Part shown: positions 1-64,000 of the stretch, one piece after another
How positions within the stretch are numbered: the stretch's first letter is position 1
Layout: every line of letters starts with the position of its first letter
Assembly: GCF_030413635.1 (NCBI RefSeq)
Contig: NZ_CP129235.1
Coordinates: forward strand, 3,534,001 to 3,598,000
Reading direction: 5' to 3'
Source of the DNA: Planococcus shenhongbingii
GTDB lineage: Bacteria; Bacillota; Bacilli; Bacillales_A; Planococcaceae
Length of the DNA: 64,000 nucleotides
Translations under genes and position numbers: made by a program
Notes under the pieces: model-generated
Told to the model about the DNA's origin: nothing
The model's database searches: none
Seen by the model: the letters and a program-made list of their open reading frames with translations, nothing else

Positions 1-499
1 CCGGAAGTTCCGGATGCAGCTTTTTCACCGCTGCGATGCCGGATACTCCTGCCGGGCTTTTGGCATCCTCTTTTGTTTGGCTATTAAAGACCGGCCCCAT
101 TCCCACATAGTCGGCACCGCTGTCTATGGCGTTCTTGGCTTCTGTCAATGAATGCACTGATACCCCAAGGATTTTATCCGCCCCCATTATGCGGCGGACC
201 GCAGTTGCTGCCGCATCTTGCTGGCCGACATGGATTCCATCCGCATCAATCGCCTGTGCAAGTTCTATGTGGTCATTCACGATAAACGGCACGCCGTACT
301 GGCGACAGAGCCATTTGCATTCAACCGCAAATTTCATTAACGCATCTCCCGTGAGTGCGCCCGATCCTTTTTCCCTCAACTGGAAATGATTGATTCCTCC
401 AGCCAGTGCCTGTTCCAAAACCATCAGCGGTTCGCGGCCGGCTGTATTTTGCGTTCCCATAATGAAATAGATTGAAGGTTTATCGAACAACTTCGACAT
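1..499 (-). CDS. thiE: Thiamine phosphate synthase ThiE (3' end cut by window edge)
   Basis: Couples the pyrimidine (HMP-PP) and thiazole phosphate moieties to give thiamine phosphate. The reverse-strand translation begins MSKLFDKPSIYFIMG and shows the TIM-barrel landmarks of the family: FQLREKG near residue 40, PFIVNDHIELA near 70, DGIHVGQQDA near 90, ILGVSVHS near 115 and YVGMGPVFNSQTK near 135. About 166 of the usual roughly 210 residues are present; the rest lies left of base 1. The ATG at 499 follows AAAGGAGGCG at normal spacing and overlaps the end of thiD by 20 bases, as expected for the last gene of the operon. Confidence 0.93.
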   Translation of the reverse strand, partial: MSKLFDKPSIYFIMGTQNTAGREPLMVLEQALAGGINHFQLREKGSGALTGDALMKFAVECKWLCRQYGVPFIVNDHIELAQAIDADGIHVGQQDAAATAVRRIMGADKILGVSVHSLTEAKNAIDSGADYVGMGPVFNSQTKEDAKSPAGVSGIAAVKKLHPELP

Positions 500-1319
500 G
501 ATGGACGCCTCCTTTTTGGCGCTGGCTCTTCTGATAAGCCGCATGATTGGTCGGTCCGTGTCCGGCACCAATGTGAAGTTCTTCACTGAGAGCAGCCTGG
601 ATAAATTGTTTCGCTGTGTAAACCGCTTCCTCCAGTGACTCCCCTTTTGCCAATCCCGCTGTCAAAGCGGCCGCAAATGTGCAGCCGGTTCCATGCGTTT
701 GGGCTGTAGAAATTCGAAGGGAACGGAAAAGAAGTTCTTCCCCATTTTGATTCAGATAAAAGTCTTCCGCCATATGGGGATCTGTGCCGTGGCCGCCCTT
801 AATTACGACGGAATCAGCGCCAAATGACAAAATCTTTGCTGCCGCTTGCCGCCGCGAAACTGCATCTTCAACATCCATGCCGCTAATCATTTCCGCTTCT
901 GGGATATTCGGCGTTACAATGAGCGCCAGCGGCAGTAAATGCTCTTTTAAGGCTTCAACCGCTGCCTGCTGTAGAAGACTTGCTCCTCCTTTGGCGATCA
1001 TCACCGGATCTACCACGACGTTTTTCCAGCCGAACTGGCGAATGCCGGATGCCGTCTCTCCAATGATATCCGCATCAAACAGCATGCCCGTTTTCAGTGC
1101 ACTGATATTGAAATCCAGGCCCACTGCAGAAAGCTGCGCCTTCAAAGCCCCAGGCGTCATCGGATAAATCTCCGAAACGCCAAGTGTATTCTGGGCAGTC
1201 ACCGCAGTAACCACTGATGTCGAATAAACCCCGAGTTCCTGAAATGTCTTAATATCGGCCTGGATGCCCGCCCCTCCTCCAGAATCAGAGCCGGCAATGG
1301 TCAATACTTGTGGAATCAT
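480..1319 (-). CDS. thiD: Bifunctional hydroxymethylpyrimidine kinase/phosphomethylpyrimidine kinase ThiD
   Basis: Phosphorylates HMP and HMP-P in thiamine pyrimidine synthesis and salvage. 279 residues, normal for the family. It opens with VLTIAGSDSGGGAGIQADIK, the classic ThiD N-terminus that binds substrate, and has VVDPVMIAKGG near residue 105 and the ribokinase-type anion hole THGTGCTFAAALTAGLAKG near 210, with the catalytic Asp replaced by Cys as usual in ThiD. It shares an ATGA overlap with thiM (start at 1319, thiM stop at 1316), implying translational coupling. Confidence 0.95.
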   Translation of the reverse strand: MIPQVLTIAGSDSGGGAGIQADIKTFQELGVYSTSVVTAVTAQNTLGVSEIYPMTPGALKAQLSAVGLDFNISALKTGMLFDADIIGETASGIRQFGWKNVVVDPVMIAKGGASLLQQAAVEALKEHLLPLALIVTPNIPEAEMISGMDVEDAVSRRQAAAKILSFGADSVVIKGGHGTDPHMAEDFYLNQNGEELLFRSLRISTAQTHGTGCTFAAALTAGLAKGESLEEAVYTAKQFIQAALSEELHIGAGHGPTNHAAYQKSQRQKGGVHHVEVVR

Positions 1320-2104
1320 CGTGGCACACCTTCCTTTTGACGGATTACATCGTCAATATCATTTTGTCCCATGGCATTCATTTGATTTAAGAAAGCGGTT
1401 TGGAAATCCCCTGGAAGCTCCGAGTGCGCGCTTGCCTGTTCACCGGCGATGGCATAATAGCGCATGGCTGCTGCCGCCGCTTCAAAGCTGTCTTCTGGAT
1501 GCACTGTGAGAAACGCCGCCACGACGCTGCTGAGCAAGCAGCCGGTTCCCGTGACGGAAGCCATGACCCTATGGCCGAACGGTATTTCAGCCAGCCGTTT
1601 TCCATCAGTGATAATATCCAGTTCCCCGGATACCGCAACAATCAATTTCAATCTCTTCGCTGTATTCCGGGCCAGTTCATGAATATCCGCTTCGCCTTCG
1701 CCGGCATCGACTCCTTTAGCCTGCCAGTCGGCTCCAGCAATAGCCGCTAGTTCACCGGCATTGCAGCGCAGAACCGCGACATTCACTTCAGTGAGGATTT
1801 TATTGGCCGCAGCTGCCCGGAACGCTGTTGCCCCCACTCCGACCGGGTCCAACACGACCGGCACTCCCAGCGCGTTGGCCTTTTTCCCGGCAATCAGCAT
1901 GCTGTTCAGGCTCTGGCTATTCAATGTTCCGATATTGAGCGACACGGCATCCGCCAAAGCAGCCAGCTCGGCAGCTTCTTCCGGCGCTTCTCCCATGATG
2001 GGCGAGGCGCCGAGCGCAAGCAGCCCATTAGCCTGGAAATTCGACACAACATGATTGGTAATGCAATGGATGATCGGTTTTTCTGAACGCAGTTTTCCCA
2101 GCAT
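1316..2104 (-). CDS. thiM: Hydroxyethylthiazole kinase ThiM
   Basis: Phosphorylates the thiazole alcohol during thiamine salvage. It has the conserved PIIHCITNHVVSNFQANGLL start, the VVLDPVGVGAT segment and the C-terminal SVTGTGCLLSS anion hole with its catalytic Cys. I placed the start at the ATG at 2104, one base after the tenA stop codon and 6 bases after an AGGTG; an upstream in-frame ATG at 2125 would add 7 residues inside tenA but has no visible ribosome binding site. Its presence with tenA points to a salvage-oriented operon. Confidence 0.93.
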   Translation of the reverse strand: MLGKLRSEKPIIHCITNHVVSNFQANGLLALGASPIMGEAPEEAAELAALADAVSLNIGTLNSQSLNSMLIAGKKANALGVPVVLDPVGVGATAFRAAAANKILTEVNVAVLRCNAGELAAIAGADWQAKGVDAGEGEADIHELARNTAKRLKLIVAVSGELDIITDGKRLAEIPFGHRVMASVTGTGCLLSSVVAAFLTVHPEDSFEAAAAAMRYYAIAGEQASAHSELPGDFQTAFLNQMNAMGQNDIDDVIRQKEGVPR

Positions 2105-2105
2105 A

Positions 2106-2789
2106 TTAAACACCTGCCTGTTCATATGTTTTGACTGTCCACGATTCCCGCACCCATGCCTGTTCCCAGAAATTCCATTCGAAATAGCTGCTGCGGCGGA
2201 AACGCTCTTTTAGTTCGGTGCGGCGTTTTTCCGGCAAGCCTTCTGCAAGCTGATTCATCCGCTCCATCTGCTCTTTAACCAAAGCGCCGAACTCCTCCGA
2301 ACCGTAAGTAGCAATCCACCGGTCATAAATTGGATGATTGGGTTCAGCATTTTTCAGCCGCTCACCGATTTCAAAGTAAAGCCAGTAACAAGGCAGAATC
2401 GAGGCCACGACATCCGCCAAATCACCTTCAGACGCGCGGTACATATGAGAGACGTAAGCATAGGCGCTCGGTGAAGGCTCAAATTCTTCCCAATCACCTT
2501 CCGTGACGCCAAGCAGCTCCATAAACGACTCGTGCAAAGCCAACTCGGCAGCACATGTATGTTCCGAATGAAAAGCGAAGCGTTTTGTGGTCTCCAAATC
2601 GGTGGCTTTTACTGCTCCAATTGCCTGGACTTTGGCGAAATGAGACAAGTAATAAGCATCCTGCATAACGTAATGCCGGAATATATCCAGCGGCAGCGTG
2701 CCATCGGCAATCCCTTTTACAAACGGATGTTCAAAACTTGCCTGCCATAAATCATTGCATTCAATACGTACTTCTTTACAAAATGTCAT
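2106..2789 (-). CDS. tenA: Aminopyrimidine aminohydrolase / thiaminase II TenA
   Basis: Hydrolyses aminopyrimidine breakdown products of thiamine to HMP so they can be reused. 227 residues, typical length. Active-site residues of the family are visible: Asp and Tyr in MQDAYYLSHF (about 43-46), the nucleophilic Cys in SILPCYWLYFEIG (near 134) and the Glu in YFEWNFWEQAW near the C-terminus. It is the first gene of the thiamine operon, directly behind the TPP riboswitch, with AAGGAGATGGAGAA just before the ATG. Confidence 0.95.
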   Translation of the reverse strand: MTFCKEVRIECNDLWQASFEHPFVKGIADGTLPLDIFRHYVMQDAYYLSHFAKVQAIGAVKATDLETTKRFAFHSEHTCAAELALHESFMELLGVTEGDWEEFEPSPSAYAYVSHMYRASEGDLADVVASILPCYWLYFEIGERLKNAEPNHPIYDRWIATYGSEEFGALVKEQMERMNQLAEGLPEKRRTELKERFRRSSYFEWNFWEQAWVRESWTVKTYEQAGV

Positions 2790-2805
2790 TTCTCCATCTC
2801 CTTTT

Positions 2806-2852
2806 TAATGGTGTCCAGACTCCAGTGCCTAGCTCTTCGGGACATAAGTCAG
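2806..2852. repeat. Fragment of a dispersed intergenic repeat
   Basis: Contains the reverse complement of a 26-base run found at 9892-9917 (CTTATGTCCCGAAGAGCTAG and following), joined to the GAGTCTGGACA end seen near 9950. It lies between the riboswitch terminator and tenA, so it is part of the tenA leader. Confidence 0.7.
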
Positions 2853-2883
2853 AGCTGAACCGGCACTTCCACTATTGTTCGAC

Positions 2884-2922
2884 AAATAAAAAACGCCGCT
2901 TTCCAGTAAAGGAAAGCGGCGT
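2884..2922 (-). terminator. Intrinsic terminator of the TPP riboswitch expression platform
   Basis: On the minus strand an 11-bp GC-rich stem (arms 2894-2904 and 2911-2921) is followed by a run of T. It sits between the TPP aptamer and tenA, so it is the likely attenuator that stops the thiamine operon when TPP is bound. Confidence 0.9.
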
Positions 2923-2945
2923 ATGCAGTTAAAAAGGAAATAGCA

Positions 2946-3046
2946 TGCGTTCCGCCACTTCCCTCCGCTGGTATGATCCAGATCAGGTTCAAAGGGTCCG
3001 AGCTTATGCTCGTCTCAGCCGATATCCGGCTCCCCTAGTGGTGTTT
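2946..3046 (-). promoter_or_regulatory. TPP riboswitch (THI element)
   Basis: The minus strand shows the canonical THI-box blocks in order: GGGGAGCC, GGCTGAGA, ACCCTTTGAACCTGATCTGG, ATACCAGCGGAGGGAAGTGG. It precedes the terminator at 2884-2922 and tenA, so it should repress tenA-thiM-thiD-thiE in response to thiamine pyrophosphate. Confidence 0.97.
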
Positions 3047-3081
3047 AATATTCAAGTTGTCAAAATCACTTTAACACAGAT

Positions 3082-4212
3082 TCAGGAAACCGCAACCGGT
3101 TTTTCTGACTTTTCAGGTTTCACGCGTTCCCCGCTTGCCGGATCAAAGAAATGAACACGCGACATATCAAACGCAAGACGTGCAGTGTGTCCCGGCTCAA
3201 TCGTTGTATTGGCATCCACTCGGGCAATGAATTCCTGGTCGCCGTATACAGCATAAATAATCGTTTCAGCACCCGTCAGCTCCGAAACGGTGATGACTGC
3301 GTCGATGTCGCTGTGTTTGATGCCTGTCAGATCTTCACTGTTGACATGGATATGTTCAGGACGAATGCCAAGCGTAATCGGTGAACCGTCATAGCCCTGG
3401 CTTTTCAGCATGCTCAAAGTTTCTGAAGGAATGTCGATGATCCGGTCTCCCATGACAAAAGCACCTTTTTCTAATTTGCCATCAAAAAAGTTCATCGCAG
3501 GCGAGCCGATAAATCCGCCGACAAAACGGTTGGCCGGGAAGTCATACACTTCTTTCGGGCTGCCGACCTGCTGGATGACGCCGCTCTTCATGATGACAAT
3601 CCGTGTAGCCATTGTCATTGCTTCTGTCTGGTCGTGCGTCACGTAAATGGTCGTTGTTTTCAAGCGGTGATGGAGTTTTGCTATTTCAGCGCGCATCTGG
3701 ACACGCAATTTCGCATCCAAGTTGGATAAAGGCTCATCCATCAGGAATACTTTGGCGTCGCGGACAATCGCCCGCCCAAGCGCAACCCGCTGGCGCTGGC
3801 CGCCTGACAGCGCTTTCGGTTTCCGGTCCAGGTATTCTTCCAGGCCAAGAATAGCCGCAGCTTCATTTACCCGTCTTTTGATTTCATCTTTTTTAAATTT
3901 GCGCAGCTTTAATCCGAACGCCATGTTTTCATATACCGTCATATGGGGATATAAAGCATAGTTCTGAAACACCATTGCAATATCCCGTTCTTTCGGCTGG
4001 ACATCATTCATCCGTTTGCCATCGATGAAAAATTCACCATCTGTTATCTCTTCAAGTCCCGCAATCATTCGCAGAGTGGTGGATTTTCCGCAGCCTGAGG
4101 GACCGACAAAGACAATAAATTCTTCGTTTTTTATGTGAAGGTTAAAATCGGTTACGGCGGTAGCACCATTGTCATAGGTTTTCCCTAAATTATTAATCAG
4201 AATTTCTGCCAT
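3082..4212 (-). CDS. Sugar ABC transporter ATPase (MsmX/UgpC family)
   Basis: Energises a carbohydrate importer, probably the divergent system at 4548-7725. 376 residues. The nucleotide-binding domain has Walker A GPSGCGKST near 38, signature LSGGQRQRVALGRAI near 134, Walker B VFLMDEPLSNLDAKLR near 155 and the switch His in VTHDQTEAMT; residues about 240-360 form the TOBE/MalK-type regulatory domain. The track start at 4227 is a poor choice: GGGGAGAGGC precedes the ATG at 4212. MsmX-type ATPases often serve several importers, so a shared role is possible. Confidence 0.9.
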   Translation of the reverse strand: MAEILINNLGKTYDNGATAVTDFNLHIKNEEFIVFVGPSGCGKSTTLRMIAGLEEITDGEFFIDGKRMNDVQPKERDIAMVFQNYALYPHMTVYENMAFGLKLRKFKKDEIKRRVNEAAAILGLEEYLDRKPKALSGGQRQRVALGRAIVRDAKVFLMDEPLSNLDAKLRVQMRAEIAKLHHRLKTTTIYVTHDQTEAMTMATRIVIMKSGVIQQVGSPKEVYDFPANRFVGGFIGSPAMNFFDGKLEKGAFVMGDRIIDIPSETLSMLKSQGYDGSPITLGIRPEHIHVNSEDLTGIKHSDIDAVITVSELTGAETIIYAVYGDQEFIARVDANTTIEPGHTARLAFDMSRVHFFDPASGERVKPEKSEKPVAVS

Positions 4213-4361
4213 TATGCCTCTCCCCATTCTTTTTTACTCTTAATTATAAACAGTTTTCTGTATATTACAAATTGAAACCACAAATTAGTAGAGCCATACC
4301 CAGTCCATTTAGCGCTTAAACTCGGCAAAAATACCCATTGTCAGTATATTTTGATTACACT

Positions 4362-4390
4362 TTGAAAAGAAGGAGAAGTTGTTATATACT
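4362..4390 (+). promoter_or_regulatory. Predicted SigA promoter of the sugar ABC operon
   Basis: TTGAAA at 4362-4367, 17-base spacer, TATACT at 4385-4390. It gives a leader of about 150 bases before the lipoprotein gene. Confidence 0.6.
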
Positions 4391-4485
4391 TCTACTAGAC
4401 AAGAGAAGCTGGAATATTTTGTTCTACTCTTTTACAGAGAAACAGGCCCGATTCTGATGAAATTCAGGCGAATTCGGGTATTTTA

Positions 4486-4500
4486 CTTCGACTGTCGAAG
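4486..4500. promoter_or_regulatory. 15-bp palindrome in the sugar operon leader
   Basis: CTTCGACTGTCGAAG is a perfect palindrome around a central T, between the predicted promoter and the lipoprotein start. It could be an operator or a small RNA hairpin; no adjacent regulator gene was found. Confidence 0.35.
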
Positions 4501-4547
4501 ATATTTTCGCATTCATTTATACCATAAAAAAAGAGGAGTGAAACTGG

Positions 4548-5870
4548 ATGAACAAATTGAAAGTTTTTATTATGTTGATTGCTGCGTTAGCCCTGTTTCT
4601 CAGCGGCTGTTCGGGATTCCAGACGAGCAACAGCAGCAATGAAGAAGCAGCGGTAAATGAAGATGGCAAAACCGTCGTCGATTTCTGGACATTCTGGGGA
4701 TCTGAAATCCGCCGTCCGATTATTGAACAAATCATCACCGACTTTAACGAATCTCAAGACGAGATTGAAGTGAAACACACGTATCTGCCATTCGGTGACA
4801 TCTGGACAAAAGAACTTGCGGCTATTGCAGCTGGAGATCCGCCTGATGTCGTAATCAATGATATCAATGCCACCGCTCTTCGCGGACAGAACAAGCAAGC
4901 GATGAACTTGTCACAGTTCCTGGAAAAGGATGATATTTCAAAACGCTTCTATCCTGAGCTTTGGGACGCTACTCTTTATGAAGGTGATTCATACGGCATT
5001 CCTTTCAATACTGATACACGCGTACTTTTCTATAACAAAGACGCCTTCAAAGAAGTGGGACTGGATCCCGAAAAGCCGCCAACAACATGGGCAGAACTGG
5101 AAGAATACGCGAAGAAATTGGATAAAAAAGCCGGACAAGACTATGACCGTGTCGGTTTCTATCCATTATGGGGCATCGGCTATGACGTATGGCTCTTAAA
5201 CGCTAACGGACAGAGCTATTTCGACGATCAGAACAATTTCGAAATCGATACACCTAAAAATGAAGAAGTATTAAACTGGCTTAAAACTTGGAAAGACAGA
5301 TACGGCGAAGATGTAGTCAACTCTTACCAAGCACAGATTGACAGCCAGCAAGGACACCCTTTCTTCAACGGAGACCTTGCCATGATTGCCCAGGCTCCGA
5401 CGTTCTATACTCAAATCCGCGATTATGCACCTGATTTGAATTTCGGTGTGGTGGAACTGCCAGAATATGAAGAAGGCAATGGCAACACAAGCTGGGGCGG
5501 CGGATTTGTCGCTGAAATCCCTGAAGGATCGAAAAACGCTGAAGCAGCATGGGAATTCATTAAATATTTAACGGATGTTGAGGCACAGGAGTATTGGGCA
5601 GTGAAAAACTTTGACAACATCGCCAATATCGAAGCGGCTGAAGCAGCAGCAAAATCTGATGAATTTACGGAAGACGGAACGATGGTTTACGAAATGGCAG
5701 TAGAAAATATGGAGCAAACTTTATTGACTCCAGTGCCGGTAATCGCACCTGATTTCAGCAGTTTGATCAACCCGAATATGGATGAATTCTTCCTCGGTTC
5801 CATGACGGCTAAAGAAGCGTTGGAAAAATCCCAGACCGATGTTGAAAATCTGATCAAGAAAAACCAGTAA
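4548..5870 (+). CDS. Extracellular sugar-binding lipoprotein of an ABC importer
   Basis: Solute-binding protein of the SBP family 1 (MalE/UgpB-like), 440 residues, anchored outside the membrane. It has a type II signal peptide with lipobox LSGC (Cys about residue 21), then the family opening VVDFWTFWG and the conserved YGIPFNTDTRVLFYNKDAF segment that lines the sugar site, and the AWEFIKYLTD segment near the C-terminus. An AGAGGAG lies before the ATG. It heads an operon with two permeases; no glycosidase is nearby, so the substrate cannot be named. Confidence 0.9.
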   Translation: MNKLKVFIMLIAALALFLSGCSGFQTSNSSNEEAAVNEDGKTVVDFWTFWGSEIRRPIIEQIITDFNESQDEIEVKHTYLPFGDIWTKELAAIAAGDPPDVVINDINATALRGQNKQAMNLSQFLEKDDISKRFYPELWDATLYEGDSYGIPFNTDTRVLFYNKDAFKEVGLDPEKPPTTWAELEEYAKKLDKKAGQDYDRVGFYPLWGIGYDVWLLNANGQSYFDDQNNFEIDTPKNEEVLNWLKTWKDRYGEDVVNSYQAQIDSQQGHPFFNGDLAMIAQAPTFYTQIRDYAPDLNFGVVELPEYEEGNGNTSWGGGFVAEIPEGSKNAEAAWEFIKYLTDVEAQEYWAVKNFDNIANIEAAEAAAKSDEFTEDGTMVYEMAVENMEQTLLTPVPVIAPDFSSLINPNMDEFFLGSMTAKEALEKSQTDVENLIKKNQ

Positions 5871-5886
5871 GCAAGGAGGAGCCGAT

Positions 5887-6798
5887 TTGGGGAAGAAAAG
5901 AATGACCATGAGGCGCAAGGAAAGCATTTATGGCTATATTTTTGTATTGCCGTGGATTATCGGATTTCTGGCTTTCACTGCGGGGCCTTTGGTATTTTCC
6001 TTTGTGGCAAGTTTCACAAATTATAATATTACATCTCAGATGGACTTTGTCGGCGGAGAAAACTACAAAGGTCTCTTAACAGAGGACAGTCTTTTTTGGA
6101 CCTCACTTTGGAACACCTTGTATTTTGTCATCTTTTCTGTGCCACTGACAACGATCGGAGCCATTTTCCTGTCGGCTCTCCTGAACCAGGACATTCCAGG
6201 CATCCGCTATTTCCGGACACTTTACTATTTGCCGGCTGTCCTGTCAGGTGTCGGCGTTTATATGCTTTGGATGCAGCTGCTTGATCCGGGAACCGGAATG
6301 GTCAATCTGGTTTTAAGCTGGTTTGGCATTGATGGACCCAACTGGCTGTTTGATCCCGACTGGACCAAACCGTCCCTCATATTCATGAAATTATGGAGTG
6401 TCGGCGGATCCATGCTCCTCTATTTAGCCAGTATGCAGGGTGTCTCCAAATCACTCTACGAAGCGGCTGAAATTGACGGAGCCAATACATGGAAAAAGTT
6501 TTTCCATATTACGCTCCCTATGATTACGCCAGTTATTTTCTTTGACGTTGTGACAAGCCTGATTGGCGGATTCCAGATTTTCCAGGAAGCCTATGTCATG
6601 TCCAATAACGGCGAAGGCGGACCGGCCAACTCATTGCTGTTCTATAATCTATACATGTGGAAGCAAGCATTCACCAACTTCAATATGGGGTACGCGATGG
6701 CAATGTCCTGGATTCTGTTCGTTATTGTATTCATCATGACTATGATCAATCTGAAACTCGCTCCCCGCTGGGTGCATTACGAAGGGGAGGAGAAGTAG
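5887..6798 (+). CDS. Sugar ABC transporter permease (MalF/UgpA type)
   Basis: One of the two membrane subunits of the importer; 303 residues and six predicted membrane helices. The cytoplasmic EAA loop that docks the ATPase reads SLYEAAEIDGANTWKKFFHI near residue 195, followed by TLPMITPVIFF. I accept the TTG start at 5887 because AAGGAGG lies 7 bases upstream; internal ATGs have no comparable site. It follows the lipoprotein gene by 16 bases. Confidence 0.9.
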   Translation: MGKKRMTMRRKESIYGYIFVLPWIIGFLAFTAGPLVFSFVASFTNYNITSQMDFVGGENYKGLLTEDSLFWTSLWNTLYFVIFSVPLTTIGAIFLSALLNQDIPGIRYFRTLYYLPAVLSGVGVYMLWMQLLDPGTGMVNLVLSWFGIDGPNWLFDPDWTKPSLIFMKLWSVGGSMLLYLASMQGVSKSLYEAAEIDGANTWKKFFHITLPMITPVIFFDVVTSLIGGFQIFQEAYVMSNNGEGGPANSLLFYNLYMWKQAFTNFNMGYAMAMSWILFVIVFIMTMINLKLAPRWVHYEGEEK

Positions 6799-7725
6799 AT
6801 GGCCAAAACAACGGATAATCTTGATTATTTGGATAGTGCGGATGATTTGAAGACCCTTGATAAGGCGAATGAAAATCCCAGCTTTTTTGAGCACAGAGGA
6901 AACCGCAAAACTTTTCTGGTTGTCTTTAACTTTATTTTGCTGGCAATCGGGAGCCTGCTAATCCTTTCCCCTCTCTGGTGGATGTTCGCGACGTCCCTTA
7001 AAACAATGGCGGAAGTCATGAGTTTCCCGCCATCGTTTTGGCCGGAGAACTGGCTGTTCTCAAACTACATTAAGACGTGGGAAGCGGCGCCTTTCACCCG
7101 CTATACCATCAACACGCTGACCATCACGATCATCGTGGTTATCGGAAATGTATTGTCCAATTCATTTATCGCTTACGGTTTTGCTAAAATCCCGTTCCGC
7201 GGGAAAAATATCCTGTTTGCGATTGTCTTGGCGACCATGATGATTCCGGGATTTGTCACTTTGATTCCGCAATACGTTCTGTTTGCGAATCTTGGATGGG
7301 TCAACACTTATTACCCGCTGATTGTGCCTTCATTTTTCGGCAGTGCGTTCAACATTTTCCTGCTGCGCCAGTTTTACATGACGATTCCGACCGAGTTAAT
7401 CGAAGCTGCGAAAATGGAAGGCGCCAACCATTTCTACATCTGGTGGAAAATCGGGCTGCCGCTTACCAAGCCAGCGATTGCCACGGTCGCCATCTTCTCG
7501 TTTAACGGCGCTTGGAACGATTTCCTTGGACCGCTGCTGTATTTGAACGACGAGAAGCTGTATACGCTTCAAATCGGCTTGCAGGTCTTCAAAGGGCAGC
7601 TCAGCACACAATGGAACTATTTGATGGCCGGCTCGCTGCTTGTGCTGCTGCCAGTCATCCTAATTTTCTTCATTTTCCAGAAATACTTCATCCAAGGCAT
7701 CAATCTCCAGTCTGGAGGAAAATAA
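6799..7725 (+). CDS. Sugar ABC transporter permease (MalG/UgpE type)
   Basis: Second membrane subunit, 308 residues. It has an unusually long charged N-terminal stretch of about 45 residues (rich in Asp/Lys) before the first membrane helix, then the inner-membrane permease domain with EAA loop LIEAAKMEGANHFYIWWKIG near 195 and the family signature FNGAWNDFLGPLLY. The ATG directly abuts the stop codon of the upstream permease, whose last codons (GGGGAGGAGAAG) provide the ribosome binding site. A strong terminator follows. Confidence 0.9.
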   Translation: MAKTTDNLDYLDSADDLKTLDKANENPSFFEHRGNRKTFLVVFNFILLAIGSLLILSPLWWMFATSLKTMAEVMSFPPSFWPENWLFSNYIKTWEAAPFTRYTINTLTITIIVVIGNVLSNSFIAYGFAKIPFRGKNILFAIVLATMMIPGFVTLIPQYVLFANLGWVNTYYPLIVPSFFGSAFNIFLLRQFYMTIPTELIEAAKMEGANHFYIWWKIGLPLTKPAIATVAIFSFNGAWNDFLGPLLYLNDEKLYTLQIGLQVFKGQLSTQWNYLMAGSLLVLLPVILIFFIFQKYFIQGINLQSGGK

Positions 7726-7730
7726 AGAAA

Positions 7731-7775
7731 GAAACACGCTCTGCGAAACTTCGCAGAGCGTGTTTTTGTTTTTTG
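7731..7775 (+). terminator. Intrinsic terminator of the sugar ABC operon
   Basis: Perfect stem ACACGCTCTGCGAA / TTCGCAGAGCGTGT with a 3-base loop, followed by TTTTTGTTTTTT. Confidence 0.92.
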
Positions 7776-7862
7776 AGGCAAAAGTTTGCCGCATTTTCTT
7801 CGTAACTTGCTTTGGTTATCTTAATCAAAGGCTTTTCGCTAGCGAACTGCTGAAAGTGCTGG

Positions 7863-7960
7863 TTTATTTGCGCTTAGAAATTTTTTTTTGCGTTCGCGGA
7901 GGGTTTATTTGCGTTTAAAATCTTTTATTTGCGTTCGGGCTGCTGCTATTTGCGTTCAAC
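7863..7960. repeat. Five TTTGCG-cored repeats spaced 20-21 bp
   Basis: Copies of roughly TTTATTTGCGTTC have their TTTGCG cores at 7867, 7887, 7908, 7928 and 7949, i.e. steps of 20, 21, 20 and 21 bases. They lie between two converging terminators (sugar operon and rlmN). The last copy plus its flank (TTTGCGTTCAACAAAATTCG and on) recurs inverted at 23047-23072. Confidence 0.8.
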
Positions 7961-7973
7961 AAAATTCGACACA

Positions 7974-8003
7974 AAAAAAGGCATCCTTTTGCAGGATGCC
8001 CTT
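7974..8003 (-). terminator. Intrinsic terminator of rlmN
   Basis: Minus strand GGGCATCCTGCAAAAGGATG with CC and then TTTTTTT; short GC-rich stem immediately after the rlmN stop codon. Confidence 0.85.
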
Positions 8004-8022
8004 TCTAACAGCCCGCTCCGAA

Positions 8023-9093
8023 TTAAAGAGCCGCTGTTTTTTCTTTTTTGATTTGTTTGCTTCGCAATTGGCCGCAAGCTGCGTCGATATCGGCGCCTTG
8101 CTCGTGGCGGACGCCGCAGTTGATGCCTTTTTTCTTCAAAGCGTCGTAGAAAGCGCTGATCGCTTCCGGCGTGCTTTGCTGATACTGGTCATGTTCGCTG
8201 ACCGAGTTGTATGGAATCAAGTTGACGTAAGACAAGTGGCGCTTGTCTTCAAGCAGTTTCGCCAATAGATTTGCTTCTTCAACATGGTCGTTGACGTCGC
8301 GCAATAAAATATATTCGAACGTGATGCGGCGGTTGGATTTTTCCAAATAATAATCGATTGCCGCCATCAATTTCTCGATCGGATAGGCTTTGTTGATTTT
8401 CATAATGCGTGAACGCAATTCGTTCGTTGGAGCATGAATGGAAATTGCCAAGTTGACTTGCAGGCCTTCATCCGCGTAATCGTAGATTTTCGGTACGATG
8501 CCGCTGGTTGAAACAGTAATATGGCGAGCTCCGATTGCCAATCCTTTTTGTGAATTGACGACTGTCAGGAAGTCCATCAAATTCGTGTAGTTATCGAACG
8601 GTTCGCCGATTCCCATGACCACGATATGGCTGACACGCTCGTCTTTTTGCTGTGCATCAAAATGGGCCTGCACTTGCATGATCTGCTCAACGATTTCGCC
8701 CGCGTTTAAATCGCGGCTCTTTTTCAAAAGTCCGCTTGCGCAGAAACTGCAGCCGATGTTACAGCCGACCTGTGTAGTGACACAGACGGAGTTTCCGTAT
8801 TTAAAGCGCATTAATACGGTCTCAATCAAATTGCCATCCTGAAGACGGAAAAGGAATTTGATCGTACCGTCAGCAGATTCCTGCTTGACCGCTTCTGTAA
8901 GTGTACGGATTGCAAAATTATCTTCCAGCAACCCAATAACTTCTTTGCTCAGGTTATTCATCTGGGAAAATTCAGTAACGCGTTTAATATATAACCAGTC
9001 CCATACTTGTTCAGCACGGTACTTCTTCTGTCCATTTTCTAAAAACCATTCTTTTAATTGATCTATCGTCAATCCATAGATGGAATTTTTCAT
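8023..9093 (-). CDS. rlmN: 23S rRNA (adenine2503-C2)/tRNA (A37) methyltransferase RlmN
   Basis: Radical-SAM enzyme that methylates A2503 of 23S rRNA and A37 of some tRNAs. 356 residues. The radical-SAM cluster motif is [11 protein letters not shown] near 115-125; [10 protein letters not shown] binds SAM; the two methyl-transfer Cys are the first in [17 protein letters not shown] context and the C-terminal one in [10 protein letters not shown]. The ATG at 9093 is preceded by GAGGG at about 9 bases; the longer reading from 9108 starts inside that ribosome binding site, so I shortened it. Single gene with its own terminator. Confidence 0.94.
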
Positions 9094-9250
9094 TATTAGT
9101 ACCCTCATTTCGGAATTTCACAATTGCTTATTATATTACTAAAAATCCTCTTTGACAACAACTATTTTTGTTTATACAGAAAAATCTGTTTTTAATTCCG
9201 GATTAAATAGAGCGGTTATGGGTAAAGCTGTATATGAAGGAGGCGATTAT

Positions 9251-9721
9251 ATGGGCGAAATCACACATGTCGGGCTGGCGGTCTCCGACCTGGACAAAGC
9301 GGTGGACTGGTACGGCAAAGTCTTCGGTTTTTACATATTGGCCGGGCCGTTTGAGTTTGATGCAGAAAGCGATGAACCGGACAATATGACACAGGATTTG
9401 CAAGGGCCTGAAGTAAAAAAAATGCGCAATGTGCACTTGATGTCCCTCGGCGGAATCGGCATTGAACTATTCGAGTTTCAGGAGCCCCAATTTAAAGGCG
9501 AAACAGCGTTTCCTCACAAGGGATTTTTCCATATTTGCCTGATTGTCGATAACCTGATCGAGACTATCGAACGAATCGTTCAGCATGGCGGCAAACAGCG
9601 CAGCAAAATATGGAAAACTTCAAAAGACAAACCTCATTATCTGGTCTACACCGAGGATCCGTTCGGCAATATCATTGAATTGTATACCCGCAACACATCT
9701 GAAATGTACAGCGGAAAATAG
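9251..9721 (+). CDS. VOC (glyoxalase/bleomycin-resistance/dioxygenase) family protein
   Basis: 156 residues, two beta-alpha-beta-beta-beta modules. Candidate metal ligands sit in the family pattern: His in THVGLAVSD (about residue 6), Glu in IGIELFEFQ, His in GFFHICLIVD and Glu in FGNIIELYTR. This fits a lactoylglutathione-lyase-like or methylmalonyl-CoA-epimerase-like fold, but the reaction cannot be assigned. AAGGAGGCGATTAT precedes the ATG at 9251; the longer frame from 9152 has no ribosome binding site. Single gene. Confidence 0.85.
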   Translation: MGEITHVGLAVSDLDKAVDWYGKVFGFYILAGPFEFDAESDEPDNMTQDLQGPEVKKMRNVHLMSLGGIGIELFEFQEPQFKGETAFPHKGFFHICLIVDNLIETIERIVQHGGKQRSKIWKTSKDKPHYLVYTEDPFGNIIELYTRNTSEMYSGK

Positions 9722-9980
9722 AAAAGCGCAAGCACCTGTGTAGATTCGACGGGCCTAAGACAAACCTGCGAAGCGGCATGTTTTCAGCCGCACAGTTTCG
9801 AAAAGCAGAAGTGCCTGTCCAGCTCTGACAGGCATAAGACAGACCGGCGAAGTGGCGCTTTTTGCCACACAGCTGGGTTGGCTTATGTCCCGAAGAGCTA
9901 GGCACTGAACTAGACACCGGGTTGGCTTATGTCCCTAGAATCTTGGCGCTGGAGTCTGGACATCTAGAAAAGCGCAAGCA
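9721..9980. repeat. Mosaic of dispersed intergenic repeats
   Basis: Two adjacent related units start GAAAAGCGCAAGCACCTG (9721) and GAAAAGCAGAAGTGCCTG (9801), each with GGC(C/A)TAAGACA, a GCGAAG(C/T)GGC block and a GCC-CACAG end. They are followed by two GGCTTATGTCCC units (from about 9889 and 9924) and a third GAAAAGCGCAAGCACC at about 9966. No coding potential. Similar GCGCAAGCGCC mosaics are common between genes in Bacillales. Confidence 0.75.
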
Positions 9981-10062
9981 CCCGAAACTGAAATCTGGCT
10001 ATGAAAATTCGCATTTTATCATTGTTATGTAACCTAAAGTGTTTATACTTTCCCATCAATTC

Positions 10063-10102
10063 AAAAAACCAGCCTTTCCGCAAATCCGGATCGGCTGGTT
10101 TT
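10063..10102 (-). terminator. Intrinsic terminator of the first CoA-transferase gene
   Basis: Minus strand AAAACCAGCC, loop of about 18 bases, GGCTGGTTTTTTG, directly after the stop codon at 10111. Confidence 0.8.
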
Positions 10103-10110
10103 CTATGGTT

Positions 10111-11625
10111 TTACACCAATTGCTCTTTTTTCTGAAGCATCGTGCCTTGCTGCGCCAAATCAGCGTGCCAAGAGAAAGCCTTTTCCAGCACATGCGGTGT
10201 CTGCCCTCCGCGTGTCAACGCTTCTGCGTAATAGGCACGCATTTGTTCTTTGTACATCGGGTGCATGCAATTCTCGATGATCAAGCTTGCTCGTTCACGA
10301 GGGGCAAGCCCACGCAGATCCGCATAACCCTGCTCTGTTACCACAACATCCACATCGTGCTCAGTGTGATCTACATGAGTGACGAAAGGAACAATGCTTG
10401 AAATTTTTCCTTCTTTGGCAATCGACTTTGTAACAAAGACGGCGAGGCGTGCATTGCGCGCGAAATCTCCAGAGCCTCCGATGCCGTTCATCATTTTCGT
10501 TCCGGACACATGCGTCGAGTTGACGTTTCCGTAAATATCGAATTCCAATGCCGTATTGATCGAAATCAACCCGAGGCGGCGAATGATTTCCGGATGGTTG
10601 GAAATTTCCTGCGGCCGCATGATGATTTTATCTCGGTACTTCTCAAAATCACTGTAAACCTGCTCCATTTTCAGCTCCGATAACGTGATTGAGCAGCATG
10701 AAGCAAAATTGACTTTGCCTGCATCCATCAAATCGAATACGGCGTCCTGCAGCACTTCCGAGTAAACTTCCAGATTTTCAAATTCGGAATCGACCATGCC
10801 ATGCAAAACTGCGTTCGCAACCGACCCAATGCCGGACTGCAACGGCGCTAATTCTTCGGTCAAACGGCCTGCCCGGATTTCCGAACGCAGGAATTCCAGC
10901 AAGTGATCCGCCATGATTTTCGTTTCCGCATCCGGCGGTACGATTGTGGAAGGCGAATCTTTTTGCTCGGTAAACACGATGCCGCGGATTTTTTCCAAAT
11001 CCACAGGAATGCCAGGTACGCCAATACGGTCATCCGTTTTTGTCAATGGAATCGGCATGCGTTCTCCTTGCTTGCCTGTATCGTAAATATCATGAACTCC
11101 TTCGAATAGTTCGGGCTGGGCCATATTGATTTCCACGATAATGTTTTTCGCATGTTTTGCGAAGATCGCCGAGTTGCCGACAGACGTCGTCGGGATGATC
11201 ATGCCATCTTCGGTTATCGAAAGCGCTTCCACGATTGCAAAGTCAATAGCTTCAATTACGTTAGCGCGAATCCATTCTGCCGTATGCGATAAATGATGAT
11301 CGACAAACAGCATTTCGCCATTGTTGATTTTTTTGCGCATTGCCGGTTCTGCCTGGAACGGCAAGCGTTTGTTCACGATGCCCGCTTCTGCGAACAATCG
11401 GTCGATGTCGGACCCTAAAGAAGCTCCTGTAAAGACGTTCACTTTAAATTCTTCTGTCTCTGCACGTTTCACTAATGCGAAAGGAACCGCTTTCACGTCT
11501 CCAGCACGTGTAAACCCGCTAAGTCCCAAAGTCATGCCGTCGCTGATCCATGAAGCTGCTTCTTCCGGTGACACCACACGGTCTTGCAGCTGAGTGGCTT
11601 TAATCCGATCAAATTGCTTTTCCAT
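10111..11625 (-). CDS. Acetyl-CoA hydrolase / succinyl-CoA:acetate CoA-transferase family, copy 1
   Basis: Class I CoA-transferase, 504 residues, likely exchanging CoA between succinate and acetate (or hydrolysing acetyl-CoA). Landmarks: GMTLGLSGFTRAGDVKAVP near 30, FTGASLGSDID near 70, the catalytic Glu in LEVYSEVLQDAVFDL near 290, the oxyanion-loop region GNVNSTHVSGTKMMNGIGGS near 385, and DHTEHDVDVVVTEQGYADLR near 430. About 85% identical by eye to the copy at 12512-14005. I chose the ATG at 11625 by alignment with that copy; a GTG at 11634 is an alternative. Its ribosome binding site lies inside a perfect inverted repeat (see 11633-11677). The convergent layout with VOC suggests an independent unit. 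Confidence 0.88.
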   Translation of the reverse strand: MEKQFDRIKATQLQDRVVSPEEAASWISDGMTLGLSGFTRAGDVKAVPFALVKRAETEEFKVNVFTGASLGSDIDRLFAEAGIVNKRLPFQAEPAMRKKINNGEMLFVDHHLSHTAEWIRANVIEAIDFAIVEALSITEDGMIIPTTSVGNSAIFAKHAKNIIVEINMAQPELFEGVHDIYDTGKQGERMPIPLTKTDDRIGVPGIPVDLEKIRGIVFTEQKDSPSTIVPPDAETKIMADHLLEFLRSEIRAGRLTEELAPLQSGIGSVANAVLHGMVDSEFENLEVYSEVLQDAVFDLMDAGKVNFASCCSITLSELKMEQVYSDFEKYRDKIIMRPQEISNHPEIIRRLGLISINTALEFDIYGNVNSTHVSGTKMMNGIGGSGDFARNARLAVFVTKSIAKEGKISSIVPFVTHVDHTEHDVDVVVTEQGYADLRGLAPRERASLIIENCMHPMYKEQMRAYYAEALTRGGQTPHVLEKAFSWHADLAQQGTMLQKKEQLV

Positions 11626-11632
11626 ACTTATC

Positions 11633-11677
11633 ACTCTCTCTAACTTTTTAGATAATTCTATCGTACTTAGAGAGAGT
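11633..11677 (-). promoter_or_regulatory. 11-bp inverted repeat overlapping the CoA-transferase ribosome binding site
   Basis: Arms ACTCTCTCTAA (11633-11643 on +) and TTAGAGAGAGT (11667-11677) are perfect complements with a 23-base spacer. In the mRNA the downstream arm contains the AGAGAG-type ribosome binding site just before the start codon, so a folded leader would hide it. It could alternatively be a protein operator. Confidence 0.55.
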
Positions 11678-11748
11678 TTTGAGTTATATGGAATGGATTA
11701 AGGAGTTGTTGGCTAAAGCAGCAAATTCCATGCCTGAAGCAGCATTTT

Positions 11749-12393
11749 TTAAAATCCGAGCAATTTCCGAAAATAGCTTGAGTACGACTGGCTGACCGGG
11801 ATGCGGGCTCCGTTGTTCATTGACAGCAAAAAAGTGGAGTGGGTATCCGGATAAATCTCTTCTATATGATGGACATTTACGATAAATGACCGGTGGCAGC
11901 GGATGAACAAATCACGCGGCAGCAAATACTCGAATTCCTGAAGCGAGTTTTTATTGGTGCCTGAAAAGCCCTCTGCATGCACATGGGTTTTGCGGTCTTT
12001 CACTTCCAGGAATTTTACATCGCTGAAAGGAATCGGCTTCCAGCCATCGGCACTTTTCACCGTCACCACTGACTTGCCTTCCGTAAACGCCGGGTAAATC
12101 GCCATTACGCAGCCCTGCACTTCCCCGCCTTGTTCAAACGGCACCGCCATGCCGTGATACGGTACGCCAAAAATCTCCTTATCAATAAATTCAGAGGCTT
12201 TCTGCCGGGTCGCCAGCGCCTTGTAGGCTATCGTCCCTTCCTTTACGGGATCGCCTTCCTGGATTTTCAAATCAATCCGCTTGCTCGGCCGGTAATAGAT
12301 GTATTCTTTCGTATTGGATACCGCAATCGAGATTTCATCTGAAAATAATTCTCCGATGACATCAAGCAGCGAACCAGATGTAAACTTATCCAT
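11749..12393 (-). CDS. LytTR-family transcriptional regulator with N-terminal sensor-like domain
   Basis: 214 residues. The C-terminal half (about 115-214) is a LytTR DNA-binding domain: PFSDVKFLEVKDRKTHVHA, FIRCHRSFIVNVHHIEEIYP and ARIPVSQSYSSYFRKLLGF are its hallmarks. The N-terminal 110 residues look like a small PAS/GAF-type sensor with no response-regulator receiver, so it is not a standard two-component regulator. AGGAGGTCC precedes the ATG. It lies between two CoA-transferase paralogues on the same strand, which makes them the obvious candidate targets. Confidence 0.85.
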   Translation of the reverse strand: MDKFTSGSLLDVIGELFSDEISIAVSNTKEYIYYRPSKRIDLKIQEGDPVKEGTIAYKALATRQKASEFIDKEIFGVPYHGMAVPFEQGGEVQGCVMAIYPAFTEGKSVVTVKSADGWKPIPFSDVKFLEVKDRKTHVHAEGFSGTNKNSLQEFEYLLPRDLFIRCHRSFIVNVHHIEEIYPDTHSTFLLSMNNGARIPVSQSYSSYFRKLLGF

Positions 12394-12462
12394 AACGGAC
12401 CTCCTGTTTTCTTTCCTTCTATAAATTATAGCCTACTCCAAGAGCAGCTTCCCACTCCAAAC

Positions 12463-12496
12463 GAAAACAGCCGCCCCATAACAGGGCGGCTGTTCG
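12463..12496 (-). terminator. Intrinsic terminator of the second CoA-transferase gene
   Basis: Minus strand AACAGCCGCCC-tgttat-GGGGCGGCTGTTTTCGTTT, located just downstream of the stop codon at 12512. Confidence 0.85.
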
Positions 12497-12511
12497 ATTT
12501 TCAGACATATT

Positions 12512-14005
12512 TTAAAGCATCGTGCCGGTCTGAGCCAATTTGGCATGCCAGGAAAAAGCTTTTTCCAGCACATGCGGCGTCTGGCCTCCGCGTGTCAGCG
12601 CTTCTGCGTAATAAGCGCGCATTTGTTCTTTGTACATTGGATGCACACAATTCTCGATGATCAATGCAGCGCGTTCACGGGGAGCAAGTCCACGCAAATC
12701 CGCATAACCCTGCTCCGTCACTACGATGTCGACATCGTGTTCAGTATGGTCAATATGCGTAGCAAACGGCACCACACTGGAAATCTTACCGCCTTTGGCA
12801 ATCGATTTCGTCACAAAAATGGAAAGGCGCGCGTTGCGGGCAAAGTCACCGGAACCGCCAATGCCATTCATCATTTTCGTCCCCGACACATGTGTTGAGT
12901 TGACGTTGCCGTAGATATCAAATTCCAATGCCGTGTTAATGGAGATCAAACCGAGTCGACGGATAACTTCCGGATGGTTGGAAATCTCCTGCGGCCGCAA
13001 GATGATTTTATCGCGGTACTTTTCAAAGTTACTGTAAACTTGCTCCATTTTCTGCTGCGATAAGGTAATGGAAGAACTTGAAGCCACTCTTACTTTCCCC
13101 GCATCGATCAAATCAAATACCGCGTCCTGCAGCACTTCCGAGTAGACTTCCAAATCTTCGAATTCCGAGTCGATCAAACCTTGCAGGACCGAGTTTGCAA
13201 CCGAGCCGATGCCCGACTGCAGCGGTGCCAGTTTTTCTGTCAAGCGGCCTGCGCGAACTTCCGAGCGCAGGAATTCAATCAGGTGGCCAGCCATAATCTC
13301 TGTTTCTTCATCTGATGGCATAATTGTGGAAGGAGAATCCTTTTGGTCTGTATACACGATCCCCCGAATTTTTCCCATATCTACTGGTATACCGGGCACT
13401 CCGATGCGGTCATCCGCATGTGTCAGTGGAATCGGAGGCCGCTCCCCTTGTTTGCCGGTATCGTAGATATCATGAATCCCTTCAAACAATACCGGCTGGG
13501 CCGTATTGATTTCTACGATAACGTTTTTCGCATACTGTACAAAAAGGGCTGAGTTGCCGACTGACGTCGTCGGAATGATCAATCCGTCTTCCGTTATCGA
13601 CAATGCTTCAATAATGGCAAAATCGATCGGTTCGATGACGCCGGCTTTAATCCATTCCGCAGTCTGGGACAAATGGTGGTCGACAAACAGCATTTCACCT
13701 TCATTAATTTTTCTGCGCATCACGGGATCTGCCTGAAACGGCAAGCGTTTGTTGACGATGCCCGCTTCTGCGAACAATTTATCGATATCCGAGCCTAAAG
13801 AAGCGCCGGTAAAAACATTCACTTTAAAACTTTCAGTTTCGGCTCGTTTAATCAACGCCAGAGGAACCGCTTTGGCATCCCCGGCCCGTGTAAATCCGCT
13901 GAGTCCGAGTGTCATTCCGTCCTGAATCCAAGAAGCTGCAACATCCGCATCAATAACCCGTTCTTGCAATTGAGTCGATTTAATCCGTTCAATGGTTTGT
14001 TCCAT
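12512..14005 (-). CDS. Acetyl-CoA hydrolase / succinyl-CoA:acetate CoA-transferase family, copy 2
   Basis: Class I CoA-transferase, 497 residues, close paralogue of the gene at 10111-11625, with the same landmarks (GLSGFTRAGDAKAVP, VNVFTGASLGSDID, catalytic Glu in VYSEVLQDAVFDLIDAGK, STHVSGTKMMNGIGGSGDFA). GAAAGGTGA lies 6 bases before the ATG at 14005, so the 3 extra residues of the longer frame are dropped. Differences such as VASSSSITLSQQK against NFASCCSITLSEL in copy 1 show that the two have diverged; both keep the catalytic residues, so neither looks broken. Confidence 0.88.
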   Translation of the reverse strand: MEQTIERIKSTQLQERVIDADVAASWIQDGMTLGLSGFTRAGDAKAVPLALIKRAETESFKVNVFTGASLGSDIDKLFAEAGIVNKRLPFQADPVMRRKINEGEMLFVDHHLSQTAEWIKAGVIEPIDFAIIEALSITEDGLIIPTTSVGNSALFVQYAKNVIVEINTAQPVLFEGIHDIYDTGKQGERPPIPLTHADDRIGVPGIPVDMGKIRGIVYTDQKDSPSTIMPSDEETEIMAGHLIEFLRSEVRAGRLTEKLAPLQSGIGSVANSVLQGLIDSEFEDLEVYSEVLQDAVFDLIDAGKVRVASSSSITLSQQKMEQVYSNFEKYRDKIILRPQEISNHPEVIRRLGLISINTALEFDIYGNVNSTHVSGTKMMNGIGGSGDFARNARLSIFVTKSIAKGGKISSVVPFATHIDHTEHDVDIVVTEQGYADLRGLAPRERAALIIENCVHPMYKEQMRAYYAEALTRGGQTPHVLEKAFSWHAKLAQTGTML

Positions 14006-14410
14006 CACTGTCACCTTTCGTGGCTTGATTGTTTTCCTTGCTTACCTATAATTATACCTTACCTCGCCAGGCCGCCATTAACCCCCCGCTCTCTGTTTCA
14101 ACTATATTAATCTTTTTATTCACATCGCTGTAACAAATCAACCAATCGTTTTCTGTATTGTAAGCGGTTTATTTGCATTTGGATAAAGTAATTTTCAAAT
14201 AATTATTATCTTAGAACTAGCGTAAACCCCTCTGCTTCAAGATTTAAAAATTATGAGAATATTTATATTAAGAAATAACAAATTACTTTGGAACTATGGT
14301 AAATTTATGTTAAAAACACATTGACTTTACGGGTTAATCATCATAATATATGAAAGTTGTCAAACAAGTAACGTTTGTACAATAACTTAAACTGGAACGA
14401 GGCACTTTTA
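14006..14410. other. Divergent intergenic region
   Basis: About 400 AT-rich bases between the divergent CoA-transferase and MFS genes. I find one good promoter toward the MFS gene (14321-14349). A TTTATTTGCATTTG close to the 7863 repeat occurs near 14168. No ORF or RNA gene is recognisable. Confidence 0.6.
14321..14349 (+). promoter_or_regulatory. Predicted SigA promoter of MFS copy 1
   Basis: TTGACT at 14321-14326, 17-base spacer, TAATAT at 14344-14349. Confidence 0.65.
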
Positions 14411-15643
14411 ATGTCTTCAACTCAACGGAAAAAAATCAGTATTTTAATGATTACAATATTTATTACTATAACGAGTTTCGGAATTACCGGTCCGGTGATT
14501 CCCGCTTATCTGGAATCGATCAATCAAGGCGGAATGGCATCAGGAATGATTATCGCCATTTTCGCCGGTGCACAGCTTCTGTTTGCTCCGCTTGGCGGCA
14601 AATGGACCGATCAATTTGGCCGCCGCAAGATGATTATCATCGGTTTGGTGATGATTACTGTCGGCGGTTTTTTATTTTATTCGACTGATACTTTGTGGAT
14701 GTTATACGCTTCCCGTGTAATCAGCGGCATTGGCGACGCGTTTTTGCTGCCGGCTGTATTTGCCTATACGGCAGACATCACGACGCCAGAGCAGCGCGCT
14801 AAAGGCACCGGACTTGTGACGGCGTCGATGTCCATGGGGCTTGTCGCCGGGCCGGCCATCATGTTGTTCATGTCTGATTTCAGCATAAAGGCGCCGTTTC
14901 TGATGTCCGCTTTCATCTCGCTTGGTGCCGTACTGTTTGCCATTGCGTTCTTAAAAGAAAGCGACCCGGCACGAACCGAGCAAGCGAATGTGCGAAATCT
15001 TGGCGACGAAGAGTCGCTGTCCAAGAAACTCGCCCGTTCTGCCAAGATGCCTTATTTTGTTCCGCTGGTCATCACGTTTGTCATGAGTTTCGGATTGATC
15101 GCTTATGAATCAATTTTCGGCTTAGTCCTCAATGATGAATTCAATGCCAGCGTGCAGGATATTGCCGTCATGTGCATCGCTATCCAAGGTGTGAGTGTTT
15201 TGACGCAGCTTTTTGCTGTTGAACGGCTGATTCGCCGCTTCGGCGAAGTGCCGGTCCTGATCGCTTTTCTGATTGTCGCATCAGCTGGTTTCTTATTGGC
15301 GCTTGTTGCCGGAACTTATGCCATGTTCTTTGTCGTGACATTGATCATTTTCATGGCGATGTCGATTCTTCGCCCGGTGCTCAATATCCTGATCTCGAAA
15401 CTGGCCAAAGGCGAAGTGGGCTTTGCTATGGGGCTCAGCACTTCCTTTATGGGAATCGGAAATGTTATCGGCCCGGTTTCTGCAGGGATGCTATACGACA
15501 TCAACCTGGTTTTCCCTTTCATCCTCGGTTTGAGCATGCTTGCCGTGACCATTTCGATTACTGTCGTCTGGCATTTTTCACGCAGCAAAAAAGCGGCTTT
15601 GCCAGATGCAGCTCTTCCACTTGAAGCTGAATCCGCCGTTTAA
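14411..15643 (+). CDS. MFS drug:H+ antiporter-like transporter, tandem copy 1
   Basis: 410 residues, 12 predicted membrane helices, DHA1 type. Motif A is GGKWTDQFGRRKM near residue 72 and the N-terminus SFGITGPVIPAYLESINQGG matches the NorA-like group. Motif C, the antiporter motif that reads GPGIGGFLA in copies 2 and 3, is GLVAGPAIMLFMSDF here: both glycines of the IGG are replaced. I moved the start from 14375 to the ATG at 14411, which follows GAGG and aligns with MSSEQRKK and MSADQRKK of the paralogues. Confidence 0.85.
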   Translation: MSSTQRKKISILMITIFITITSFGITGPVIPAYLESINQGGMASGMIIAIFAGAQLLFAPLGGKWTDQFGRRKMIIIGLVMITVGGFLFYSTDTLWMLYASRVISGIGDAFLLPAVFAYTADITTPEQRAKGTGLVTASMSMGLVAGPAIMLFMSDFSIKAPFLMSAFISLGAVLFAIAFLKESDPARTEQANVRNLGDEESLSKKLARSAKMPYFVPLVITFVMSFGLIAYESIFGLVLNDEFNASVQDIAVMCIAIQGVSVLTQLFAVERLIRRFGEVPVLIAFLIVASAGFLLALVAGTYAMFFVVTLIIFMAMSILRPVLNILISKLAKGEVGFAMGLSTSFMGIGNVIGPVSAGMLYDINLVFPFILGLSMLAVTISITVVWHFSRSKKAALPDAALPLEAESAV

Positions 15644-15656
15644 GGATTCAGCTTTC
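15622..15656 (+). terminator. Stem-loop overlapping the stop codon of MFS copy 1
   Basis: GAAGCTGAATCC / GGATTCAGCTTTC pair across a 9-base loop containing the TAA; the T-run is weak, so termination may be partial. Confidence 0.6.
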
Positions 15657-15732
15657 TAATTTAACTTTACCGTTTCTGACGCCCTGCTTTTGCGGAATGA
15701 AATTTACTTTATAGAAATGAGGCTTTACTGTA

Positions 15733-16965
15733 ATGTCTTCTGAACAACGCAAAAAAATCACCATTTTAATGGTGAATATGTTTATTGCCATCGCCAGTTT
15801 TGGAATTATCGTCCCGATCCTGCCGGCTTATCTCGTATCAATCAACCAAGGCGGAACTGCTGCCGGATTGATGATCGCTATCTTCGCCGGTGCACAGCTT
15901 CTGTTTTCCCCGCTTGGCGGGAAATGGGCCGATGTTTACGGGCCGCGCAAAGTCATTATCCTGGGATTGTCGCTGCTGACGATTTCCATGCTGATGTTTT
16001 ATGCAACCGATTCAATCTGGATTCTTTATGCTTCACGCATCGTCGGCGGAATCGGCGATGCCTTTCTCGTCCCCGGCATCTTTACTTATGTAGCGGGCAT
16101 CACGACAGCAGCGCAGCGGGCGAAAGGCACCGGCCTGGTCACCGCCTCGATGTCGCTTGGACTGGTCATCGGACCCGGAATCGGCGGCTTCTTAGCGGAA
16201 GTCGACTTGAAATTGCCTTTCCTTGTATCAGCGATTGTGACGTTCACCGCCGTCTTGTTCTCCCTTGTGTTACTGAAAGAAATCAAGCCGACTGCCGACA
16301 GCACAAAGCAGGCAGAGGAATTCGCAAATGACGAGTCGATGCTCCAGCAAATCGGCCGTTCGGTCAAAATGCCGTACTTCATTCCATTGATCATCACATT
16401 TGTCATGAGTTTCGGACTGGTCGCTTATGAATCGGTCATCGGCATGTATTTAACAAATGAATTCGGTTCAACTTCCAAAGACATCGCCATGATGATCACT
16501 GCTACCGGGCTTGTCAGCGTAATCGTCCAAGTGTTTGCCGTCGACCGTCTGATCCGCCGCTTCGGCGAAGTGCCGGTGTTGATCTCGTTTCTTGGCCTTG
16601 CCACTGCCGGTTTCCTACTGTCGCTTGTTGCCGGAAGCTACGCTGCGTTCTTCGGCGTATCGCTCGTCATTTTCCTGGCGATGGCAATTCTTCGACCGGT
16701 GCTCAATATCCTGATTTCCAAAATGGCGCAAGGTGAAGTCGGCTTTGCGATGGGCATGAACACTTCCTATATGAGCCTCGGGAATGTACTCGGGCCGCTC
16801 TCGGCAGGTTTGTTGTTTGATGTGAATATCAACTACCCGTTCATCCTCGGGCTTGGCTTATTGATCGTCACACTTTCAATAGCAGTGGCATGGCGCAGTT
16901 CCCGTGCCGCCAAAACCATCGCACTTATGCGCAATGAAGAACTTGAAACTGAACCTCTTGTTTAA
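15733..16965 (+). CDS. MFS drug:H+ antiporter-like transporter, tandem copy 2
   Basis: 410 residues, 12 membrane helices. Motif A is GGKWADVYGPRKV, in which the usual first Arg of GRR is Pro; motif C is intact (GLVIGPGIGGFLAEVD near 135). The C-terminal half has FGLVAYESVIGMYL and RRFGEVPVLISFLG, shared almost word for word with copies 1 and 3. Start at ATG 15733 after ATGAGGC. Separated from copy 1 by 89 bases and ending in its own terminator, so the three paralogues look like separate transcription units. Confidence 0.87.
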   Translation: MSSEQRKKITILMVNMFIAIASFGIIVPILPAYLVSINQGGTAAGLMIAIFAGAQLLFSPLGGKWADVYGPRKVIILGLSLLTISMLMFYATDSIWILYASRIVGGIGDAFLVPGIFTYVAGITTAAQRAKGTGLVTASMSLGLVIGPGIGGFLAEVDLKLPFLVSAIVTFTAVLFSLVLLKEIKPTADSTKQAEEFANDESMLQQIGRSVKMPYFIPLIITFVMSFGLVAYESVIGMYLTNEFGSTSKDIAMMITATGLVSVIVQVFAVDRLIRRFGEVPVLISFLGLATAGFLLSLVAGSYAAFFGVSLVIFLAMAILRPVLNILISKMAQGEVGFAMGMNTSYMSLGNVLGPLSAGLLFDVNINYPFILGLGLLIVTLSIAVAWRSSRAAKTIALMRNEELETEPLV

Positions 16966-16981
16966 GAGGTTCAGTTTTTTT
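16946..16981 (+). terminator. Intrinsic terminator overlapping the stop codon of MFS copy 2
   Basis: AAACTGAACCTC / GAGGTTCAGTTT stem followed by T residues; the TAA is in the loop. Confidence 0.88.
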
Positions 16982-17034
16982 GAAGAAAAATTTCAACTGC
17001 CGAAATAAAATTTATCAAAGCCGGTTTCGTTGTA

Positions 17035-17063
17035 TTGACAAAAACTGGCTGCTCAAATAGTAT
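17035..17063 (+). promoter_or_regulatory. Predicted SigA promoter of MFS copy 3
   Basis: TTGACA at 17035-17040, 17-base spacer, TAGTAT at 17058-17063, 58 bases before the start codon. Confidence 0.75.
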
Positions 17064-17120
17064 AGGTAAGCTGAGCAAAAAACTCCGTACCAGTATATAG
17101 ATGAAAAGAGGGTATCACCC

Positions 17121-18323
17121 ATGTCTGCGGACCAAAGAAAGAAAATTTATATCTTAATGATCAATATGTTTATTGCCATCGGAAGCTTCGGTATCATCAT
17201 TCCGATTCTTCCTTCCTACCTTGAATCGATCAATCAAGGCGGCATGGCGGCAGGGTTGATGATCGCTATATTCGCCGCTGCGCAATTTCTGTTTTCGCCG
17301 CTTGCCGGAAAATGGGCAGACCAGTATGGCCGCCGGAAAATGATCATCTACGGGCTTGCCGGCCTCACACTATCAATGTTTGTGTTCTATGTGTCCGACT
17401 CCATTTGGATTCTGTACTTGTCGCGCGTGATCGGCGGAATCGGGGCTGCGATGCTGGTGCCTGCCATCTTCGCTTATATCGCCGACATCACCACCTATGA
17501 CCAGCGGGCAAAAGGAAACAGCCTGGTCTCTGCAGCGATGTCACTCGGCATTGTTGTCGGACCAGGAATTGGTGGATTCCTGGCAGATTACAGCATAAAG
17601 CTGCCGTTTCTTGTATCCGCACTCGTTTCGCTTGTCGCGGTGGTGTTTTCTATCGTGCTATTGAAAGAAAACGACGCCGTCGAAGCAGATCCGGCTTTAG
17701 CAGCTACATTGACCGACGAGGAATCGATGTTCAAAAAAATCGGCCGCTCGGTGACAATGCCCTATTTTATTCCGCTGATTATCACCTTGGTCATGAGCTT
17801 CGGCTTGCTGGCGTATGAATCGGTCGTCGGCCTTTATCTCGACAACCAGTTCCAGTCGACTGCCAAAGACATCGCCTTTATGATTACTGCAACAGGCGTA
17901 GTCAGTGTCATTGTCCAATTATTCATCGTAGACCGCATCGTCCGCCGCTACGGCGAAGTGGCTGTATTGATCGCCTTTATCGGCGTCGCGGCCGCCGGCT
18001 TTCTGCTGTCGCTGTTCGCAGGCAGTTACGCGATGTTCTTTACCGTATCGCTGATCATCTTTATGGCCACATCCATTTTGCGTCCCGTGCTCAATACGCT
18101 GATTTCCAAAATGGCGGATGGAGAAGTCGGTTTCGCAATGGGGATGAACAACGCCTACATGAGCATCGGCAATGTTATCGGTCCGCTTCTAGCAGGAGCG
18201 CTCTACGATATCAACATTGTATATCCGTTCATTCTCGGGCTCATCATGCTGATGATCACCATGTTTATCACAGTCAGCTGGCAGCGTTCACGCGCCGCCA
18301 AAGCAACTCCGGCTATTTATTAA
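17121..18323 (+). CDS. MFS drug:H+ antiporter-like transporter, tandem copy 3
   Basis: 400 residues, 12 membrane helices. Complete motif A (AGKWADQYGRRKM) and motif C (GIVVGPGIGGFLADYS) make it the most canonical of the trio. The start ATG at 17121 follows AGAGGG. Its own strong promoter and terminator support independent expression. The substrate is unknown; the family includes NorA-like multidrug pumps. Confidence 0.88.
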   Translation: MSADQRKKIYILMINMFIAIGSFGIIIPILPSYLESINQGGMAAGLMIAIFAAAQFLFSPLAGKWADQYGRRKMIIYGLAGLTLSMFVFYVSDSIWILYLSRVIGGIGAAMLVPAIFAYIADITTYDQRAKGNSLVSAAMSLGIVVGPGIGGFLADYSIKLPFLVSALVSLVAVVFSIVLLKENDAVEADPALAATLTDEESMFKKIGRSVTMPYFIPLIITLVMSFGLLAYESVVGLYLDNQFQSTAKDIAFMITATGVVSVIVQLFIVDRIVRRYGEVAVLIAFIGVAAAGFLLSLFAGSYAMFFTVSLIIFMATSILRPVLNTLISKMADGEVGFAMGMNNAYMSIGNVIGPLLAGALYDINIVYPFILGLIMLMITMFITVSWQRSRAAKATPAIY

Positions 18324-18325
18324 AG

Positions 18326-18362
18326 AAAAACTGGAACCTTTTCAACAGGTTCCAGTTTTTTT
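18326..18362 (+). terminator. Intrinsic terminator of MFS copy 3
   Basis: AAACTGGAACC / GGTTCCAGTTT stem and seven T. A degenerate second version (CTGGAACCTC / GAGGCTCCAG) is found at 18689-18716, on the far side of the repeat element between them. Confidence 0.88.
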
Positions 18363-18690
18363 ATGCTTGTTGAGAAAGTTGAAAGTCATTTTAGTTTTCA
18401 TCACTTAACCGATATTCCGCCAACCAGCTGCGCTTGCCGCGGGCGAGCGCCAAGCCGCTTCGTCGCTTACGCTCCTGCAGGGTCTCGGCTGTCTCGCTAT
18501 CCCGCAGGCGTCTCTGCTGGTTGGCTCCATATCTGGAGAGCAGGGACAAATATTGGAGAGCTTTCCAAAACAATCACACTTTTAGAGAGCCTGTAGAAGT
18601 GGTAAGAGGAAGCTGAATGCAGCGAAAAGCGTCCGTCCTGGAGCGAAATGGAAGAAAAGCCCAAGCGTTTCTCGACAGCCTGGAAAAACT
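18363..18690. repeat. Dispersed intergenic repeat element, copy 1
   Basis: Non-coding. It shares ordered blocks with 31000-31447: TTAACCGATATTCCGCCAAC and on, GCCGCGGGCGAGC, TTGGCTCCATATCTGGAGAG, GAGCTTTC, AGGAAGCTGAATGCAGCG, GAAAAGCGTCCG, CCTGGAGCGAAATG and TTTCTCGACAGCCT. The inner segments differ in length between the copies. Confidence 0.8.
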
Positions 18691-18717
18691 GGAACCTCCC
18701 AAAAAAGAGGCTCCAGC

Positions 18718-18757
18718 TTTACTGAATGCTCTAAAAAGTTGTATAATTATTATACAA
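18718..18757 (+). promoter_or_regulatory. Promoter with overlapping 19-bp palindromic operator of the CarH-like gene
   Basis: TTTACT (18718-18723), 18-base spacer, TATAAT (18742-18747). The -10 lies within the perfect palindrome TTGTATAATTATTATACAA (18739-18757), arms of 9 bases around one base. This is where a MerR/CarH repressor would block its own transcription. Confidence 0.6.
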
Positions 18758-18784
18758 TAAAACCAAAAAGACGGGGGTAATGCT

Positions 18785-19693
18785 ATGTATAATATTAAAG
18801 CAGCTGCCAAACTTTTAGATATGCCAAAAGTGACCATCCGTTCCTGGGAAACCCGGTATAATGCCATAACACCTGCACGTACTGAATCCGGACACAGGCT
18901 ATATTCGGATCAGAACCTGGAAGATTTAAAATGGCTTAAAATACAAGTGCAAGACCGAGGCATTAAAATCAGCGAAGCTGTAAAACAACTCCATGCTTCA
19001 AAAAGGAAGCCTGCCGAAAAAGCTGTAATTCCTGAAACTTCACTGGATGCTGAACCGTTCAGCAAGCAAATTCAGGAGCTTTATTTAGCCGCTTCGGAAA
19101 TGGATACCGAACGGTTCAATTATCTGCTCGACTTGAACTTTTCCTTATTCCATTATCGGACCGTTTTTTTCTCGCTTATCGTACCGCTGATGATCCGCAT
19201 TGGAGACGAATGGAAAAACGGCTCGCTGACGGTTGCTCATGAACATATGATCAGCCATATTGTCCACCAGCGCTTTGCCCATTTTTTCCGGGTCTTCCCG
19301 ACTTCAGCTGAACTGCCGAAAGTCATGGCGTTGTGCCCGAGCGGCGAACACCATCAACTGGGCTTGCTGCTGTTCACGCTGTTCCTTCGGGAAAATGGTT
19401 TTCCGGTTATGTATTTCGGACAAGACACCCCGCTGGAAGGCTTAGCAGAAGCGGCAAGCCAGCAGCAAACCGAAATCGTCTGCATGTCGATTTCGGATTC
19501 CGATCTGCGGCAAGCGGTGGACCATTACATTGAAAAATTGTCACAAGAGAATCCTCGCTTGCGCTTCCTCATTGGCGGACAAGGAGTCGAAAAACAGCTT
19601 CACCAAGGCCAGGCCTGGTATCTCGGCGAGTCCTATGAATCCTGGCAGCAATGGCTGGATGAGCAAAAAGAAATCCCTTTAAGCAAAGCTTAA
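18785..19693 (+). CDS. MerR-family B12-binding photoreceptor-type regulator (CarH/LitR-like)
   Basis: 302 residues. Residues 1-70 are a MerR winged helix (KVTIRSWETRYNAITPARTESGHRLY). Residues 90-170 are the four-helix cobalamin-capping domain with W143, then nine residues, then E153-H154, the W-x9-EH motif of CarH. Residues 175-290 are the Rossmann-type B12 domain with E188-x-H190-xx-G193. In this family adenosylcobalamin lets the protein bind DNA in the dark and light releases it. All signature residues are present. The gene stands alone, with its stop codon in the terminator stem; carotenoid genes, its usual targets, are not in this window. Confidence 0.88.
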   Translation: MYNIKAAAKLLDMPKVTIRSWETRYNAITPARTESGHRLYSDQNLEDLKWLKIQVQDRGIKISEAVKQLHASKRKPAEKAVIPETSLDAEPFSKQIQELYLAASEMDTERFNYLLDLNFSLFHYRTVFFSLIVPLMIRIGDEWKNGSLTVAHEHMISHIVHQRFAHFFRVFPTSAELPKVMALCPSGEHHQLGLLLFTLFLRENGFPVMYFGQDTPLEGLAEAASQQQTEIVCMSISDSDLRQAVDHYIEKLSQENPRLRFLIGGQGVEKQLHQGQAWYLGESYESWQQWLDEQKEIPLSKA

Positions 19694-19706
19694 AGGGATT
19701 TTTTAT
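19671..19706 (+). terminator. Intrinsic terminator overlapping the CarH-like stop codon
   Basis: AAATCCCTTTAAGC-aaa-GCTTAAAGGGATTTTTT; the stop codon is in the 3' arm. Confidence 0.9.
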
Positions 19707-20040
19707 ATGAACCTGCTTTAAGGCCAAAAAGTTTCCCAGTGAGGCAAAACTTTCTGCTGGCCGAACAAGCCGGATTGCACAAAAAGGCAGCAGGAATAAG
19801 CCCCAATGCCTGACGATTGCTTTTAAAATCATGGTCTGTCTTTAGTACCGAAGAATGCACATAAATAGATGACAGCTTAAGCCCGCAAGCAATTCAAGCC
19901 ACTGTACTCTCCGCTAACAATGCTGCAGCTTTTAACCCAGTCACATTTTCGCACCTTCTTGTATAGATTATATGTAGTTTTAATATAACCATTATAAAAA
20001 TTTTTAAACGTTTTATATAATTTTTTTATAATCTTCTTGA
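19707..20040. other. Non-coding intergenic region
   Basis: About 330 bases with no supported ORF or recognised repeat; the right third (19960-20035) is very AT-rich. I see nothing else in it. Confidence 0.5.
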
Positions 20041-20099
20041 CAAAAAAGAGAAGCTTCAACCGACAGCTGTCCTGCTGCCGGCTGAAGCTTCTAAAAAAG
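20041..20099 (-). terminator. Bidirectional terminator-like hairpin
   Basis: AGAAGCTTCA and TGAAGCTTCT arms (20049-20058, 20083-20092) with further pairing inside and A/T runs on both sides; terminates the small minus-strand gene at 20108. Confidence 0.8.
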
Positions 20100-20107
20100 A
20101 CCTGCAG

Positions 20108-20293
20108 TTATTGCAGATCCAAGTCCTGATAATCTTTCTGATACGGTCCGTTGTCTGTAACTTCAGAATGGTATAGCGCTTTCAACGCAAAGTTTTTCTC
20201 CAGTTCCATATCCTTCATCAGCGTTTTCATGCGCTTCTTCAATTCGGGATGCTCGCTTACAAGCTGCTCCATTTTTGATTTGGTGTATTTCAT
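20108..20293 (-). CDS. Small hypothetical protein
   Basis: 61 residues, charged and probably helical (MKYTKSKMEQLVSEHPELKK at the N-terminus), ending in the acidic QKDYQDLDLQ. I do not recognise the family. Start chosen at the ATG at 20293, 12 bases after AAAGGAG; a TTG 12 bases upstream is too close to that site. A strong terminator immediately follows, which supports it being a real gene. Soluble, no signal peptide or membrane segment. Confidence 0.6.
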   Translation of the reverse strand: MKYTKSKMEQLVSEHPELKKRMKTLMKDMELEKNFALKALYHSEVTDNGPYQKDYQDLDLQ

Positions 20294-20500
20294 GTGAATT
20301 GCCAACTCCTTTCCAATCTTTTTAATCTATATCATTCAAATTGACACTAGACTCCCACTTTAATAATCAGGAAATCAATTAGCCGCAAAATCCTATTTAG
20401 ATTAATAAGCACTTAACAAGCTGAATGCCTTTCCGTTTCCACAGCGCTTCTGTTTATTATACCACCGCTGGGCTGCTTGAAGGAAATCTGCCGCGTCCTA

Positions 20501-20536
20501 TAAAAAAACGCATTTGCCAGAAGCAAATGCGTTTCC
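20501..20536 (-). terminator. Intrinsic terminator of the purine permease gene
   Basis: Minus strand AACGCATTTGCTTCTGGCAA with ATGCGTT and a T7 run. Confidence 0.88.
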
Positions 20537-20545
20537 AACTATTAA

Positions 20546-21844
20546 TCAGCTTATAACGTGAAAAACAAAATTCATGAGAAACAGTCCCGCGATGACATAA
20601 AGCGTCATCGACACTTCGCGCCATTTTCCGATTGCGATTTTCAAAATCGGGTACAGGATAAAGCCGATGGCGATGCCGTCCGCAATGCTGTACGTAAATG
20701 GAATCAATGCCACAATCAATAGCGCCGGGAAGCTTTCGCTCATGTCTTTCATATCCAGATTGCGAATGTTCTGCACCATCAAGCCGCCGACGATGATCAA
20801 TATCGGGGCAATGGCGCTGTCCGGAATCAGTTTGATGACCGGAATAAAAAACACGGAAACCACAAACAGCAAGCCAGTCGTTACAGCCGTCAAGCCGGTC
20901 CGTCCGCCAGCCGCCATGGCTGCCATACTTTCAGCACTTGCTACAGTCGGGCTTGTGCCAAAGATGCCGGACATCATTGATGATACCGAAGTCGCCTGGA
21001 ACGCGCGTCCGAATTTTTCAGGACGTTCCACAAACGACACTTGGCCCTGGACGGTTCCGATATTCTCAAAAACGATCACCATTGTCAAAGAGAAAACGGC
21101 AATCCAGAAGCCCATCGACAAAAGTCCGTCGAACGACAGCGCACCAAATACCGCAAATGCTTCGGAAGCATTGATTGACGACCCGCTCATCGCGCTCATA
21201 TCAATCAAGCCGAAAAACGAAGCAATGACCGTTCCGGCTACAATCGTAAACAGGAAATTCCCCGGCACATTGCGGATAAACAGCACAATTGCCACGACGA
21301 ACGTCAAGACTGTCGCCAACACATGCGGTTCACCAAGTGAACCGAGTGCCAGAATCGAAGAAGTACCACGTTCGACAATGCCGCCTTTTTCAAGGCCGAT
21401 CAGCATCAGGAATAAGCCAAGCCCTACCATAATCGCTTCTTTCAACGAATACGGCACTGCCGCATTGAGCAGTTTCGCAAGACGCGTAAAAGCGATCACC
21501 ACGAAAATGAGTCCCGAGATAAAGACCACAGCCAGTGCTTCTGGCCACGACAAGCCCATTGACTGGACTAGCGTGTATGAAAACAAGGCGTTGATGCCCA
21601 TGCCCGGCACAAGCAAAATCGGCGCGTTGCCCCAGAAGCCCATGACGAGGCAGCCAAACACCGAAGCTGCAATCGTTGCCACAATCGCCGCTTCGAGCGG
21701 CATGCCCGATTCCGACAAAATCAGCGAATTGACCGCAATGATGTAAACGACTGTAAAAAAGCCGATTACACCCGCCGACAGTTCCCGTTTAACCGAAGTC
21801 CCATTTGTTTGAAGACCAAAAAAGCGGTCCATCCAATTAGACAT
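20546..21844 (-). CDS. NCS2-family purine permease (AzgA/PbuG-like)
   Basis: 432 residues, about 12-14 membrane segments. Hallmarks of the hypoxanthine/guanine/adenine branch (COG2252): the N-terminal ELSAGVIGFFTVVYIIAVNS, LLVPGMGINALFSYT near 80, VFENIGTVQGQ near 265 and FGTSPTVASAESMAAMAAGG near 300. It should import purine bases with protons. GAAGG lies 8 bases before the ATG. I looked for a purine riboswitch upstream and did not find one, so regulation is unclear. Confidence 0.88.
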   Translation of the reverse strand: MSNWMDRFFGLQTNGTSVKRELSAGVIGFFTVVYIIAVNSLILSESGMPLEAAIVATIAASVFGCLVMGFWGNAPILLVPGMGINALFSYTLVQSMGLSWPEALAVVFISGLIFVVIAFTRLAKLLNAAVPYSLKEAIMVGLGLFLMLIGLEKGGIVERGTSSILALGSLGEPHVLATVLTFVVAIVLFIRNVPGNFLFTIVAGTVIASFFGLIDMSAMSGSSINASEAFAVFGALSFDGLLSMGFWIAVFSLTMVIVFENIGTVQGQVSFVERPEKFGRAFQATSVSSMMSGIFGTSPTVASAESMAAMAAGGRTGLTAVTTGLLFVVSVFFIPVIKLIPDSAIAPILIIVGGLMVQNIRNLDMKDMSESFPALLIVALIPFTYSIADGIAIGFILYPILKIAIGKWREVSMTLYVIAGLFLMNFVFHVIS

Positions 21845-22056
21845 ATATAAAACCTTCTATTAAATTAGCCCTCTCCCAACCCGCTCTTCCCATAAATAAA
21901 TAGGTGAGCCAAAATAGGAGTTTAAGCTAAAAAACGAGCGCTGTCAAGGGATAGAGCTTTATAAAGAAGGATTCAGGTGTTCTGCCTGGTTATTTATTAA
22001 ATCACTCGAGAATTTAAAGGCTATACTTCTTTTTTTCCAAATAAAAGAGGTGTTAT

Positions 22057-23015
22057 ATGGACAAAATGACCATCTGCATGCTGACGAAAACAGAAGGATT
22101 AGAGCGGCTGCTTGGCAGGCTTCCTGCAAACCATCCCGAATTGAAGTTTATCCAAAGCGAGTGGCATCGTTCTGCTTCGGGACAAAGAGGCGAAGGGCGG
22201 CTCGCTTCCCGATTCAAAGAATTTCAACTGGAAGAGCCGTTCTTTATGTTGTGGGACGTGAACTTGAAAATGGATAATTGGCCGGTTCAGATGGATGGCC
22301 TGTTGCTGACCGAACGCTGCGCTATTATCATTGAATCGAAAAACATCAGCGGCAACATCCATTTTGATGAAAAGACTGGCGAGTTTTACCGATTTGATGA
22401 AAACGATGCGAAGACCGTGATTGAAGATCCCCTTGTCCAGCTGAACAAACACATCCGTTTTCTAACGGCATGGTTCAAACTTCGAAAAATCATCTTGCCG
22501 GTTCGCGGCTTGATCGTGTTCACCGCAAAAAAATGTGAGTTTATCGCCAAACCGCCAGACGCTCCAATTTGCAAAAACTATCAGATGTCCGAAATCCTTT
22601 TGAAGATTTGGAGCTCTTCTCCCCCACAAACTCCAAGCCATAAACTTTCGAAAATCAAGAAAACGCTTCTTTCTAATCAAACCCCTTTTAAACAAATCCC
22701 ATTATGCAATAGGTATTTATTCAAGCGGACGATTTAAAAACCGGCGTGTATTGCCGCGTGTGCCAGTCGTATGGAATGCAGCGGATTAAGCGGAGCTGGC
22801 AATGCCGGCATTGCGGAGAACGCGACAGCACAGCCCATTTTCTCGCGGTGCAGGAATACTTCACGCTCGTAGGTACTAAGCTGACGAACCAAAAGTTCAG
22901 ACATTTTTGCGGGATTGAATCGCCTTTTGTGGCATCACGTCTCCTGAGCCAGCTCAATTTGGAGACAACAGGCGAATTGAAAATGCGTACGTATAAATTG
23001 AAGGAAATTGACTAA
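22057..23015 (+). pseudogene. NERD (nuclease-related) domain protein, frameshifted
   Basis: The N-terminal part (22057-22737) has the NERD domain: GEGRLASRFKEF, WPVQMDGLLLTERCAIIIES and NISGNIHFDE, with the Asp and the Glu-x-Lys (ESK) typical of the fold. It ends with PLCNRYLFKRTI and a stop. The expected C-terminal part continues in another frame from about 22715 to 23015: DDLKTGVYCRVCQ, then a zinc-ribbon with CxxC pairs (YCRVCQ, WQCRHCGERD) and LVGTKLTNQKFRHFCGI, which is normally fused to NERD in Bacillales. The frame change falls in 22713-22737. It may be a real mutation, a sequencing error or recoding. Confidence 0.8.
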
Positions 23016-23045
23016 GCTTTTTGCCTTTGGCAAAGAGCTTTTTAA
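23013..23045 (+). terminator. Probable terminator after the NERD gene
   Basis: AAGCTTTTTGCC-ttt-GGCAAAGAGCTTTTT with one mismatch, overlapping the stop codon. Confidence 0.65.
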
Positions 23046-23046
23046 G

Positions 23047-23072
23047 TCGAATTTTGTTGAACGCAAATAAAC
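23047..23072. repeat. Inverted copy of the TTTGCG repeat and its flank
   Basis: The reverse complement reads TTTATTTGCGTTCAACAAAA followed by TTCGAC, matching the fifth repeat unit and its flank at 7946-7970 over about 24 bases. Confidence 0.75.
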
Positions 23073-23094
23073 CAGTCCGCCACATCCTTTCATC

Positions 23095-23114
23095 GCATTT
23101 CGCATGCGAAATGC
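23095..23114. repeat. 20-bp perfect palindrome
   Basis: GCATTTCGCATGCGAAATGC is its own reverse complement. It lies between convergent genes, followed by three more hairpins (about 23192-23219, 23229-23252, 23257-23295). Confidence 0.6.
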
Positions 23115-23251
23115 CTCCATTTCAATCCTTTCCTCCGACTTTTAAACGTGTATCCAACTCTTTCCCATTCAAAAACAAACCCACAAATGGAAAAAGCAAT
23201 CGACTCCGCGATTGCTTTCTAAAAAGAGGTGTTTTTCGTTTACGAAAAACA

Positions 23252-23295
23252 CAAAAAAAGAAAACCCTCGTCCGCAGACGAAGGTTTTCTTTCAA
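23252..23295 (-). terminator. Intrinsic terminator of nupC
   Basis: Minus strand AGAAAACCTTCGTC-tgcg-GACGAGGGTTTTCTTTTTTT. Confidence 0.88.
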
Positions 23296-23307
23296 GTCAA
23301 TATATGC

Positions 23308-24522
23308 TTACATAAACATTCCGGCAATTGCCGCACTTAACAGTGAAGCGAGCATCCCTGCCGCAACCGCACGGATACCTAAACGCGCGATATCAGGACG
23401 GCGGTTCGGTGCCAATGCACCAAGTCCGCCAAGCAAAATAGCCAATGAGCTCAAGTTAGCAAAACCACATAGGGCAAAGCTGACTACGATTACAGTCTTA
23501 GGCGATAAGTCTGGAATTTGCGGGGCAAAAGAAGTGTACGCAACAAATTCATTGAGCACTAATTTTTGTCCGATAAAGCTGCCGGCTTGAACCGCTTCTG
23601 CCCAAGGCACACCAATGGCCCAAGCAAGCGGTGCGAAGATGACACCCAGAATCGCTTGGATAGTCAAGTCTTCTGCGCCGAACCATCCGCCGATTCCACC
23701 CAGCATACCATTCAACAAGGCGATCAATGCAATGAATGCCAAAAGCATGGCGCCGACGTTCAAAGCCAATTGCAACCCATCAGCCGCACCACGTGCAGCA
23801 GCGTCGACAACGTTGACCGATGTATGGTCTTTTTCCATAACGATGTCGTCTCTTTCTGTAACATCCTCTGTTTCCGGGATCATTATTTTAGCCATGATCA
23901 ACCCGGCTGGTGCAGCCATGAAGCTTGCCGCCAACAAATATTCAAGAGGCACTCCAAGAAGCGCGTAGCCTGCTAAAGTCGAACCGGCTACTGACGCCAG
24001 TCCACCTGTCATTACAGCAAATAACTCAGATCTAGTCATCCCGGCAATAAACGGGCGGATAACAAGCGGTGCTTCCGTCTGGCCAACGAAAATATTCGCT
24101 GCAGCTGAAATCGACTCCGCTTTACTCGTGCCAAGAAGTTTTGATAACCCGCCGCCTATTATTTTGATGACAATCTGCATGATGCCCAGGTAGTAAAGCA
24201 CCGAAATTAAAGATGAGAAGAAAATGATAATCGTCAATACCTGAAACGCGAATACAAACCCAAATCCTTGTACATCAGCAGCTGGACCGAATACGAAAGA
24301 GATCCCTTCTCCAGCAGAGTCAATTACATTTTGTACGAGTCCGGAAAACCATAAAAGACCGGCTCTTCCCGCTTCCCACTCAAGAACGATAAATGCAAAT
24401 GCAAATTGGATAGCTAAACCGCCGATAATAGTCCTTGGCTTAATGGACTTTCTGCCACTTGATAAAAGAAAGGCGATTCCCAGAACAACGAATACGCCAA
24501 AGATGCCCCACAATAAATTCAC
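23308..24522 (-). CDS. nupC: NupC-family concentrative nucleoside transporter
   Basis: 404 residues with the CNT architecture: N-terminal Nucleos_tra2 region, gate domain ([21 protein letters not shown] near 155), and the C-terminal domain with [26 protein letters not shown] near 310 and the [19 protein letters not shown] end, which together bind the nucleoside and the coupling ion. It imports nucleosides across the cytoplasmic membrane. The start is a GTG at 24522 preceded by GAGGTGA; no better ATG exists. Single gene with its own terminator. Confidence 0.92.
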
Positions 24523-24714
24523 AACTTCACCTCATTAGATTTTTCAGCTTGAAACGCTTACATTTCAGCACGGCAGTCTATTTATTATTTTACTGTCGTC
24601 AGACATCTTACCAAATCTATAAAAAGAAGTAAATGGCTATCCTGTGACAAATTATTATCCGAAATATTGTTATAATGCAATGAAAATTCTAACAAGTTCA
24701 AGCTGAAAATCCCC

Positions 24715-26130
24715 TTAAGCTTTTTTCTTAGACGGTTCTGCTTTTTTAAGAAAAAAAGCCATTATTACACCAACAGCGCTTAAAACTCCCACTACCGCAA
24801 AAGAAATATTGACGCCCCGCACCAGCCCTTCGGCGCCATATTGCTGAGGATCAAGTGCTGTTCCCGTCATGATGGTGACAAGCAGCGCGGTGCCGATCGA
24901 TCCGGATACTTGGCGCATCGTGTTGCTCATAGCGGTGCCGTGAGGAATGAGACGCTCAGGCAACTGATTGAGTCCGGCAGTTATAACAGGCATCATGACC
25001 ATCGACACACCGAACATCCGAATCGCGTGCATCACGGTTAAATAAGTAAAAGCAGTAGTCGTCGTCAACACGGCAAACTGGAAAGTCGAGACCGTGACAA
25101 TCAATAATCCAACGACCGCCAGCCATTTGCCGCCAACTGCATCGAATATTTTTCCCGTAACCGGATTCATGGCTCCCATGACGATTGCTCCCGGCAGCAG
25201 CATCAAACCCGATTCAAAAGCCGTAAAGCCATGCATGTTCTGCATATAAATCGGCAAAATCGTTGCACTGCCAATCATTGAGACAAAAACGATAATGCTC
25301 AATATGGTTGAAAGTGTAAAAATGCCATAAGAGAATACCCGGAATTCAAGCAGCGGCTTCTTCAATTGGAATTGGCGGCGGATAAAGAAGAACAGCGAAA
25401 TGACTCCGACTGCAATAGACAAGATGACCGGCCAGCTGCCCCACCCGTTATTGCCGGCACTTGAAAAGCCATACAGAATCCCGCCAAAACCGAATGTCGA
25501 TAAGATAATGGATGGAATGTCGAGGGCCGGGAAAGTCTGCTTGGTGACATTGCGCAAGAGAAAATATCCAAGAACAAAGTCAATGACCGCAATCGGGATG
25601 ACGATATAGAAAAGTGCACGCCATGGGTATTGCTCCACGATCCACCCTGATAAAGTCGGGCCGAGCGCCGGCGCAAAGGAAATAACCAGACCGAACAAGC
25701 CCATTGCCTGCCCTCGCTTTTCAACCGGATAAATAATAAAAAGGATGGTCTGAGTCAATGGCATCATTATCCCTGCTCCAGAAGCCTGGATAATGCGCCC
25801 AACCATCAAAAGCGGAAAACCTGGAGCAAATGCGCAAATGATGGTGCCCGCAGCAAACAAGCCGATGGCCGTCAAAAACAGGCGGCGCGTTGAAAACTTG
25901 CCGATTAAAAATGCCGTAATGGGTATCATGACCCCGTTCACGAGCATGAAAACCGTTGTCAGCCATTGTGCGACGTTTGCATTGATATCCAAATCCCGCA
26001 TGATGTGAGGCAAAGCGGTGGCAAGCAAAGTTTGATTCAATATCGCTACAAAAACACCGGCCATCAAAACGGCCAGAAACGGTCCTTTGCGGAAATCTTT
26101 ATCCAGCACCGATTGCTGGGCATTTCTCAT
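24715..26130 (-). CDS. MFS DHA2-family multidrug exporter (EmrB/QacA type)
   Basis: 471 residues, 14 predicted membrane helices. Signatures: VAILNQTLLATALPHIMRDL with the membrane-embedded motif D1, QWLTTVFMLVNGVMIPITAFL, motif A-like GKFSTRRLF, and motif C SFAPALGPTLSGWIVEQYPWR near 140. This subgroup includes lincomycin and other drug pumps (LmrB/MdeA-like) in Firmicutes; the substrate is not predictable. Start at ATG 26130 behind GGAGGTGAGGGG. No regulator gene is adjacent. Confidence 0.88.
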   Translation of the reverse strand: MRNAQQSVLDKDFRKGPFLAVLMAGVFVAILNQTLLATALPHIMRDLDINANVAQWLTTVFMLVNGVMIPITAFLIGKFSTRRLFLTAIGLFAAGTIICAFAPGFPLLMVGRIIQASGAGIMMPLTQTILFIIYPVEKRGQAMGLFGLVISFAPALGPTLSGWIVEQYPWRALFYIVIPIAVIDFVLGYFLLRNVTKQTFPALDIPSIILSTFGFGGILYGFSSAGNNGWGSWPVILSIAVGVISLFFFIRRQFQLKKPLLEFRVFSYGIFTLSTILSIIVFVSMIGSATILPIYMQNMHGFTAFESGLMLLPGAIVMGAMNPVTGKIFDAVGGKWLAVVGLLIVTVSTFQFAVLTTTTAFTYLTVMHAIRMFGVSMVMMPVITAGLNQLPERLIPHGTAMSNTMRQVSGSIGTALLVTIMTGTALDPQQYGAEGLVRGVNISFAVVGVLSAVGVIMAFFLKKAEPSKKKA

Positions 26131-26272
26131 TGCCCCTCACCTCCGCAAGTTGAAGTGAAAATCCATCCGTACTGCTGAATACCCTTTGACACTGCAAAAA
26201 AACGTACAGCTTTTCAGCTGCGAAAACTTTTTTATTTAAGGGTTCGAGAATTTATGAGAAGAAAGCTTTAAC

Positions 26273-26303
26273 CAAAAAGACGGACCGGATTTCTCCGGTC
26301 CAT
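26273..26303 (-). terminator. Intrinsic terminator after the 82-residue membrane protein gene
   Basis: Minus strand GGACCGGA-gaaa-TCCGGTCCGTCTTTTT. Confidence 0.85.
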
Positions 26304-26306
26304 TGG

Positions 26307-26555
26307 CTATAAAGGCTGATGCGTCGTTTTGTGTTTCATGTAATACGCTGCCGCAAAGATAGCAATCGGCACTAAAATACTGAACCGGAACCAAACGCCG
26401 TCATCTCCCATAAAAATCAGGATTGTCGGCAGCAGAATGGCGGTTCCGCTCCACATCAGCGCTTTCCATGAACTTTTCCATAATCCGTAGACAAACAAAA
26501 TGACAGAGGCAATGACCAGCGACCAGAGCAGAATCCCCATTAAAAAGAGACTCAT
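26307..26555 (-). CDS. Small hypothetical membrane protein
   Basis: 82 residues with three predicted membrane segments (about 4-25, 33-48 and 55-72) and the cytosolic tail KHKTTHQPL. I do not recognise a family. GGGGAGG lies 8 bases before the ATG at 26555 and a strong terminator follows, so it is a self-contained unit. Confidence 0.7.
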   Translation of the reverse strand: MSLFLMGILLWSLVIASVILFVYGLWKSSWKALMWSGTAILLPTILIFMGDDGVWFRFSILVPIAIFAAAYYMKHKTTHQPL

Positions 26556-26687
26556 CCATTGTTCCTCCCCAACCTTATTTTTCCTGCTCCTGCACTCAAG
26601 AGGCTGAAAAACTTTCCCGCTGAGTGAAGTTTCTCTAGTTATTTACTTTTCTATACCCATTTCATTCCTAATTCAACGCCTTTTAAA

Positions 26688-26724
26688 AAGAAAAAAGCCG
26701 AACGGCTGGGAAGACGTTCGGCTT
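26688..26724 (-). terminator. Intrinsic terminator of the TraB-like gene
   Basis: Minus strand GCCGAACGTCTTCCCAGCCG with TTCGGC and a T6 run. Confidence 0.88.
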
Positions 26725-26734
26725 AGCGGATTTC

Positions 26735-27901
26735 CTATAAATTTTTTAAAAACAGGCGAATGACATCGGCGCTGCCAATAATATTGCCGGCTGCTGTTCC
26801 AAGATTCGTCAAGACGACCACCAGCAGGACACGGGTAACTTTATTGTCCCAAAAGCCTTTAATGGTAAACACATCTTTCGACAAGGTCTCAAAGTCGCCG
26901 ACATTTGGACGGCGGATATAAGCCTGCATGAGACCCGAGAACCAACCCGCCGCAAGAAGCGGATGCAAGGCGCCAACCGGCCCTCCGACGAATGCTGTAA
27001 GAATTGCCAGCGGATGGCCGAATGCCAGCGCCGCCCCAATTGCTCCCAGCGAAGCCGTCCACAAAATCCAGCTGATGGTGCCATCAATGCCGGCCTGCGG
27101 ATTGTTATAGAAGGTAATCGCCAATAAAGCAATCAATAAAATCGGCAGTGCCCAGCCAAGAATTTTTGGCCATTTCGACTTCGGCGGCACTTCAGACAGC
27201 GCTTTTAAGTCATGCTCGTTATGAATTTCTTTTGTAATGCCCGGCACATGGGCAGCGCCGAGAACGGCGACCACTTTATTGCCGGGTGCATCTTTGATTT
27301 TCTGCGCCAAGTACTGGTCGCGTTCATCGATCAGCGGCTTTTTCAATTTCGGGAATGATTGGGTGAAATCGTTGAGCACCGCATTCAATGTATCCTGCGA
27401 TTTCATCTTTTCAAGATCTTCCTCAGAAATCGTTTCTTTGCTGAAAATGCTGAAGATGACAGAAGTCAATAGCTGGGCTTTCCCCATAAAACCGATATTG
27501 CTCCAAATCCGTGAAAACGTCACTTGGATATTGCGGTCCGCGAGCACCAGTTCAGCCCCTGTTTCCTTGGCGGATTCAATTCCTTGAATCATTTCCTGGC
27601 CCGGCTTGATGCCGAATTGATCCGCTATGCGGTTCTGGAAAGAGGAAATCGCCAGGTTCATCAGCAGCAGACTTGATTTCTTTTCTTTGATCACTTTAAA
27701 AATATCGGTTTCTTTCCACTTGCTGTTTTCGGTAACGGACTGATAGCGCTGGGCATCAAGCTCAATGCATACCGAGTCCGGCCGTTCCGCTTCTATGACT
27801 TGTTTGACCTGCTCGGCGCTTTGGCGGGAAACGTGTGCCGTACCGATCAGGATCAGTTCGCGCCCATCGAGTTGTATGCGTGTAATATTATCTTCATGCA
27901 T
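26735..27901 (-). CDS. TraB/PrgY family membrane protein
   Basis: 388 residues. The N-terminal catalytic-like domain (1-240) has the family motifs LILIGTAHVSRQSAEQV near 17, a conserved Glu in DSVCIELDAQRY, ADRNIQVTFSR near 130 and VVAVLGAAHVPGI near 220, the GxxH pairs of the TIKI/TraB metalloprotease-like superfamily. Residues 245-388 hold four or five membrane helices, typical of the PrgY branch. PrgY limits pheromone activity in Enterococcus, but chromosomal homologues are uncharacterised, so no role is claimed. GAAGGAAG precedes the ATG. Confidence 0.85.
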   Translation of the reverse strand: MHEDNITRIQLDGRELILIGTAHVSRQSAEQVKQVIEAERPDSVCIELDAQRYQSVTENSKWKETDIFKVIKEKKSSLLLMNLAISSFQNRIADQFGIKPGQEMIQGIESAKETGAELVLADRNIQVTFSRIWSNIGFMGKAQLLTSVIFSIFSKETISEEDLEKMKSQDTLNAVLNDFTQSFPKLKKPLIDERDQYLAQKIKDAPGNKVVAVLGAAHVPGITKEIHNEHDLKALSEVPPKSKWPKILGWALPILLIALLAITFYNNPQAGIDGTISWILWTASLGAIGAALAFGHPLAILTAFVGGPVGALHPLLAAGWFSGLMQAYIRRPNVGDFETLSKDVFTIKGFWDNKVTRVLLVVVLTNLGTAAGNIIGSADVIRLFLKNL

Positions 27902-28035
27902 AAATTTTCTTCCTTCATAGAACTTAATTTCTTTCCGTTTTCACACGAAAAGACTGTCTATTTCAATAATGGATCACAATGCCAAAAATATCAATGCAAC
28001 ACTCTTCATTTGACTGTTTTTTTCTGCTGTCAGCT

Positions 28036-28884
28036 TCACAGGTTTTTCGCATTGAACGTATCGCCGCCTTGGATTGTCCCCGCCTCGAAGCCTTTATAGA
28101 ACCAGCTCTTGCGCTGTTCGGAGGTGCCGTGCGTAAAGCTTTCCGGCACCACATAGCCGCGCGCCCGTTCCTGGATGGTATCGTCTCCCACTGCACTTGC
28201 CGCCGTCAATGCTTCTTCCAGATCCCCTTCTTCCAGAAGATCCATCCCTTGGGCATGGTGCGCCCAGACGCCCGCATAATAGTCGGCCTGCAATTCGAGC
28301 CTTACCTGCAGTTTGTTGTAATCCTCTTCACTTAATTGATTGCGGAGCGGCTGGACCTGCTCCATAATGCCGAGCAGATTCTGCACATGGTGTCCGACTT
28401 CATGCGCAATGACGTAAGCCATCGCAAAGTCGCCCGGCGCCTGGAATTGCTGCTGCAGCTCATTATAAAAACTTAAGTCAATATAAAGCTTCTGGTCACC
28501 CGGACAATAGAACGGCCCGACGGCTGCGCCTGCTGTACCGCAAGCAGAGTCAACGCTGCCATTAAAAAGCACGAGTGTCGGCTCGACATACTCCAAGCCC
28601 TGCTCAGCAAAAACTTCAGACCACACGGCTTCGGTATCCGCCAGCACAACCGACACGAAATTTGCCAGTTCCTGCTCCTGCTCGGTTTCGACATAAGGTT
28701 CGCTCGACTGTGTGCCTGCGCCGGTGCCAAGTTCGTTCAGAAGGACACCCGGGTCCCCGCCAAGAAATGCCACCAGCAGGACGATAAGCAGTCCTCCGAT
28801 TCCGCCTCCCGCTATCATCTTGCCGCCTGATGAACCCCGCCGGTCCTCGACGTTTCTGCTGCCTTGCCTGCCTTTCCATTTCAT
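28036..28884 (-). CDS. Membrane-anchored neutral zinc metallopeptidase (YpfJ family)
   Basis: 282 residues. Residues 22-43 are a single N-terminal anchor; the rest is extracytoplasmic. The catalytic zinc motif HEVGHHVQNLLG is near residue 165, with the third ligand Glu/Asp in LELQADYYAGVWAHH near 200. LYIDLSFYNELQQQF is another family mark (COG2321). The substrate is unknown. GAGGAGAGA precedes the ATG. It ends about 130 bases from the TraB-like gene on the same strand. Confidence 0.9.
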   Translation of the reverse strand: MKWKGRQGSRNVEDRRGSSGGKMIAGGGIGGLLIVLLVAFLGGDPGVLLNELGTGAGTQSSEPYVETEQEQELANFVSVVLADTEAVWSEVFAEQGLEYVEPTLVLFNGSVDSACGTAGAAVGPFYCPGDQKLYIDLSFYNELQQQFQAPGDFAMAYVIAHEVGHHVQNLLGIMEQVQPLRNQLSEEDYNKLQVRLELQADYYAGVWAHHAQGMDLLEEGDLEEALTAASAVGDDTIQERARGYVVPESFTHGTSEQRKSWFYKGFEAGTIQGGDTFNAKNL

Positions 28885-28950
28885 AAAATCTCTCCTCGCG
28901 AATTGTGCTTTTTAAGCCTATACCCCAATTCCCAGGCTCTCTAATCCCAC

Positions 28951-29559
28951 TTATTCGAGGCGATAGATTAAAAAACGTTCGCGAATATCTCGGTTTGCTC
29001 CCGGCAGCAAAATCTCTTCCAGCAGTTCAAAAAGGGTCTGGTGCTCCAAATAATCGATATAATCGTCCGAAGGGAAAAACAAAATGACATCAACCGGACG
29101 CTGCACCTGCTCCACGGATTTCAAAATATTGTTGACGGCTGCCATAAAGATCTGAACCGAAAAGGGATTAAAAAAATAAAACCGGTTGTCTCTTGCTTCA
29201 ACTTTATAGTGTTGTGCCAGGCAGCAGCAAAAGTCGATTTTCCCTTTAGTATTTTTCTGCTTTTTCTCGTAAGCCGTCCGGTTGCCGAGTGCTTCCTTGT
29301 AAAAGGTTTCGTCCATTTCGACTCCCACCGTTTCCGCTCCGAATAAAGAGTGTACGTAAAAATTCAGACGGCCCTTGCCGCAGCCGTAGTCAACGAGCCG
29401 GTCTTCATGGGACAGCCTGTACTGGCTAAAAAGGATTTCCAGTAAGGCATAAGGCGTCGGCTCATAGCGGTTGTGGTGAAGCGACTCATGGAAGCCTTGC
29501 TGGTTTTCGGAAGTTCGGATATTCAACATTTCGTCGTATTGGCGTTCGTTCACTGCCAT
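28951..29559 (-). CDS. SAM-dependent methyltransferase-like protein
   Basis: About 202 residues. Motif I is LVDYGCGKGRLNFYVHSLFG near residue 58, followed by VGVEMDETFYKEA (ribose-binding acidic residue) and a motif-like FYFFNPFSVQIF near 135. The substrate is unknown. The start is uncertain: I chose the ATG at 29559 (MAVNERQYDEML) close behind GGAATGGAG; an ATG at 29568 and longer frames exist but lack a ribosome binding site. Confidence 0.75.
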   Translation of the reverse strand: MAVNERQYDEMLNIRTSENQQGFHESLHHNRYEPTPYALLEILFSQYRLSHEDRLVDYGCGKGRLNFYVHSLFGAETVGVEMDETFYKEALGNRTAYEKKQKNTKGKIDFCCCLAQHYKVEARDNRFYFFNPFSVQIFMAAVNNILKSVEQVQRPVDVILFFPSDDYIDYLEHQTLFELLEEILLPGANRDIRERFLIYRLE

Positions 29560-29593
29560 CCACTCCATTCCAATAAAATAATAATTCCGGCTC

Positions 29594-29622
29594 TTGCAAT
29601 CGCGCAAAGAGTTTGGTATGGT
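29594..29622 (+). promoter_or_regulatory. Predicted SigA promoter of dapA
   Basis: TTGCAA (29594-29599), 17-base spacer, TATGGT (29617-29622), about 40 bases upstream of the lysine aptamer. Confidence 0.6.
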
Positions 29623-29661
29623 GAAGCTAATTCAATATTTTCTTGCTCCAGGTTTTATGGA

Positions 29662-29850
29662 GTGAGGATAGAGGTGCAAAAACCATCAGTATATAAATCG
29701 AGGAGTATGAGCTCCGATGACGTTTATGGAAAGGGGGATTTGCCGAAGCGGTGAGACACTCATAGTCGACTCCGCTGGGTCTGCATCTAATAAATGCAGG
29801 ACTGTCATATAGGCGACTATATGGAGGGCTATCTGACGCAAAGAAACGGT
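29662..29850 (+). promoter_or_regulatory. Lysine riboswitch (L box)
   Basis: The conserved core appears in order: AGAGGTGC, ATCAGTA, GGAAAGGGGGATTTGCCGAA (29729 on), GGTCTGCAT...ATGCAGGACTGTCAT and GGAGGGCTATCTGACGC. It lies upstream of dapA with an intrinsic terminator between, so high lysine should stop dapA transcription. Confidence 0.97.
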
Positions 29851-29869
29851 GGATAAACATTGTTTCTAC

Positions 29870-29906
29870 GGCAGCAACGAGACCCTCGTTGCTGCTTTTT
29901 TGTTTC
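29870..29906 (+). terminator. Terminator of the lysine riboswitch
   Basis: GCAGCAACGAG-accc-TCGTTGCTGC followed by T6, between aptamer and dapA. Confidence 0.92.
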
Positions 29907-29971
29907 TCGTAATTCTGCGACTGGTCCATCACCTCTGATTTTTGACAAAAAACCAAGAAAAGGGTGGTATT

Positions 29972-30853
29972 ATGAATTTCGGCCAAATCATCACAGCAAT
30001 GGTTACTCCATTTGACGCAAACGGGGAAATCGACTTTCCTGCAACTAAAAACTTAGTAGAGCATTTAATCGCAACCGGTTCAGACGGGTTGGTCGTTGCC
30101 GGCACGACCGGAGAATCGCCGACTCTGTCATCAGAAGAAAAAGTGAAATTGTTTAAATTCGTAGTGGAAACCACGAAAGGGCGCATCCCGGTCATCGCAG
30201 GCACAGGATCGAACAATACGCGTGCATCGATTTCCTTAACTCAGCAAGCGGAAGATATCGGAGTCGATGGCATCATGCTCGTTACTCCGTATTACAACAA
30301 ACCTTCGCAAGAAGGCATGTTCCAGCATTTTGAAGCGATTGCAGCGTCTACCCGCCTGCCAGTCATGCTTTACAATATTCCAGGGCGCAGCGTCGTCAAT
30401 TTATCCGTCGATACAGTCGTCCGTCTTTCAGCAATCGATAATATCGTCTCTATCAAAGAAGCGAGCGGCAATTTGGATGCTGCTGCGGAAATTATCGAAC
30501 GCACACCGGATTCTTTCACGCTTTACAGCGGTGATGACAGTTTAACTTTGCCGATTCTTGCAATCGGCGGAAACGGCATCGTATCGGTCGCTGCCCATAT
30601 CATCGGCAATGACATGAAAAATATGATCTCGAACTTCCGGAATGGCAATACCCAAGCGGCTGCAGCGGCACACCGCAAATTGCTGCCCGTCATGAATGCC
30701 TTGTTTGCCGCTCCGAATCCGGTTCCGGTGAAAACTGCTTTAAACCTTTCAGGCGTCCAAGTCGGCGGTGTCCGTTTGCCAATGATTCCTTTGAACGAGC
30801 AAGAAACCCTAACCTTGCAAGAGGTTTTATCAGCCCGTACTGTGAATTCTTAA
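29972..30853 (+). CDS. dapA: 4-hydroxy-tetrahydrodipicolinate synthase DapA
   Basis: Condenses pyruvate with aspartate semialdehyde, first committed step of lysine and diaminopimelate synthesis. 293 residues, standard. Motifs: GTTGESPTLSSEEK near 45, TPYYNKPSQEGMFQHF near 108, the catalytic Tyr in LYNIPGRSVVNL near 135 and the Schiff-base Lys in IVSIKEASGNLDAA near 163. The ATG at 29972 follows AAAAGGGTGG; the longer frame from 29942 has no site. Controlled by the lysine riboswitch immediately upstream, and present as a single gene. Confidence 0.96.
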   Translation: MNFGQIITAMVTPFDANGEIDFPATKNLVEHLIATGSDGLVVAGTTGESPTLSSEEKVKLFKFVVETTKGRIPVIAGTGSNNTRASISLTQQAEDIGVDGIMLVTPYYNKPSQEGMFQHFEAIAASTRLPVMLYNIPGRSVVNLSVDTVVRLSAIDNIVSIKEASGNLDAAAEIIERTPDSFTLYSGDDSLTLPILAIGGNGIVSVAAHIIGNDMKNMISNFRNGNTQAAAAAHRKLLPVMNALFAAPNPVPVKTALNLSGVQVGGVRLPMIPLNEQETLTLQEVLSARTVNS

Positions 30854-30866
30854 TCCACCAATGAAT

Positions 30867-30942
30867 AACTGCTGGAGCCAAGGCTTCAGCAGTAAGACTG
30901 TAGACAAACTCGAAAGATTCGAGCTGTCTATGGTCTTTTTTA
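30867..30942 (+). terminator. Tandem terminator hairpins after dapA
   Basis: First stem ACTGCTGGAGCC / GGCTTCAGCAGT (30867-30893), second stem centred on CTCGAA-aga-TTCGAG ending in GTCTTTTTT (to 30942). Confidence 0.8.
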
Positions 30943-30999
30943 TATTGCTTGAAGCAACCCAACCACTGCAGCCGCTTTGAAGCTAAATGAATAAAAAGG

Positions 31000-31447
31000 T
31001 GGAAAAAGTTTCCGTTGGACGATAAAACTTGTATTGGTGATCATCCCTTAACCGATATTCCGCCAACCAGCTGCGAAGACATTGGCCGAGGTTTGTGAGG
31101 CCAAGTCTTTGCGACGAAGCGCACAGCGCTGCAGGAGCATATGTTTTAGCCGCGGGCGAGCACCAAGCTTGCGCAGGAGCAGTATGTTTTCCTCCGCTGT
31201 TTGGCTCCATATCTGGAGAGCAAGCACAAACATTAGAGAGCTTTCTCGAACAGCCGCTGTTTTAGAGAACTATTAAAGAAAACTAAAGGAAGCTGAATGC
31301 AGCGGAAGGCGGCAACTTCTGCGGGAATAGGGCGAGTCCTGAGACCCCGCAGGGAGCGCCAGCGAGCGAGGAGACTTAGGCCGCCCCCCGCGAAAAGCGT
31401 CCGCCCTGGAGCGAAATGAGAAAAGAGAATAAGAGTTTCTCGACAGC
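31000..31447. repeat. Dispersed intergenic repeat element, copy 2
   Basis: Shares the block order of 18363-18690, but carries an extra GC-rich segment (about 31300-31392: GGAAGGCGGCAACTTCTGCG, then CCCCGCAGGGAGCG). The segment can fold, since CTGCGGGA and CCCGCAGG pair. Ends with TTTCTCGACAGCCT like copy 1. Non-coding. Confidence 0.8.
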
Positions 31448-31450
31448 CTA

Positions 31451-31486
31451 AAAACCCGCTGAAGCCAGGGCTTCAGCGGGTTTTTA
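31451..31486 (-). terminator. Intrinsic terminator of the RsbR-like gene
   Basis: AAAACCCGCTGAAGCC / GGCTTCAGCGGGTTTTT; symmetrical A/T flanks allow use in both directions. Confidence 0.88.
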
Positions 31487-31492
31487 TATACT

Positions 31493-32335
31493 TTATTTCG
31501 CTTCGGCCAATCTCTTGAAAGCCTGCTTCAAGCTTCCGCCAAGTGCCAGCTGGCTGACATCAATGCCCAACTGAATCATGGTCTGGGCGATTTCCGGCCG
31601 GATGCCGGTCAACACTGCCTGTACGCCGACAAGCTTCAATGACTGCGTTAATTTAATGATTTGTTCTGCTACCATCGTGTCGACTTTTACTACGCCCGAT
31701 AAATCAATAATAAGCGTGGAAACTTTTAAGCGTCCAGCCGCAAGCAGCGATTGTTCCAAAATATGCTGTGCCCGGTCCACTTCAATGGCGCCTACAATCG
31801 GAAGGATTGCAATTTGGTCATTCACGGGAACAACCGGCGATGACAACTCGAGAAACTCTTTTCTGGCAGCAGCCAGGTTCTTCTGATAAGAATTGATGTA
31901 AGTCGAGCTGTACGAATATGCAGCGTGGTCCAACAATGCATGGAAAAATTCCATTGCTTCAAAAAGGATCTCAAGCGGCATTTCCTTACACACAGCTTCG
32001 GTTTTAATCACTTTGCCGATATGTTTCCGGTAAAGGGACGTTTCCCCCAATGCGTCTGCAAGCGACATGCCCTCTTTCAAAAAGTAATTCCCGGTCACGT
32101 CTCCCCATTGCGATATTCCCTTGAAAACCGTTTCAGGGTCCAGGGAATTTTGAAGGGATTCCCCCAATAGCCCGATAAAGTCCATTCGAAAATGAAGGAC
32201 TGCTTCGAGTATATCTTTATATTGTTCCAGCTCTTCTTTGCTGGCATCTTTGAGTGCTTCTTCTTGTATTAACTCGGCAATCAGGTTTTTATCTTCAACC
32301 ACGCGCGAACCGAGAAATCTAATCTCTTTCTCCAT
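31493..32335 (-). CDS. RsbR-family STAS-domain protein (stressosome component paralogue)
   Basis: 280 residues. The N-terminal 150 residues are helical, like the non-haem globin sensor domain of RsbR paralogues. The STAS domain (about 160-275) has both conserved phosphorylatable Thr: VVKVDTMVAEQI and VQAVLTGIRPEIAQ, equivalent to the two RsbT targets. Such proteins sit in the 1.8-MDa stressosome that releases RsbT to activate SigB. The ATG at 32335 has GGAGGTACTG before it, so the first 7 residues of the longer frame are dropped. Nearby RsbQ-like genes strengthen the stress-signalling reading. Confidence 0.87.
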   Translation of the reverse strand: MEKEIRFLGSRVVEDKNLIAELIQEEALKDASKEELEQYKDILEAVLHFRMDFIGLLGESLQNSLDPETVFKGISQWGDVTGNYFLKEGMSLADALGETSLYRKHIGKVIKTEAVCKEMPLEILFEAMEFFHALLDHAAYSYSSTYINSYQKNLAAARKEFLELSSPVVPVNDQIAILPIVGAIEVDRAQHILEQSLLAAGRLKVSTLIIDLSGVVKVDTMVAEQIIKLTQSLKLVGVQAVLTGIRPEIAQTMIQLGIDVSQLALGGSLKQAFKRLAEAK

Positions 32336-32405
32336 CAGTACCTCCATAGCTATCATTCATATTAGTTGAATTTATTATAACCGCCGGAGATGCATTCGGG
32401 TACTG

Positions 32406-33251
32406 TTATATCGATAATTTTTCGATTGCAGAGGTATTGCTGTTTCCCATAGGCTTCCTTAAGTAGGCAAGAATTTTCTCAATCGTTTCTTCTGCATGGC
32501 TGACATGCGGATTATGACCCGTGGCATTCATGACCACATACTCGCTTTCCGGTATCTGGCTATGCACAAATTCCCCCGCTGTCTCAGGAGCGATCGCATC
32601 ATTCTTCATCTGAAGAATCAACGTAGGCACTGATACTTTTTGGAGATCGCTGCGCACATCAGACAAAAATGTCGCTTCAGCAAACTGCCGCATAATGTCC
32701 GGGTCATTCGAGCATAAAATCTGTTCGAACTCTTGGGCCAGCTCCGGCCGGTCCCCGTTCTGCAGGACTACCGGCGCTAAATAATTTGCCCATTCTTTGT
32801 AATCCGTTTCCATCATCTTAAGCATTCCTTCAATATCCGCCCGTTCAAAACCGCCTTGATAGCCGGGTTCATTCAAATAATGGGCAGAAGGCCCAATCAT
32901 GATTAAATCTTTTATCAGTTCCGGCCGGTCGATTGCCGCTAAAGCGCCGATCATGCTGCTGACCGAATGCCCGATAAAGACAACATTTTTAAGATTCAAG
33001 GCATCGCAAAGCTCAATCAAATCCTGTTTGTAGCCATGCAATGTACTATATCGTTCTTTCGAATAGGCTTTCTTATCGCTTCTTCCAGATCCTACGTAAT
33101 CAAACAGCACGACCCGGTATTTCGTTTCAAAGGCTGGAGCAATATCATCCCAGACATATTGGTCACAGCCAAAGCCGTGGGCAAACACCAATACTTTATC
33201 ACCTTGTCCAGAGCATCGTACATTGTTTCGTTTGTTGATGTTCAAATCCAA
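32406..33251 (-). CDS. RsbQ-like alpha/beta hydrolase, copy 1
   Basis: 281 residues, close to B. subtilis RsbQ throughout: KRNNVRCSGQG, AHGFGCDQYVWDDIAPAFE, VVLFDYVGSGRSD. Catalytic Ser96 is in GHSVSSMIG; the Asp is in KNDAIAPETAG and the His in NATGHNPHVSH. RsbQ makes or presents a hydrophobic ligand to the PAS domain of its partner and is needed for energy-stress activation. The start is a TTG at 33251 with AGGAGGTGGAG before it, which also puts the nucleophile at residue 96 as in RsbQ. It has an extra C-terminal tail (GNSNTSAIEKLSI) absent from copy 2. Confidence 0.88.
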   Translation of the reverse strand: MDLNINKRNNVRCSGQGDKVLVFAHGFGCDQYVWDDIAPAFETKYRVVLFDYVGSGRSDKKAYSKERYSTLHGYKQDLIELCDALNLKNVVFIGHSVSSMIGALAAIDRPELIKDLIMIGPSAHYLNEPGYQGGFERADIEGMLKMMETDYKEWANYLAPVVLQNGDRPELAQEFEQILCSNDPDIMRQFAEATFLSDVRSDLQKVSVPTLILQMKNDAIAPETAGEFVHSQIPESEYVVMNATGHNPHVSHAEETIEKILAYLRKPMGNSNTSAIEKLSI

Positions 33252-33361
33252 TTCCTACTCCACCTCCTGGACATAAAAAAATCATTTTCTTTAAAAAATT
33301 ATTATTTACGTCATCTTTTCATTCTACCGAACTTCAGCGGAATTAAAAAGAAGAAGGCATT

Positions 33362-33400
33362 AGAAAAGCCTTTTCTGCTGAAAGAACAGAAAAGGCTTTA
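33362..33400 (-). terminator. Terminator between the PAS-GGDEF and RsbQ-like copy 1 genes
   Basis: Minus strand AAAGCCTTTTCTG, 9-base loop, CAGAAAAGGCTTTT. Confidence 0.75.
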
Positions 33401-33427
33401 TGAGGAAGTTGCCCGAAAGCAACACAC

Positions 33428-34369
33428 TTACGTTACTGTAACCCGGTTACGGCCTGAATTTTTGGAAATATATAATGCTTCGTCTGCACGCGCGAACAAA
33501 GAATCCGCATTGTCTTCATTCTCAAAAACCGCGACGCCAATGCTCACTGTCACCGGGACATGGAGCCATTCGGCATGCTCAATTTGGCGGCGGAGCTGTT
33601 CTGCAAAACTATGAGCCTCGTCTTTACTGGCGTCCGGCAATAAGATGACAAATTCCTCACCACCCATACGGGAGACAATCCCTTGTCCGTCAGTTTCGCT
33701 CAACAGCTTCCAGGAAAGTTCCTGCAGCACCGCATCCCCCATCTGGTGGCCATATGTATCGTTGATCCGTTTGAAAAAATCTATATCAATCACAAGAAGA
33801 GACAGCGGCCTTCCAGCCTCCGCCTGTCCCGTCATTTCGGACAGGATCTCTTCCAGGTACCGGCGGTTTTTCAAGCCGGTCAGCGGATCGGTTGTAGTCA
33901 TCTGCTGCAGGCTGGTGTTCAATTCCTCTAGTTCGCGCTGTTTTTGCTCTACCTTTTCCATTAAGCTTTGGAGTTTCGCGTAGGCTTCAGCCGTTTCCTG
34001 ATGAATCTTTTCCGCATTGCGTTTCGCCAGCAGCAGTTCTTTTTCGTATTCGCCCCGCTCGGTCATCGGAATCATCGCGCATTCGAAATGCCCATTCCTT
34101 TTAGCCGTATTCATCAGTACCGGAACCGGTCCCTCGGCACCTTTTATCGTCAAGAACATCTCGTTGACTTTCCCGTGAAGTGTAATGGAAGGCATAAAGT
34201 ATGTTTGGAAATAGACACGGGAAGCGATTGTCAGCAATTCGTGGACATGTGTCGGCATGGGGCGTTCTGTACCGATCAATTCCCGCATGGCCACGTTCAT
34301 CTCGACAATGCGGTAGCTTTCTTCAATTACCAAATAGCAGAATGGCGCCAAATTCAATTGCTCTTCCAT
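33428..34369 (-). CDS. PAS-GGDEF diguanylate cyclase, probable partner of RsbQ-like hydrolases
   Basis: 313 residues. Residues 1-110 are a PAS domain close to that of RsbP (ASRVYFQTYFMPSITLHGKV and VPVLMNTAKRNG). Residues 110-150 form a coiled coil. The GGDEF domain (about 150-310) has TTDPLTGLKNRRYLEE, DIDFFKRINDTYGHQMGD and active site GGEEF, so it should make cyclic-di-GMP. No RxxD inhibition site lies five residues before GGEEF. The ATG at 34369 follows AGAGGGGA; the rsbQ-like copy 2 stop is 15 bases upstream, indicating one operon. It replaces the PP2C phosphatase output of RsbP with a cyclase. Confidence 0.88.
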   Translation of the reverse strand: MEEQLNLAPFCYLVIEESYRIVEMNVAMRELIGTERPMPTHVHELLTIASRVYFQTYFMPSITLHGKVNEMFLTIKGAEGPVPVLMNTAKRNGHFECAMIPMTERGEYEKELLLAKRNAEKIHQETAEAYAKLQSLMEKVEQKQRELEELNTSLQQMTTTDPLTGLKNRRYLEEILSEMTGQAEAGRPLSLLVIDIDFFKRINDTYGHQMGDAVLQELSWKLLSETDGQGIVSRMGGEEFVILLPDASKDEAHSFAEQLRRQIEHAEWLHVPVTVSIGVAVFENEDNADSLFARADEALYISKNSGRNRVTVT

Positions 34370-34384
34370 TCCCAAATCCCCTCT

Positions 34385-35185
34385 CTAGCTGTTCAAATAT
34401 GCCTGTATCAGTTCCACCGTTTCTTCCGAATGGCTGATGTGCGGATTATGCCCTGCCGCTTCCATTACAACCAGCTGGCTGTCTTTAATTTGTTCATGGA
34501 CGAACCGGCCGACTTCCGGCGGTGCAATGGCATCAAACTGCGGCTGGAGAATCAGCGTCGGAACCGTAACTTTGGACAGTTCAGAACGGACATCCGATGT
34601 AAACGTCACTTCCGCGAAATTCCGTGCAATCACCGGGTCATTGGAACACAGGATCTGCTCGAATTCCTCCGCTAAATGCGGGCGGTCTTCATTTTGCATC
34701 ACTACAGGCGCCAAGTATTTTGCCCATTCTTTATAATTGACTTCCATCATATCCAGCAGTTCATCAATATCGGACTTCTCAAAACCGCCGTAGTAATCCG
34801 ATTCGTTCAGATAATAAGGAGAAGGTCCGATCATGACCAACTTATCAATCATGTCCGGGCGCTCGATGGATGCCAGCGCGCCGATCATGCTGCTGACCGA
34901 ATGCCCGACAAAAACGATATTTTCCAAGTTAAGAGCATCGCATAAATCGAGTAAATCCTGTTTATAGCCGTGCAGCGTACCATAGCGCTCAGTCGAATAA
35001 GCGGACTTGTCGCTTTTTCCCGATCCCACGTAATCAAAGAGCACAACACGGTATTTATCTTCAAAAGCTGGCGCAATTTCACTCCAGACATACTGGTCGC
35101 AGCCAAAGCCGTGGCCGAACACCAGCATTTGTTTTCCTTGTCCGAACACCCGGACATTATTGCGTTTGATAATTTCTTCAGACAT
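34385..35185 (-). CDS. RsbQ-like alpha/beta hydrolase, copy 2
   Basis: 266 residues, about 70% identical by eye to copy 1 and similarly close to RsbQ. Ser96 in GHSVSSMIGALA, Asp in QFDAIAPPEVG, His in AAGHNPHISH. The start at 35185 (MSEEIIKRNN) is 9 bases behind GGAGGAG and again makes the nucleophile residue 96. It is the first gene of the pair with the PAS-GGDEF gene, in the same order as rsbQ-rsbP in B. subtilis. Confidence 0.88.
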   Translation of the reverse strand: MSEEIIKRNNVRVFGQGKQMLVFGHGFGCDQYVWSEIAPAFEDKYRVVLFDYVGSGKSDKSAYSTERYGTLHGYKQDLLDLCDALNLENIVFVGHSVSSMIGALASIERPDMIDKLVMIGPSPYYLNESDYYGGFEKSDIDELLDMMEVNYKEWAKYLAPVVMQNEDRPHLAEEFEQILCSNDPVIARNFAEVTFTSDVRSELSKVTVPTLILQPQFDAIAPPEVGRFVHEQIKDSQLVVMEAAGHNPHISHSEETVELIQAYLNS

Positions 35186-35356
35186 CTGTATCCACTCCTC
35201 CAGCAAACCCGAAAATCTATTCCATATCCATCATTGCATTAATCTCAATGATATCAATCAAATAAGGAAACTGCTAACATTTATATCTATTTTACTGGAT
35301 AAAAAAGTATGAATTGGATAGAAAGTAACGAAAAACTCTACAAAAATCCAAGCAAA

Positions 35357-35388
35357 AATGGCCGAATCTACTTCCAGCCATTCTCGTT
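35357..35388 (-). terminator. Probable terminator of the SDR operon
   Basis: Minus strand AATGGC, 14-base loop, GCCATTTTTG, about 70 bases after the last SDR stop codon. Confidence 0.6.
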
Positions 35389-35457
35389 TACGTTTTATTC
35401 TCTTGCCACGTTTAATTTACGATACAAAAATCCAGCCGTGTTACTCATCGCCTGATT

Positions 35458-36366
35458 TCAAGAACGTTTTTCCCGCTTCATCCGTTCGCGTATCCCGCCT
35501 TCCACTTCCGTACCGGCTTTCATCGGTTCATATAAAGAACCGGAATTCGGCTCCATGGGCGGTGCATCTTCAATGACTTTCTGCACAAATTTGGCATTCA
35601 GGGACTCGGTGGTTCCTGGCATTAAATGGCTTGACAAGACTGAAGCTTTCGATTTGGCACCGACCGCCATCGACTCTTTTGGATTGTCGAGCAAGCCGAC
35701 GATGGCATCGATGACCAGCTGAGGATCGTCCATCGGCTTCATTTCAGCGGCGTGCCCGGTATAATTCCCGGTATGGATAAACCACGGCGTATCAGTTGCC
35801 CATGGCATAACGTTGCAGACATGGATGTTTTCAAAGCCTTCCAGTTTCATTTCTTCGTTCAATGCAGCACTCAATCCGGCTACGGCATGTTTCGCGGCGC
35901 TGTAGCCGGTGTAATAAGGAAAGGCTATTTCGCTGGTAACCGAACCGAGGTTGATAAGGATGCCCTGCCCGGTCTCCTTGAAATGGCGCAGCGCAAAATG
36001 GCTGCCGTTAATGGTGCCTTTGACATTAACTTCAATAACGCGCTTTAAATCTTCCGTCGGGATGTCGGTAAACGGTCCGATGGCGCCGATGCCGGCATTG
36101 TTGATCCATACATCAATCTTGCCGAATGCCTCAAGCGCCTGTTCAAACAAATGGGCCATGTCCTGTTCGTTGCTGACATCGGTTGTAACCGCAATCGCCT
36201 GCGGCCCCAGCTCTTCCGCAAGCGCTTCGATCAAACCGGTACGCCGTGCTGCCAGCACCACATTGGCGCCTTCAGCTGCCAGCTGCCTCGCCACGCCTTT
36301 GCCGATGCCGCTCGAAGCGCCTGTAATGACCACCGTCATCCCTTCACGGGACGTCTTTTTAGACAT
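35458..36366 (-). CDS. Short-chain dehydrogenase/reductase, tandem copy 1
   Basis: 302 residues, classical SDR with a C-terminal extension. NADP-type TGASSGIGKGVARQLA near 12, VWINNAGIGAIG near 90, catalytic Ser in LINLGSVTSE and YTGYSAAKH with the Tyr-xxx-Lys pair near 160. The tail after about residue 255 carries SGSLYEPMKAGTEVEGGIRE, a pattern shared by all three copies. ATG at 36366 follows AAGGAGGAATT. Last gene of a three-gene set transcribed right to left. Substrate unknown. Confidence 0.87.
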   Translation of the reverse strand: MSKKTSREGMTVVITGASSGIGKGVARQLAAEGANVVLAARRTGLIEALAEELGPQAIAVTTDVSNEQDMAHLFEQALEAFGKIDVWINNAGIGAIGPFTDIPTEDLKRVIEVNVKGTINGSHFALRHFKETGQGILINLGSVTSEIAFPYYTGYSAAKHAVAGLSAALNEEMKLEGFENIHVCNVMPWATDTPWFIHTGNYTGHAAEMKPMDDPQLVIDAIVGLLDNPKESMAVGAKSKASVLSSHLMPGTTESLNAKFVQKVIEDAPPMEPNSGSLYEPMKAGTEVEGGIRERMKREKRS

Positions 36367-36405
36367 GATCAATTCCTCCTTCTCTTCAACAATTCTGGGC
36401 TGCAT

Positions 36406-37320
36406 TTATTTCCGATCAGACATGTTCTTTTCGAAGCGTTCACGCAAATCACCCGTTACATCAGTCCCTTCTTGGCGCGGTTCAAACAAACTGCCTGAAG
36501 TTGCGGGAGCGGGAGGTGCCTCGTAAAGCATTTTGCCGAACAGTTCGCTGTTCATTTTACGGGCAGTTTTTGGCAATACACCACTTGAAAAGGCTGCCCC
36601 TTTTACTTTTGCCCCCACTTCCAGGGTTTGCTGGGGACTATCGATCTGGCTGATGATAGCATCCACCACTTGCTGCGGGTCATCTGCCGGCCCTATGGCA
36701 ATTTCATGGCCGCTGTAATTGCCGGCATGGGCGGTCCATGGTGTATCGGTAACCCATGGATCCACGGAACAAATATGGATGTCCTTGAAATCTTCCAGCC
36801 CCATCTCCTGATGCAGCCCATTGCTGACCCCCGATACGCCGTATTTGCTTGCGGTGTAGGCGGCTCCGAAAGCCAGTGGAACTTTACTGGCAAAAGATGA
36901 AACATTGATAAGCGTGCCGTATTTCTGTTTCTTGAATTGGCTCAGCGCAAAATGGCTGCCATAGAAAGTGCCCAGCAAATTGATTTCAATAGTGCGGTTC
37001 AGGTCTTTGAGCGGTGTATCGGTAAACGAGCCGAATGTCCCGATGCCGGCATTGTTGATCCAGACATCAATTTTCCCGAATGACGACATCGCCGTTTCAA
37101 TCAGCCGGGCGACATCTTGTTCTCTGCTGACATCGGCCGTTACGGCAACCGTATTCGGACCGCATTCCTTTGCCAGCGCTTCGATTAAATTTGTTCTGCG
37201 GGCGGCAACCACCAAGTTCGCCCCTTCTCTTGCCAGCCGCTTGGCAACTCCTTTGCCGATGCCGCTGGAAGTGCCGGTAATGACCACTGTCAATCCGCTG
37301 CGAGACTGTTCATCTGCCAT
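36406..37320 (-). CDS. Short-chain dehydrogenase/reductase, tandem copy 2
   Basis: 304 residues. TGTSSGIGKGVAKRLA near 14, VWINNAGIGTFG near 93, catalytic Ser in LINVSSFASKV, and AAYTASKYG with Tyr/Lys near 162. Its tail has SGSLFEPRQEGTDVTGDLRE. AGGAGGAATTCGC precedes the ATG at 37320. It lies 39 bases downstream of copy 3 and 39 bases upstream of the copy 1 start, an operon spacing. Confidence 0.87.
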   Translation of the reverse strand: MADEQSRSGLTVVITGTSSGIGKGVAKRLAREGANLVVAARRTNLIEALAKECGPNTVAVTADVSREQDVARLIETAMSSFGKIDVWINNAGIGTFGSFTDTPLKDLNRTIEINLLGTFYGSHFALSQFKKQKYGTLINVSSFASKVPLAFGAAYTASKYGVSGVSNGLHQEMGLEDFKDIHICSVDPWVTDTPWTAHAGNYSGHEIAIGPADDPQQVVDAIISQIDSPQQTLEVGAKVKGAAFSSGVLPKTARKMNSELFGKMLYEAPPAPATSGSLFEPRQEGTDVTGDLRERFEKNMSDRK

Positions 37321-37359
37321 GCGAATTCCTCCTCTTATCGATGTCTCGTTTTCAGATTG

Positions 37360-38277
37360 TCATTTTTCTTCATCTTTTAACTTTTTCTTTAGCCGCTCAC
37401 GCATTTCTCCTGAAACTCCCGTGCCGATCCGTTTCGGTTCATGGAGGCTGCCGGATGTCCTTTCCGCTTGCGGAGCTGACCGAAGCATGGCAAGCAATGA
37501 CCTACCATTCAAGTATTCCACCACTTTCGGCATTAGTTCATAGGAAGCGACCGCAGTTTTCGACTTGAAGCCGACATCCACATTCGGCTGCGGCTTGTCG
37601 ATCAGCCCAATGATCACCTCAATGACTTTTTCCGGATCGTCCACCGGCCCGAGTATGATTTCATGGCCGCTGTAATTGGCAAGATGCTCCACCCACGGCG
37701 TATCCGTAACCCACGGATGGACTGTGCAGACATGGATATCGCTGCGTTTTTCCAGCTCCATCTCCTGGTATAATCCGGCGCTCATCCCGGTGATGCCGAA
37801 TTTGGTGGCGGTGTAAGCCGCCCCGAAAGGCAGCGGGACTTTGCTGACAAAAGAAGACATATTGATGAGCGTGCCGTATCCCTGGCTCTTGAACTGCCGA
37901 AGTGCCAAGTGGCTGCCGTACATCGTCCCAATCATATTGATATCTACGAGCCGGTTTAAGTCTTTCAAGGGCGTGTCCGTAAACGAACCGAGAATGCCTA
38001 GCCCGGCGTTATTGAACCAGACATCGACCGTTCCGAACTTTGACAAAGCCGTTTCCATCAACTCCACCATCTCTTTTTCATTGCTGATATCAGTTGTCAC
38101 CGCCGTCGCATTTGGCCCGCATTCCGCTGCCAACTCTTCAATCAGGTCCGTGCGGCGGGCGGCCAGCACTACATTTGCCCCTTGTGCCGCAAGCTTCTGC
38201 GCCACTCCTTTGCCAAAACCGCTCGATGCTCCAGTAATGACAATTGTCAGGCCTTGGCGTGATTTCTTCCTCTTCAT
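37360..38277 (-). CDS. Short-chain dehydrogenase/reductase, tandem copy 3
   Basis: 305 residues. TGASSGFGKGVAQKLA, VWFNNAGLGILG, Ser in LINMSSFVSKV, and AAYTATKFG with the Tyr-xxx-Lys pair. Its tail has SGSLHEPKRIGTGVSGEMRE followed by a Lys-rich end. The ATG at 38277 sits behind GGAGGGATT; the 19 additional residues of the longer frame lack support. First gene of the SDR set. One unusual replacement is Phe for Ile in the glycine motif. Confidence 0.87.
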   Translation of the reverse strand: MKRKKSRQGLTIVITGASSGFGKGVAQKLAAQGANVVLAARRTDLIEELAAECGPNATAVTTDISNEKEMVELMETALSKFGTVDVWFNNAGLGILGSFTDTPLKDLNRLVDINMIGTMYGSHLALRQFKSQGYGTLINMSSFVSKVPLPFGAAYTATKFGITGMSAGLYQEMELEKRSDIHVCTVHPWVTDTPWVEHLANYSGHEIILGPVDDPEKVIEVIIGLIDKPQPNVDVGFKSKTAVASYELMPKVVEYLNGRSLLAMLRSAPQAERTSGSLHEPKRIGTGVSGEMRERLKKKLKDEEK

Positions 38278-38380
38278 CGGGAATCCCTCCATTGACGGTT
38301 CGAATAGTTTCAGGAGTTTCGAAAGCCCTTCCACTTCAGTAAAACGTTTTAATCTTACTGGAATCAGCAGGTTTTAGTGC

Positions 38381-38413
38381 AAAAAATAAAGCCGGCCAAA
38401 CATTCAGGCCAGC
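38381..38413 (-). terminator. Intrinsic terminator of the 63-residue gene
   Basis: Minus strand GCTGGCC, 9-base loop, GGCCGGC, then TTTATTTTTT. Confidence 0.8.
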
Positions 38414-38449
38414 TCTCTTACTTCTGCATCATTTTCTATAATTGCTCAA

Positions 38450-38641
38450 TTAATAGCTCAGCGCTTTCTCATACAGCCATCTTTTTAAATTGCCAACTGA
38501 TGGGAAAGAGACGGCTTCACCGGTAAGCTTATTTTCTGCCCGAACGATGACATCGAATTCATCCTGAATGAAAGACCATCCGTCTTCAATAAGAACACGC
38601 GTCATCTTTATTACCATGCTTGACCCTTTGATCATTTCCAT
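38450..38641 (-). CDS. Small hypothetical protein
   Basis: 63 residues: MEMIKGSSMVIKMTRVLIED at the start and FPSVGNLKRWLYEKALSY at the end; a short beta-rich part followed by a helix, no membrane segment. Not recognised. AGGGAGGCTGTGAAG precedes the ATG at 38641, so the 16-residue longer frame is unlikely. A terminator follows. Confidence 0.65.
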   Translation of the reverse strand: MEMIKGSSMVIKMTRVLIEDGWSFIQDEFDVIVRAENKLTGEAVSFPSVGNLKRWLYEKALSY

Positions 38642-38884
38642 CTTCACAGCCTCCCTTTCGTTATTGTGAAATCCATTATAATGCATCACTTTAAATTTTC
38701 CAGACTTTTCTATTAAATTACTTTTCTATTCCTTGTTTCTTCTTTTATTAAACCATCTTTTCATGGCGCCTATAAGAAAAATGCTCATAATGTCTCGGCA
38801 ATTCCGATGCATGTAATTTATAGAAGGAATTCAATTCAGGATACTTCTTTATCGCTATTTTTAAGTTGCCTTATTATTAAGAAT

Positions 38885-38909
38885 GTTTAGCTCTTGGGTC
38901 ATGGGGTAC
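38885..38909 (+). promoter_or_regulatory. SigB-type promoter of the YsnF/YflT-like gene
   Basis: GTTTAG (38885-38890), 13-base spacer, GGGTAC (38904-38909), close to the Bacillus SigB consensus GTTTAA-N12-15-GGGTAT. It places transcription start about 45 bases before the chosen ATG. Confidence 0.7.
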
Positions 38910-38963
38910 ATAAAAAGTACCTTGCTTTTAAAAGGGATTCATCACCACAAGGAGGAATTCGTA

Positions 38964-39857
38964 ATGGAAAAAAGAGGTAACAAACTTATAGGTGTATATG
39001 ATGTACAGGCAGAGGTATTAAGCCAAGTAAACGAATTGAAAGCTCAAGGCCATAGTGAAGATCATATGTATGTTGTGGCCCGGGACAATGATCAATTGAA
39101 CATGATCCGGAGACAGACTGATGTAAACCTGGATACACAGGGAACCAGCCAACAGCAAGATGAAGGATTTATGGGGAAATTTGTAAACTTCCTTTCAGGC
39201 GACGACAATACGCGCAGCGTCTTCGACAATATGGGACTTGATCCTGCGGATAGAGATGCGTATTACCACCAAGTGGAAAACGGCAAAATCCTGCTTTATG
39301 TAGACGACGAATATGGTGATTCTTACCAAAGCTACAGCGATAGAGCCGGCCGCGATTCAGCAGTGACGGGCACAGCAACTGATGCGCCGTTTGCCACAGG
39401 CAGAACAACGGATTCTACTTATGACTCAACAGACAGCAGATTTGGCACAACCGGAGAAACTGAAGATGAGCGGCTGCGCCTTCACGAAGAACGCTTGAAT
39501 GTCGATAAGGAACGGGTGCAAACCGGTGAAGTGAATGTCGGCAAACGCGTTGTGGAAAGCAACCAGTCAATCGAAGTTCCAGTAGAACGTGAAGAAGTGT
39601 ATATCGAGCGCCGCCCAGTAAACGAAGAAGTAACGGGTACTGCCGCTTACGAAGATGCTAATGATACCATCCATGTTCCGCTTTCTGAAGAACGTGTGGA
39701 AGTGACGAAAAAAGACGTTGTGACTGAAGAAATCGTAGTCGGCAAACGTAAAGTCCAAGACACTGAAACAGTTAACGAAACAGTGCGCCGTGAAGAAGCG
39801 GATATCGATGAAACTGGCCAGATCAAAAGAAAAGGTAAAGACAAAGACCGTTTCTAA
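38964..39857 (+). CDS. General stress protein: YflT (GSP17M) plus YsnF (DUF2382) domains
   Basis: 297 residues. Residues 1-115 resemble YflT/general stress protein 17M (KLIGVYDVQAEVLSQVNEL, DHMYVVARDNDQLNMI). A low-complexity Thr/Asp/Ser linker (about 120-165) follows, then the YsnF-type DUF2382 domain (165-285) with ERLNVDKERVQTGEVNVGKR and VPVEREEVYIERRPVNEE. Both domains are general-stress proteins in B. subtilis. The ATG at 38964 follows GGAGGAATT; the reading from 38883 would begin upstream of the SigB promoter start point. Cytoplasmic and very acidic. Confidence 0.88.
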   Translation: MEKRGNKLIGVYDVQAEVLSQVNELKAQGHSEDHMYVVARDNDQLNMIRRQTDVNLDTQGTSQQQDEGFMGKFVNFLSGDDNTRSVFDNMGLDPADRDAYYHQVENGKILLYVDDEYGDSYQSYSDRAGRDSAVTGTATDAPFATGRTTDSTYDSTDSRFGTTGETEDERLRLHEERLNVDKERVQTGEVNVGKRVVESNQSIEVPVEREEVYIERRPVNEEVTGTAAYEDANDTIHVPLSEERVEVTKKDVVTEEIVVGKRKVQDTETVNETVRREEADIDETGQIKRKGKDKDRF

Positions 39858-39871
39858 TCCAATAAATTAAT

Positions 39872-39902
39872 AAAAAGGCAGCCTTCAACGGCTGCCTTTT
39901 TT
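39872..39902 (+). terminator. Intrinsic terminator of the YsnF/YflT-like gene
   Basis: AAGGCAGCC-ttcaac-GGCTGCCTTTTTT. Confidence 0.88.
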
Positions 39903-39911
39903 GCGTTTCTA

Positions 39912-40640
39912 TTAGGTTTTCGTCTGAGCAGCAACGATGCCGTAATAAATGCCATCGACAGACGTATAGTTGATCTGCTCAAATATGGCTTTAAACCCGG
40001 CTCCTCTTAGCAGTTCTTCCCACTCTCCCATGGAAAATAAGCCAGACTTCGCATGGTCGTATTCCCTGAATACATTTCCATTTTCGTCTCTCAGAATATA
40101 GGCGTATTCGGTTTCTGTTATCTGATCCTCAGGGTCGCTGTCATAGGTCCACTCCAAATAACGCATGCCCCGCCCGTCTTTATCCACTCCTCCGTGGCTA
40201 GTTTCTGGCCGGAAAGTTTCCTCGAACTGATCTGTCATAATGAACAGGATCCCGTTTTCGTTCAGGTGTCTTTTTGCATTGCGCATCACTTCCAGCAAAT
40301 CCTCTCCGGTTGTTAAATACATGATCGCGTCATGGATGAATACGAGATCGAATTTGGCGTCCAATACCAAATTCCGCATATCCCCTTGGAAATGTTCGCA
40401 TTCCGGATTCAACTTCCGGCTGACTTCCAGCATATCCGGAGATAAATCAGTCAAGGTCATGGAAAAATGCCGTTTCAGATAATAGGCGTTGCTGCCGCCC
40501 CCAGACCCGAACTCCAATGCCGTTTTAATATCGGGATGATAGCGCCGGATAATTTCCAGGTAAAGCGAAGCTTCTTCTTCATACTCTGTATGGGGAGACA
40601 TCAACGGCCACCACTCTGCCAATTCCTTGTACAGTTTCAT
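39912..40640 (-). CDS. Class I SAM-dependent methyltransferase
   Basis: 242 residues. Motif I ALEFGSGGGSNAYYLKRHF near 42, MTLTDLSPDMLEVSRK near 62, the motif II region DLVFIHDAIMYL near 98 and post-motif HLNENGILFIMTDQF near 125. An insertion at 130-190 rich in Asp/Glu probably shapes the substrate site. Substrate unknown. GGAGGAGCAAGC precedes the ATG. Confidence 0.85.
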   Translation of the reverse strand: MKLYKELAEWWPLMSPHTEYEEEASLYLEIIRRYHPDIKTALEFGSGGGSNAYYLKRHFSMTLTDLSPDMLEVSRKLNPECEHFQGDMRNLVLDAKFDLVFIHDAIMYLTTGEDLLEVMRNAKRHLNENGILFIMTDQFEETFRPETSHGGVDKDGRGMRYLEWTYDSDPEDQITETEYAYILRDENGNVFREYDHAKSGLFSMGEWEELLRGAGFKAIFEQINYTSVDGIYYGIVAAQTKT

Positions 40641-40865
40641 TGCTTGCTCCTCCGCCTTTCCAGTTTTAAATTGATTGAACTATAAGGCCATTTCTTCCGC
40701 TTGTCAATACCGCATGAAAGCCCCGCTTCCATGGATTGAGAATGAGTTTTTAGGGAATCATGGGGATAAAGAGAAACTCAATCAGCGGAGGTTCTTCCCA
40801 CTGATTGCTAGTTGATCCAATGGGACTTTTAAAGTAGAAGATAACCTGGAAAAGGAGTGGATTTC

Positions 40866-41729
40866 ATGCTGTTTGAAAATTTCCGGCAGACCATAATCGA
40901 TACTGGCGATGTGCAGATCAATCTTCGCTGCGGAGGTGAAGGTCCGCCGCTTCTGCTGCTTCACGGACACCCGCAAACTCACGTTATGTGGCATTTGATC
41001 GCCCCTCTTCTTGCCAAAGATTTTACTGTGGTTATGCCCGACCTCAGAGGCTACGGCGACAGTTCCAAACCGAAATCTGTCGAAGACCATTCCACTTACT
41101 CTAAACGGGAAATGGCGAAAGACCACATCGCCGTTATGAAAGAGTTGGGATTCGAGCGATTTTCCGTCGCCGGGCATGACCGGGGCGCGCGCTGCGCTTA
41201 CCGGCTGGCACTTGATTTTCCGGATGCTGTGGACAAGCTGGCGGTGATGGACATCATTCCGACCGGTGAAACGTTCCGGCGGACTGACAAGGATTTTGCC
41301 ATGGGTTATTGGCACTGGTTTTTCCTCGCCCAGCCGTTCGATTTCCCGGAACGCGTCATCGGCCAGAATCCGGCTAACTTCTATTTCCAGGGCACGCGGC
41401 ATTTGTTTCATCCTGAAGCACTCGCCGAATACTGGCGCGCCATCCATAAGCCCGGCACCATCCATGCGATGTGTGAAGATTACCGGGCAGCAGCCTCCAT
41501 CGACAGCGAAATCGATGAACAGGACCGGGGAACCCGTAAAATCGCCTGCCCCACTCTCGTGTTATGGGGCGCCAAAGGCTCTTTGCCGAACTGGTACGAC
41601 GTATTGGAGGTCTGGCGTGAATGGGCTGACGATGTAAATGGGCGCGGCATCAGCTGCGGACATTACCTGGCAGAGGAAGCTCCGGAAGAAACATACGAGG
41701 AACTTTTGCGTTTTTTGAAAAATTGTTAG
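40866..41729 (+). CDS. Alpha/beta hydrolase with fluoroacetate (haloacetate) dehalogenase signature
   Basis: 287 residues. The catalytic set of fluoroacetate dehalogenases is complete: nucleophile Asp105 with Arg106 and Arg109 in GHDRGARCAYRLALDFP, acidic residue Asp129 in AVMDIIPT, halide-binding His150-Trp151 in YWHWFFLAQP, Tyr206 in CEDYRAAASID, and His266 in ISCGHYLAEEAPEET. Family members cleave C-F or C-Cl bonds of haloacetates to glycolate; closely related epoxide hydrolases use the same Asp but lack the HW pair. Start: ATG at 40866, 8 bases after AAAGGAG; the GTG at 40857 overlaps that site. Confidence 0.83.
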   Translation: MLFENFRQTIIDTGDVQINLRCGGEGPPLLLLHGHPQTHVMWHLIAPLLAKDFTVVMPDLRGYGDSSKPKSVEDHSTYSKREMAKDHIAVMKELGFERFSVAGHDRGARCAYRLALDFPDAVDKLAVMDIIPTGETFRRTDKDFAMGYWHWFFLAQPFDFPERVIGQNPANFYFQGTRHLFHPEALAEYWRAIHKPGTIHAMCEDYRAAASIDSEIDEQDRGTRKIACPTLVLWGAKGSLPNWYDVLEVWREWADDVNGRGISCGHYLAEEAPEETYEELLRFLKNC

Positions 41730-41848
41730 AGGGAATGCCATGCCGAAACGAAAAACTTGCGATTTTTCGGCACTGTTTTGAGAAACGCTAACTGTCATGC
41801 TAAAAGATGAAAGCAACTTCACTGTTAGTTAAATATTTACATTCATAA

Positions 41849-41882
41849 AGCTGGCCAGCAATCGGCCAGTCTTTTTTTATTG
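41849..41882 (+). terminator. Intrinsic terminator
   Basis: CTGGCC-agcaatc-GGCCAG followed by TCTTTTTTT, about 120 bases after the dehalogenase-like gene. Confidence 0.8.
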
Positions 41883-41936
41883 CGCCTGCTTCTGAATTTG
41901 ACTATATTTCATTTTCGTAAAATTCAAATAATTAGA

Positions 41937-41965
41937 TTGACACATGCTAATAGTATTGGTATTTT
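41937..41965 (+). promoter_or_regulatory. Predicted SigA promoter of the ATP-grasp gene
   Basis: TTGACA (41937-41942), 17-base spacer, TATTTT (41960-41965). The leader is about 110 bases; I see no riboswitch or attenuator in it. Confidence 0.6.
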
Positions 41966-42084
41966 TGTATTAAGTTTCTCAAATCTAATGATTCATTTTA
42001 ACCACTAATAGGATTCTTTCGTTATGCTCAAAGCAAAAGCAACAACCGTCAAAAAATCGAAATTAATCCAATGGAGGTATTCCA

Positions 42085-43368
42085 GTGAAGAAAACAGGAC
42101 AGAAAAAGATTTTGATTCTAAGTGGCATTGTCCAAATGATTGATGTGATAGAAACTGCACAGAGAATGGGTTTATATACCATTGTCACCGACCGGGACCC
42201 CAGCTCTCCCGCCAAAAAATATGCAGATAAGCACTATAATATCAGTACTTCCGACACGGAAAAACTAGCGGAAATCGCCAGAGCAGAAGGAGTTGACGGT
42301 ATTTTCAATGCTTTTGACGACGTCAATACCTGGAATGCACAGGCTTTATGCCAGGAGTTGGATTTGCCCTTTTACGCTACAGCTGAGCAATTGGAAATCT
42401 GTTCTGATAAGAACAAATTCAAGGAATACTGCCGGGCTTTCGGCGCCCCGGTTATTGAGGAATACGAGCTGGATGATGATTTGAGTGAAGAAAACCTGAA
42501 AAAACTAAAATATCCGGTCATCATAAAGCCTGTAGACAGCTATGCCAGCCAAGGAATTACTGTTTGCCACTCTCCTGAAGAAGTACGGACAGGCTATGAA
42601 AAAGCGCTGGGTTTCTCCAAATTGAAGAAAGTTATCGTTGAACGCTTTGTTGATGAAGCGTATGGTGTACAGACTATCTACACGATTCAAAATGGAAATA
42701 TTGTGCTGAACGGTGTGGCTGACCGATTTGTCCATAAGCATTCTGAAGAATTTCCACCCTTGCCGATTGCAATGATTTTCTCTTCCCAGCATCGGGAGCA
42801 GTATATCGAGTCTGTTGATCCATATGTACGAAAGCTGATTGAAGGCATCGGCATCCGCAATGGCGTAGTTTTCATCCAATCGCTGTTTGAAAACGGCTCG
42901 TTCTATATTTACGAGATGGGCTTCCGGCTTGGCGGCTCTCAGCTGTATTCAATCATTGAAAAGCAGACCGGAGTCAATCAAGTTGAGATGATGCTGGCAC
43001 TGGCGCTTGGAGAAAACATCGACCATTTAGACATGAGCCTTTATGATAACGGCCATATGCCCTATCCTTCATGCAACCTGCCTATTCTATTGAAAGGCGG
43101 TACCATCAGTGAGATTACGGGTATCGACATTATCCGGGAGTTGCCGGCCGTGATTCATACCGCCATCAGCAAATCGGCGGGCGACGAGGTCCGTGTCACT
43201 GGTTCGTATACCCAAATGTTCGGCCGCTTCACAATTGTCGCCAATTCAACGGAAGAACTGCACGACACCATCAGCACTATTTATGACAAGCTGAAAATTG
43301 TTTCTACTGAGGATGAAGACATGCTGCTGGTGAAATACCGTCCCATTGAAAGTGCAGTATACGAATAA
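42085..43368 (+). CDS. ATP-grasp domain ligase of unknown substrate
   Basis: 427 residues. The N-terminal pre-ATP-grasp Rossmann region (KKILILSGIVQMIDVIETAQ) precedes an ATP-grasp domain (about 110-315): KNKFKEYCRAFGAPV, YPVIIKPVDSYASQGITVC (ATP-binding Lys), VIVERFVDEAYG and the metal-ligand segment FYIYEMGFRLGGSQLY. The C-terminal 100 residues resemble those of carboxylate-amine ligases such as the CarB/BacD-like group. It probably joins a carboxylate to an amine with ATP. GTG start behind GGAGGTATTCC. No biosynthetic partner genes are adjacent, so the pathway is unknown. Confidence 0.8.
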   Translation: MKKTGQKKILILSGIVQMIDVIETAQRMGLYTIVTDRDPSSPAKKYADKHYNISTSDTEKLAEIARAEGVDGIFNAFDDVNTWNAQALCQELDLPFYATAEQLEICSDKNKFKEYCRAFGAPVIEEYELDDDLSEENLKKLKYPVIIKPVDSYASQGITVCHSPEEVRTGYEKALGFSKLKKVIVERFVDEAYGVQTIYTIQNGNIVLNGVADRFVHKHSEEFPPLPIAMIFSSQHREQYIESVDPYVRKLIEGIGIRNGVVFIQSLFENGSFYIYEMGFRLGGSQLYSIIEKQTGVNQVEMMLALALGENIDHLDMSLYDNGHMPYPSCNLPILLKGGTISEITGIDIIRELPAVIHTAISKSAGDEVRVTGSYTQMFGRFTIVANSTEELHDTISTIYDKLKIVSTEDEDMLLVKYRPIESAVYE

Positions 43369-43498
43369 TGAAAAACTTCAACCTGCAAGGCTGTTCTTCT
43401 ACCCACTAATTGAAGTTGGTCCACCCAGACTTTTTTGCTTAATTGATTTTCTGTTAAACTTGCCGGTAAAACGGGATAAATGCCAATTCTCCGCGCAT

Positions 43499-43538
43499 CT
43501 AGAAAACAGGCTGCCTCCGAAGGCAGCCTGTTTTCTAT
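43499..43538. terminator. Bidirectional terminator between ATP-grasp and LLM genes
   Basis: AGAAAACAGGCTGCCT-ccga-AGGCAGCCTGTTTTCT, a 16-bp stem shared by the two convergent genes. Confidence 0.9.
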
Positions 43539-43543
43539 GTCTT

Positions 43544-44602
43544 TCACTGTTTGGCGGTATATTTCTTAACTGCCGGCAGAATCTCATTGCCGATCAATTC
43601 GATATTCCGCATCAAACGGCCAAACGGCACTCCGCCGAAATCCATTTGGGCGATATAACGCTGATGGCCGAACAGTTCATGCTGGTAAAGGATTTTCTCA
43701 ATAATTTGCTGCGGGCTGCCGATGTTCATGACATCATGCGGATGGGCACCTTGGAAAAAGTGGGGCTTTGGATAACCCCGGCCATTTGTCAGCATCATGC
43801 CTTTGTCCACATGGGGATGAATTTCCTCGAATGCCTGCTGCGTGGTTTCAGCAGCATGGAAAAACCCTGCAGTGGCAACCGGAAGAGCCGCCGGATCAAA
43901 TCCGCTTTCTGCGGCCGCTTCCCGGTAAACGTCCACCGTATGCTTAAAACTTTGCGCCGGTCCGCCAAGAGTGGCGAGCATCATCGGGACCCCTGCATGC
44001 CCGGCTTTGATGGCACTTGCGGGATGTCCGCCGACTGCCCGCCAAATCGGCAAAGAGCCGTTCAAGGGACGAGGAATCACCCGTGCATTGCGGAGAGGGG
44101 CACGGAACTGGCCGTTCCAATTGACCGTTTCCTGCTCATTGATCTGCAGCAGCAGCTCAAATTTTTCTTCATACAATTCTTCGTAGTACTGAACATCATA
44201 GCCAAGCAGTTCGAAAAGGCCAATGCGCGATGCCCGCCCAGCGATGATTTCCGCGCGCCCTTTCGAGATGAGGTCAATGGTCGCGAAGTCTTCATAGACG
44301 CGAACAGGGTCCGATGTGCTGATAATGGTCGAGGAACTGGAAATTTTGATCTTGTCGGTCGCTTGTGCGATTGCCGCAAGCACGATTGCATGGGCCTGGG
44401 TTGCAAAATACTCCTGATGGCTTTCACCGACGCTGAAAAAGTCGATGCCGGCTTGTTCCGCAAGTTTTGCCAGTTCAATGATTTGCGTGATGCGCTCTCC
44501 AGCAGAAATCCGTTCGCCGGTTTGCGGGTCGGGAATATGGTCCCCGAGTGTATACAGGCCAAATTCCATGCCGGCTTTTTGGTTGATGCGGTATTTTTCC
44601 AT
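43544..44602 (-). CDS. LLM-class flavin-dependent oxidoreductase
   Basis: 352 residues, bacterial-luciferase-like TIM barrel that uses reduced FMN (or F420 in other phyla). Typical marks: FGLYTLGDHIPDPQTGE at the start, AEQAGIDFFSVGESHQEYF near 55, ISSSSTIISTSDPVRVYEDFATID near 100, GRAEIIAGRASRIG near 130 and LPIWRAVGGHPASAIKAG near 200. The substrate is not predictable. GGAGGG lies 9 bases before the ATG at 44602; the longer reading from 44779 has no such site and includes AT-rich upstream DNA. Confidence 0.87.
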   Translation of the reverse strand: MEKYRINQKAGMEFGLYTLGDHIPDPQTGERISAGERITQIIELAKLAEQAGIDFFSVGESHQEYFATQAHAIVLAAIAQATDKIKISSSSTIISTSDPVRVYEDFATIDLISKGRAEIIAGRASRIGLFELLGYDVQYYEELYEEKFELLLQINEQETVNWNGQFRAPLRNARVIPRPLNGSLPIWRAVGGHPASAIKAGHAGVPMMLATLGGPAQSFKHTVDVYREAAAESGFDPAALPVATAGFFHAAETTQQAFEEIHPHVDKGMMLTNGRGYPKPHFFQGAHPHDVMNIGSPQQIIEKILYQHELFGHQRYIAQMDFGGVPFGRLMRNIELIGNEILPAVKKYTAKQ

Positions 44603-44771
44603 GTTCTCATTCCCTCCATGTTGGCTGCTAATGGTTCCTGAAGCTAACATCCTGACTTCAGTATATCTTTCAATTAGACGGATAGTAAATAAAGCGCTTA
44701 TATGGCAATAATCTTCTTGAGCATTGTTCTGCAAATAAACGAAAGAAACAACAAGAATGCCGACAATTGAC

Positions 44772-44859
44772 CCATTCAAATTATTTGTCCATTCAAATTA
44801 TTCAATATTCAATATTGGTATATATATTACAAATAAATGTTATATTTTGTAATATATAT
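44772..44859. promoter_or_regulatory. Repeats in the promoter region of the GGDEF-EAL gene
   Basis: Two direct copies of CCATTCAAATTATT (44772-44785, 44789-44802; period 17) and a 14-bp perfect inverted repeat ATATATATTACAAA / TTTGTAATATATAT (44820-44833, 44846-44859; 12-base spacer). Candidate operators; the rest of 44603-44993 holds no ORF that I support. Confidence 0.45.
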
Positions 44860-44993
44860 GTTTCTTTATTTATAATAACTAACTATAATAAGTAAAAGAG
44901 CTGTTCAAAAAATCAATTCCGGATGCGTATACCGCTCATTACCTGTCTGTTGCAGCCTATCTCCTATCGGTCAGGCCATAGGAATTTCTTACT

Positions 44994-47438
44994 TTGAATG
45001 AGGTGACCACCATCACTAGCGTTTCGACGAAAAAATTGTTTACTTATTACTTAATTTTTCATATTGCCGTTTACTATGCTTGGGTTTTTTACGGTAAAAG
45101 TGCGGAGTCTCCTTATGTGTGGGGCACTGATATTACTTCATCGTTTGCTTCAATTATTGCGGCCATCGCTCTTTTCTATGTCTATTCAAAAATCAAAGGG
45201 CCAGGAAAGTATTTCTGGCTGCTGTCTTTTTTGGGCTGCTTAAGCTATACGATCGCCGAAGGTCTCCGGTTTTATTACCAGCATATCCTGAAAGCGGAAG
45301 TTCCGTTTCCGGGATGGCCGGACTTGTTTTACTTTCTTCAAATCCTTTTTTATATTGCTGCGTTCCTCTATTATGTCGGGCATAAAAAAAATAGCACCGA
45401 CCAAGTAAAATTCCTATTTGATATGTGCATTATCATGGCTGTCTTTATTGCCCTCAGCTGGCATTTTATCATTCAGCATATTTTTTCCGAAGATGCTCTT
45501 TCTCCGCTCTTGCTGACGATATCAATCGGTTATCCTGTCGGGGATCTGCTTCTCTTATTCTGCGCCATCAGTTTTTACTTTGGCAGGGACCGCTTTTTCT
45601 CCCGTTCTGTTTTAGCGTTGATATGTGGAAGTTTGGCTGCACGGATTGTAGCGGACACAGCCCTTCTCTACTATTCCGCAACGGCAGAGAATTACATCCC
45701 CGGCACCTTCTATGACCCGCTTTGGTCTCTCGGGCTTTTCCTAACCGCTCTTGCTGGTTTATATGCCTTGGATGAACAACAGAAGATGCCAATCGGAATA
45801 AAGCCTTCGCCTGAAAAAAGCCCGTCTGCCGAAAACGGGCTTTCCCTGCGTCTATTATTGCCTTATTTCAGCCTGGTTCTGCTTTTTATCGTCATGATCT
45901 TTGAACACAAAGGTGAAATGAACGGGCTGATTGCCGGAGCCGGAACCTCGGTTCTGCTGCTTATTTCAAGGCAGCTCTACACGACTTTAGAAAATCAGAA
46001 ACTGCTGATCAGCTACCATCAATTGACTTCAATGCTGGAGCATAAAATCGAGCAGCGAACCTTGGAACTCAGCACAAAAAACGAACAGCTTGAAGACGTT
46101 GTCAAAAAAATGAAACATATAGCTTACCATGACGTTTTGAGCGGTTTGCCGAACCGGAGGCTGTTCCTCGACAAGCTGAAATTAGCCATGTCGAGCGCAG
46201 ATCGCAATGGGCGGCAAGTGGCCGTCGTGTTTATTGATTTGGACCGCTTTAAAAATATCAATGATACGTTCGGCCACGAGTTCGGGGATTTATTGCTGAA
46301 AGGCTTTTCGCAAAAAATGGCCAAAAGCCTGCGCCAGATCGACACCATTTCCAGGCAAGGCGGCGATGAATTCACCATCATACTGAATGAACTCAACTCA
46401 CGGGAAGACATTGTGCCTTTAGTGGAGCGGATCCAGTCAATTATGGACAAACCGGTGACCATCAAAGGGCAGGAATTGCATGTATCCATGAGCATCGGCA
46501 TCGCAGTCTATCCAGAAGATGGGAATACTACGGACGAATTGATGAAGCACGCCGATACCGCCATGTATCATGCAAAAGAAAAAGGGGAAAACAATTATCA
46601 GTTCTTCTCCAGTGACATGAAATCGACTCTCTTGACAAAAATACAGCTTGAAAAAGACTTGCGGCAGGCCATTGCCAATGAAGAATTTGTCTTGCATTAT
46701 CAGCCCCAGATCCATACCCGAACCGGCGAAGTTATCGGAATGGAAACCTTGATCCGCTGGGAAATGAGCGATGGAAATACCATCTCTCCTGGAAAATTCA
46801 TTCCACTGGCGGAGGAAACACGGCTGATCCTGCAAATCGATGAATGGGTGCTTTATAACGCCTGCAGGCAGGCTAAAGCATGGCATGAGGACGGCCATCC
46901 CCATTTAAAACTGGCTGTGAACCTTTCTCCGCTGCAATTTCTGCATGACAATCTGATGGTGACGCTTCAAAATGTCCTGGAGAAAACCGGCTTTCCCGCT
47001 TCTTTGCTGGAACTTGAAATCACCGAAGGCGTCGCGGTCTTTGATGTTGAAAAAGCCATTTCGCGGATGCAGGAACTAAGGGAACTCGGTGTACAGATTG
47101 CCATCGATGACTTTGGCATCGGCTATTCATCGCTCATTTACCTGAAGCGCTTCCCGATCAATCATCTCAAAATTGCGCAGCCGTTTATTCAGGACATGGC
47201 AACAGATCCCGATGACATGGCGCTTGTAGAAGCCATGATTTCGATTGCCCATAGCCTCGGCATGTCGGTCATCGCCGAAGGAGTCGAAACAAATGAGCAG
47301 CTTGCGTTTCTCGAGAACCTGGATTGCAATGAAGTTCAAGGTTATCTCTTCAGCCAGCCGTTGACTGTGGAAGCATTCACGGAGATGCTGGCCAAAGAGA
47401 AACTTCAATCAGCAGGAGTTCTTCATCCTGGCCGTTAA
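44994..47438 (+). CDS. Membrane-bound GGDEF-EAL protein (cyclic-di-GMP turnover)
   Basis: 814 residues. The N-terminus (about 15-330) has eight to nine membrane helices; a coiled-coil linker (335-375) leads to a GGDEF domain with intact GGDEF near 456 and an inhibition site RQID five residues before it. The EAL domain follows: the EAL triplet is ETL (GMETLIRWEM), but the other catalytic residues are present (NLSPLQF, ELEITEG, AIDDFGIGYSSL, AEGVETNEQ, QGYLFSQPL). It may be bifunctional or mainly a phosphodiesterase. The start is uncertain: the TTG at 44994 has only a weak AGGA upstream, whereas a strong GAGGTGA at 45000-45006 stands 5 bases before an in-frame ATC at 45012. Confidence 0.87.
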   Translation: MNEVTTITSVSTKKLFTYYLIFHIAVYYAWVFYGKSAESPYVWGTDITSSFASIIAAIALFYVYSKIKGPGKYFWLLSFLGCLSYTIAEGLRFYYQHILKAEVPFPGWPDLFYFLQILFYIAAFLYYVGHKKNSTDQVKFLFDMCIIMAVFIALSWHFIIQHIFSEDALSPLLLTISIGYPVGDLLLLFCAISFYFGRDRFFSRSVLALICGSLAARIVADTALLYYSATAENYIPGTFYDPLWSLGLFLTALAGLYALDEQQKMPIGIKPSPEKSPSAENGLSLRLLLPYFSLVLLFIVMIFEHKGEMNGLIAGAGTSVLLLISRQLYTTLENQKLLISYHQLTSMLEHKIEQRTLELSTKNEQLEDVVKKMKHIAYHDVLSGLPNRRLFLDKLKLAMSSADRNGRQVAVVFIDLDRFKNINDTFGHEFGDLLLKGFSQKMAKSLRQIDTISRQGGDEFTIILNELNSREDIVPLVERIQSIMDKPVTIKGQELHVSMSIGIAVYPEDGNTTDELMKHADTAMYHAKEKGENNYQFFSSDMKSTLLTKIQLEKDLRQAIANEEFVLHYQPQIHTRTGEVIGMETLIRWEMSDGNTISPGKFIPLAEETRLILQIDEWVLYNACRQAKAWHEDGHPHLKLAVNLSPLQFLHDNLMVTLQNVLEKTGFPASLLELEITEGVAVFDVEKAISRMQELRELGVQIAIDDFGIGYSSLIYLKRFPINHLKIAQPFIQDMATDPDDMALVEAMISIAHSLGMSVIAEGVETNEQLAFLENLDCNEVQGYLFSQPLTVEAFTEMLAKEKLQSAGVLHPGR

Positions 47439-47477
47439 AGCAGGACAACATCAAATAAATACTGTTAAATAACCGAA

Positions 47478-47526
47478 AAATCCCCTGCCAGTTTTAAGCT
47501 GCAAAACTGGCAGGGGATTTTTCTAT
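47478..47526. terminator. Bidirectional terminator
   Basis: AAATCCCCTGCCAGTTTT / AAAACTGGCAGGGGATTT stem of about 18 bp, between the convergent GGDEF-EAL and kinase-like genes. Confidence 0.9.
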
Positions 47527-47553
47527 GGATAAGCATTGCCGGATTCGTTTCCT

Positions 47554-48231
47554 TTACCTCCGGATATTCAGCTGCTTTGAAATAATCTGCATAAATTCAT
47601 CGATTGACGAGGAATAGTTGTTCCAATGATGATACCATTTCCGGATGGTATCGAGCAGCCAGAAAGGCATCGGTGTCCCATCTATCAGACCATAGTATTC
47701 ATCGTGCGCTTTTTTCAAATGCTCCCATCTGAAATCGTTGCCGGCTTTGATGTATTCTGAAACGTCCAGGAGCTTCGCGCGTCCATCCTGCAGCAGAATA
47801 TTCTTCAAGTGGATGTCACGCGGATTCAGCCCGCGCTCGCGGACAAACTGCCGCGCCGCTTCCACGTCTTCAATGACCTGCTCCGGAACATGGATCCCTT
47901 GCAGCAGGCAGTCGAAGAGTGTGGGGCCTTCCTCGTATTTCAAGACAAGAAAGCGGTCACCGGCACCAAAACAATCCGAAAAATAAGGCGACGGTCCGAG
48001 TCTCTTATAAACCTCCGCTTCCGCCTCCAATTTAGCCATTTTGGTTTCCGCATAAACTTTGAACGCGTAACCGGGCGCCGACAATGACTGAAATACAGCA
48101 GCATCCGTCCCAACCCCGATGCAGCGCATGTCTTCAGACGTTCCCCGAATCGTGACCGGTTCATTGTCGGGGTTTGACGTTACTGTAATGTTGGACAGGG
48201 CATCTGCTGCCGCTTGCCATGTATGCTCCAT
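47554..48231 (-). CDS. Protein-kinase-fold protein (YrzF-like)
   Basis: 225 residues, a minimal kinase fold. VGTDAAVFQSL resembles a glycine loop, the ATP Lys is in GYAFKVYAETK, the catalytic loop is RDIHLKNILL (Asp and Asn of the HRDxxxxN type) and the metal-binding Asp is in KLLDVSEYIK, in place of DFG. It lacks the full C-lobe of eukaryotic-type kinases. Small proteins of this type (YrzF and relatives) in Bacillus are annotated as serine/threonine kinase-like; the target is unknown. GAGGAGAGA precedes the ATG. Confidence 0.78.
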   Translation of the reverse strand: MEHTWQAAADALSNITVTSNPDNEPVTIRGTSEDMRCIGVGTDAAVFQSLSAPGYAFKVYAETKMAKLEAEAEVYKRLGPSPYFSDCFGAGDRFLVLKYEEGPTLFDCLLQGIHVPEQVIEDVEAARQFVRERGLNPRDIHLKNILLQDGRAKLLDVSEYIKAGNDFRWEHLKKAHDEYYGLIDGTPMPFWLLDTIRKWYHHWNNYSSSIDEFMQIISKQLNIRR

Positions 48232-48322
48232 GCCATCTCTCCTCTATGGGTGCTTGCTGAAAATATGTATGTGCTCCTGTTTCAGTATAATTTAATTCTG
48301 CTGGAACTGACAGCATCATGAA

Positions 48323-48673
48323 TTATGCAGAGCCAATGGCAAGCAGCAGCGCGATCAAAACCGGAATTGTTATAAGGGTCAGCAAATGCTCTTTTGATTC
48401 TTTCATGTACTTCCACTGTAAAAAAGCAACAAAACTTTGCAATGCCAAGGCAAACACAATCCATAACCAGACAATTTAGCTGCTGTTTCCGGTGGTGATC
48501 AAAGAAATAGAAATTAGGACAGCAATAAAAATACTTCCCTGTCCCCATTGGCCATACTTTTTCGCAGGAGTATCGGAAAGGCTGGCCTTTTTGATGCCAA
48601 ATACTTTTCTCGAAATCATTTCCAACCCAAACAACAACGCAAAAAGCGCAATTGCCACAAGAAAAAACACCAT
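48323..48673 (-). pseudogene. DUF4181-type membrane protein interrupted by an in-frame stop
   Basis: From the ATG at 48673 (behind GGGGGAAGG) the frame encodes a membrane helix, then FGIKKASLSDTPAKKYGQWG and a second helix, ending ITTGNSS at a TAA (48476-48478) after 65 residues. The same frame continues without break for 50 residues (IVWLWIVFALALQSFVAF, LQWKYMKESKEHLLTLITIP and so on) to 48323. Together they match the expected length and layout of DUF4181 proteins, including the WKY-ESKE-LLTL segment. So the gene looks inactivated by a single nonsense change, unless the stop is read through or is a sequencing error. Confidence 0.75.
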
Positions 48674-48825
48674 CAGCCTTCCCCCTTTATCCATTTCTAT
48701 TCATACGGATGAAATAGATGAAAGTTCCTAAATCAAAAAAGCGCTTCAGCCAGTGCTCGCTAAATCGCTTTTCATGCCTTTATTTTTCTTTGTTTATTTT
48801 GAGGCGCTTTTATCTGATGGACGCC

Positions 48826-49902
48826 TTATTTCTTATGGGCCAGCCAAGTCAGCTGATTGATTGTGTTCATAACGGACGGAGATCCCTGTAATAAAAGAGC
48901 CGCAAATTTCCCTTCCACTGCCGGCTTCGCAAAGAAAACCACCGCATTTGAGCTGGTCCAAAAAACGATAGCCAGCCACACCACAGGCAGCGCCACGAAA
49001 AACCAAATTCCCGGCTCGCTTGGGAAAAGGTCTATGCCGGTAAAAACCTTTATAAAGAAAAGATGAAGCAGATAGACATAGGCAGTGCGCCTGCCAAGAT
49101 AGGTAAAAGCAAATTCCTTTTTCGGCACCCAAGGCAGGAAAGACAGGATGCCAAGGAACATCAACCCGTAGAAAACCAGGCGGATAGCAGTTCCTTCTAA
49201 AGCCGAACCGGCAATTTCCGCATAGGGCTGTCTGGCCAACAGCGCATTGCGAGCCTGTTCCAGCGAAAAGAAAGACAAAATCATCCAGCTTACCGCCATG
49301 CTGCACACCGCTGCTATTTTGGCTTTCTTTTTCTTGAACCATTCCATTTGCTCCCTTTGCAGGTAATGACCAATCAGGAATAACGGGAAAAAGACAAAGG
49401 TTCGCGATATGCTTAAATATTCGCCTGCCCAATCCACCCATCCAATCGCAGTGCCGATGAAGAAAGCTGTCAAAATCGGATGCTTCAGCTTAGAGAATGG
49501 AAAAAGAAGCAAGTTCCAAGCCAACAAACTCAATAAAAACCACATGCCGAAGTTCGGCGCGAACAAGTTGGCCATCAGCTGCTCTCCGTTTTCAGCCAGG
49601 CCGTCCATCCGTAAATAGAAAATCTGGAACAGCAGATAAGGGATGAAAATACCGATTAGGAGCTTCTTAATATAGCGCTTCGGTTCACGGCAAAAATGCT
49701 TCGTAAAAAAGCCGGTAAGAAGGATAAGCGCGGGCATCCGAAAAGAAGTAAGAAAATTATTGGCAAAGAAAAGAGCCCCATTCCCTTCACGGACCGGGCT
49801 TATTAAATGGCCAAGCACGACAAGCGCCACCAGAATAAACCGGGCATTGTCAAAAAAGGGGTCTCTTTGCCGCTTGCCGGCCTTCAGTTGAGTCTGAGTC
49901 AA
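48826..49902 (-). CDS. Acyltransferase-3 family membrane protein
   Basis: 358 residues with about ten membrane helices. Opening RDPFFDNARFILVALVVLGHLI is the acyltransferase-3 signature (the FDNAR motif followed by a conserved His in VLGHL). These proteins move acyl groups onto surface polymers or act as permease-like transferases; the acceptor here is unknown. The TTG start at 49902 lies behind GAGGTG. No exopolysaccharide genes are adjacent. Confidence 0.83.
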   Translation of the reverse strand: MTQTQLKAGKRQRDPFFDNARFILVALVVLGHLISPVREGNGALFFANNFLTSFRMPALILLTGFFTKHFCREPKRYIKKLLIGIFIPYLLFQIFYLRMDGLAENGEQLMANLFAPNFGMWFLLSLLAWNLLLFPFSKLKHPILTAFFIGTAIGWVDWAGEYLSISRTFVFFPLFLIGHYLQREQMEWFKKKKAKIAAVCSMAVSWMILSFFSLEQARNALLARQPYAEIAGSALEGTAIRLVFYGLMFLGILSFLPWVPKKEFAFTYLGRRTAYVYLLHLFFIKVFTGIDLFPSEPGIWFFVALPVVWLAIVFWTSSNAVVFFAKPAVEGKFAALLLQGSPSVMNTINQLTWLAHKK

Positions 49903-49947
49903 AAAAGCACCTCATTTTTCATGTGGAAATTCGAAACTCTTTCAGCC

Positions 49948-50661
49948 TTAAATCCACAAACGCTCCGGATGATTGGTTGTCAAAGCGATGCTTCCGTCCA
50001 ACTCTTGGATTCTTTCAGCTTCTGCTTTGTGGTCGACGGTCCAGACGATAATGTCGGTTCCGTTTCCGTGCAGGCTTTCCACCATTTCGGAATCGACGTA
50101 TTGATGATTGACGGACACTGCGGAAGCTCCGATTTCATTGACTTGATCAATCAGCAGCAAAGGAGAGCCGGACATCACGAGCGTACGCTTTACCTGTGCA
50201 TCAAATTCCAGGCAAGTCTGCAGGCTTTTATGGTCAAACGAAATCAGCTGGCATTGCTCTTGTGCTCCATATTGTTGAATGAGCACAATCACTTTTTCTT
50301 CCAGCCCCGCATATACTCCCGCAGTTTGCTTGAGTTCGATCAGCAGCTTTTTCCCTCCGCTCGTAAGTTCGAGCACTTCTTCCAGCGTCGGAACCTTTTC
50401 ACCGGCAAATTCCGGGCCGAACCAGCTTCCTGCATCCAAAGCGCGAATTTCAGCGGCCGTCATGTCTTTCACATAACCTGATCCATTGGTGGTGCGGTCG
50501 ACTTTATGGTCATGGATGACTACCGGGACGCCGTCTTTTGTCAGATGCACATCGATTTCAATGCTGTCGATTTTCGGTTCTTCAAGCGCAAGCTGGATGG
50601 CGCTCAATGTATTTTCCGGAGCTTTGCCTGACCAGCCCCGGTGTGCGATAAGTTGTCCCAT
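49948..50661 (-). CDS. Glycerophosphodiester phosphodiesterase (cytoplasmic)
   Basis: 237 residues, GDPD TIM barrel. Catalytic and metal residues are visible: His-Arg in LIAHRGWSGKAPENTLSAI, Glu-Asp in SIEIDVHLTKDG, and His in VVIHDHKVDRTTNGSG; the EELK-type LLIELKQ segment is near 115. It hydrolyses glycerophosphodiesters to glycerol-3-phosphate plus alcohol. No signal peptide, so it acts on imported substrate, consistent with the upstream ugp transporter genes. The ATG at 50661 follows GGAGGAATTTTT; the reading from 50745 is too long. Confidence 0.92.
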   Translation of the reverse strand: MGQLIAHRGWSGKAPENTLSAIQLALEEPKIDSIEIDVHLTKDGVPVVIHDHKVDRTTNGSGYVKDMTAAEIRALDAGSWFGPEFAGEKVPTLEEVLELTSGGKKLLIELKQTAGVYAGLEEKVIVLIQQYGAQEQCQLISFDHKSLQTCLEFDAQVKRTLVMSGSPLLLIDQVNEIGASAVSVNHQYVDSEMVESLHGNGTDIIVWTVDHKAEAERIQELDGSIALTTNHPERLWI

Positions 50662-50943
50662 AAAAATTCCTCCTCTTTGATTCATTGACGGGTATACACA
50701 AAAATAATTTTTACTATGCCGCTTCGGACGCTTTGGGCAGGGCAAAGACTCGTGCTCCTGCGCAAGCTCGTCGCAAATGAGGTGCCCAAAAGAGCTTTGG
50801 TCACCTTATTGCTCCGCCTCGCCCTTGGACGCGCCTTCGCTGGAGAGGCTTTCTATAAAGGAAATGATCACTCAGTTTGCTGATTGCTGATTGCTTGCTT
50901 AGGTATGGAGCAAAACAGCAAAGACATCAGCAGATAAAAATTA
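50662..50943. other. Intergenic region between ugpE-like and glpQ-like genes
   Basis: About 280 bases, GC-rich in the middle (50710-50860) with short pieces resembling the dispersed repeats (CTCCTGCGCAAGCTCGTCGC). I find no ORF; whether glpQ is co-transcribed with the ugp genes across it is not clear. Confidence 0.5.
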
Positions 50944-51768
50944 TTACTTCACTCCCGTGTAAACGAAAGCCCGGATGATATGCTTTTGGGCAAAAAAGAA
51001 GATGACCAGAATCGGCAGCACCAGAAGCAGGTTTCCGGCCATCACGATATTCCAGGAAGCACCGCCTTCCACTTGGCGCAGCATAGCGATGCCAAGCGGC
51101 AAGGTGCGGGCATTTTCACTTGTTGTCATAACCAGCGGCCAGAAATAATCGTTCCAATGGGCGATGAAGCTGAATAGAGCGAGCGTAATCAGGACCGGTT
51201 TCGCAAGCGGCAGCATGATTTTTCGGATGATCTGCCATTCTGTGGCATCGTCCAGCCGGGCCGCCTCGAGCAGTTCTTCCGGCACCTGCATGAACGACTG
51301 GCGCAGCAGGAAAATACCGAACGCACTGGTCGCAAACGGAAGAATCAGCCCCCAGATGGTGTCGAGAATTCCCCAGGAACTCAAGTTCAAATACACCGGC
51401 AAGAAAATCAGCTGGCTCGGAATCATCAGGCAGATCATCGTCAGCGCGAAGAAAAAGTTCTTCAAAGGAAAGTCATAGCGTGCAAACGCGTAAGCAGCCG
51501 GAATGATGGTGGCAAATTGCAGAATCAGAATCATAAACGTCACCACGACGCTGTTGACAAAATATTTCAGGAACGGGCCGGAATTCCAGGCGTCCACAAA
51601 GTTTTGCCATTGCAGCGTTTCCGGAATCCAGACCGGCGGGAATGTCATCGTCTCACCAAGCGTTTTGAATGCGGTACTCGCCATCCAAAGAAACGGGATG
51701 GCGAAGATGAAGAACAGCAGGATCAGCCCTAATGCATTGATGACTTTAAAAATTGGTGATGATTTCAT
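50944..51768 (-). CDS. ugpE: Glycerol-3-phosphate/glycerophosphodiester ABC permease (UgpE-like)
   Basis: 274 residues, six membrane helices. EAA loop ELLEAARLDDATEWQIIRKI near 180 and FSFIAHWNDYFWPLVM near 210. Partner of the permease just upstream (17-base gap). The UgpE assignment rests on context: GlpP-type regulator, leader terminator and a glycerophosphodiesterase in the same locus. By sequence alone it could serve another sugar-phosphate or sugar. Confidence 0.82.
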   Translation of the reverse strand: MKSSPIFKVINALGLILLFFIFAIPFLWMASTAFKTLGETMTFPPVWIPETLQWQNFVDAWNSGPFLKYFVNSVVVTFMILILQFATIIPAAYAFARYDFPLKNFFFALTMICLMIPSQLIFLPVYLNLSSWGILDTIWGLILPFATSAFGIFLLRQSFMQVPEELLEAARLDDATEWQIIRKIMLPLAKPVLITLALFSFIAHWNDYFWPLVMTTSENARTLPLGIAMLRQVEGGASWNIVMAGNLLLVLPILVIFFFAQKHIIRAFVYTGVK

Positions 51769-51785
51769 CTATTTCCCCTCACTTT

Positions 51786-52715
51786 TTATCTGTAATGTAC
51801 TCGTTTGCTCAACACTTTGAAGTAAACGACGGTCAGCACACTCAGGATGACAAGCAAAATGACGCCGGCCGCTGAAGCATAACCGATTTTAAAGAACTGG
51901 AAGCCGTATTGATAAATATAGTAGACAAATGTATTCGTTGAATTGATGGGGCCACCGGCTGTCATCAGGTTGATGGTCTCAAACACCTGGAAAGAGTTGA
52001 TGACGCCGATGATGGTCAGGAAGAACAGTGTCGGCGACAGCATCGGCACCGTGATTTTCATAAACCTTCTCCACGGCGGTGTATCATCAAGCTCTGCCGC
52101 TTCGTACAAATCCTTCGGAATGCTTTGCAGGCCTGCGATAAAGACCAAGGTATTAAAACCGATTCCTTTCCATACCGCTACCATGATCAGTGAAGCGAGC
52201 GCATAATCCGGGCTTGTCAGCCAGGCGATCGACTCGATGCCGACCAGATTCAAAGCCCAATTCAACAAGCCATAATCTGCATCCATGATCCACATCCAAA
52301 GCATCGAAACGGATACAAGAGAAATGATATGAGGGCTGAAAATCGATGCCTGCATAAACGAGTAGACTGCCCCTGTCCGGTTCAGCCATAACGCCAGCAG
52401 CATAGACAGGCCGATGGTCAAAGACACGGTGAAGAACGTATAGATAAATGAGTTGGAAATAACTTCACGGAAATCCCGGTCGGTCAGCAGGTGGCTGAAG
52501 TTCGCAGTCCCGACAAAATCCTTTGTCGGACTGACAAAGTTCCAGTCATGGAAACTCAGGTAAATCATGTAGCCGATCGGATAGATAAAAAACAGGCAAA
52601 AAACGAGCACTGCTGGGGAAATCATGGCGTACGGGCGCACGTTTGCCCAGGAAAGGAAGCTTTGCCGCCCTGTTTTCCGTTCATCCATGTCCATCTGGAC
52701 TTTAGCGAACGCCAT
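51786..52715 (-). CDS. ugpA: Glycerol-3-phosphate/glycerophosphodiester ABC permease (UgpA-like)
   Basis: 309 residues, six membrane helices after a charged 25-residue N-terminus. EAA loop DLYEAAELDDTPPWRRFMKI near 205. The ATG at 52715 is preceded by AGGAGGCGG and overlaps the end of ugpC by 14 bases, which implies translational coupling. The residues FVGTANFSHLLTDRDFREVI form the usual periplasmic-side segment between the first two helices. Confidence 0.83.
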   Translation of the reverse strand: MAFAKVQMDMDERKTGRQSFLSWANVRPYAMISPAVLVFCLFFIYPIGYMIYLSFHDWNFVSPTKDFVGTANFSHLLTDRDFREVISNSFIYTFFTVSLTIGLSMLLALWLNRTGAVYSFMQASIFSPHIISLVSVSMLWMWIMDADYGLLNWALNLVGIESIAWLTSPDYALASLIMVAVWKGIGFNTLVFIAGLQSIPKDLYEAAELDDTPPWRRFMKITVPMLSPTLFFLTIIGVINSFQVFETINLMTAGGPINSTNTFVYYIYQYGFQFFKIGYASAAGVILLVILSVLTVVYFKVLSKRVHYR

Positions 52716-53781
52716 TCAATACCGCCTCCTTTTTCACCGACACATTAAACTCCGTAATGGCATTTTTTTCAGCATCGAACGGATACAATTTTTCCAACGG
52801 AATCGTTATGAAACAACTGCTGTGCTTTGGCAATGGCAAGTCGAAACTGCGGATGTTCATCGTACCGAGGCTGTTTTTCACTTTGTAGACCGTTTCCGCC
52901 CCCAAAGTTTCAAGCGTCAGGATCTCGCTTTCCAATTCAATGGTATGCGGAACACTTGCCGCTGTCATCGAAATGCCGGCATGCTCCGGACGGAACCCGA
53001 TATAACTCACTTCTTCCGACACCGAATCCAGAACTCCTTTAAAGGCCTGCCGTTCAAATACGTTCATCGGCGGCTGGCCGATAAACTCGGCCGCGAACAT
53101 ATTCCCGGGATTCTGATAAACTTCGATCGGCGCGTCTTTTTGCTGGACGACACCTTTGTTCAAAATGATGATTTCATCGCCCATCGACATCGCTTCGACT
53201 TGATCGTGCGTCACATACACAAAAGTGGTGCCCAGTTTTTCGTGCAGCTGAATCAGTTCCGTCCGCATCTGCGTGCGCAGTTTGGCATCCAGGTTCGACA
53301 GCGGTTCATCGAGGATAAAGACTTTCGGCTTCTTGACCATGGCGCGAGCGAGAGCAACGCGCTGGCGCTGGCCGCCGGACAGTTTATCCGGTTTTTTGTT
53401 CAAATGCTCCGTCAAGCCAACGATCCCAGCGATTTCTTCGATCAATTGCTGCCGTTCTTTTTTCGGCACTTTGCGGTTCGCGAGGCCGAATTCGATATTG
53501 CCTTTTACGGTCATTGTCGGGTACAGCGCATAGTTCTGGAACACCATCGCAATATCGCGCTTGCTCGGCGCCAAGTCATTGACCAGCTTGCCGTCAATCC
53601 AGATGTCTCCTTCCGTCTGCTTTTCAAAGCCCGCGAGCATCCGCAGAATGGTGGATTTCCCGCAGCCGGAAGGGCCGACCAAAACAGTGAACGAGCCATC
53701 CTTGATGGTCAATGAAATATTTTTGACGACGCGGTCTTCATTGAACGTCTTTGAAATATTATCAAGTCTGATTTCAGCCAT
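52702..53781 (-). CDS. ugpC: ABC transporter ATPase (UgpC-like)
   Basis: 359 residues. Walker A GPSGCGKST near 38, signature LSGGQRQRVALARAM near 134, Walker B VFILDEPLSNLDAKLR near 155, switch His in VTHDQVEAMS; TOBE domain from about 240. A second MalK/UgpC-type ATPase besides that at 3082-4212, here embedded in its own transporter operon. ATG at 53781 behind AAGGAAGAG, overlapping the upstream HAD gene by 8 bases. Confidence 0.87.
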   Translation of the reverse strand: MAEIRLDNISKTFNEDRVVKNISLTIKDGSFTVLVGPSGCGKSTILRMLAGFEKQTEGDIWIDGKLVNDLAPSKRDIAMVFQNYALYPTMTVKGNIEFGLANRKVPKKERQQLIEEIAGIVGLTEHLNKKPDKLSGGQRQRVALARAMVKKPKVFILDEPLSNLDAKLRTQMRTELIQLHEKLGTTFVYVTHDQVEAMSMGDEIIILNKGVVQQKDAPIEVYQNPGNMFAAEFIGQPPMNVFERQAFKGVLDSVSEEVSYIGFRPEHAGISMTAASVPHTIELESEILTLETLGAETVYKVKNSLGTMNIRSFDLPLPKHSSCFITIPLEKLYPFDAEKNAITEFNVSVKKEAVLNGVR

Positions 53782-54622
53782 ACGTCTCTTCCTTTCCAGT
53801 TGCAATCATGGATTCTTCATTCAACATCCGGACCAAATCGACCAATTCATCAATCGATTCCACCGACACGGACCACTCTGTCGCATCGTCATGCTTGTAC
53901 TCGCTGATCAGGCAGGTATGGCCGCCTATTTTATGCACCGGGTACAGGTCGTTCCATGGATGGTCGCCGACGGACAGGATTTCATGCGGCTCATAGCCTT
54001 CTGCCAGTAGCTTCGTAACAAGCTCTTTGATGCCGTTCGGTTTTTTTCCGTCAAAGTAAAACTCATCAAATACTTCATTGATTTCCAGAAAATCGACGAA
54101 TTCCTGTGCTGTCGGCACCGGCGAATTCGTCATCAGAATCACGCGTTTGTTTTCAAGCTTTTTGATTTCCTCAAACAGATCCGTCCGTTTGATGATGCAA
54201 TAAGCTTCTGTCAGCATTTCGCTGCGTACATCATCGAACGCTTTCTTCACTGATTCAGCCGGTATGTTCTTCCAGACAGCGATCAGCTGGGCGATTCCCC
54301 ACGGGTCTCCGATATAGGAAAGTGCGCTGTCCCCATTTTCCGCGATTTCCAATTCCAGTCCGTCCCAGTCGTAGGACGTTACCGGAAGCAAGTCCTGCTG
54401 GCGGTAGAAGATCAATTTTTCCGGGTCATACATGAATCCCAGTTTGAAATGCTTGTTGCCTTCCAAAATGTCATAAGCGAGAGCCACTGTCTCTTCTATT
54501 TCAATTTCCGGGAAGTTCCCATTCATCATCTTGGCGATATAGCGGCCCATAAATGTATAGTCCTGATAAAGTGTTCCGTCCATGTCGAAAATCAATACGT
54601 TGATGTCTTTTAGCCATTGCAT
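53774..54622 (-). CDS. HAD-superfamily hydrolase in the ugp operon
   Basis: 282 residues. Motif I FDMDGTLYQDYTF (two catalytic Asp), motif II VILMTNSPV, and motif III/IV region SVGDHPWNDLYPVHKIGG; a helical cap lies between about residues 20 and 130. HAD enzymes with such a cap are usually small-molecule phosphatases. Position between ugpB and ugpC suggests a glycerol-phosphate or polyol-phosphate substrate, but that is inference. Unusual as a member of a ugp operon. Confidence 0.83.
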   Translation of the reverse strand: MQWLKDINVLIFDMDGTLYQDYTFMGRYIAKMMNGNFPEIEIEETVALAYDILEGNKHFKLGFMYDPEKLIFYRQQDLLPVTSYDWDGLELEIAENGDSALSYIGDPWGIAQLIAVWKNIPAESVKKAFDDVRSEMLTEAYCIIKRTDLFEEIKKLENKRVILMTNSPVPTAQEFVDFLEINEVFDEFYFDGKKPNGIKELVTKLLAEGYEPHEILSVGDHPWNDLYPVHKIGGHTCLISEYKHDDATEWSVSVESIDELVDLVRMLNEESMIATGKEETYG

Positions 54623-54690
54623 ACTGCTTTCTCCCCCATCAGTTGAAAAGAAAGCACCTTTCAGTGCTTTCTTCTTTTGTTTTAAAATGC

Positions 54691-55986
54691 TTATTTCAGT
54701 ACGGCATTCGCTTTTTCAGCCGCCGTATCCAATACTTCTTCTGTCGGGATGCTTTCATCCAGGATGCCGCGTGTCATTTCATCGATCAGGATTTTGACGA
54801 CTTCCGGATAGTTTTCGGCCATCGGACGTGCGATGCCGTTTTCAAGCTGATCGACAGCTACTTTGAATTGCGGCTTTTCTTTGTACAAAGCCTGCATTTT
54901 CTCGGATTCCGCAGCTGACAGACGGCTTGGCAAGTAGCCTGTGTATTCTGATGCGTAAGCTGTTTGTTCTGTAGCCGTCATGAATTTGATGAATTCCCAT
55001 GCTGCCTGTTGTTTTTCTTCATCCAAGCCGCTCGTCATGACCAGGTTGGCCCCGCCAGTCGGAACTTTCGCTTCTTTTCCTTTTGGCATGAAGTAAGTTT
55101 GCAAATCAAAGCCTTTTTCCTCAGCAAGCTGCAGCAGGTAGGACAAATCAGCAGTTGAAGAGAACAGCATGCCGGAATGGCCATTGACAAAGTCTTGTTT
55201 CGCTTTGTCGCCCGCTTCTGTTCCTGATGATAATTTCATCGTTCCTTCATTAGACATGTTTCTCCAAAAATCAAAAGCTGCTGCGCCTTCCGGGCTGTTA
55301 AAAGCAACTTCCGTATTGTCTTCGTTCATCATAGTGCCCCCAGCCTGTGCAACATGTGCTTCATAGAACCAAATGTCGATCGGCAAAGACATGCCGACGC
55401 GCCCTTCACCATTGGTAAAAGCTTTCGCGTATTCTTCAAACTCTTCCCATGTTTTCGGTCCTGCCGGATCCAATCCGACTTCTTCAGCCATTGTAGCGTT
55501 CATGTAGAGGATTGGTGTACTTCTCAAGTAAGGCAGTCCGTATACCTTGTCGTCCACATATGAATTCCCCATAAGTCCTGGGTTAAAGTCGTCCATATTA
55601 ATTTCCTTGTCGTTTTCAATGAAAGAAGTCAGATCCTGTGTCATTCCTGATTTCGCGAAAACGCCCATTGAAGCGATTTCGTTTTGTGTCACTTCAGGTG
55701 CATTGCCGGCAGCGAATGCCGCTTGTGTCTTTGCATGCAATTCATCATACGTTCCCTGGAATTCCGCAGTCACATGGATCTTGTCCTGGGATTCGTTAAA
55801 CTGTTTCACCAGATTCTCGTTATTTTCACCAATTTTATCTCCCCAGGCATACCAGTATGTAAGTTCAATTTTGTCGCTTGCCGCTTCTGCAGATCCTGAA
55901 GATGTATCTTTGCTTTCTTCGCTTCCGCAAGCCGCCAGTACCATAAGTGCAATTGCCATTACCAAAAACAAGCCGAGTTTTTTCAT
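54691..55986 (-). CDS. ugpB: Glycerol-3-phosphate/glycerophosphodiester-binding lipoprotein (UgpB-like)
   Basis: 431 residues. Signal peptide with lipobox LAACGSEESK (Cys near 20), then IELTYWYAWGDKIGENNENL, the FAKSGMTQDLTSFI region and PILYMNATMAEEVGLDPAGP. The SBP family 1 C-terminal segment (AWEFIKFMTATEQTAY, TGYLPSRLSA) is present. The ATG at 55986 follows GGAGGCAGG; the longer reading would start in the leader terminator. First gene of the importer operon, 48 bases below the leader terminator. Confidence 0.86.
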   Translation of the reverse strand: MKKLGLFLVMAIALMVLAACGSEESKDTSSGSAEAASDKIELTYWYAWGDKIGENNENLVKQFNESQDKIHVTAEFQGTYDELHAKTQAAFAAGNAPEVTQNEIASMGVFAKSGMTQDLTSFIENDKEINMDDFNPGLMGNSYVDDKVYGLPYLRSTPILYMNATMAEEVGLDPAGPKTWEEFEEYAKAFTNGEGRVGMSLPIDIWFYEAHVAQAGGTMMNEDNTEVAFNSPEGAAAFDFWRNMSNEGTMKLSSGTEAGDKAKQDFVNGHSGMLFSSTADLSYLLQLAEEKGFDLQTYFMPKGKEAKVPTGGANLVMTSGLDEEKQQAAWEFIKFMTATEQTAYASEYTGYLPSRLSAAESEKMQALYKEKPQFKVAVDQLENGIARPMAENYPEVVKILIDEMTRGILDESIPTEEVLDTAAEKANAVLK

Positions 55987-56033
55987 TTTCCTGCCTCCGT
56001 TTTCTTTTTCAAGGGACAGCTGCTCTAGCGCCG

Positions 56034-56086
56034 CGCAAAAAGACCTCAAATAGTCCTCCGGCAGCCCGGAAGGTATTTGAGGTCTC
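56034..56086 (-). terminator. Leader terminator of the ugp operon, probable GlpP antitermination target
   Basis: Minus strand stem AGACCTCAAATA ... TATTTGAGGTCT (arms 56074-56085 and 56041-56052) with an inner CTTCCGG-gctg-CCGGAGG, followed by TTTTTG. It stands between glpP and ugpB, upstream of the ribosome binding site, so transcription of the transporter needs read-through. Confidence 0.85.
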
Positions 56087-56170
56087 TCTTAGTGCACCCA
56101 GTTAGCTATCTACTTTTCATAATTGATTGTATCTGCCGGTTGTTAACCCAGTATGTGAAAGATGTAAAAA

Positions 56171-56785
56171 TCACTTTAACAATTCAGCCGTTGAAAAATC
56201 TTCTGCCCACAGCGACTCATTGGATGTACTGATGGCGAGTGCCCCGGCTTCGAGCGAAGCTTTCACATGGTCTACAGTAGACAGCAGCCCGCCTGTGATG
56301 ACCGGGATGTCCAGCTGTTCCGAATAGGAACGGATGACGCCATATAAAGTGGCGGGCATGATTTCAATAATGTCCGGCCCCGGTTTCTGCTTGTTGTCCA
56401 GAACATTGTGGTATACTTCCGAATCGATCATGAACACCCGCTGCACCACAAACAAGCTCCGCTCTTTCGCTTTTTTGATCAGTGCGGGCTTCGTTGTGAC
56501 AATCCCGAACGGCTTGACGTAATTGGCGATGAAATCCAGGCCTTCGCTGTTCAACAGCAGCCCTCCGATTTTCTCGGCGTGGATCAGGACCGGGATGCCT
56601 TCGTTCTGAAAGGCGTCGACATAGCGTTTAACGTTCAAGATGGAACCCATCAGAAGAAACACTGCCGCAATGTCTTCCTTATTGGCCAGCGCTTTTTCGA
56701 TTCCTTTCGGGGATTTGACGGCAGCGATTTTTTTATGCCGGTGCAGCCGGCGAAGCAGTTCTTCCTTATTCCATTGGCTTTTCAT
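56171..56785 (-). CDS. glpP: Glycerol-3-phosphate-responsive antiterminator GlpP
   Basis: 204 residues, length typical of GlpP. TIM-barrel-like family with AAVFLLMGSILNVKRYVDAF near 40, PVLIHAEKIGGLL near 65, PFGIVTTKPALIKKAK near 92, GPDIIEIMPATLYGVI near 135 and PVITGGLLSTVDHVKASLEA near 160. In Bacillus GlpP bound to glycerol-3-phosphate binds leader RNA of glp genes and prevents termination. The terminator directly downstream, ahead of ugpB, is the obvious target. GAGAGGGG precedes the ATG. Confidence 0.92.
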   Translation of the reverse strand: MKSQWNKEELLRRLHRHKKIAAVKSPKGIEKALANKEDIAAVFLLMGSILNVKRYVDAFQNEGIPVLIHAEKIGGLLLNSEGLDFIANYVKPFGIVTTKPALIKKAKERSLFVVQRVFMIDSEVYHNVLDNKQKPGPDIIEIMPATLYGVIRSYSEQLDIPVITGGLLSTVDHVKASLEAGALAISTSNESLWAEDFSTAELLK

Positions 56786-56941
56786 CTGTTCTGCCCCTCT
56801 CGATGTTCTATTCCTTTCCTATTATAGAAGTTCGAATTCCCGCAAAACGGAAACTTTACAAACCTTAACAACTTTTTAAAAGCAGCTTATCAATCGTCTG
56901 CAATACTTGGGAAAGTAAGCGAATGAGAGGAGATGGAGACT

Positions 56942-57796
56942 TTGAAGATTGCAGTAATCGGCGACTTGCATTACCCGGCGTTAGAAGAAGGTTATTTGTT
57001 AACCGAGGAAGAACGCAACGTGTTTTACGAGAAATTTTTGGAGCGCTTTTTTTCGATTCCGGCTGATTTGTATGTATCCATTGGGGATTTGACGAATTTT
57101 GGATGGAAAGAGGAATTGGAAGAAGTCTACGCCATCATCGATCAGCATCAGAAACCATTCGTCCACGTTTTAGGAAATCATGACATTTACGGGTCAACGC
57201 GCGAAGAAGTCCTTATGGTCACGAAGCAGCAGCGCTACCGCGCCTTCCGGACCGATTCCGCGGCACTCGCCTTTCTCGATACAGCAAAAGAACAGGACTT
57301 TGAAGACTGGGGCGGCACGCTTGATGCGGAACAGCTCGATTGGCTGGAAGGGGTTATTGAAGAAAGCGGAGAGCTTCCGCTGCTTGTCTTCGCCCATCAT
57401 CCGGTCCATGCCACTACCACAAATTCAAACCAGGCCATGCTCAGCATCCATCCGGATATCCCGGTATGGGAACTGTTAAGCAAAAAACAAGGCTGCGGCC
57501 TTTATGTGAACGGCCACAACCACTTCAATTCCGTCGCTGAACGAGAGCAATGGAACTTTCTGCAGATTGCGGCGGTGCTTGATGAACAGGCAGTGCGTGT
57601 CATCGAAGTGTCCGACTCGCATATCTCCATCGACTCAGTCGACCTGTACGACCCCGAACTCAATAAGCAAGCACAAGTGATCGGCGACGCCATCAATCAC
57701 TTCCAGTTGAACCCGCATCCGCTTGGCATAGACAGCGATATGAAGCACCTGATTCCGCTTCCGGTTTCCGTTTCCGAGGAGCCTGAGAAAGTCTAA
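56942..57796 (+). CDS. Calcineurin-like metallophosphoesterase
   Basis: 284 residues. The di-metal site motifs are in order: GDLHYPALE (D-x-H), SIGDLTNFG (GD), LGNHDIYGS (GNHD), FAHHPVHA and VNGHNHFNS (GHxH). Resembles cAMP-phosphodiesterase-like/GpdQ-type enzymes; being divergent from glpP, a phosphodiesterase acting on glycerophosphodiesters is conceivable but unproven. I prefer the TTG at 56942 (MKIAVIGDLHYP), 9 bases after GAGGAG, over the ATG at 56933, which touches that site. Confidence 0.85.
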   Translation: MKIAVIGDLHYPALEEGYLLTEEERNVFYEKFLERFFSIPADLYVSIGDLTNFGWKEELEEVYAIIDQHQKPFVHVLGNHDIYGSTREEVLMVTKQQRYRAFRTDSAALAFLDTAKEQDFEDWGGTLDAEQLDWLEGVIEESGELPLLVFAHHPVHATTTNSNQAMLSIHPDIPVWELLSKKQGCGLYVNGHNHFNSVAEREQWNFLQIAAVLDEQAVRVIEVSDSHISIDSVDLYDPELNKQAQVIGDAINHFQLNPHPLGIDSDMKHLIPLPVSVSEEPEKV

Positions 57797-57814
57797 CGGA
57801 TTATGGCCATATAG

Positions 57815-57848
57815 AAATCCCCCGTTCGAGTTGAACGGGGGATTCTTA
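57815..57848. terminator. Bidirectional terminator
   Basis: AATCCCCCGTTC-gagtt-GAACGGGGGATT between convergent genes. Confidence 0.88.
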
Positions 57849-57857
57849 TATTTACGG

Positions 57858-58304
57858 TCATTTCATCTGATGTTCTTTCCAGTCGTGCGCCCCTCTCACC
57901 CAGCCGCCGATTGCCGCACCCATCGCTGCTGCCGGCGAATCGAATTCAATGTCCTCCATGACCAGAAGCTGTTCCCCAAGAGGAATGACCCGTTTTTGAA
58001 GCATCAGTATTTCCCGGGAAATTATATACTTTTTCGGGCATTTCGGCGAAGTGGTGCTGGCGAATTTGGAGCCTTGCTTGACGACAAAGCGGCTGCCTTT
58101 ATAATAGCCGCTGGCATCCGCACCGCGCTTCGACTTGATGTAAAGCAGTTCCGGTTCAGGCTCTTGGACAGTTTCCAGGAACAATCCCGTAGCGAAAGGG
58201 TTGATCACTTGCTCCTGCCCGGTTTCTGCGTCCATTTCAAGGAATTGATACAATTCCCCGTAAGTTTCATGGATGACTTTTTTCAAATAAAACTCTTTTC
58301 TCAT
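57858..58304 (-). CDS. DUF4357-domain protein
   Basis: 148 residues. The segment YIKSKRGADASGYYKGSRFVV followed by GSKFASTTSP is the DUF4357 signature, usually found at the end of restriction-type methyltransferases or GIY-YIG proteins; here it stands alone behind an 80-residue N-terminal part. A glycine-rich AAAMGAAIGGWVRGAHDW lies near the end. Function unknown. The ATG at 58304 follows GGGAGGATC; the 45 extra residues of the longer frame overlap the next gene and lack support. Confidence 0.75.
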   Translation of the reverse strand: MRKEFYLKKVIHETYGELYQFLEMDAETGQEQVINPFATGLFLETVQEPEPELLYIKSKRGADASGYYKGSRFVVKQGSKFASTTSPKCPKKYIISREILMLQKRVIPLGEQLLVMEDIEFDSPAAAMGAAIGGWVRGAHDWKEHQMK

Positions 58305-58383
58305 CTTTGATCCTCCCTCTATCAGGTCTTTATGATAGATATAGAAAGTTCGTGAAGAAAAAGAGACAAATGGGTAATTTGGT

Positions 58384-58689
58384 TTAGAAGTACATATAGC
58401 CAAGCATTTCCACAAAAGGAATAACAGCCAGTCCGGCAAAAAACAGAAACAGCAATAACCCGATTCCCCATGCTTTTTTATCCATCTTTCTTCTATTTAC
58501 CAGCAGCACAATCAGCCAAATCGGCATCGCTATGACAATATTAAAAACACTTAACAGAATAGCCGCCTGGGCAAAAATAATGCTTTTAGTTTCTATGCTG
58601 TCACCCTGGTTAACGAGCAGCCCCAGAAGAATCACAGCAACCAGGAGGAGCAGCACGGCTGTTTGATAGGCAATCCACGTTTTTTTCAT
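58384..58689 (-). CDS. Small hypothetical membrane protein
   Basis: 101 residues with three predicted membrane helices (about 8-26, 39-62 and 73-95) separated by short Lys/Arg-rich loops (NRRKMDKKAW). Family not recognised. GAGGTGGG lies just before the ATG. Same strand and 79 bases upstream of the DUF4357 gene. Confidence 0.7.
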   Translation of the reverse strand: MKKTWIAYQTAVLLLLVAVILLGLLVNQGDSIETKSIIFAQAAILLSVFNIVIAMPIWLIVLLVNRRKMDKKAWGIGLLLFLFFAGLAVIPFVEMLGYMYF

Positions 58690-58784
58690 TTCCCACCTCT
58701 ATCAAAAGGATTTTTATTCGGATCAACATTGTCTCTATTCCAAGCTCTTTCTGATAAGTGTTCATATGTATGCAATAACTTCCG

Positions 58785-59111
58785 CTACCCCCGCGGAGCC
58801 CACAGCATCACGGATACACCGACCAGGCAAATGCCCGCCCCGATCCAGTCATACAGATCGGGTGTTTTTTTATCGATTCCCCATCCCCATAAAACGGAGA
58901 GGACAATGAAAATGCCGCCATAGGCAGCGAAAATCCGGCCGAATGAAGAAAAGGACTGGAAAGTCGCAATGACTCCGTATAAAGCCAACGCTATGCCGCC
59001 GAAGATCCCTAAATACAGCGGCTTTCCTTCCCGCAGCCATAGCCAGATTAAATATCCGCCGCCTATTTCAGCGAGTCCTGCGATGACAAACAAAAAAATG
59101 GTAAAAATCAT
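58785..59111 (-). CDS. ynfA: YnfA/UPF0060 family small membrane protein
   Basis: 108 residues, exactly the family length, with four membrane helices. Marks: [20 protein letters not shown] near 13, [14 protein letters not shown] near 42, [20 protein letters not shown] near 58 and [20 protein letters not shown] at the end. SMR/DMT superfamily; transport function not established. I start at the ATG at 59111 (MIFTIFLF); the six upstream residues of the longer frame lie within the GGGGGAAG ribosome binding region. Confidence 0.9.
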
Positions 59112-59245
59112 TGCTGATGCTTCCCCCAATCTGCCAGCTCTATCGGTAAACGTCTGGTCATCTGAATTTCACTCTGCTTTAATCGTAACATTTAATTCAG
59201 AAAAAACTATTTTATCTCTTCGTATTCCCCCCGCATTTTAGTGAA

Positions 59246-59280
59246 CCAAAAAAAGAAGGAACTTGAATTCAAGTTCCTTC
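59246..59280 (-). terminator. Intrinsic terminator of the TerC-family gene
   Basis: A 26-base perfect palindrome centred on GAATTC (59255-59280), followed on the minus strand by T7. Confidence 0.85.
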
Positions 59281-59368
59281 CTTCCTTATAGGCTGCCAGC
59301 TGTCAATTAACCATCACAGAATAAGTCGAACTGCCGGGCGCCAAGTCAACTTTCAAAAACAAAAGTTT

Positions 59369-60139
59369 TTATGCATCCTGCTCTTTCTTTTTCTTAACGC
59401 TGATCACCGCGCCTACCGCTACAATTGCAAGCAGCACGCCCCAGAAAATGAGTTTCCATTCCGCCGAATGGGCAAAGTCATAAGGCAGGATTCCAAGGTC
59501 TTTATGCGCTAGCGTAAGCACTAACAGCTTGACTCCTACCCAGCCGACGATCACAAACGCTGTGGTTTCCAATTGCGGATAGTTTGCCAGCAATTTGACG
59601 AATTTATGAGCGGCGAATCGCATAATCACGAGGCCGACCAATCCACCCGCTAACATCACTGCGAACTGTCCGGAGTTGATGCCGCCAATTTCACTGACAC
59701 CGAACAAATCCAAATGAGGCAGCGTAATGGCCAACGCCACTGCCGCAAGCATCGAATCGATGGCAAACGCGATATCCGCCAATTCAACTTTCAATACCGT
59801 CATCCAGAAACCGGAGCCTTTTGTCGCTTCCGGCTCGATGGAATGTTCTTTCCCTTTTCGCTGATCGTAAATGTGCTTAAACGCGATGAACAGTAAATAA
59901 GCTGCCCCCAGTGCCTGAATTTGCCACACATCCACCAATATCGTGATCATAAACAACGCCGCAAAACGGAACACGAACGCCCCCATCAATCCGTAAAACA
60001 AGGCTTTTTTCTGCTGCTCTTTCGGCAAGTGCTTGACCATGACCGCCATAACGACCGCGTTGTCGGCAGCCAACAATCCCTCCAGCGCCACTAGCACCAA
60101 AAGAACCCATAAATACTCCAATAAAATCGCTTCCATCAT
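59369..60139 (-). CDS. TerC-family membrane protein, probable Mn2+ exporter (YkoY/YceF type)
   Basis: 256 residues, about seven membrane helices. TerC signature: LLAADNAVVMAVMVKHLP near 22 and VELADIAFAIDSMLAAVA near 120, whose acidic residues form the ion path, plus a cytosolic charged loop (QRKGKEHSIEP). TerC proteins behind yybP-ykoY riboswitches export manganese, often to metallate secreted proteins. Exactly that riboswitch and its terminator lie directly upstream. AAAGGAGG stands 4 bases before the ATG at 60139 (a second ATG follows immediately at 60136). Confidence 0.9.
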   Translation of the reverse strand: MMEAILLEYLWVLLVLVALEGLLAADNAVVMAVMVKHLPKEQQKKALFYGLMGAFVFRFAALFMITILVDVWQIQALGAAYLLFIAFKHIYDQRKGKEHSIEPEATKGSGFWMTVLKVELADIAFAIDSMLAAVALAITLPHLDLFGVSEIGGINSGQFAVMLAGGLVGLVIMRFAAHKFVKLLANYPQLETTAFVIVGWVGVKLLVLTLAHKDLGILPYDFAHSAEWKLIFWGVLLAIVAVGAVISVKKKKEQDA

Positions 60140-60163
60140 TCATCCTCCTTTTAATTTTTGCCA

Positions 60164-60200
60164 ACAAAAAAGACCCTTGCCTAATAAAAGGCAAAGGTCT
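60164..60200 (-). terminator. Terminator of the manganese riboswitch
   Basis: Minus strand GAGACCTTTGCCT-tttatt-AGGCAAGGGTCTTTTTT, between aptamer and terC; Mn2+ binding should disrupt it. Confidence 0.9.
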
Positions 60201-60310
60201 CGCTAAGCAAAATTGTTTGCTATCACAACCGATGGCTACGAACCATGTAATGACGACTATGAAATAGGTTTCCCTACAGCTACTCCCCCTTGACATAAAG
60301 TCAAAGTCTA
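60186..60310 (-). promoter_or_regulatory. yybP-ykoY (manganese) riboswitch
   Basis: Minus strand contains AAGGGGGAGTAGCTGTAGGG, TAGTCGTCATTACATGG, GTTCGTAGCCATCGG and GCTTAGCGAGACC, matching the conserved yybP-ykoY core, with the 3' part overlapping the terminator stem as in the family's on-switches. A -10-like TATACT lies just upstream near 60330. Confidence 0.92.
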
Positions 60311-60434
60311 TTGAGTTGTTATTAATAGTATAGCATCCGATAAAAGGAATTGGAGCCAAGAATTTGTCGAAACCATGGCGGACTTTTCAGTTAACTTATA
60401 AATGATGCTTTAAACCATCACCTATCGCTGTATG

Positions 60435-60467
60435 GTTAAGAAATGAATGTGGTAGGATATTCTTAAC
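60435..60467. promoter_or_regulatory. Inverted repeat upstream of the MerR-like gene
   Basis: GTTAAGAA (60435-60442) and TTCTTAAC (60460-60467), 17-base spacer, ending 33 bases before the start codon. Candidate autoregulatory operator. Confidence 0.5.
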
Positions 60468-60500
60468 AAAAAAGGAGGTGTGTGCATTGGGAAGGGATTG

Positions 60501-60887
60501 ATGAAAATTGGCGAAATCGCAAAATTGAGTGGCGTGTCCACGAGAACCATTGACTATTACACAAATTGTGGGCTGTTGGCTGTTGAACGGTCAGAAGCCA
60601 ATTACCGGCTCTACCCTGACACCGTTCTGCACACCCTCGAACGGATTCAGTTTTTAAAAAAACAGCGCATGTCCATTGCCGAGATCCAAGAAATTCTTAA
60701 AGCGGGCGGCATGCCGGAAACAGAAGTGCTAATGGAAGATGTCATTGAAGAATTTGACTGCCTGCAGCGCAAGATTACGCGGCTGGAAGAACAATTGAAA
60801 GACGCACCCATTCATGTGAAAGTGCAAATCAGCAAAGCGCTGGAGAATAAAATGGCGGCGATCACCGCATTGCTCGCTTTGCTGTAA
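60501..60887 (+). CDS. MerR-family transcriptional regulator
   Basis: 128 residues. MerR winged helix at 1-70 (MKIGEIAKLSGVSTRTIDYY and YRLYPDTVLHTLERIQFLKK), then a long dimerisation helix (EDVIEEFDCLQRKITRLEEQ). The C-terminal part (about 105-128) is short, hydrophobic and lacks Cys ligands, so a metal or small-molecule effector cannot be read off. ATG at 60501 behind GGAAGGG. It ends 38 bases before the first CNNM gene on the same strand, so co-transcription with or control of the CNNM pair is plausible. Confidence 0.87.
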   Translation: MKIGEIAKLSGVSTRTIDYYTNCGLLAVERSEANYRLYPDTVLHTLERIQFLKKQRMSIAEIQEILKAGGMPETEVLMEDVIEEFDCLQRKITRLEEQLKDAPIHVKVQISKALENKMAAITALLALL

Positions 60888-60895
60888 TTAATTTT

Positions 60896-60928
60896 GGAGG
60901 TGAATCCCTTTTACAGGGAACATTAGTG
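60896..60928 (+). promoter_or_regulatory. Shine-Dalgarno separated from the start codon by a hairpin (CNNM copy 1)
   Basis: GGAGGTG (60896-60902) and GTG start (60926) are 23 bases apart. Between them TCCCT-TTTAC-AGGGA forms a 5-bp stem. Excluding the hairpin, 2 + 6 = 8 bases remain, the normal spacing. The same layout recurs at 62269-62303. Confidence 0.75.
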
Positions 60929-62230
60929 GATATAATTACAATACTGAATTTAGTGCTATTGGTCATATTAATCGGTTTGACCGCCTTTTTCGTCGGAGCC
61001 GAATTTGCGGTCGTCAAAATCCGCATGTCCCGCCTTGACCAACTGATAGCAGAAGGAAACAAAAAAGCGATAACGGCCAAAAAAGTAGCCAGCAACCTGG
61101 ACTATTACCTGTCCGCCTGCCAGCTGGGGATTACGGTAACTGCCCTTGGACTCGGGGCGCTCGGGAAACCGACCGTCGAGCGTCTGATGTATCCGATATT
61201 CGAATTCTTCGCCGTTTCCGATGCAGTGGCATCGGCGGCTTCCTATGCCATCGCATTTTTGCTTGTCACTTACTTGCACGTCGTGGTCGGAGAGATGGCG
61301 CCGAAAACTTTGGCAATCGAGTACGCCGAAAAAATGTCTTTGCTTCTCGCCCCGCCCCTTTACTGGTTCGGGAAAATCATGAAGCCATTTATCTGGGCTC
61401 TGAATGGTGCTGCCCAAGTTCTGTTGAGAGCATTTGGCGTACAGCCGGCCGGACAGGAACAGGCTTATTCGGAAGATGAACTGAAAATTGTCATGGCCCA
61501 AAGCCACGAAGGCGGGGCCATCAACGAAACCGAACTGTCCTATATGGAGAATGTCTTTACATTCGACGAACGCGCTGCCAAGGAAATCATGGTGCCCCGC
61601 ACGGAACTGGTGACACTCGACAAGGATATGCCGCAGGAAGAAATCATCCAAGTACTGGATGAAAATAATTATACGCGCTACCCGGTTACGGAAGATGGCG
61701 ACAAAGACCGCATCATCGGTTTTGTCAGCGCTAAAAAGATGCTTCCCCATATCGTGGCCGGCCGGCACTGGCAGCTTGCGGATTTTGTCCGGGAATTGCC
61801 GACGGTTTTTGAACAAACCGGCCTCCAGAACGCTCTTTTGAGAATGCAGCATGCCCATGTCCATATCGCCGTTGTGGCCGATGAATACGGCGGCACCGCG
61901 GGGATGATTACGCTGGAAGACATCCTGGAAGAAATCGTCGGCGAAATCCGCGACGAATTTGATGCCGATGAACAGCCGGATATCAGCCAAATCAGTGAAG
62001 ACCAGTACTTGATCAATGGACGGGTCTTGTTAAAAGATCTGGAGGAGCGTTTCGGCTTAATCTTTGATGAAAGCGAAGACATCGACACCATCGGCGGCTG
62101 GATTCATTACAGAAGCATGGGTGAAGTCCAACCCGGCGATACGCTCAGCAAAGACAACACCTTATGGACCGTCACCGAAATGGACCACCAGCAGATCAAA
62201 CAAGTCATGTTCCATCAGGAACTCTCTTAA
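60926..62230 (+). CDS. CNNM/CorC-family membrane protein (DUF21-CBS-CorC), copy 1
   Basis: 434 residues. DUF21 membrane domain at 1-190 with the family opening FFVGAEFAVVKIRMSRLDQL, LDYYLSACQLGITVTALGLG and HVVVGEMAPKTLAIEYAEKM. CBS pair at about 205-330 (VMVPRTELVTLD, YTRYPVTEDGDKDRIIGFV, GGTAGMITLEDILEEIVGEI). CorC_HlyC domain at about 345-430 (YLINGRVLLKDLEERFG, TIGGWIHYRSMGEVQPGD). Family members such as B. subtilis MpfA export Mg2+; older names are hemolysin/TlyC. GTG start behind the hairpin-separated ribosome binding site. Confidence 0.9.
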   Translation: MDIITILNLVLLVILIGLTAFFVGAEFAVVKIRMSRLDQLIAEGNKKAITAKKVASNLDYYLSACQLGITVTALGLGALGKPTVERLMYPIFEFFAVSDAVASAASYAIAFLLVTYLHVVVGEMAPKTLAIEYAEKMSLLLAPPLYWFGKIMKPFIWALNGAAQVLLRAFGVQPAGQEQAYSEDELKIVMAQSHEGGAINETELSYMENVFTFDERAAKEIMVPRTELVTLDKDMPQEEIIQVLDENNYTRYPVTEDGDKDRIIGFVSAKKMLPHIVAGRHWQLADFVRELPTVFEQTGLQNALLRMQHAHVHIAVVADEYGGTAGMITLEDILEEIVGEIRDEFDADEQPDISQISEDQYLINGRVLLKDLEERFGLIFDESEDIDTIGGWIHYRSMGEVQPGDTLSKDNTLWTVTEMDHQQIKQVMFHQELS

Positions 62231-62268
62231 GTTTGGAAACAGCTTATAAATGGAAGGAATTAATAATT

Positions 62269-62303
62269 GGAGGTGAATCCCTCATTGCGAGGGAACCATA
62301 TTG
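62269..62303 (+). promoter_or_regulatory. Shine-Dalgarno separated from the start codon by a hairpin (CNNM copy 2)
   Basis: GGAGGTG (62269-62275) and TTG start (62301) are 25 bases apart; TCCCTC-ATTGC-GAGGGA forms a 6-bp stem between them. Relative to copy 1 the stem has gained one C:G pair, a compensating double change, and the unpaired remainder is again 2 + 6 bases. Confidence 0.75.
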
Positions 62304-63356
62304 GATGGACAAATAACAATCAACTTACTGCTCATCGTACTGATGATTCTCGCGACCGCGTTCTTCGTCGGTGCCGAGTTCGCCATCTTGAAGGTGCGCA
62401 TGTCCAGGATCGACCAACTGATTTCAGAAGGCAATAAAAAAGCAGTACGTGCCAAAGAAGTGGCAAATAAACTGGATTACTATTTGTCAGCCTGCCAGAT
62501 CGGAATCACCATAACGGCCCTGATACTCGGGGCATTAGGGGAACCGACAGTCGAGCGCCTGCTGCATCCGGCATTTGAGTACTTTGCGGTGCCGGAAGCC
62601 TTGGCTACTGCCCTTTCTTACGCAATCGCTCTAGGAATCGTGACATTCTTGCACGTGGTCATCGGAGAACTGGCGCCGAAAACTTTAGCGATTCAGTTTG
62701 CTGAACGGATGACATTGCTGCTGGCTCCTCCGCTTTACTGGTTCGGAAAAATCATGAATCCATTTATTTGGCTGATGAACGGGTCTGCCCGTTTGTTATT
62801 AAAACTTTTCAAAGTCGAGCCATCAGGACATGAAGAAGCCCATTCGGAAGAAGAACTGAAGCTCATCATGGCGGAAAGCTATAAAAGCGGCGAAATCAAC
62901 CAGACCGAATTGACGTATTTAAAGAACATTTTCGCGTTTGATGACCGCATTGTCAAAAACATCATGATTCCGCGCGATCAAATGGTGACGGTCGATCAAG
63001 GACTATCACGCACGGAATTTTTTGAAGCACTGGATGAACACGAATACACACGTTACCCGGTCACTGAAGGCGGCAACAAAGACCGCATTCTCGGCTTTAT
63101 CAATACGAAAGAGCTGCTGACCAGCATGGCTGCCGGAAGAACGGAGGAGCCGGAGTCATTCATCCACAAAATGACAAGTTTCCCGGAAACCACACCGATC
63201 CAAAAAGTCCTGACGAAAATGCAGCAAAGCCGGATTCATATGGCCGTTGTAACGGGCAAAGACAGCCGCACTGTCGGACTCGTGACGATGGAAGATATTT
63301 TAGAGGAAATCGTCGGTGAAATCAGCGATGAATCCATCAGCATTGACCCAGCTTAA
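62301..63356 (+). CDS. CNNM-family membrane protein lacking the CorC domain, copy 2
   Basis: 351 residues. Closely similar to copy 1 across DUF21 (FFVGAEFAILKVRMSRIDQL, LDYYLSACQIGITITALILG, HVVIGELAPKTLAIQFAERM) and the CBS pair (IMIPRDQMVTVDQG, EYTRYPVTEGGNKDRILGFI, TVGLVTMEDILEEIVGEISD). It stops right after the second CBS domain (ESISIDPA), so the C-terminal CorC_HlyC domain of about 80 residues is missing. No frameshifted CorC remnant follows; a terminator does. TTG start as explained under 62269-62303. Confidence 0.88.
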   Translation: MDGQITINLLLIVLMILATAFFVGAEFAILKVRMSRIDQLISEGNKKAVRAKEVANKLDYYLSACQIGITITALILGALGEPTVERLLHPAFEYFAVPEALATALSYAIALGIVTFLHVVIGELAPKTLAIQFAERMTLLLAPPLYWFGKIMNPFIWLMNGSARLLLKLFKVEPSGHEEAHSEEELKLIMAESYKSGEINQTELTYLKNIFAFDDRIVKNIMIPRDQMVTVDQGLSRTEFFEALDEHEYTRYPVTEGGNKDRILGFINTKELLTSMAAGRTEEPESFIHKMTSFPETTPIQKVLTKMQQSRIHMAVVTGKDSRTVGLVTMEDILEEIVGEISDESISIDPA

Positions 63357-63378
63357 AATTTAAATTCTAGACACGCAA

Positions 63379-63416
63379 AAGAAGAGGTTGCCGATTGGCA
63401 ATCTCTTCTTTTTTTG
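63379..63416 (+). terminator. Intrinsic terminator after CNNM copy 2
   Basis: AAGAAGAGGTTGCC-gatt-GGCAATCTCTTCTT followed by T7. Confidence 0.88.
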
Positions 63417-63420
63417 ATTT

Positions 63421-63565
63421 CCAGCACTAATGCCAGCGTTGTTCACCAATACGTTTACCGTTCCGAATGCATTTTCCGGCTGTTCCATAACCGTAGCCCG
63501 TCCGCTTCGCTGGTAACGTTCTGTTTGACGAACAGCGCATTGCCAACGATTGCCTAGAGGAGCTG
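63421..63565 (-). pseudogene. Remnant of a short-chain dehydrogenase gene
   Basis: On the minus strand one frame reads ALFVKQNVTSEAD, and a base later the neighbouring frame continues ATVMEQPENAFGTVNVLV and then NNAGISAG: the central part of a FabG-like SDR with a one-base deletion near 63500 (GACGGGCT where GACTGGGCT is expected). Nothing before the fragment gives the TGxxxGIG motif and nothing after gives YxxxK; it ends at the CNNM terminator. A decayed fragment, distinct in sequence from the SDR trio at 35-38 kb. Confidence 0.7.
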
Positions 63566-63594
63566 CAGTCTTAAAAAAATCTTGCATAATGATA

Positions 63595-63622
63595 AAAACC
63601 CGCCGATTTAGCCGGCGGGCAC
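63595..63622 (-). terminator. Terminator-like hairpin without an upstream gene in the window
   Basis: Minus strand CCCGCCGGCTAAATCGGCGGG then TTTTTATC. No minus-strand gene that I support lies between here and base 64000. Confidence 0.7.
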
Positions 63623-63628
63623 TGGATA

Positions 63629-63737
63629 TGTGGACAGTTTCATCCGGAACCGGGGATAACTTTCCTGTTTCGTCAGTCTTTTAGGGTTTATCCACATGTG
63701 GATAAGCTGTATAGGAAGGGACTAGTCTTCGTCCACA
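63629..63737. other. DnaA-box cluster beside AT-rich DNA
   Basis: Two perfect DnaA boxes abut head to head: TTATCCACA (63688-63696) and TGTGGATAA (63697-63705). Two-mismatch boxes lie at 63629-63637 (TGTGGACAG), 63651-63659 (CGGGGATAA) and 63729-63737 (TCGTCCACA). From about 63755 to 63930 the DNA is strongly AT-rich. No gene is present from 63623 to 64000. Confidence 0.6.
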
Positions 63738-64000
63738 GGTTACAGGCAAATTAAACGCTGCAAAATCCATTTTATGAACCCTTCAAATCGAAAATCATTT
63801 CTTTAAATTATAGAGATTTTCCTAAATTATTATAGAAGAGACGAGAAAAAATAATTCTTTAATGTATAGAATTTCTTCATATTATCACTGATGATTTCAT
63901 GTTGATCTGCTTGGATTGAACATACGTATTTTATCCCTCTACTTAATGGCTTCTAATTGATGCAACCGGCGATACTGTCCTGCAAAAAACAGCAGCGGGC

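Follow-up and report, generated by a model that had tools for sequence, protein, structure and literature searches.

Hairpins between the Shine-Dalgarno sequence and the start codon of CNNM genes in Bacilli: putative split ribosome binding sites

INTRODUCTION

The M-box is a large aptamer that shuts off importers by transcription attenuation. According to the main text of PMC6711546, it acts on mgtE. The same text describes mpfB of Staphylococcus aureus, which starts with GUG; changing this GUG to AUG, or providing an initiator tRNA with a CAC anticodon, relieves the Mg2+ sensitivity of a strain lacking MpfA. That main text mentions no hairpin, stem-loop, Shine-Dalgarno sequence or UTR. A direct role of a hairpin in initiation has been described for phage T4 genes 38 and 25, in which a hairpin shortens the distance between the Shine-Dalgarno (SD) sequence and the start codon from 22 and 27 nt to 5 and 11 nt. 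Changes that destabilise these split sites lower initiation, and only close T-even phages share the gene 25 arrangement (review PMC3014915). Extended SD pairing is known to fix start-codon placement in S. aureus (main text of PMC13009471, in which the terms hairpin and stem-loop are absent). The literature that we searched, with subscription papers and supplements lying outside the search, reports no hairpin-bridged site on CNNM, CorC or MpfA genes.

Here we analyse the leaders of two CNNM genes of Planococcus shenhongbingii and of their relatives across Bacilli. The two genes lie in a 64-kb window (the whole stretch of DNA analysed, 64,000 nucleotides). A preliminary description of this DNA had noticed a small hairpin between the SD sequence and the start codon of both genes and had likened it to the hairpin of T4 gene 38.

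RESULTS

Two tandem CNNM genes and their leaders

The two genes are tandem paralogs with 58% protein identity. Copy 1 (60926..62230, + strand) starts with GTG and encodes 434 residues comprising CNNM, a CBS pair and CorC_HlyC, which is the MpfA-type domain set. Copy 2 (62301..63356, +) starts with TTG and encodes 351 residues with CNNM and a CBS pair; it lacks CorC_HlyC and does not have the MpfA-type set. Relatives with solved structures include CorC (4hg0) and 7m1t/7m1u. By family membership only, the products of both genes are putative Mg2+ exporters.

The leaders share one layout, in which GGAGGTGAA is followed by a 5- or 6-bp hairpin, 6 unpaired bases and a GTG or TTG start. In copy 1, GGAGG (60896-60900) leads through TGAA to a TCCCT stem, a TTTAC loop, an AGGGA stem, ACATTA and GTG at 60926. 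The corresponding elements of copy 2 are GGAGG (62269-62273), TGAA, a TCCCTC stem, an ATTGC loop, a GAGGGA stem, ACCATA and TTG at 62301. Both SD sequences (60896..60903 and 62269..62276, +) read GGAGGTGA, an 8-mer complementary to the 16S 3' end. The hairpins occupy 60905..60919 (+, 5 bp, arms 60905-60909 and 60915-60919) and 62278..62294 (+, 6 bp, arms 62278-62283 and 62289-62294). The distance from the end of GGAGG to the start is 25 nt in copy 1 and 27 nt in copy 2, and 10 nt in both once the hairpin is subtracted. Our recount from the end of GGAGGTG reproduces the 23 and 25 nt of the preliminary description, which drop to 8 in both leaders without the 15- and 17-nt hairpins, and the C:G pair by which the two stems had been said to differ is real.

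The copy 1 hairpin folds at -5.8 kcal/mol (p 0.04 against shuffles; p 0.013 in a separate window shuffle test), and that of copy 2 at -9.7 kcal/mol, a value matched by 0 of 200 shuffles and by 0 of 300 in the window test. Measured against dinucleotide shuffles, the folding of copy 1 is unremarkable (z 0.16 and -0.87) and that of copy 2 moderate (z -2.24 and -2.55). The real evidence for the predicted hairpin is comparative rather than derived from single-sequence folding, which is uninformative for copy 1. Strong SD sites in the window number 21 (11 with normal spacing, 5 long-spaced and 5 without a start), and among the 5 long-spaced sites a hairpin occurs only at CNNM copies 1 and 2.

Directly upstream of copy 1 lies a gene for a MerR-family regulator (60480..60887, +), whose TAA (60885-60887) stands 8 nt before the SD sequence; the gene order over 60480-63356 is MerR, full CNNM and short CNNM without CorC_HlyC. 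In 24 of 80 related Bacillales loci (see below), an open frame ends within 80 nt upstream of the SD sequence, and all 24 frames are MerR-like by eye. A terminator-like stem with a T run, identified by a pattern scan, follows copy 2 (63377..63412, +) and is the probable end of a MerR-CNNM-CNNM transcript; the scan gave 5 sites over both strands versus 3.9 expected from shuffles. A 75-aa frame on the opposite strand (63360-63587, -) resembles a gene remnant, and its VLVNNAG is presumably a short-chain-dehydrogenase-like motif.

Several riboswitch matches were seen elsewhere in the window. A strong match to the Mn2+ riboswitch yybP-ykoY (RF00080) at 60163-60300 (-) scores 31.6 bits (E 4.4e-7), below the gathering score of 45. 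It is accompanied by a terminator-like stem (60201-60170) and lies upstream of a membrane protein gene (59369-60139) that we take to be TerC-like. A lysine riboswitch (29661-29839, +) and a TPP riboswitch (2943-3046, -) score above gathering. For the CNNM leader element itself, a known riboswitch, the M-box included, was rejected: Rfam gave no match there at gathering or permissive thresholds and none in 20 other leaders. A terminator or attenuator was also rejected, as neither 60905-60919 nor 62278-62294 nor the leader of a paralog (L003) has a stem with a T run.

Hairpin leaders in the same genome and genus

With the copy 1 protein as query, six places were found in the same genome: its own locus, those of three close paralogs including copy 2 (57-60% identity), one distant CNNM at 27% identity, and one partial match (E 9.6e-4). 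All four close CNNM genes have the SD-hairpin-start layout. The stem of L003, CCCTCC/GGGGGG, differs in several pairs. The fifth, distant CNNM has GGAGG at a plain 8-nt spacing from TTG and no hairpin, if this TTG is its start. A covariance model of the leader (R1, described below) found exactly the four close CNNM leaders in this genome at E<=0.1. Of 46 genomes belonging to the genus, this one among them, 45 contain the exact pattern GGAGGTGAN{1,2}CCCN{3,12}GGGAA and none contains the reversed-pattern control.

We also surveyed 800 kb of the genome, where 224 strong SD sites were counted: 115 with a start at 4-14 nt, 25 with a start at 16-59 nt and 84 with none. The spacing mode of the 115 normal sites (4-14 nt by definition) is 7-8 nt. 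No bridging hairpin was found among the 25 long sites (out of 140 strong SD sites with a start); one of them has a good fold but leaves a 17-nt remainder.

Distribution across Bacilli

A protein-guided scan confirmed 266 relatives, and the best 80, which represent the nearer relatives, were kept as the Bacillales set (13 loci on the opposite strand were skipped during collection; the scripted start of L105 was corrected by eye). It includes Planococcus, Psychrobacillus, Paenibacillus, Saccharibacillus, Domibacillus, Sutcliffiella, Jeotgalibacillus, Kurthia, Caryophanon, Shouchella and others. The SD-hairpin-start layout is present at 80 of 80 loci of this set (the best 80 of 266 relatives). 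A second CNNM gene with a strong long-distance SD sequence lies downstream in 66 of the 80 loci, and 65 of these 66 second copies have a hairpin at p<=0.05. The hairpin noticed in the preliminary description is thus confirmed and occurs much more broadly than in two genes.

The Bacilli-wide set consists of 80 leaders hand-picked for spread; 20 were included mainly for having escaped R1. A hairpin is present in 68, of which 63 were assigned by script and five by eye only (L236, L242, L257, L283 and L285); the script had found 66 of 80, and L257, L258 and L292 were removed as wrong. The 63 scripted leaders span 16 families and 31 genera, related leaders and genomes not being independent of each other, and they beat shuffles in 53 cases at p<=0.01 and in 60 at p<=0.05. 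In the other 12 of 80 leaders the hairpin is absent or ambiguous. Among further Bacilli loci inspected by eye, 8 of 9 have a hairpin and L221 has none. In 25 CNNM loci from other Bacillota classes, whose starts were not settled by script, no hairpin was seen by eye. Because the hairpin is absent or ambiguous in these three groups (12/80, L221 and the 25 non-Bacilli loci), CNNM genes can do without it. Overall, the hairpin leader seems to belong to one CNNM subfamily and to be particular to Bacilli.

Two genera display unusual forms. In L251, L253 and L257, all from one genus, a very small hairpin (~3-5 bp) lies between the SD sequence and an ATG start, possibly as a minimal form or a decaying state; those of L251 (p 0.28) and L253 (p 0.18) are no better than shuffles. 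L187-L191, from another single genus, have the bulged stem UC(A)CCC/GGGGA in the same slot, with a GAAA loop in L188.

Conserved geometry and structure of the leaders

The geometry was analysed in 147 leaders (84 from the Bacillales set and the own genome, 63 scripted from the Bacilli-wide set). The distance from GGAGG to the start is 18-53 nt (mean 29.3, sd 7.27), and it narrows to 6-13 nt (mean 9.7, sd 1.18) when the hairpin is subtracted. It follows hairpin length with r 0.988 and a slope of 1.05. Since any fold within the spacer partly tracks spacer length, we ran a shuffled-spacer control. The sd of the remainder is 1.41 in the 63 Bacilli-wide leaders versus 7.9 after shuffling (the smallest of 100 shuffles giving 6.21), and 0.80 versus 3.70 in the other 84. 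When only the 126 distinct leaders are considered, the stem starts 4-5 nt past GGAGG in 116, and in 118 it stops 5-7 nt short of the start codon. The SD sequence reads GGAGGTGA in 90 of them and GGAGGTGT in 22, and their hairpins comprise 114 distinct sequences, 10-43 nt in length.

Both R1 and the covariation analysis were built on 49 aligned leaders: the 84 leaders reduce to 67 distinct ones, of which 18 out of register, mostly with a longer 3' spacer, were omitted. Over the 6 pairs of the alignment, 98% of cells can pair. Both sides are changed in 19 cells versus 4.0 after shuffling, and 0 of 500 shuffles reach 19; the covariation score is 0.259 versus 0.120, again reached by 0 of 500 shuffles, and slid controls stay at or below 0.083. 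These two values and the paired cells lie above all 500 shuffles and all slid controls. Two measures are weaker: 3 pairs changed on both sides (reached by 27 of 500 shuffles) and 8 further pair types (reached by 18 of 500 and equalled by one slid control). Two of the six pairs are invariant and as such uninformative on covariation. A covariance model across relatives had been proposed in the preliminary description, which regarded the lack of a conserved stem or of a constant remainder in homologues as evidence against its reading; on the 49 leaders paired changes exceed shuffles, and homologues keep both the stem and a near-constant remainder.

CNNM leaders missed by R1 have unrelated hairpins in the same slot. 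Examples are an 8-bp hairpin CTTTGTCC/GGACAAAG (L192), a 14-bp stem starting TTCTTTATG (L194), GGCTAGT/ACTAGCC (L204), CCTTCGTTCT/AGAACGAAGG (L248) and CCTATTTGCCG/CGGCGAATAGG (L288). We consider such unrelated hairpins in one slot to be stronger evidence of a kept structure than the covariation.

The model is nearly confined to CNNM genes. In 150 genomes of the order it gave 119 matches at E<=0.01, the cutoff to which the cross-check against CNNM genes was limited, and 118 of them are CNNM starts (114 by coordinates and 4, L321-L324, by reading the translation). The remaining match, L325 (E 0.006), lies before a different gene and lacks a hairpin. At E 0.01-0.1, no CNNM frame was found in the three matches that were read (L326-L328), and others lie at second CNNM copies. 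Matches occur in at least 60 of 150 genomes (E<=0.1) and at least 89 of 299 (E<=0.01), in overlapping samples; the counts are lower bounds because R1 misses lineages with unrelated hairpins. Of 20 long non-CNNM SD sites on the plus strand of Bacillales loci, none has a hairpin at p<=0.01.

Start codons

The 84 first-copy hairpin leaders of the Bacillales set and own genome start with TTG (62) or GTG (22) and never with ATG; among 66 second CNNM copies there are 65 TTG starts and 1 ATG. In the Bacilli-wide set, 64 of 68 hairpin leaders have TTG or GTG and 4 have ATG. With ATG in 4/68 Bacilli-wide leaders and 1/66 second copies, a strict rule of 'never ATG' was dropped. Leaders of the same set without a hairpin and with a readable start have ATG in 6 of 10 cases by eye. 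The resulting Fisher p of 1.4e-4 comes from a by-eye table, from which the ambiguous leaders L259 and L287 were left out, and counts related sequences as independent; the link between hairpin and non-AUG start is suggestive. Among normal strong-SD genes of the own genome, 30 of 115 have a non-ATG start.

DISCUSSION

We propose, with a probability of roughly 0.8, that the CNNM leaders are hairpin-bridged (split) ribosome binding sites like those of T4 genes 38 and 25. The T4-like reading of the preliminary description thereby holds up, as a conserved hairpin shortens the over-long distance between SD sequence and start, and homologous leaders keep the stem. Direct support extends to the structure, its position, the turnover of its sequence and length, and its linkage to one CNNM subfamily with mostly non-AUG starts. 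As we picture it, the 30S subunit would pair with the extended SD sequence (GGAGGTGA), and the next 10-43 nt would fold as a hairpin, mostly from 4-5 nt after GGAGG to 5-7 nt before the start. With the hairpin folded, the chain path between SD sequence and start would be ~9-11 nt, which is close to normal. The hairpin, still folded, would be kept by the ribosome outside the mRNA path, with UUG or GUG placed in the P site. Initiation would presumably proceed with the hairpin folded, and unfolding would lower translation. Together, the hairpin and the non-AUG start may lead to weak, strictly SD-dependent synthesis of the Mg2+ exporter. That weak initiation matters for the CNNM family is supported by S. 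aureus mpfB, because there the change of GUG to AUG relieves Mg2+ sensitivity.

Other explanations assign the hairpin a different role. It might be a Mg2+ or temperature switch, a possibility raised in the preliminary description: high Mg2+ or low temperature would be needed for folding, and the exporter would be made at high Mg2+. The stems in the window are short and CNNM/MpfA proteins export Mg2+ (main text of PMC6711546), but the folding energies of the spacers lie between -3.1 and -21.7 kcal/mol and reach -7 kcal/mol or stronger in 128 of 147 leaders, probably too stable to melt in most lineages, and no loop or stem sequence is common to different lineages, which makes such a switch unlikely. 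We would not expect, either, that the hairpin is a protein operator, is acted on by a helicase or governs mRNA stability, with the spacing as a by-product. A fixed-sequence binder is incompatible with 114 hairpin sequences among 126 leaders and with lengths of 10-43 nt, and a role of this kind leaves the constant remainder unexplained. What speaks for it is the raised level of S. aureus mpfA mRNA without the DEAD-box helicase CshB (PMC6711546; PMC5122736); this fits RNA-level control and may be indirect, a possibility also named by the authors of the 2016 paper.

It is quite improbable that the hairpin acts by hiding the SD sequence, either as the top of a longer stem or through a 5' arm that pairs with GAGG as a switch. 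GAGG of copy 2 can pair with CCTC, and wide-context folds pair SD bases partly: a mostly unpaired SD sequence is predicted in only 35 of 147 leaders (21/84 and 14/63), with unpaired medians of 0.38 and 0.36, which also counts against a bridged site. Against this, stem-extending pairing of the SD sequence and spacer flanks reaches -2.5 kcal/mol versus -4.0 kcal/mol in shuffles and is lower than shuffled in only 18 of 126 leaders. The longer stem is disfavoured, as the flanks pair less than shuffles; moreover, many 5' arms, by reading, are unable to pair with the SD sequence, and the hairpin is predicted with a probability of 0.5 or more in 141 of 147 leaders (84/84 and 57/63). The preliminary description also offered a leader peptide starting at the GTG of GGAGGTG, and translation could likewise begin inside the spacer. 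The 8-codon frame exists in copy 1 and ends in TAGTG, yet a frame of that length at this position occurs in only 4 of 84 leaders. The gene start lies in frame 0, 1 or 2 of that GTG in 31, 21 and 32 of the 84 leaders, the GTG frame is 3 to 17 codons long or stays open, and the SD sequence is separated from the start by in-frame stops in 66 of the 84 leaders and in 36 of the other 63. With frames and stops scattered and no conserved short frame before the gene in the 84 leaders, leader-peptide control was rejected and is very improbable. The tandem arrangement and 58% identity of copies 1 and 2 could also mean that a recent duplication copied a chance hairpin without function; given a position kept through sequence turnover over 16 families and 31 genera, compensatory changes and CNNM-specific occurrence, we assign this practically no weight. 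Leader peptide, SD sequestration and sequence-specific recognition are accordingly disfavoured relative to the split ribosome binding site.

A more speculative extension, attractive but in our view doubtful, is that Bacilli sense Mg2+ for its export through the ribosome itself, with neither a riboswitch nor a dedicated regulator. Mg2+ stabilises RNA folds, SD pairing and codon-anticodon pairing. A site that needs both a hairpin held by the 30S subunit and a UUG or GUG start should then gain use when Mg2+ is plentiful, and synthesis of CNNM exporters would scale with the Mg2+ state of the ribosome. The varied stability and unrelated sequences of the hairpins speak against sensing by melting and against a binder of specific sequence, while leaving sensing at the level of the ribosome untouched.

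If the split-site interpretation is correct, the bridged leader could explain the non-AUG starts kept by MpfA-type exporters, and it offers a concrete, cheap way to ask whether initiation controls Mg2+ export. The natural hairpins of 10-43 nt are a ready test set for what the 30S subunit holds between the SD sequence and the P site. Such starts may be misplaced by gene callers whose scoring includes SD spacing.

Hairpin-bridged sites are a phage T4 curiosity in the sources examined; here they appear widespread in a bacterial class. The architecture is known from T4, and its occurrence on CNNM genes is new relative to the literature searched, in those sources only. As in T4 genes 38 and 25, an over-long distance between SD sequence and start is restored to normal by the hairpin. 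Unlike the T4 sites, which belong to phage genes with AUG starts, the CNNM sites are chromosomal, mostly start with UUG or GUG and serve one protein subfamily; their predicted hairpins are unrelated in sequence and extend across much of the class. Long SD pairing is shared with the extended SD sites of S. aureus (main text of PMC13009471), and mpfB of that species, like most hairpin-leader CNNM genes, has a non-AUG start, which in mpfB limits a CNNM protein, the main text of PMC6711546 giving no reason for it. Like the M-box (ykoK leader), the CNNM element is found on Mg2+ homeostasis genes in Bacillales; unlike the M-box, it is a hairpin of 10-43 nt within the ribosome binding site of exporter-type genes.
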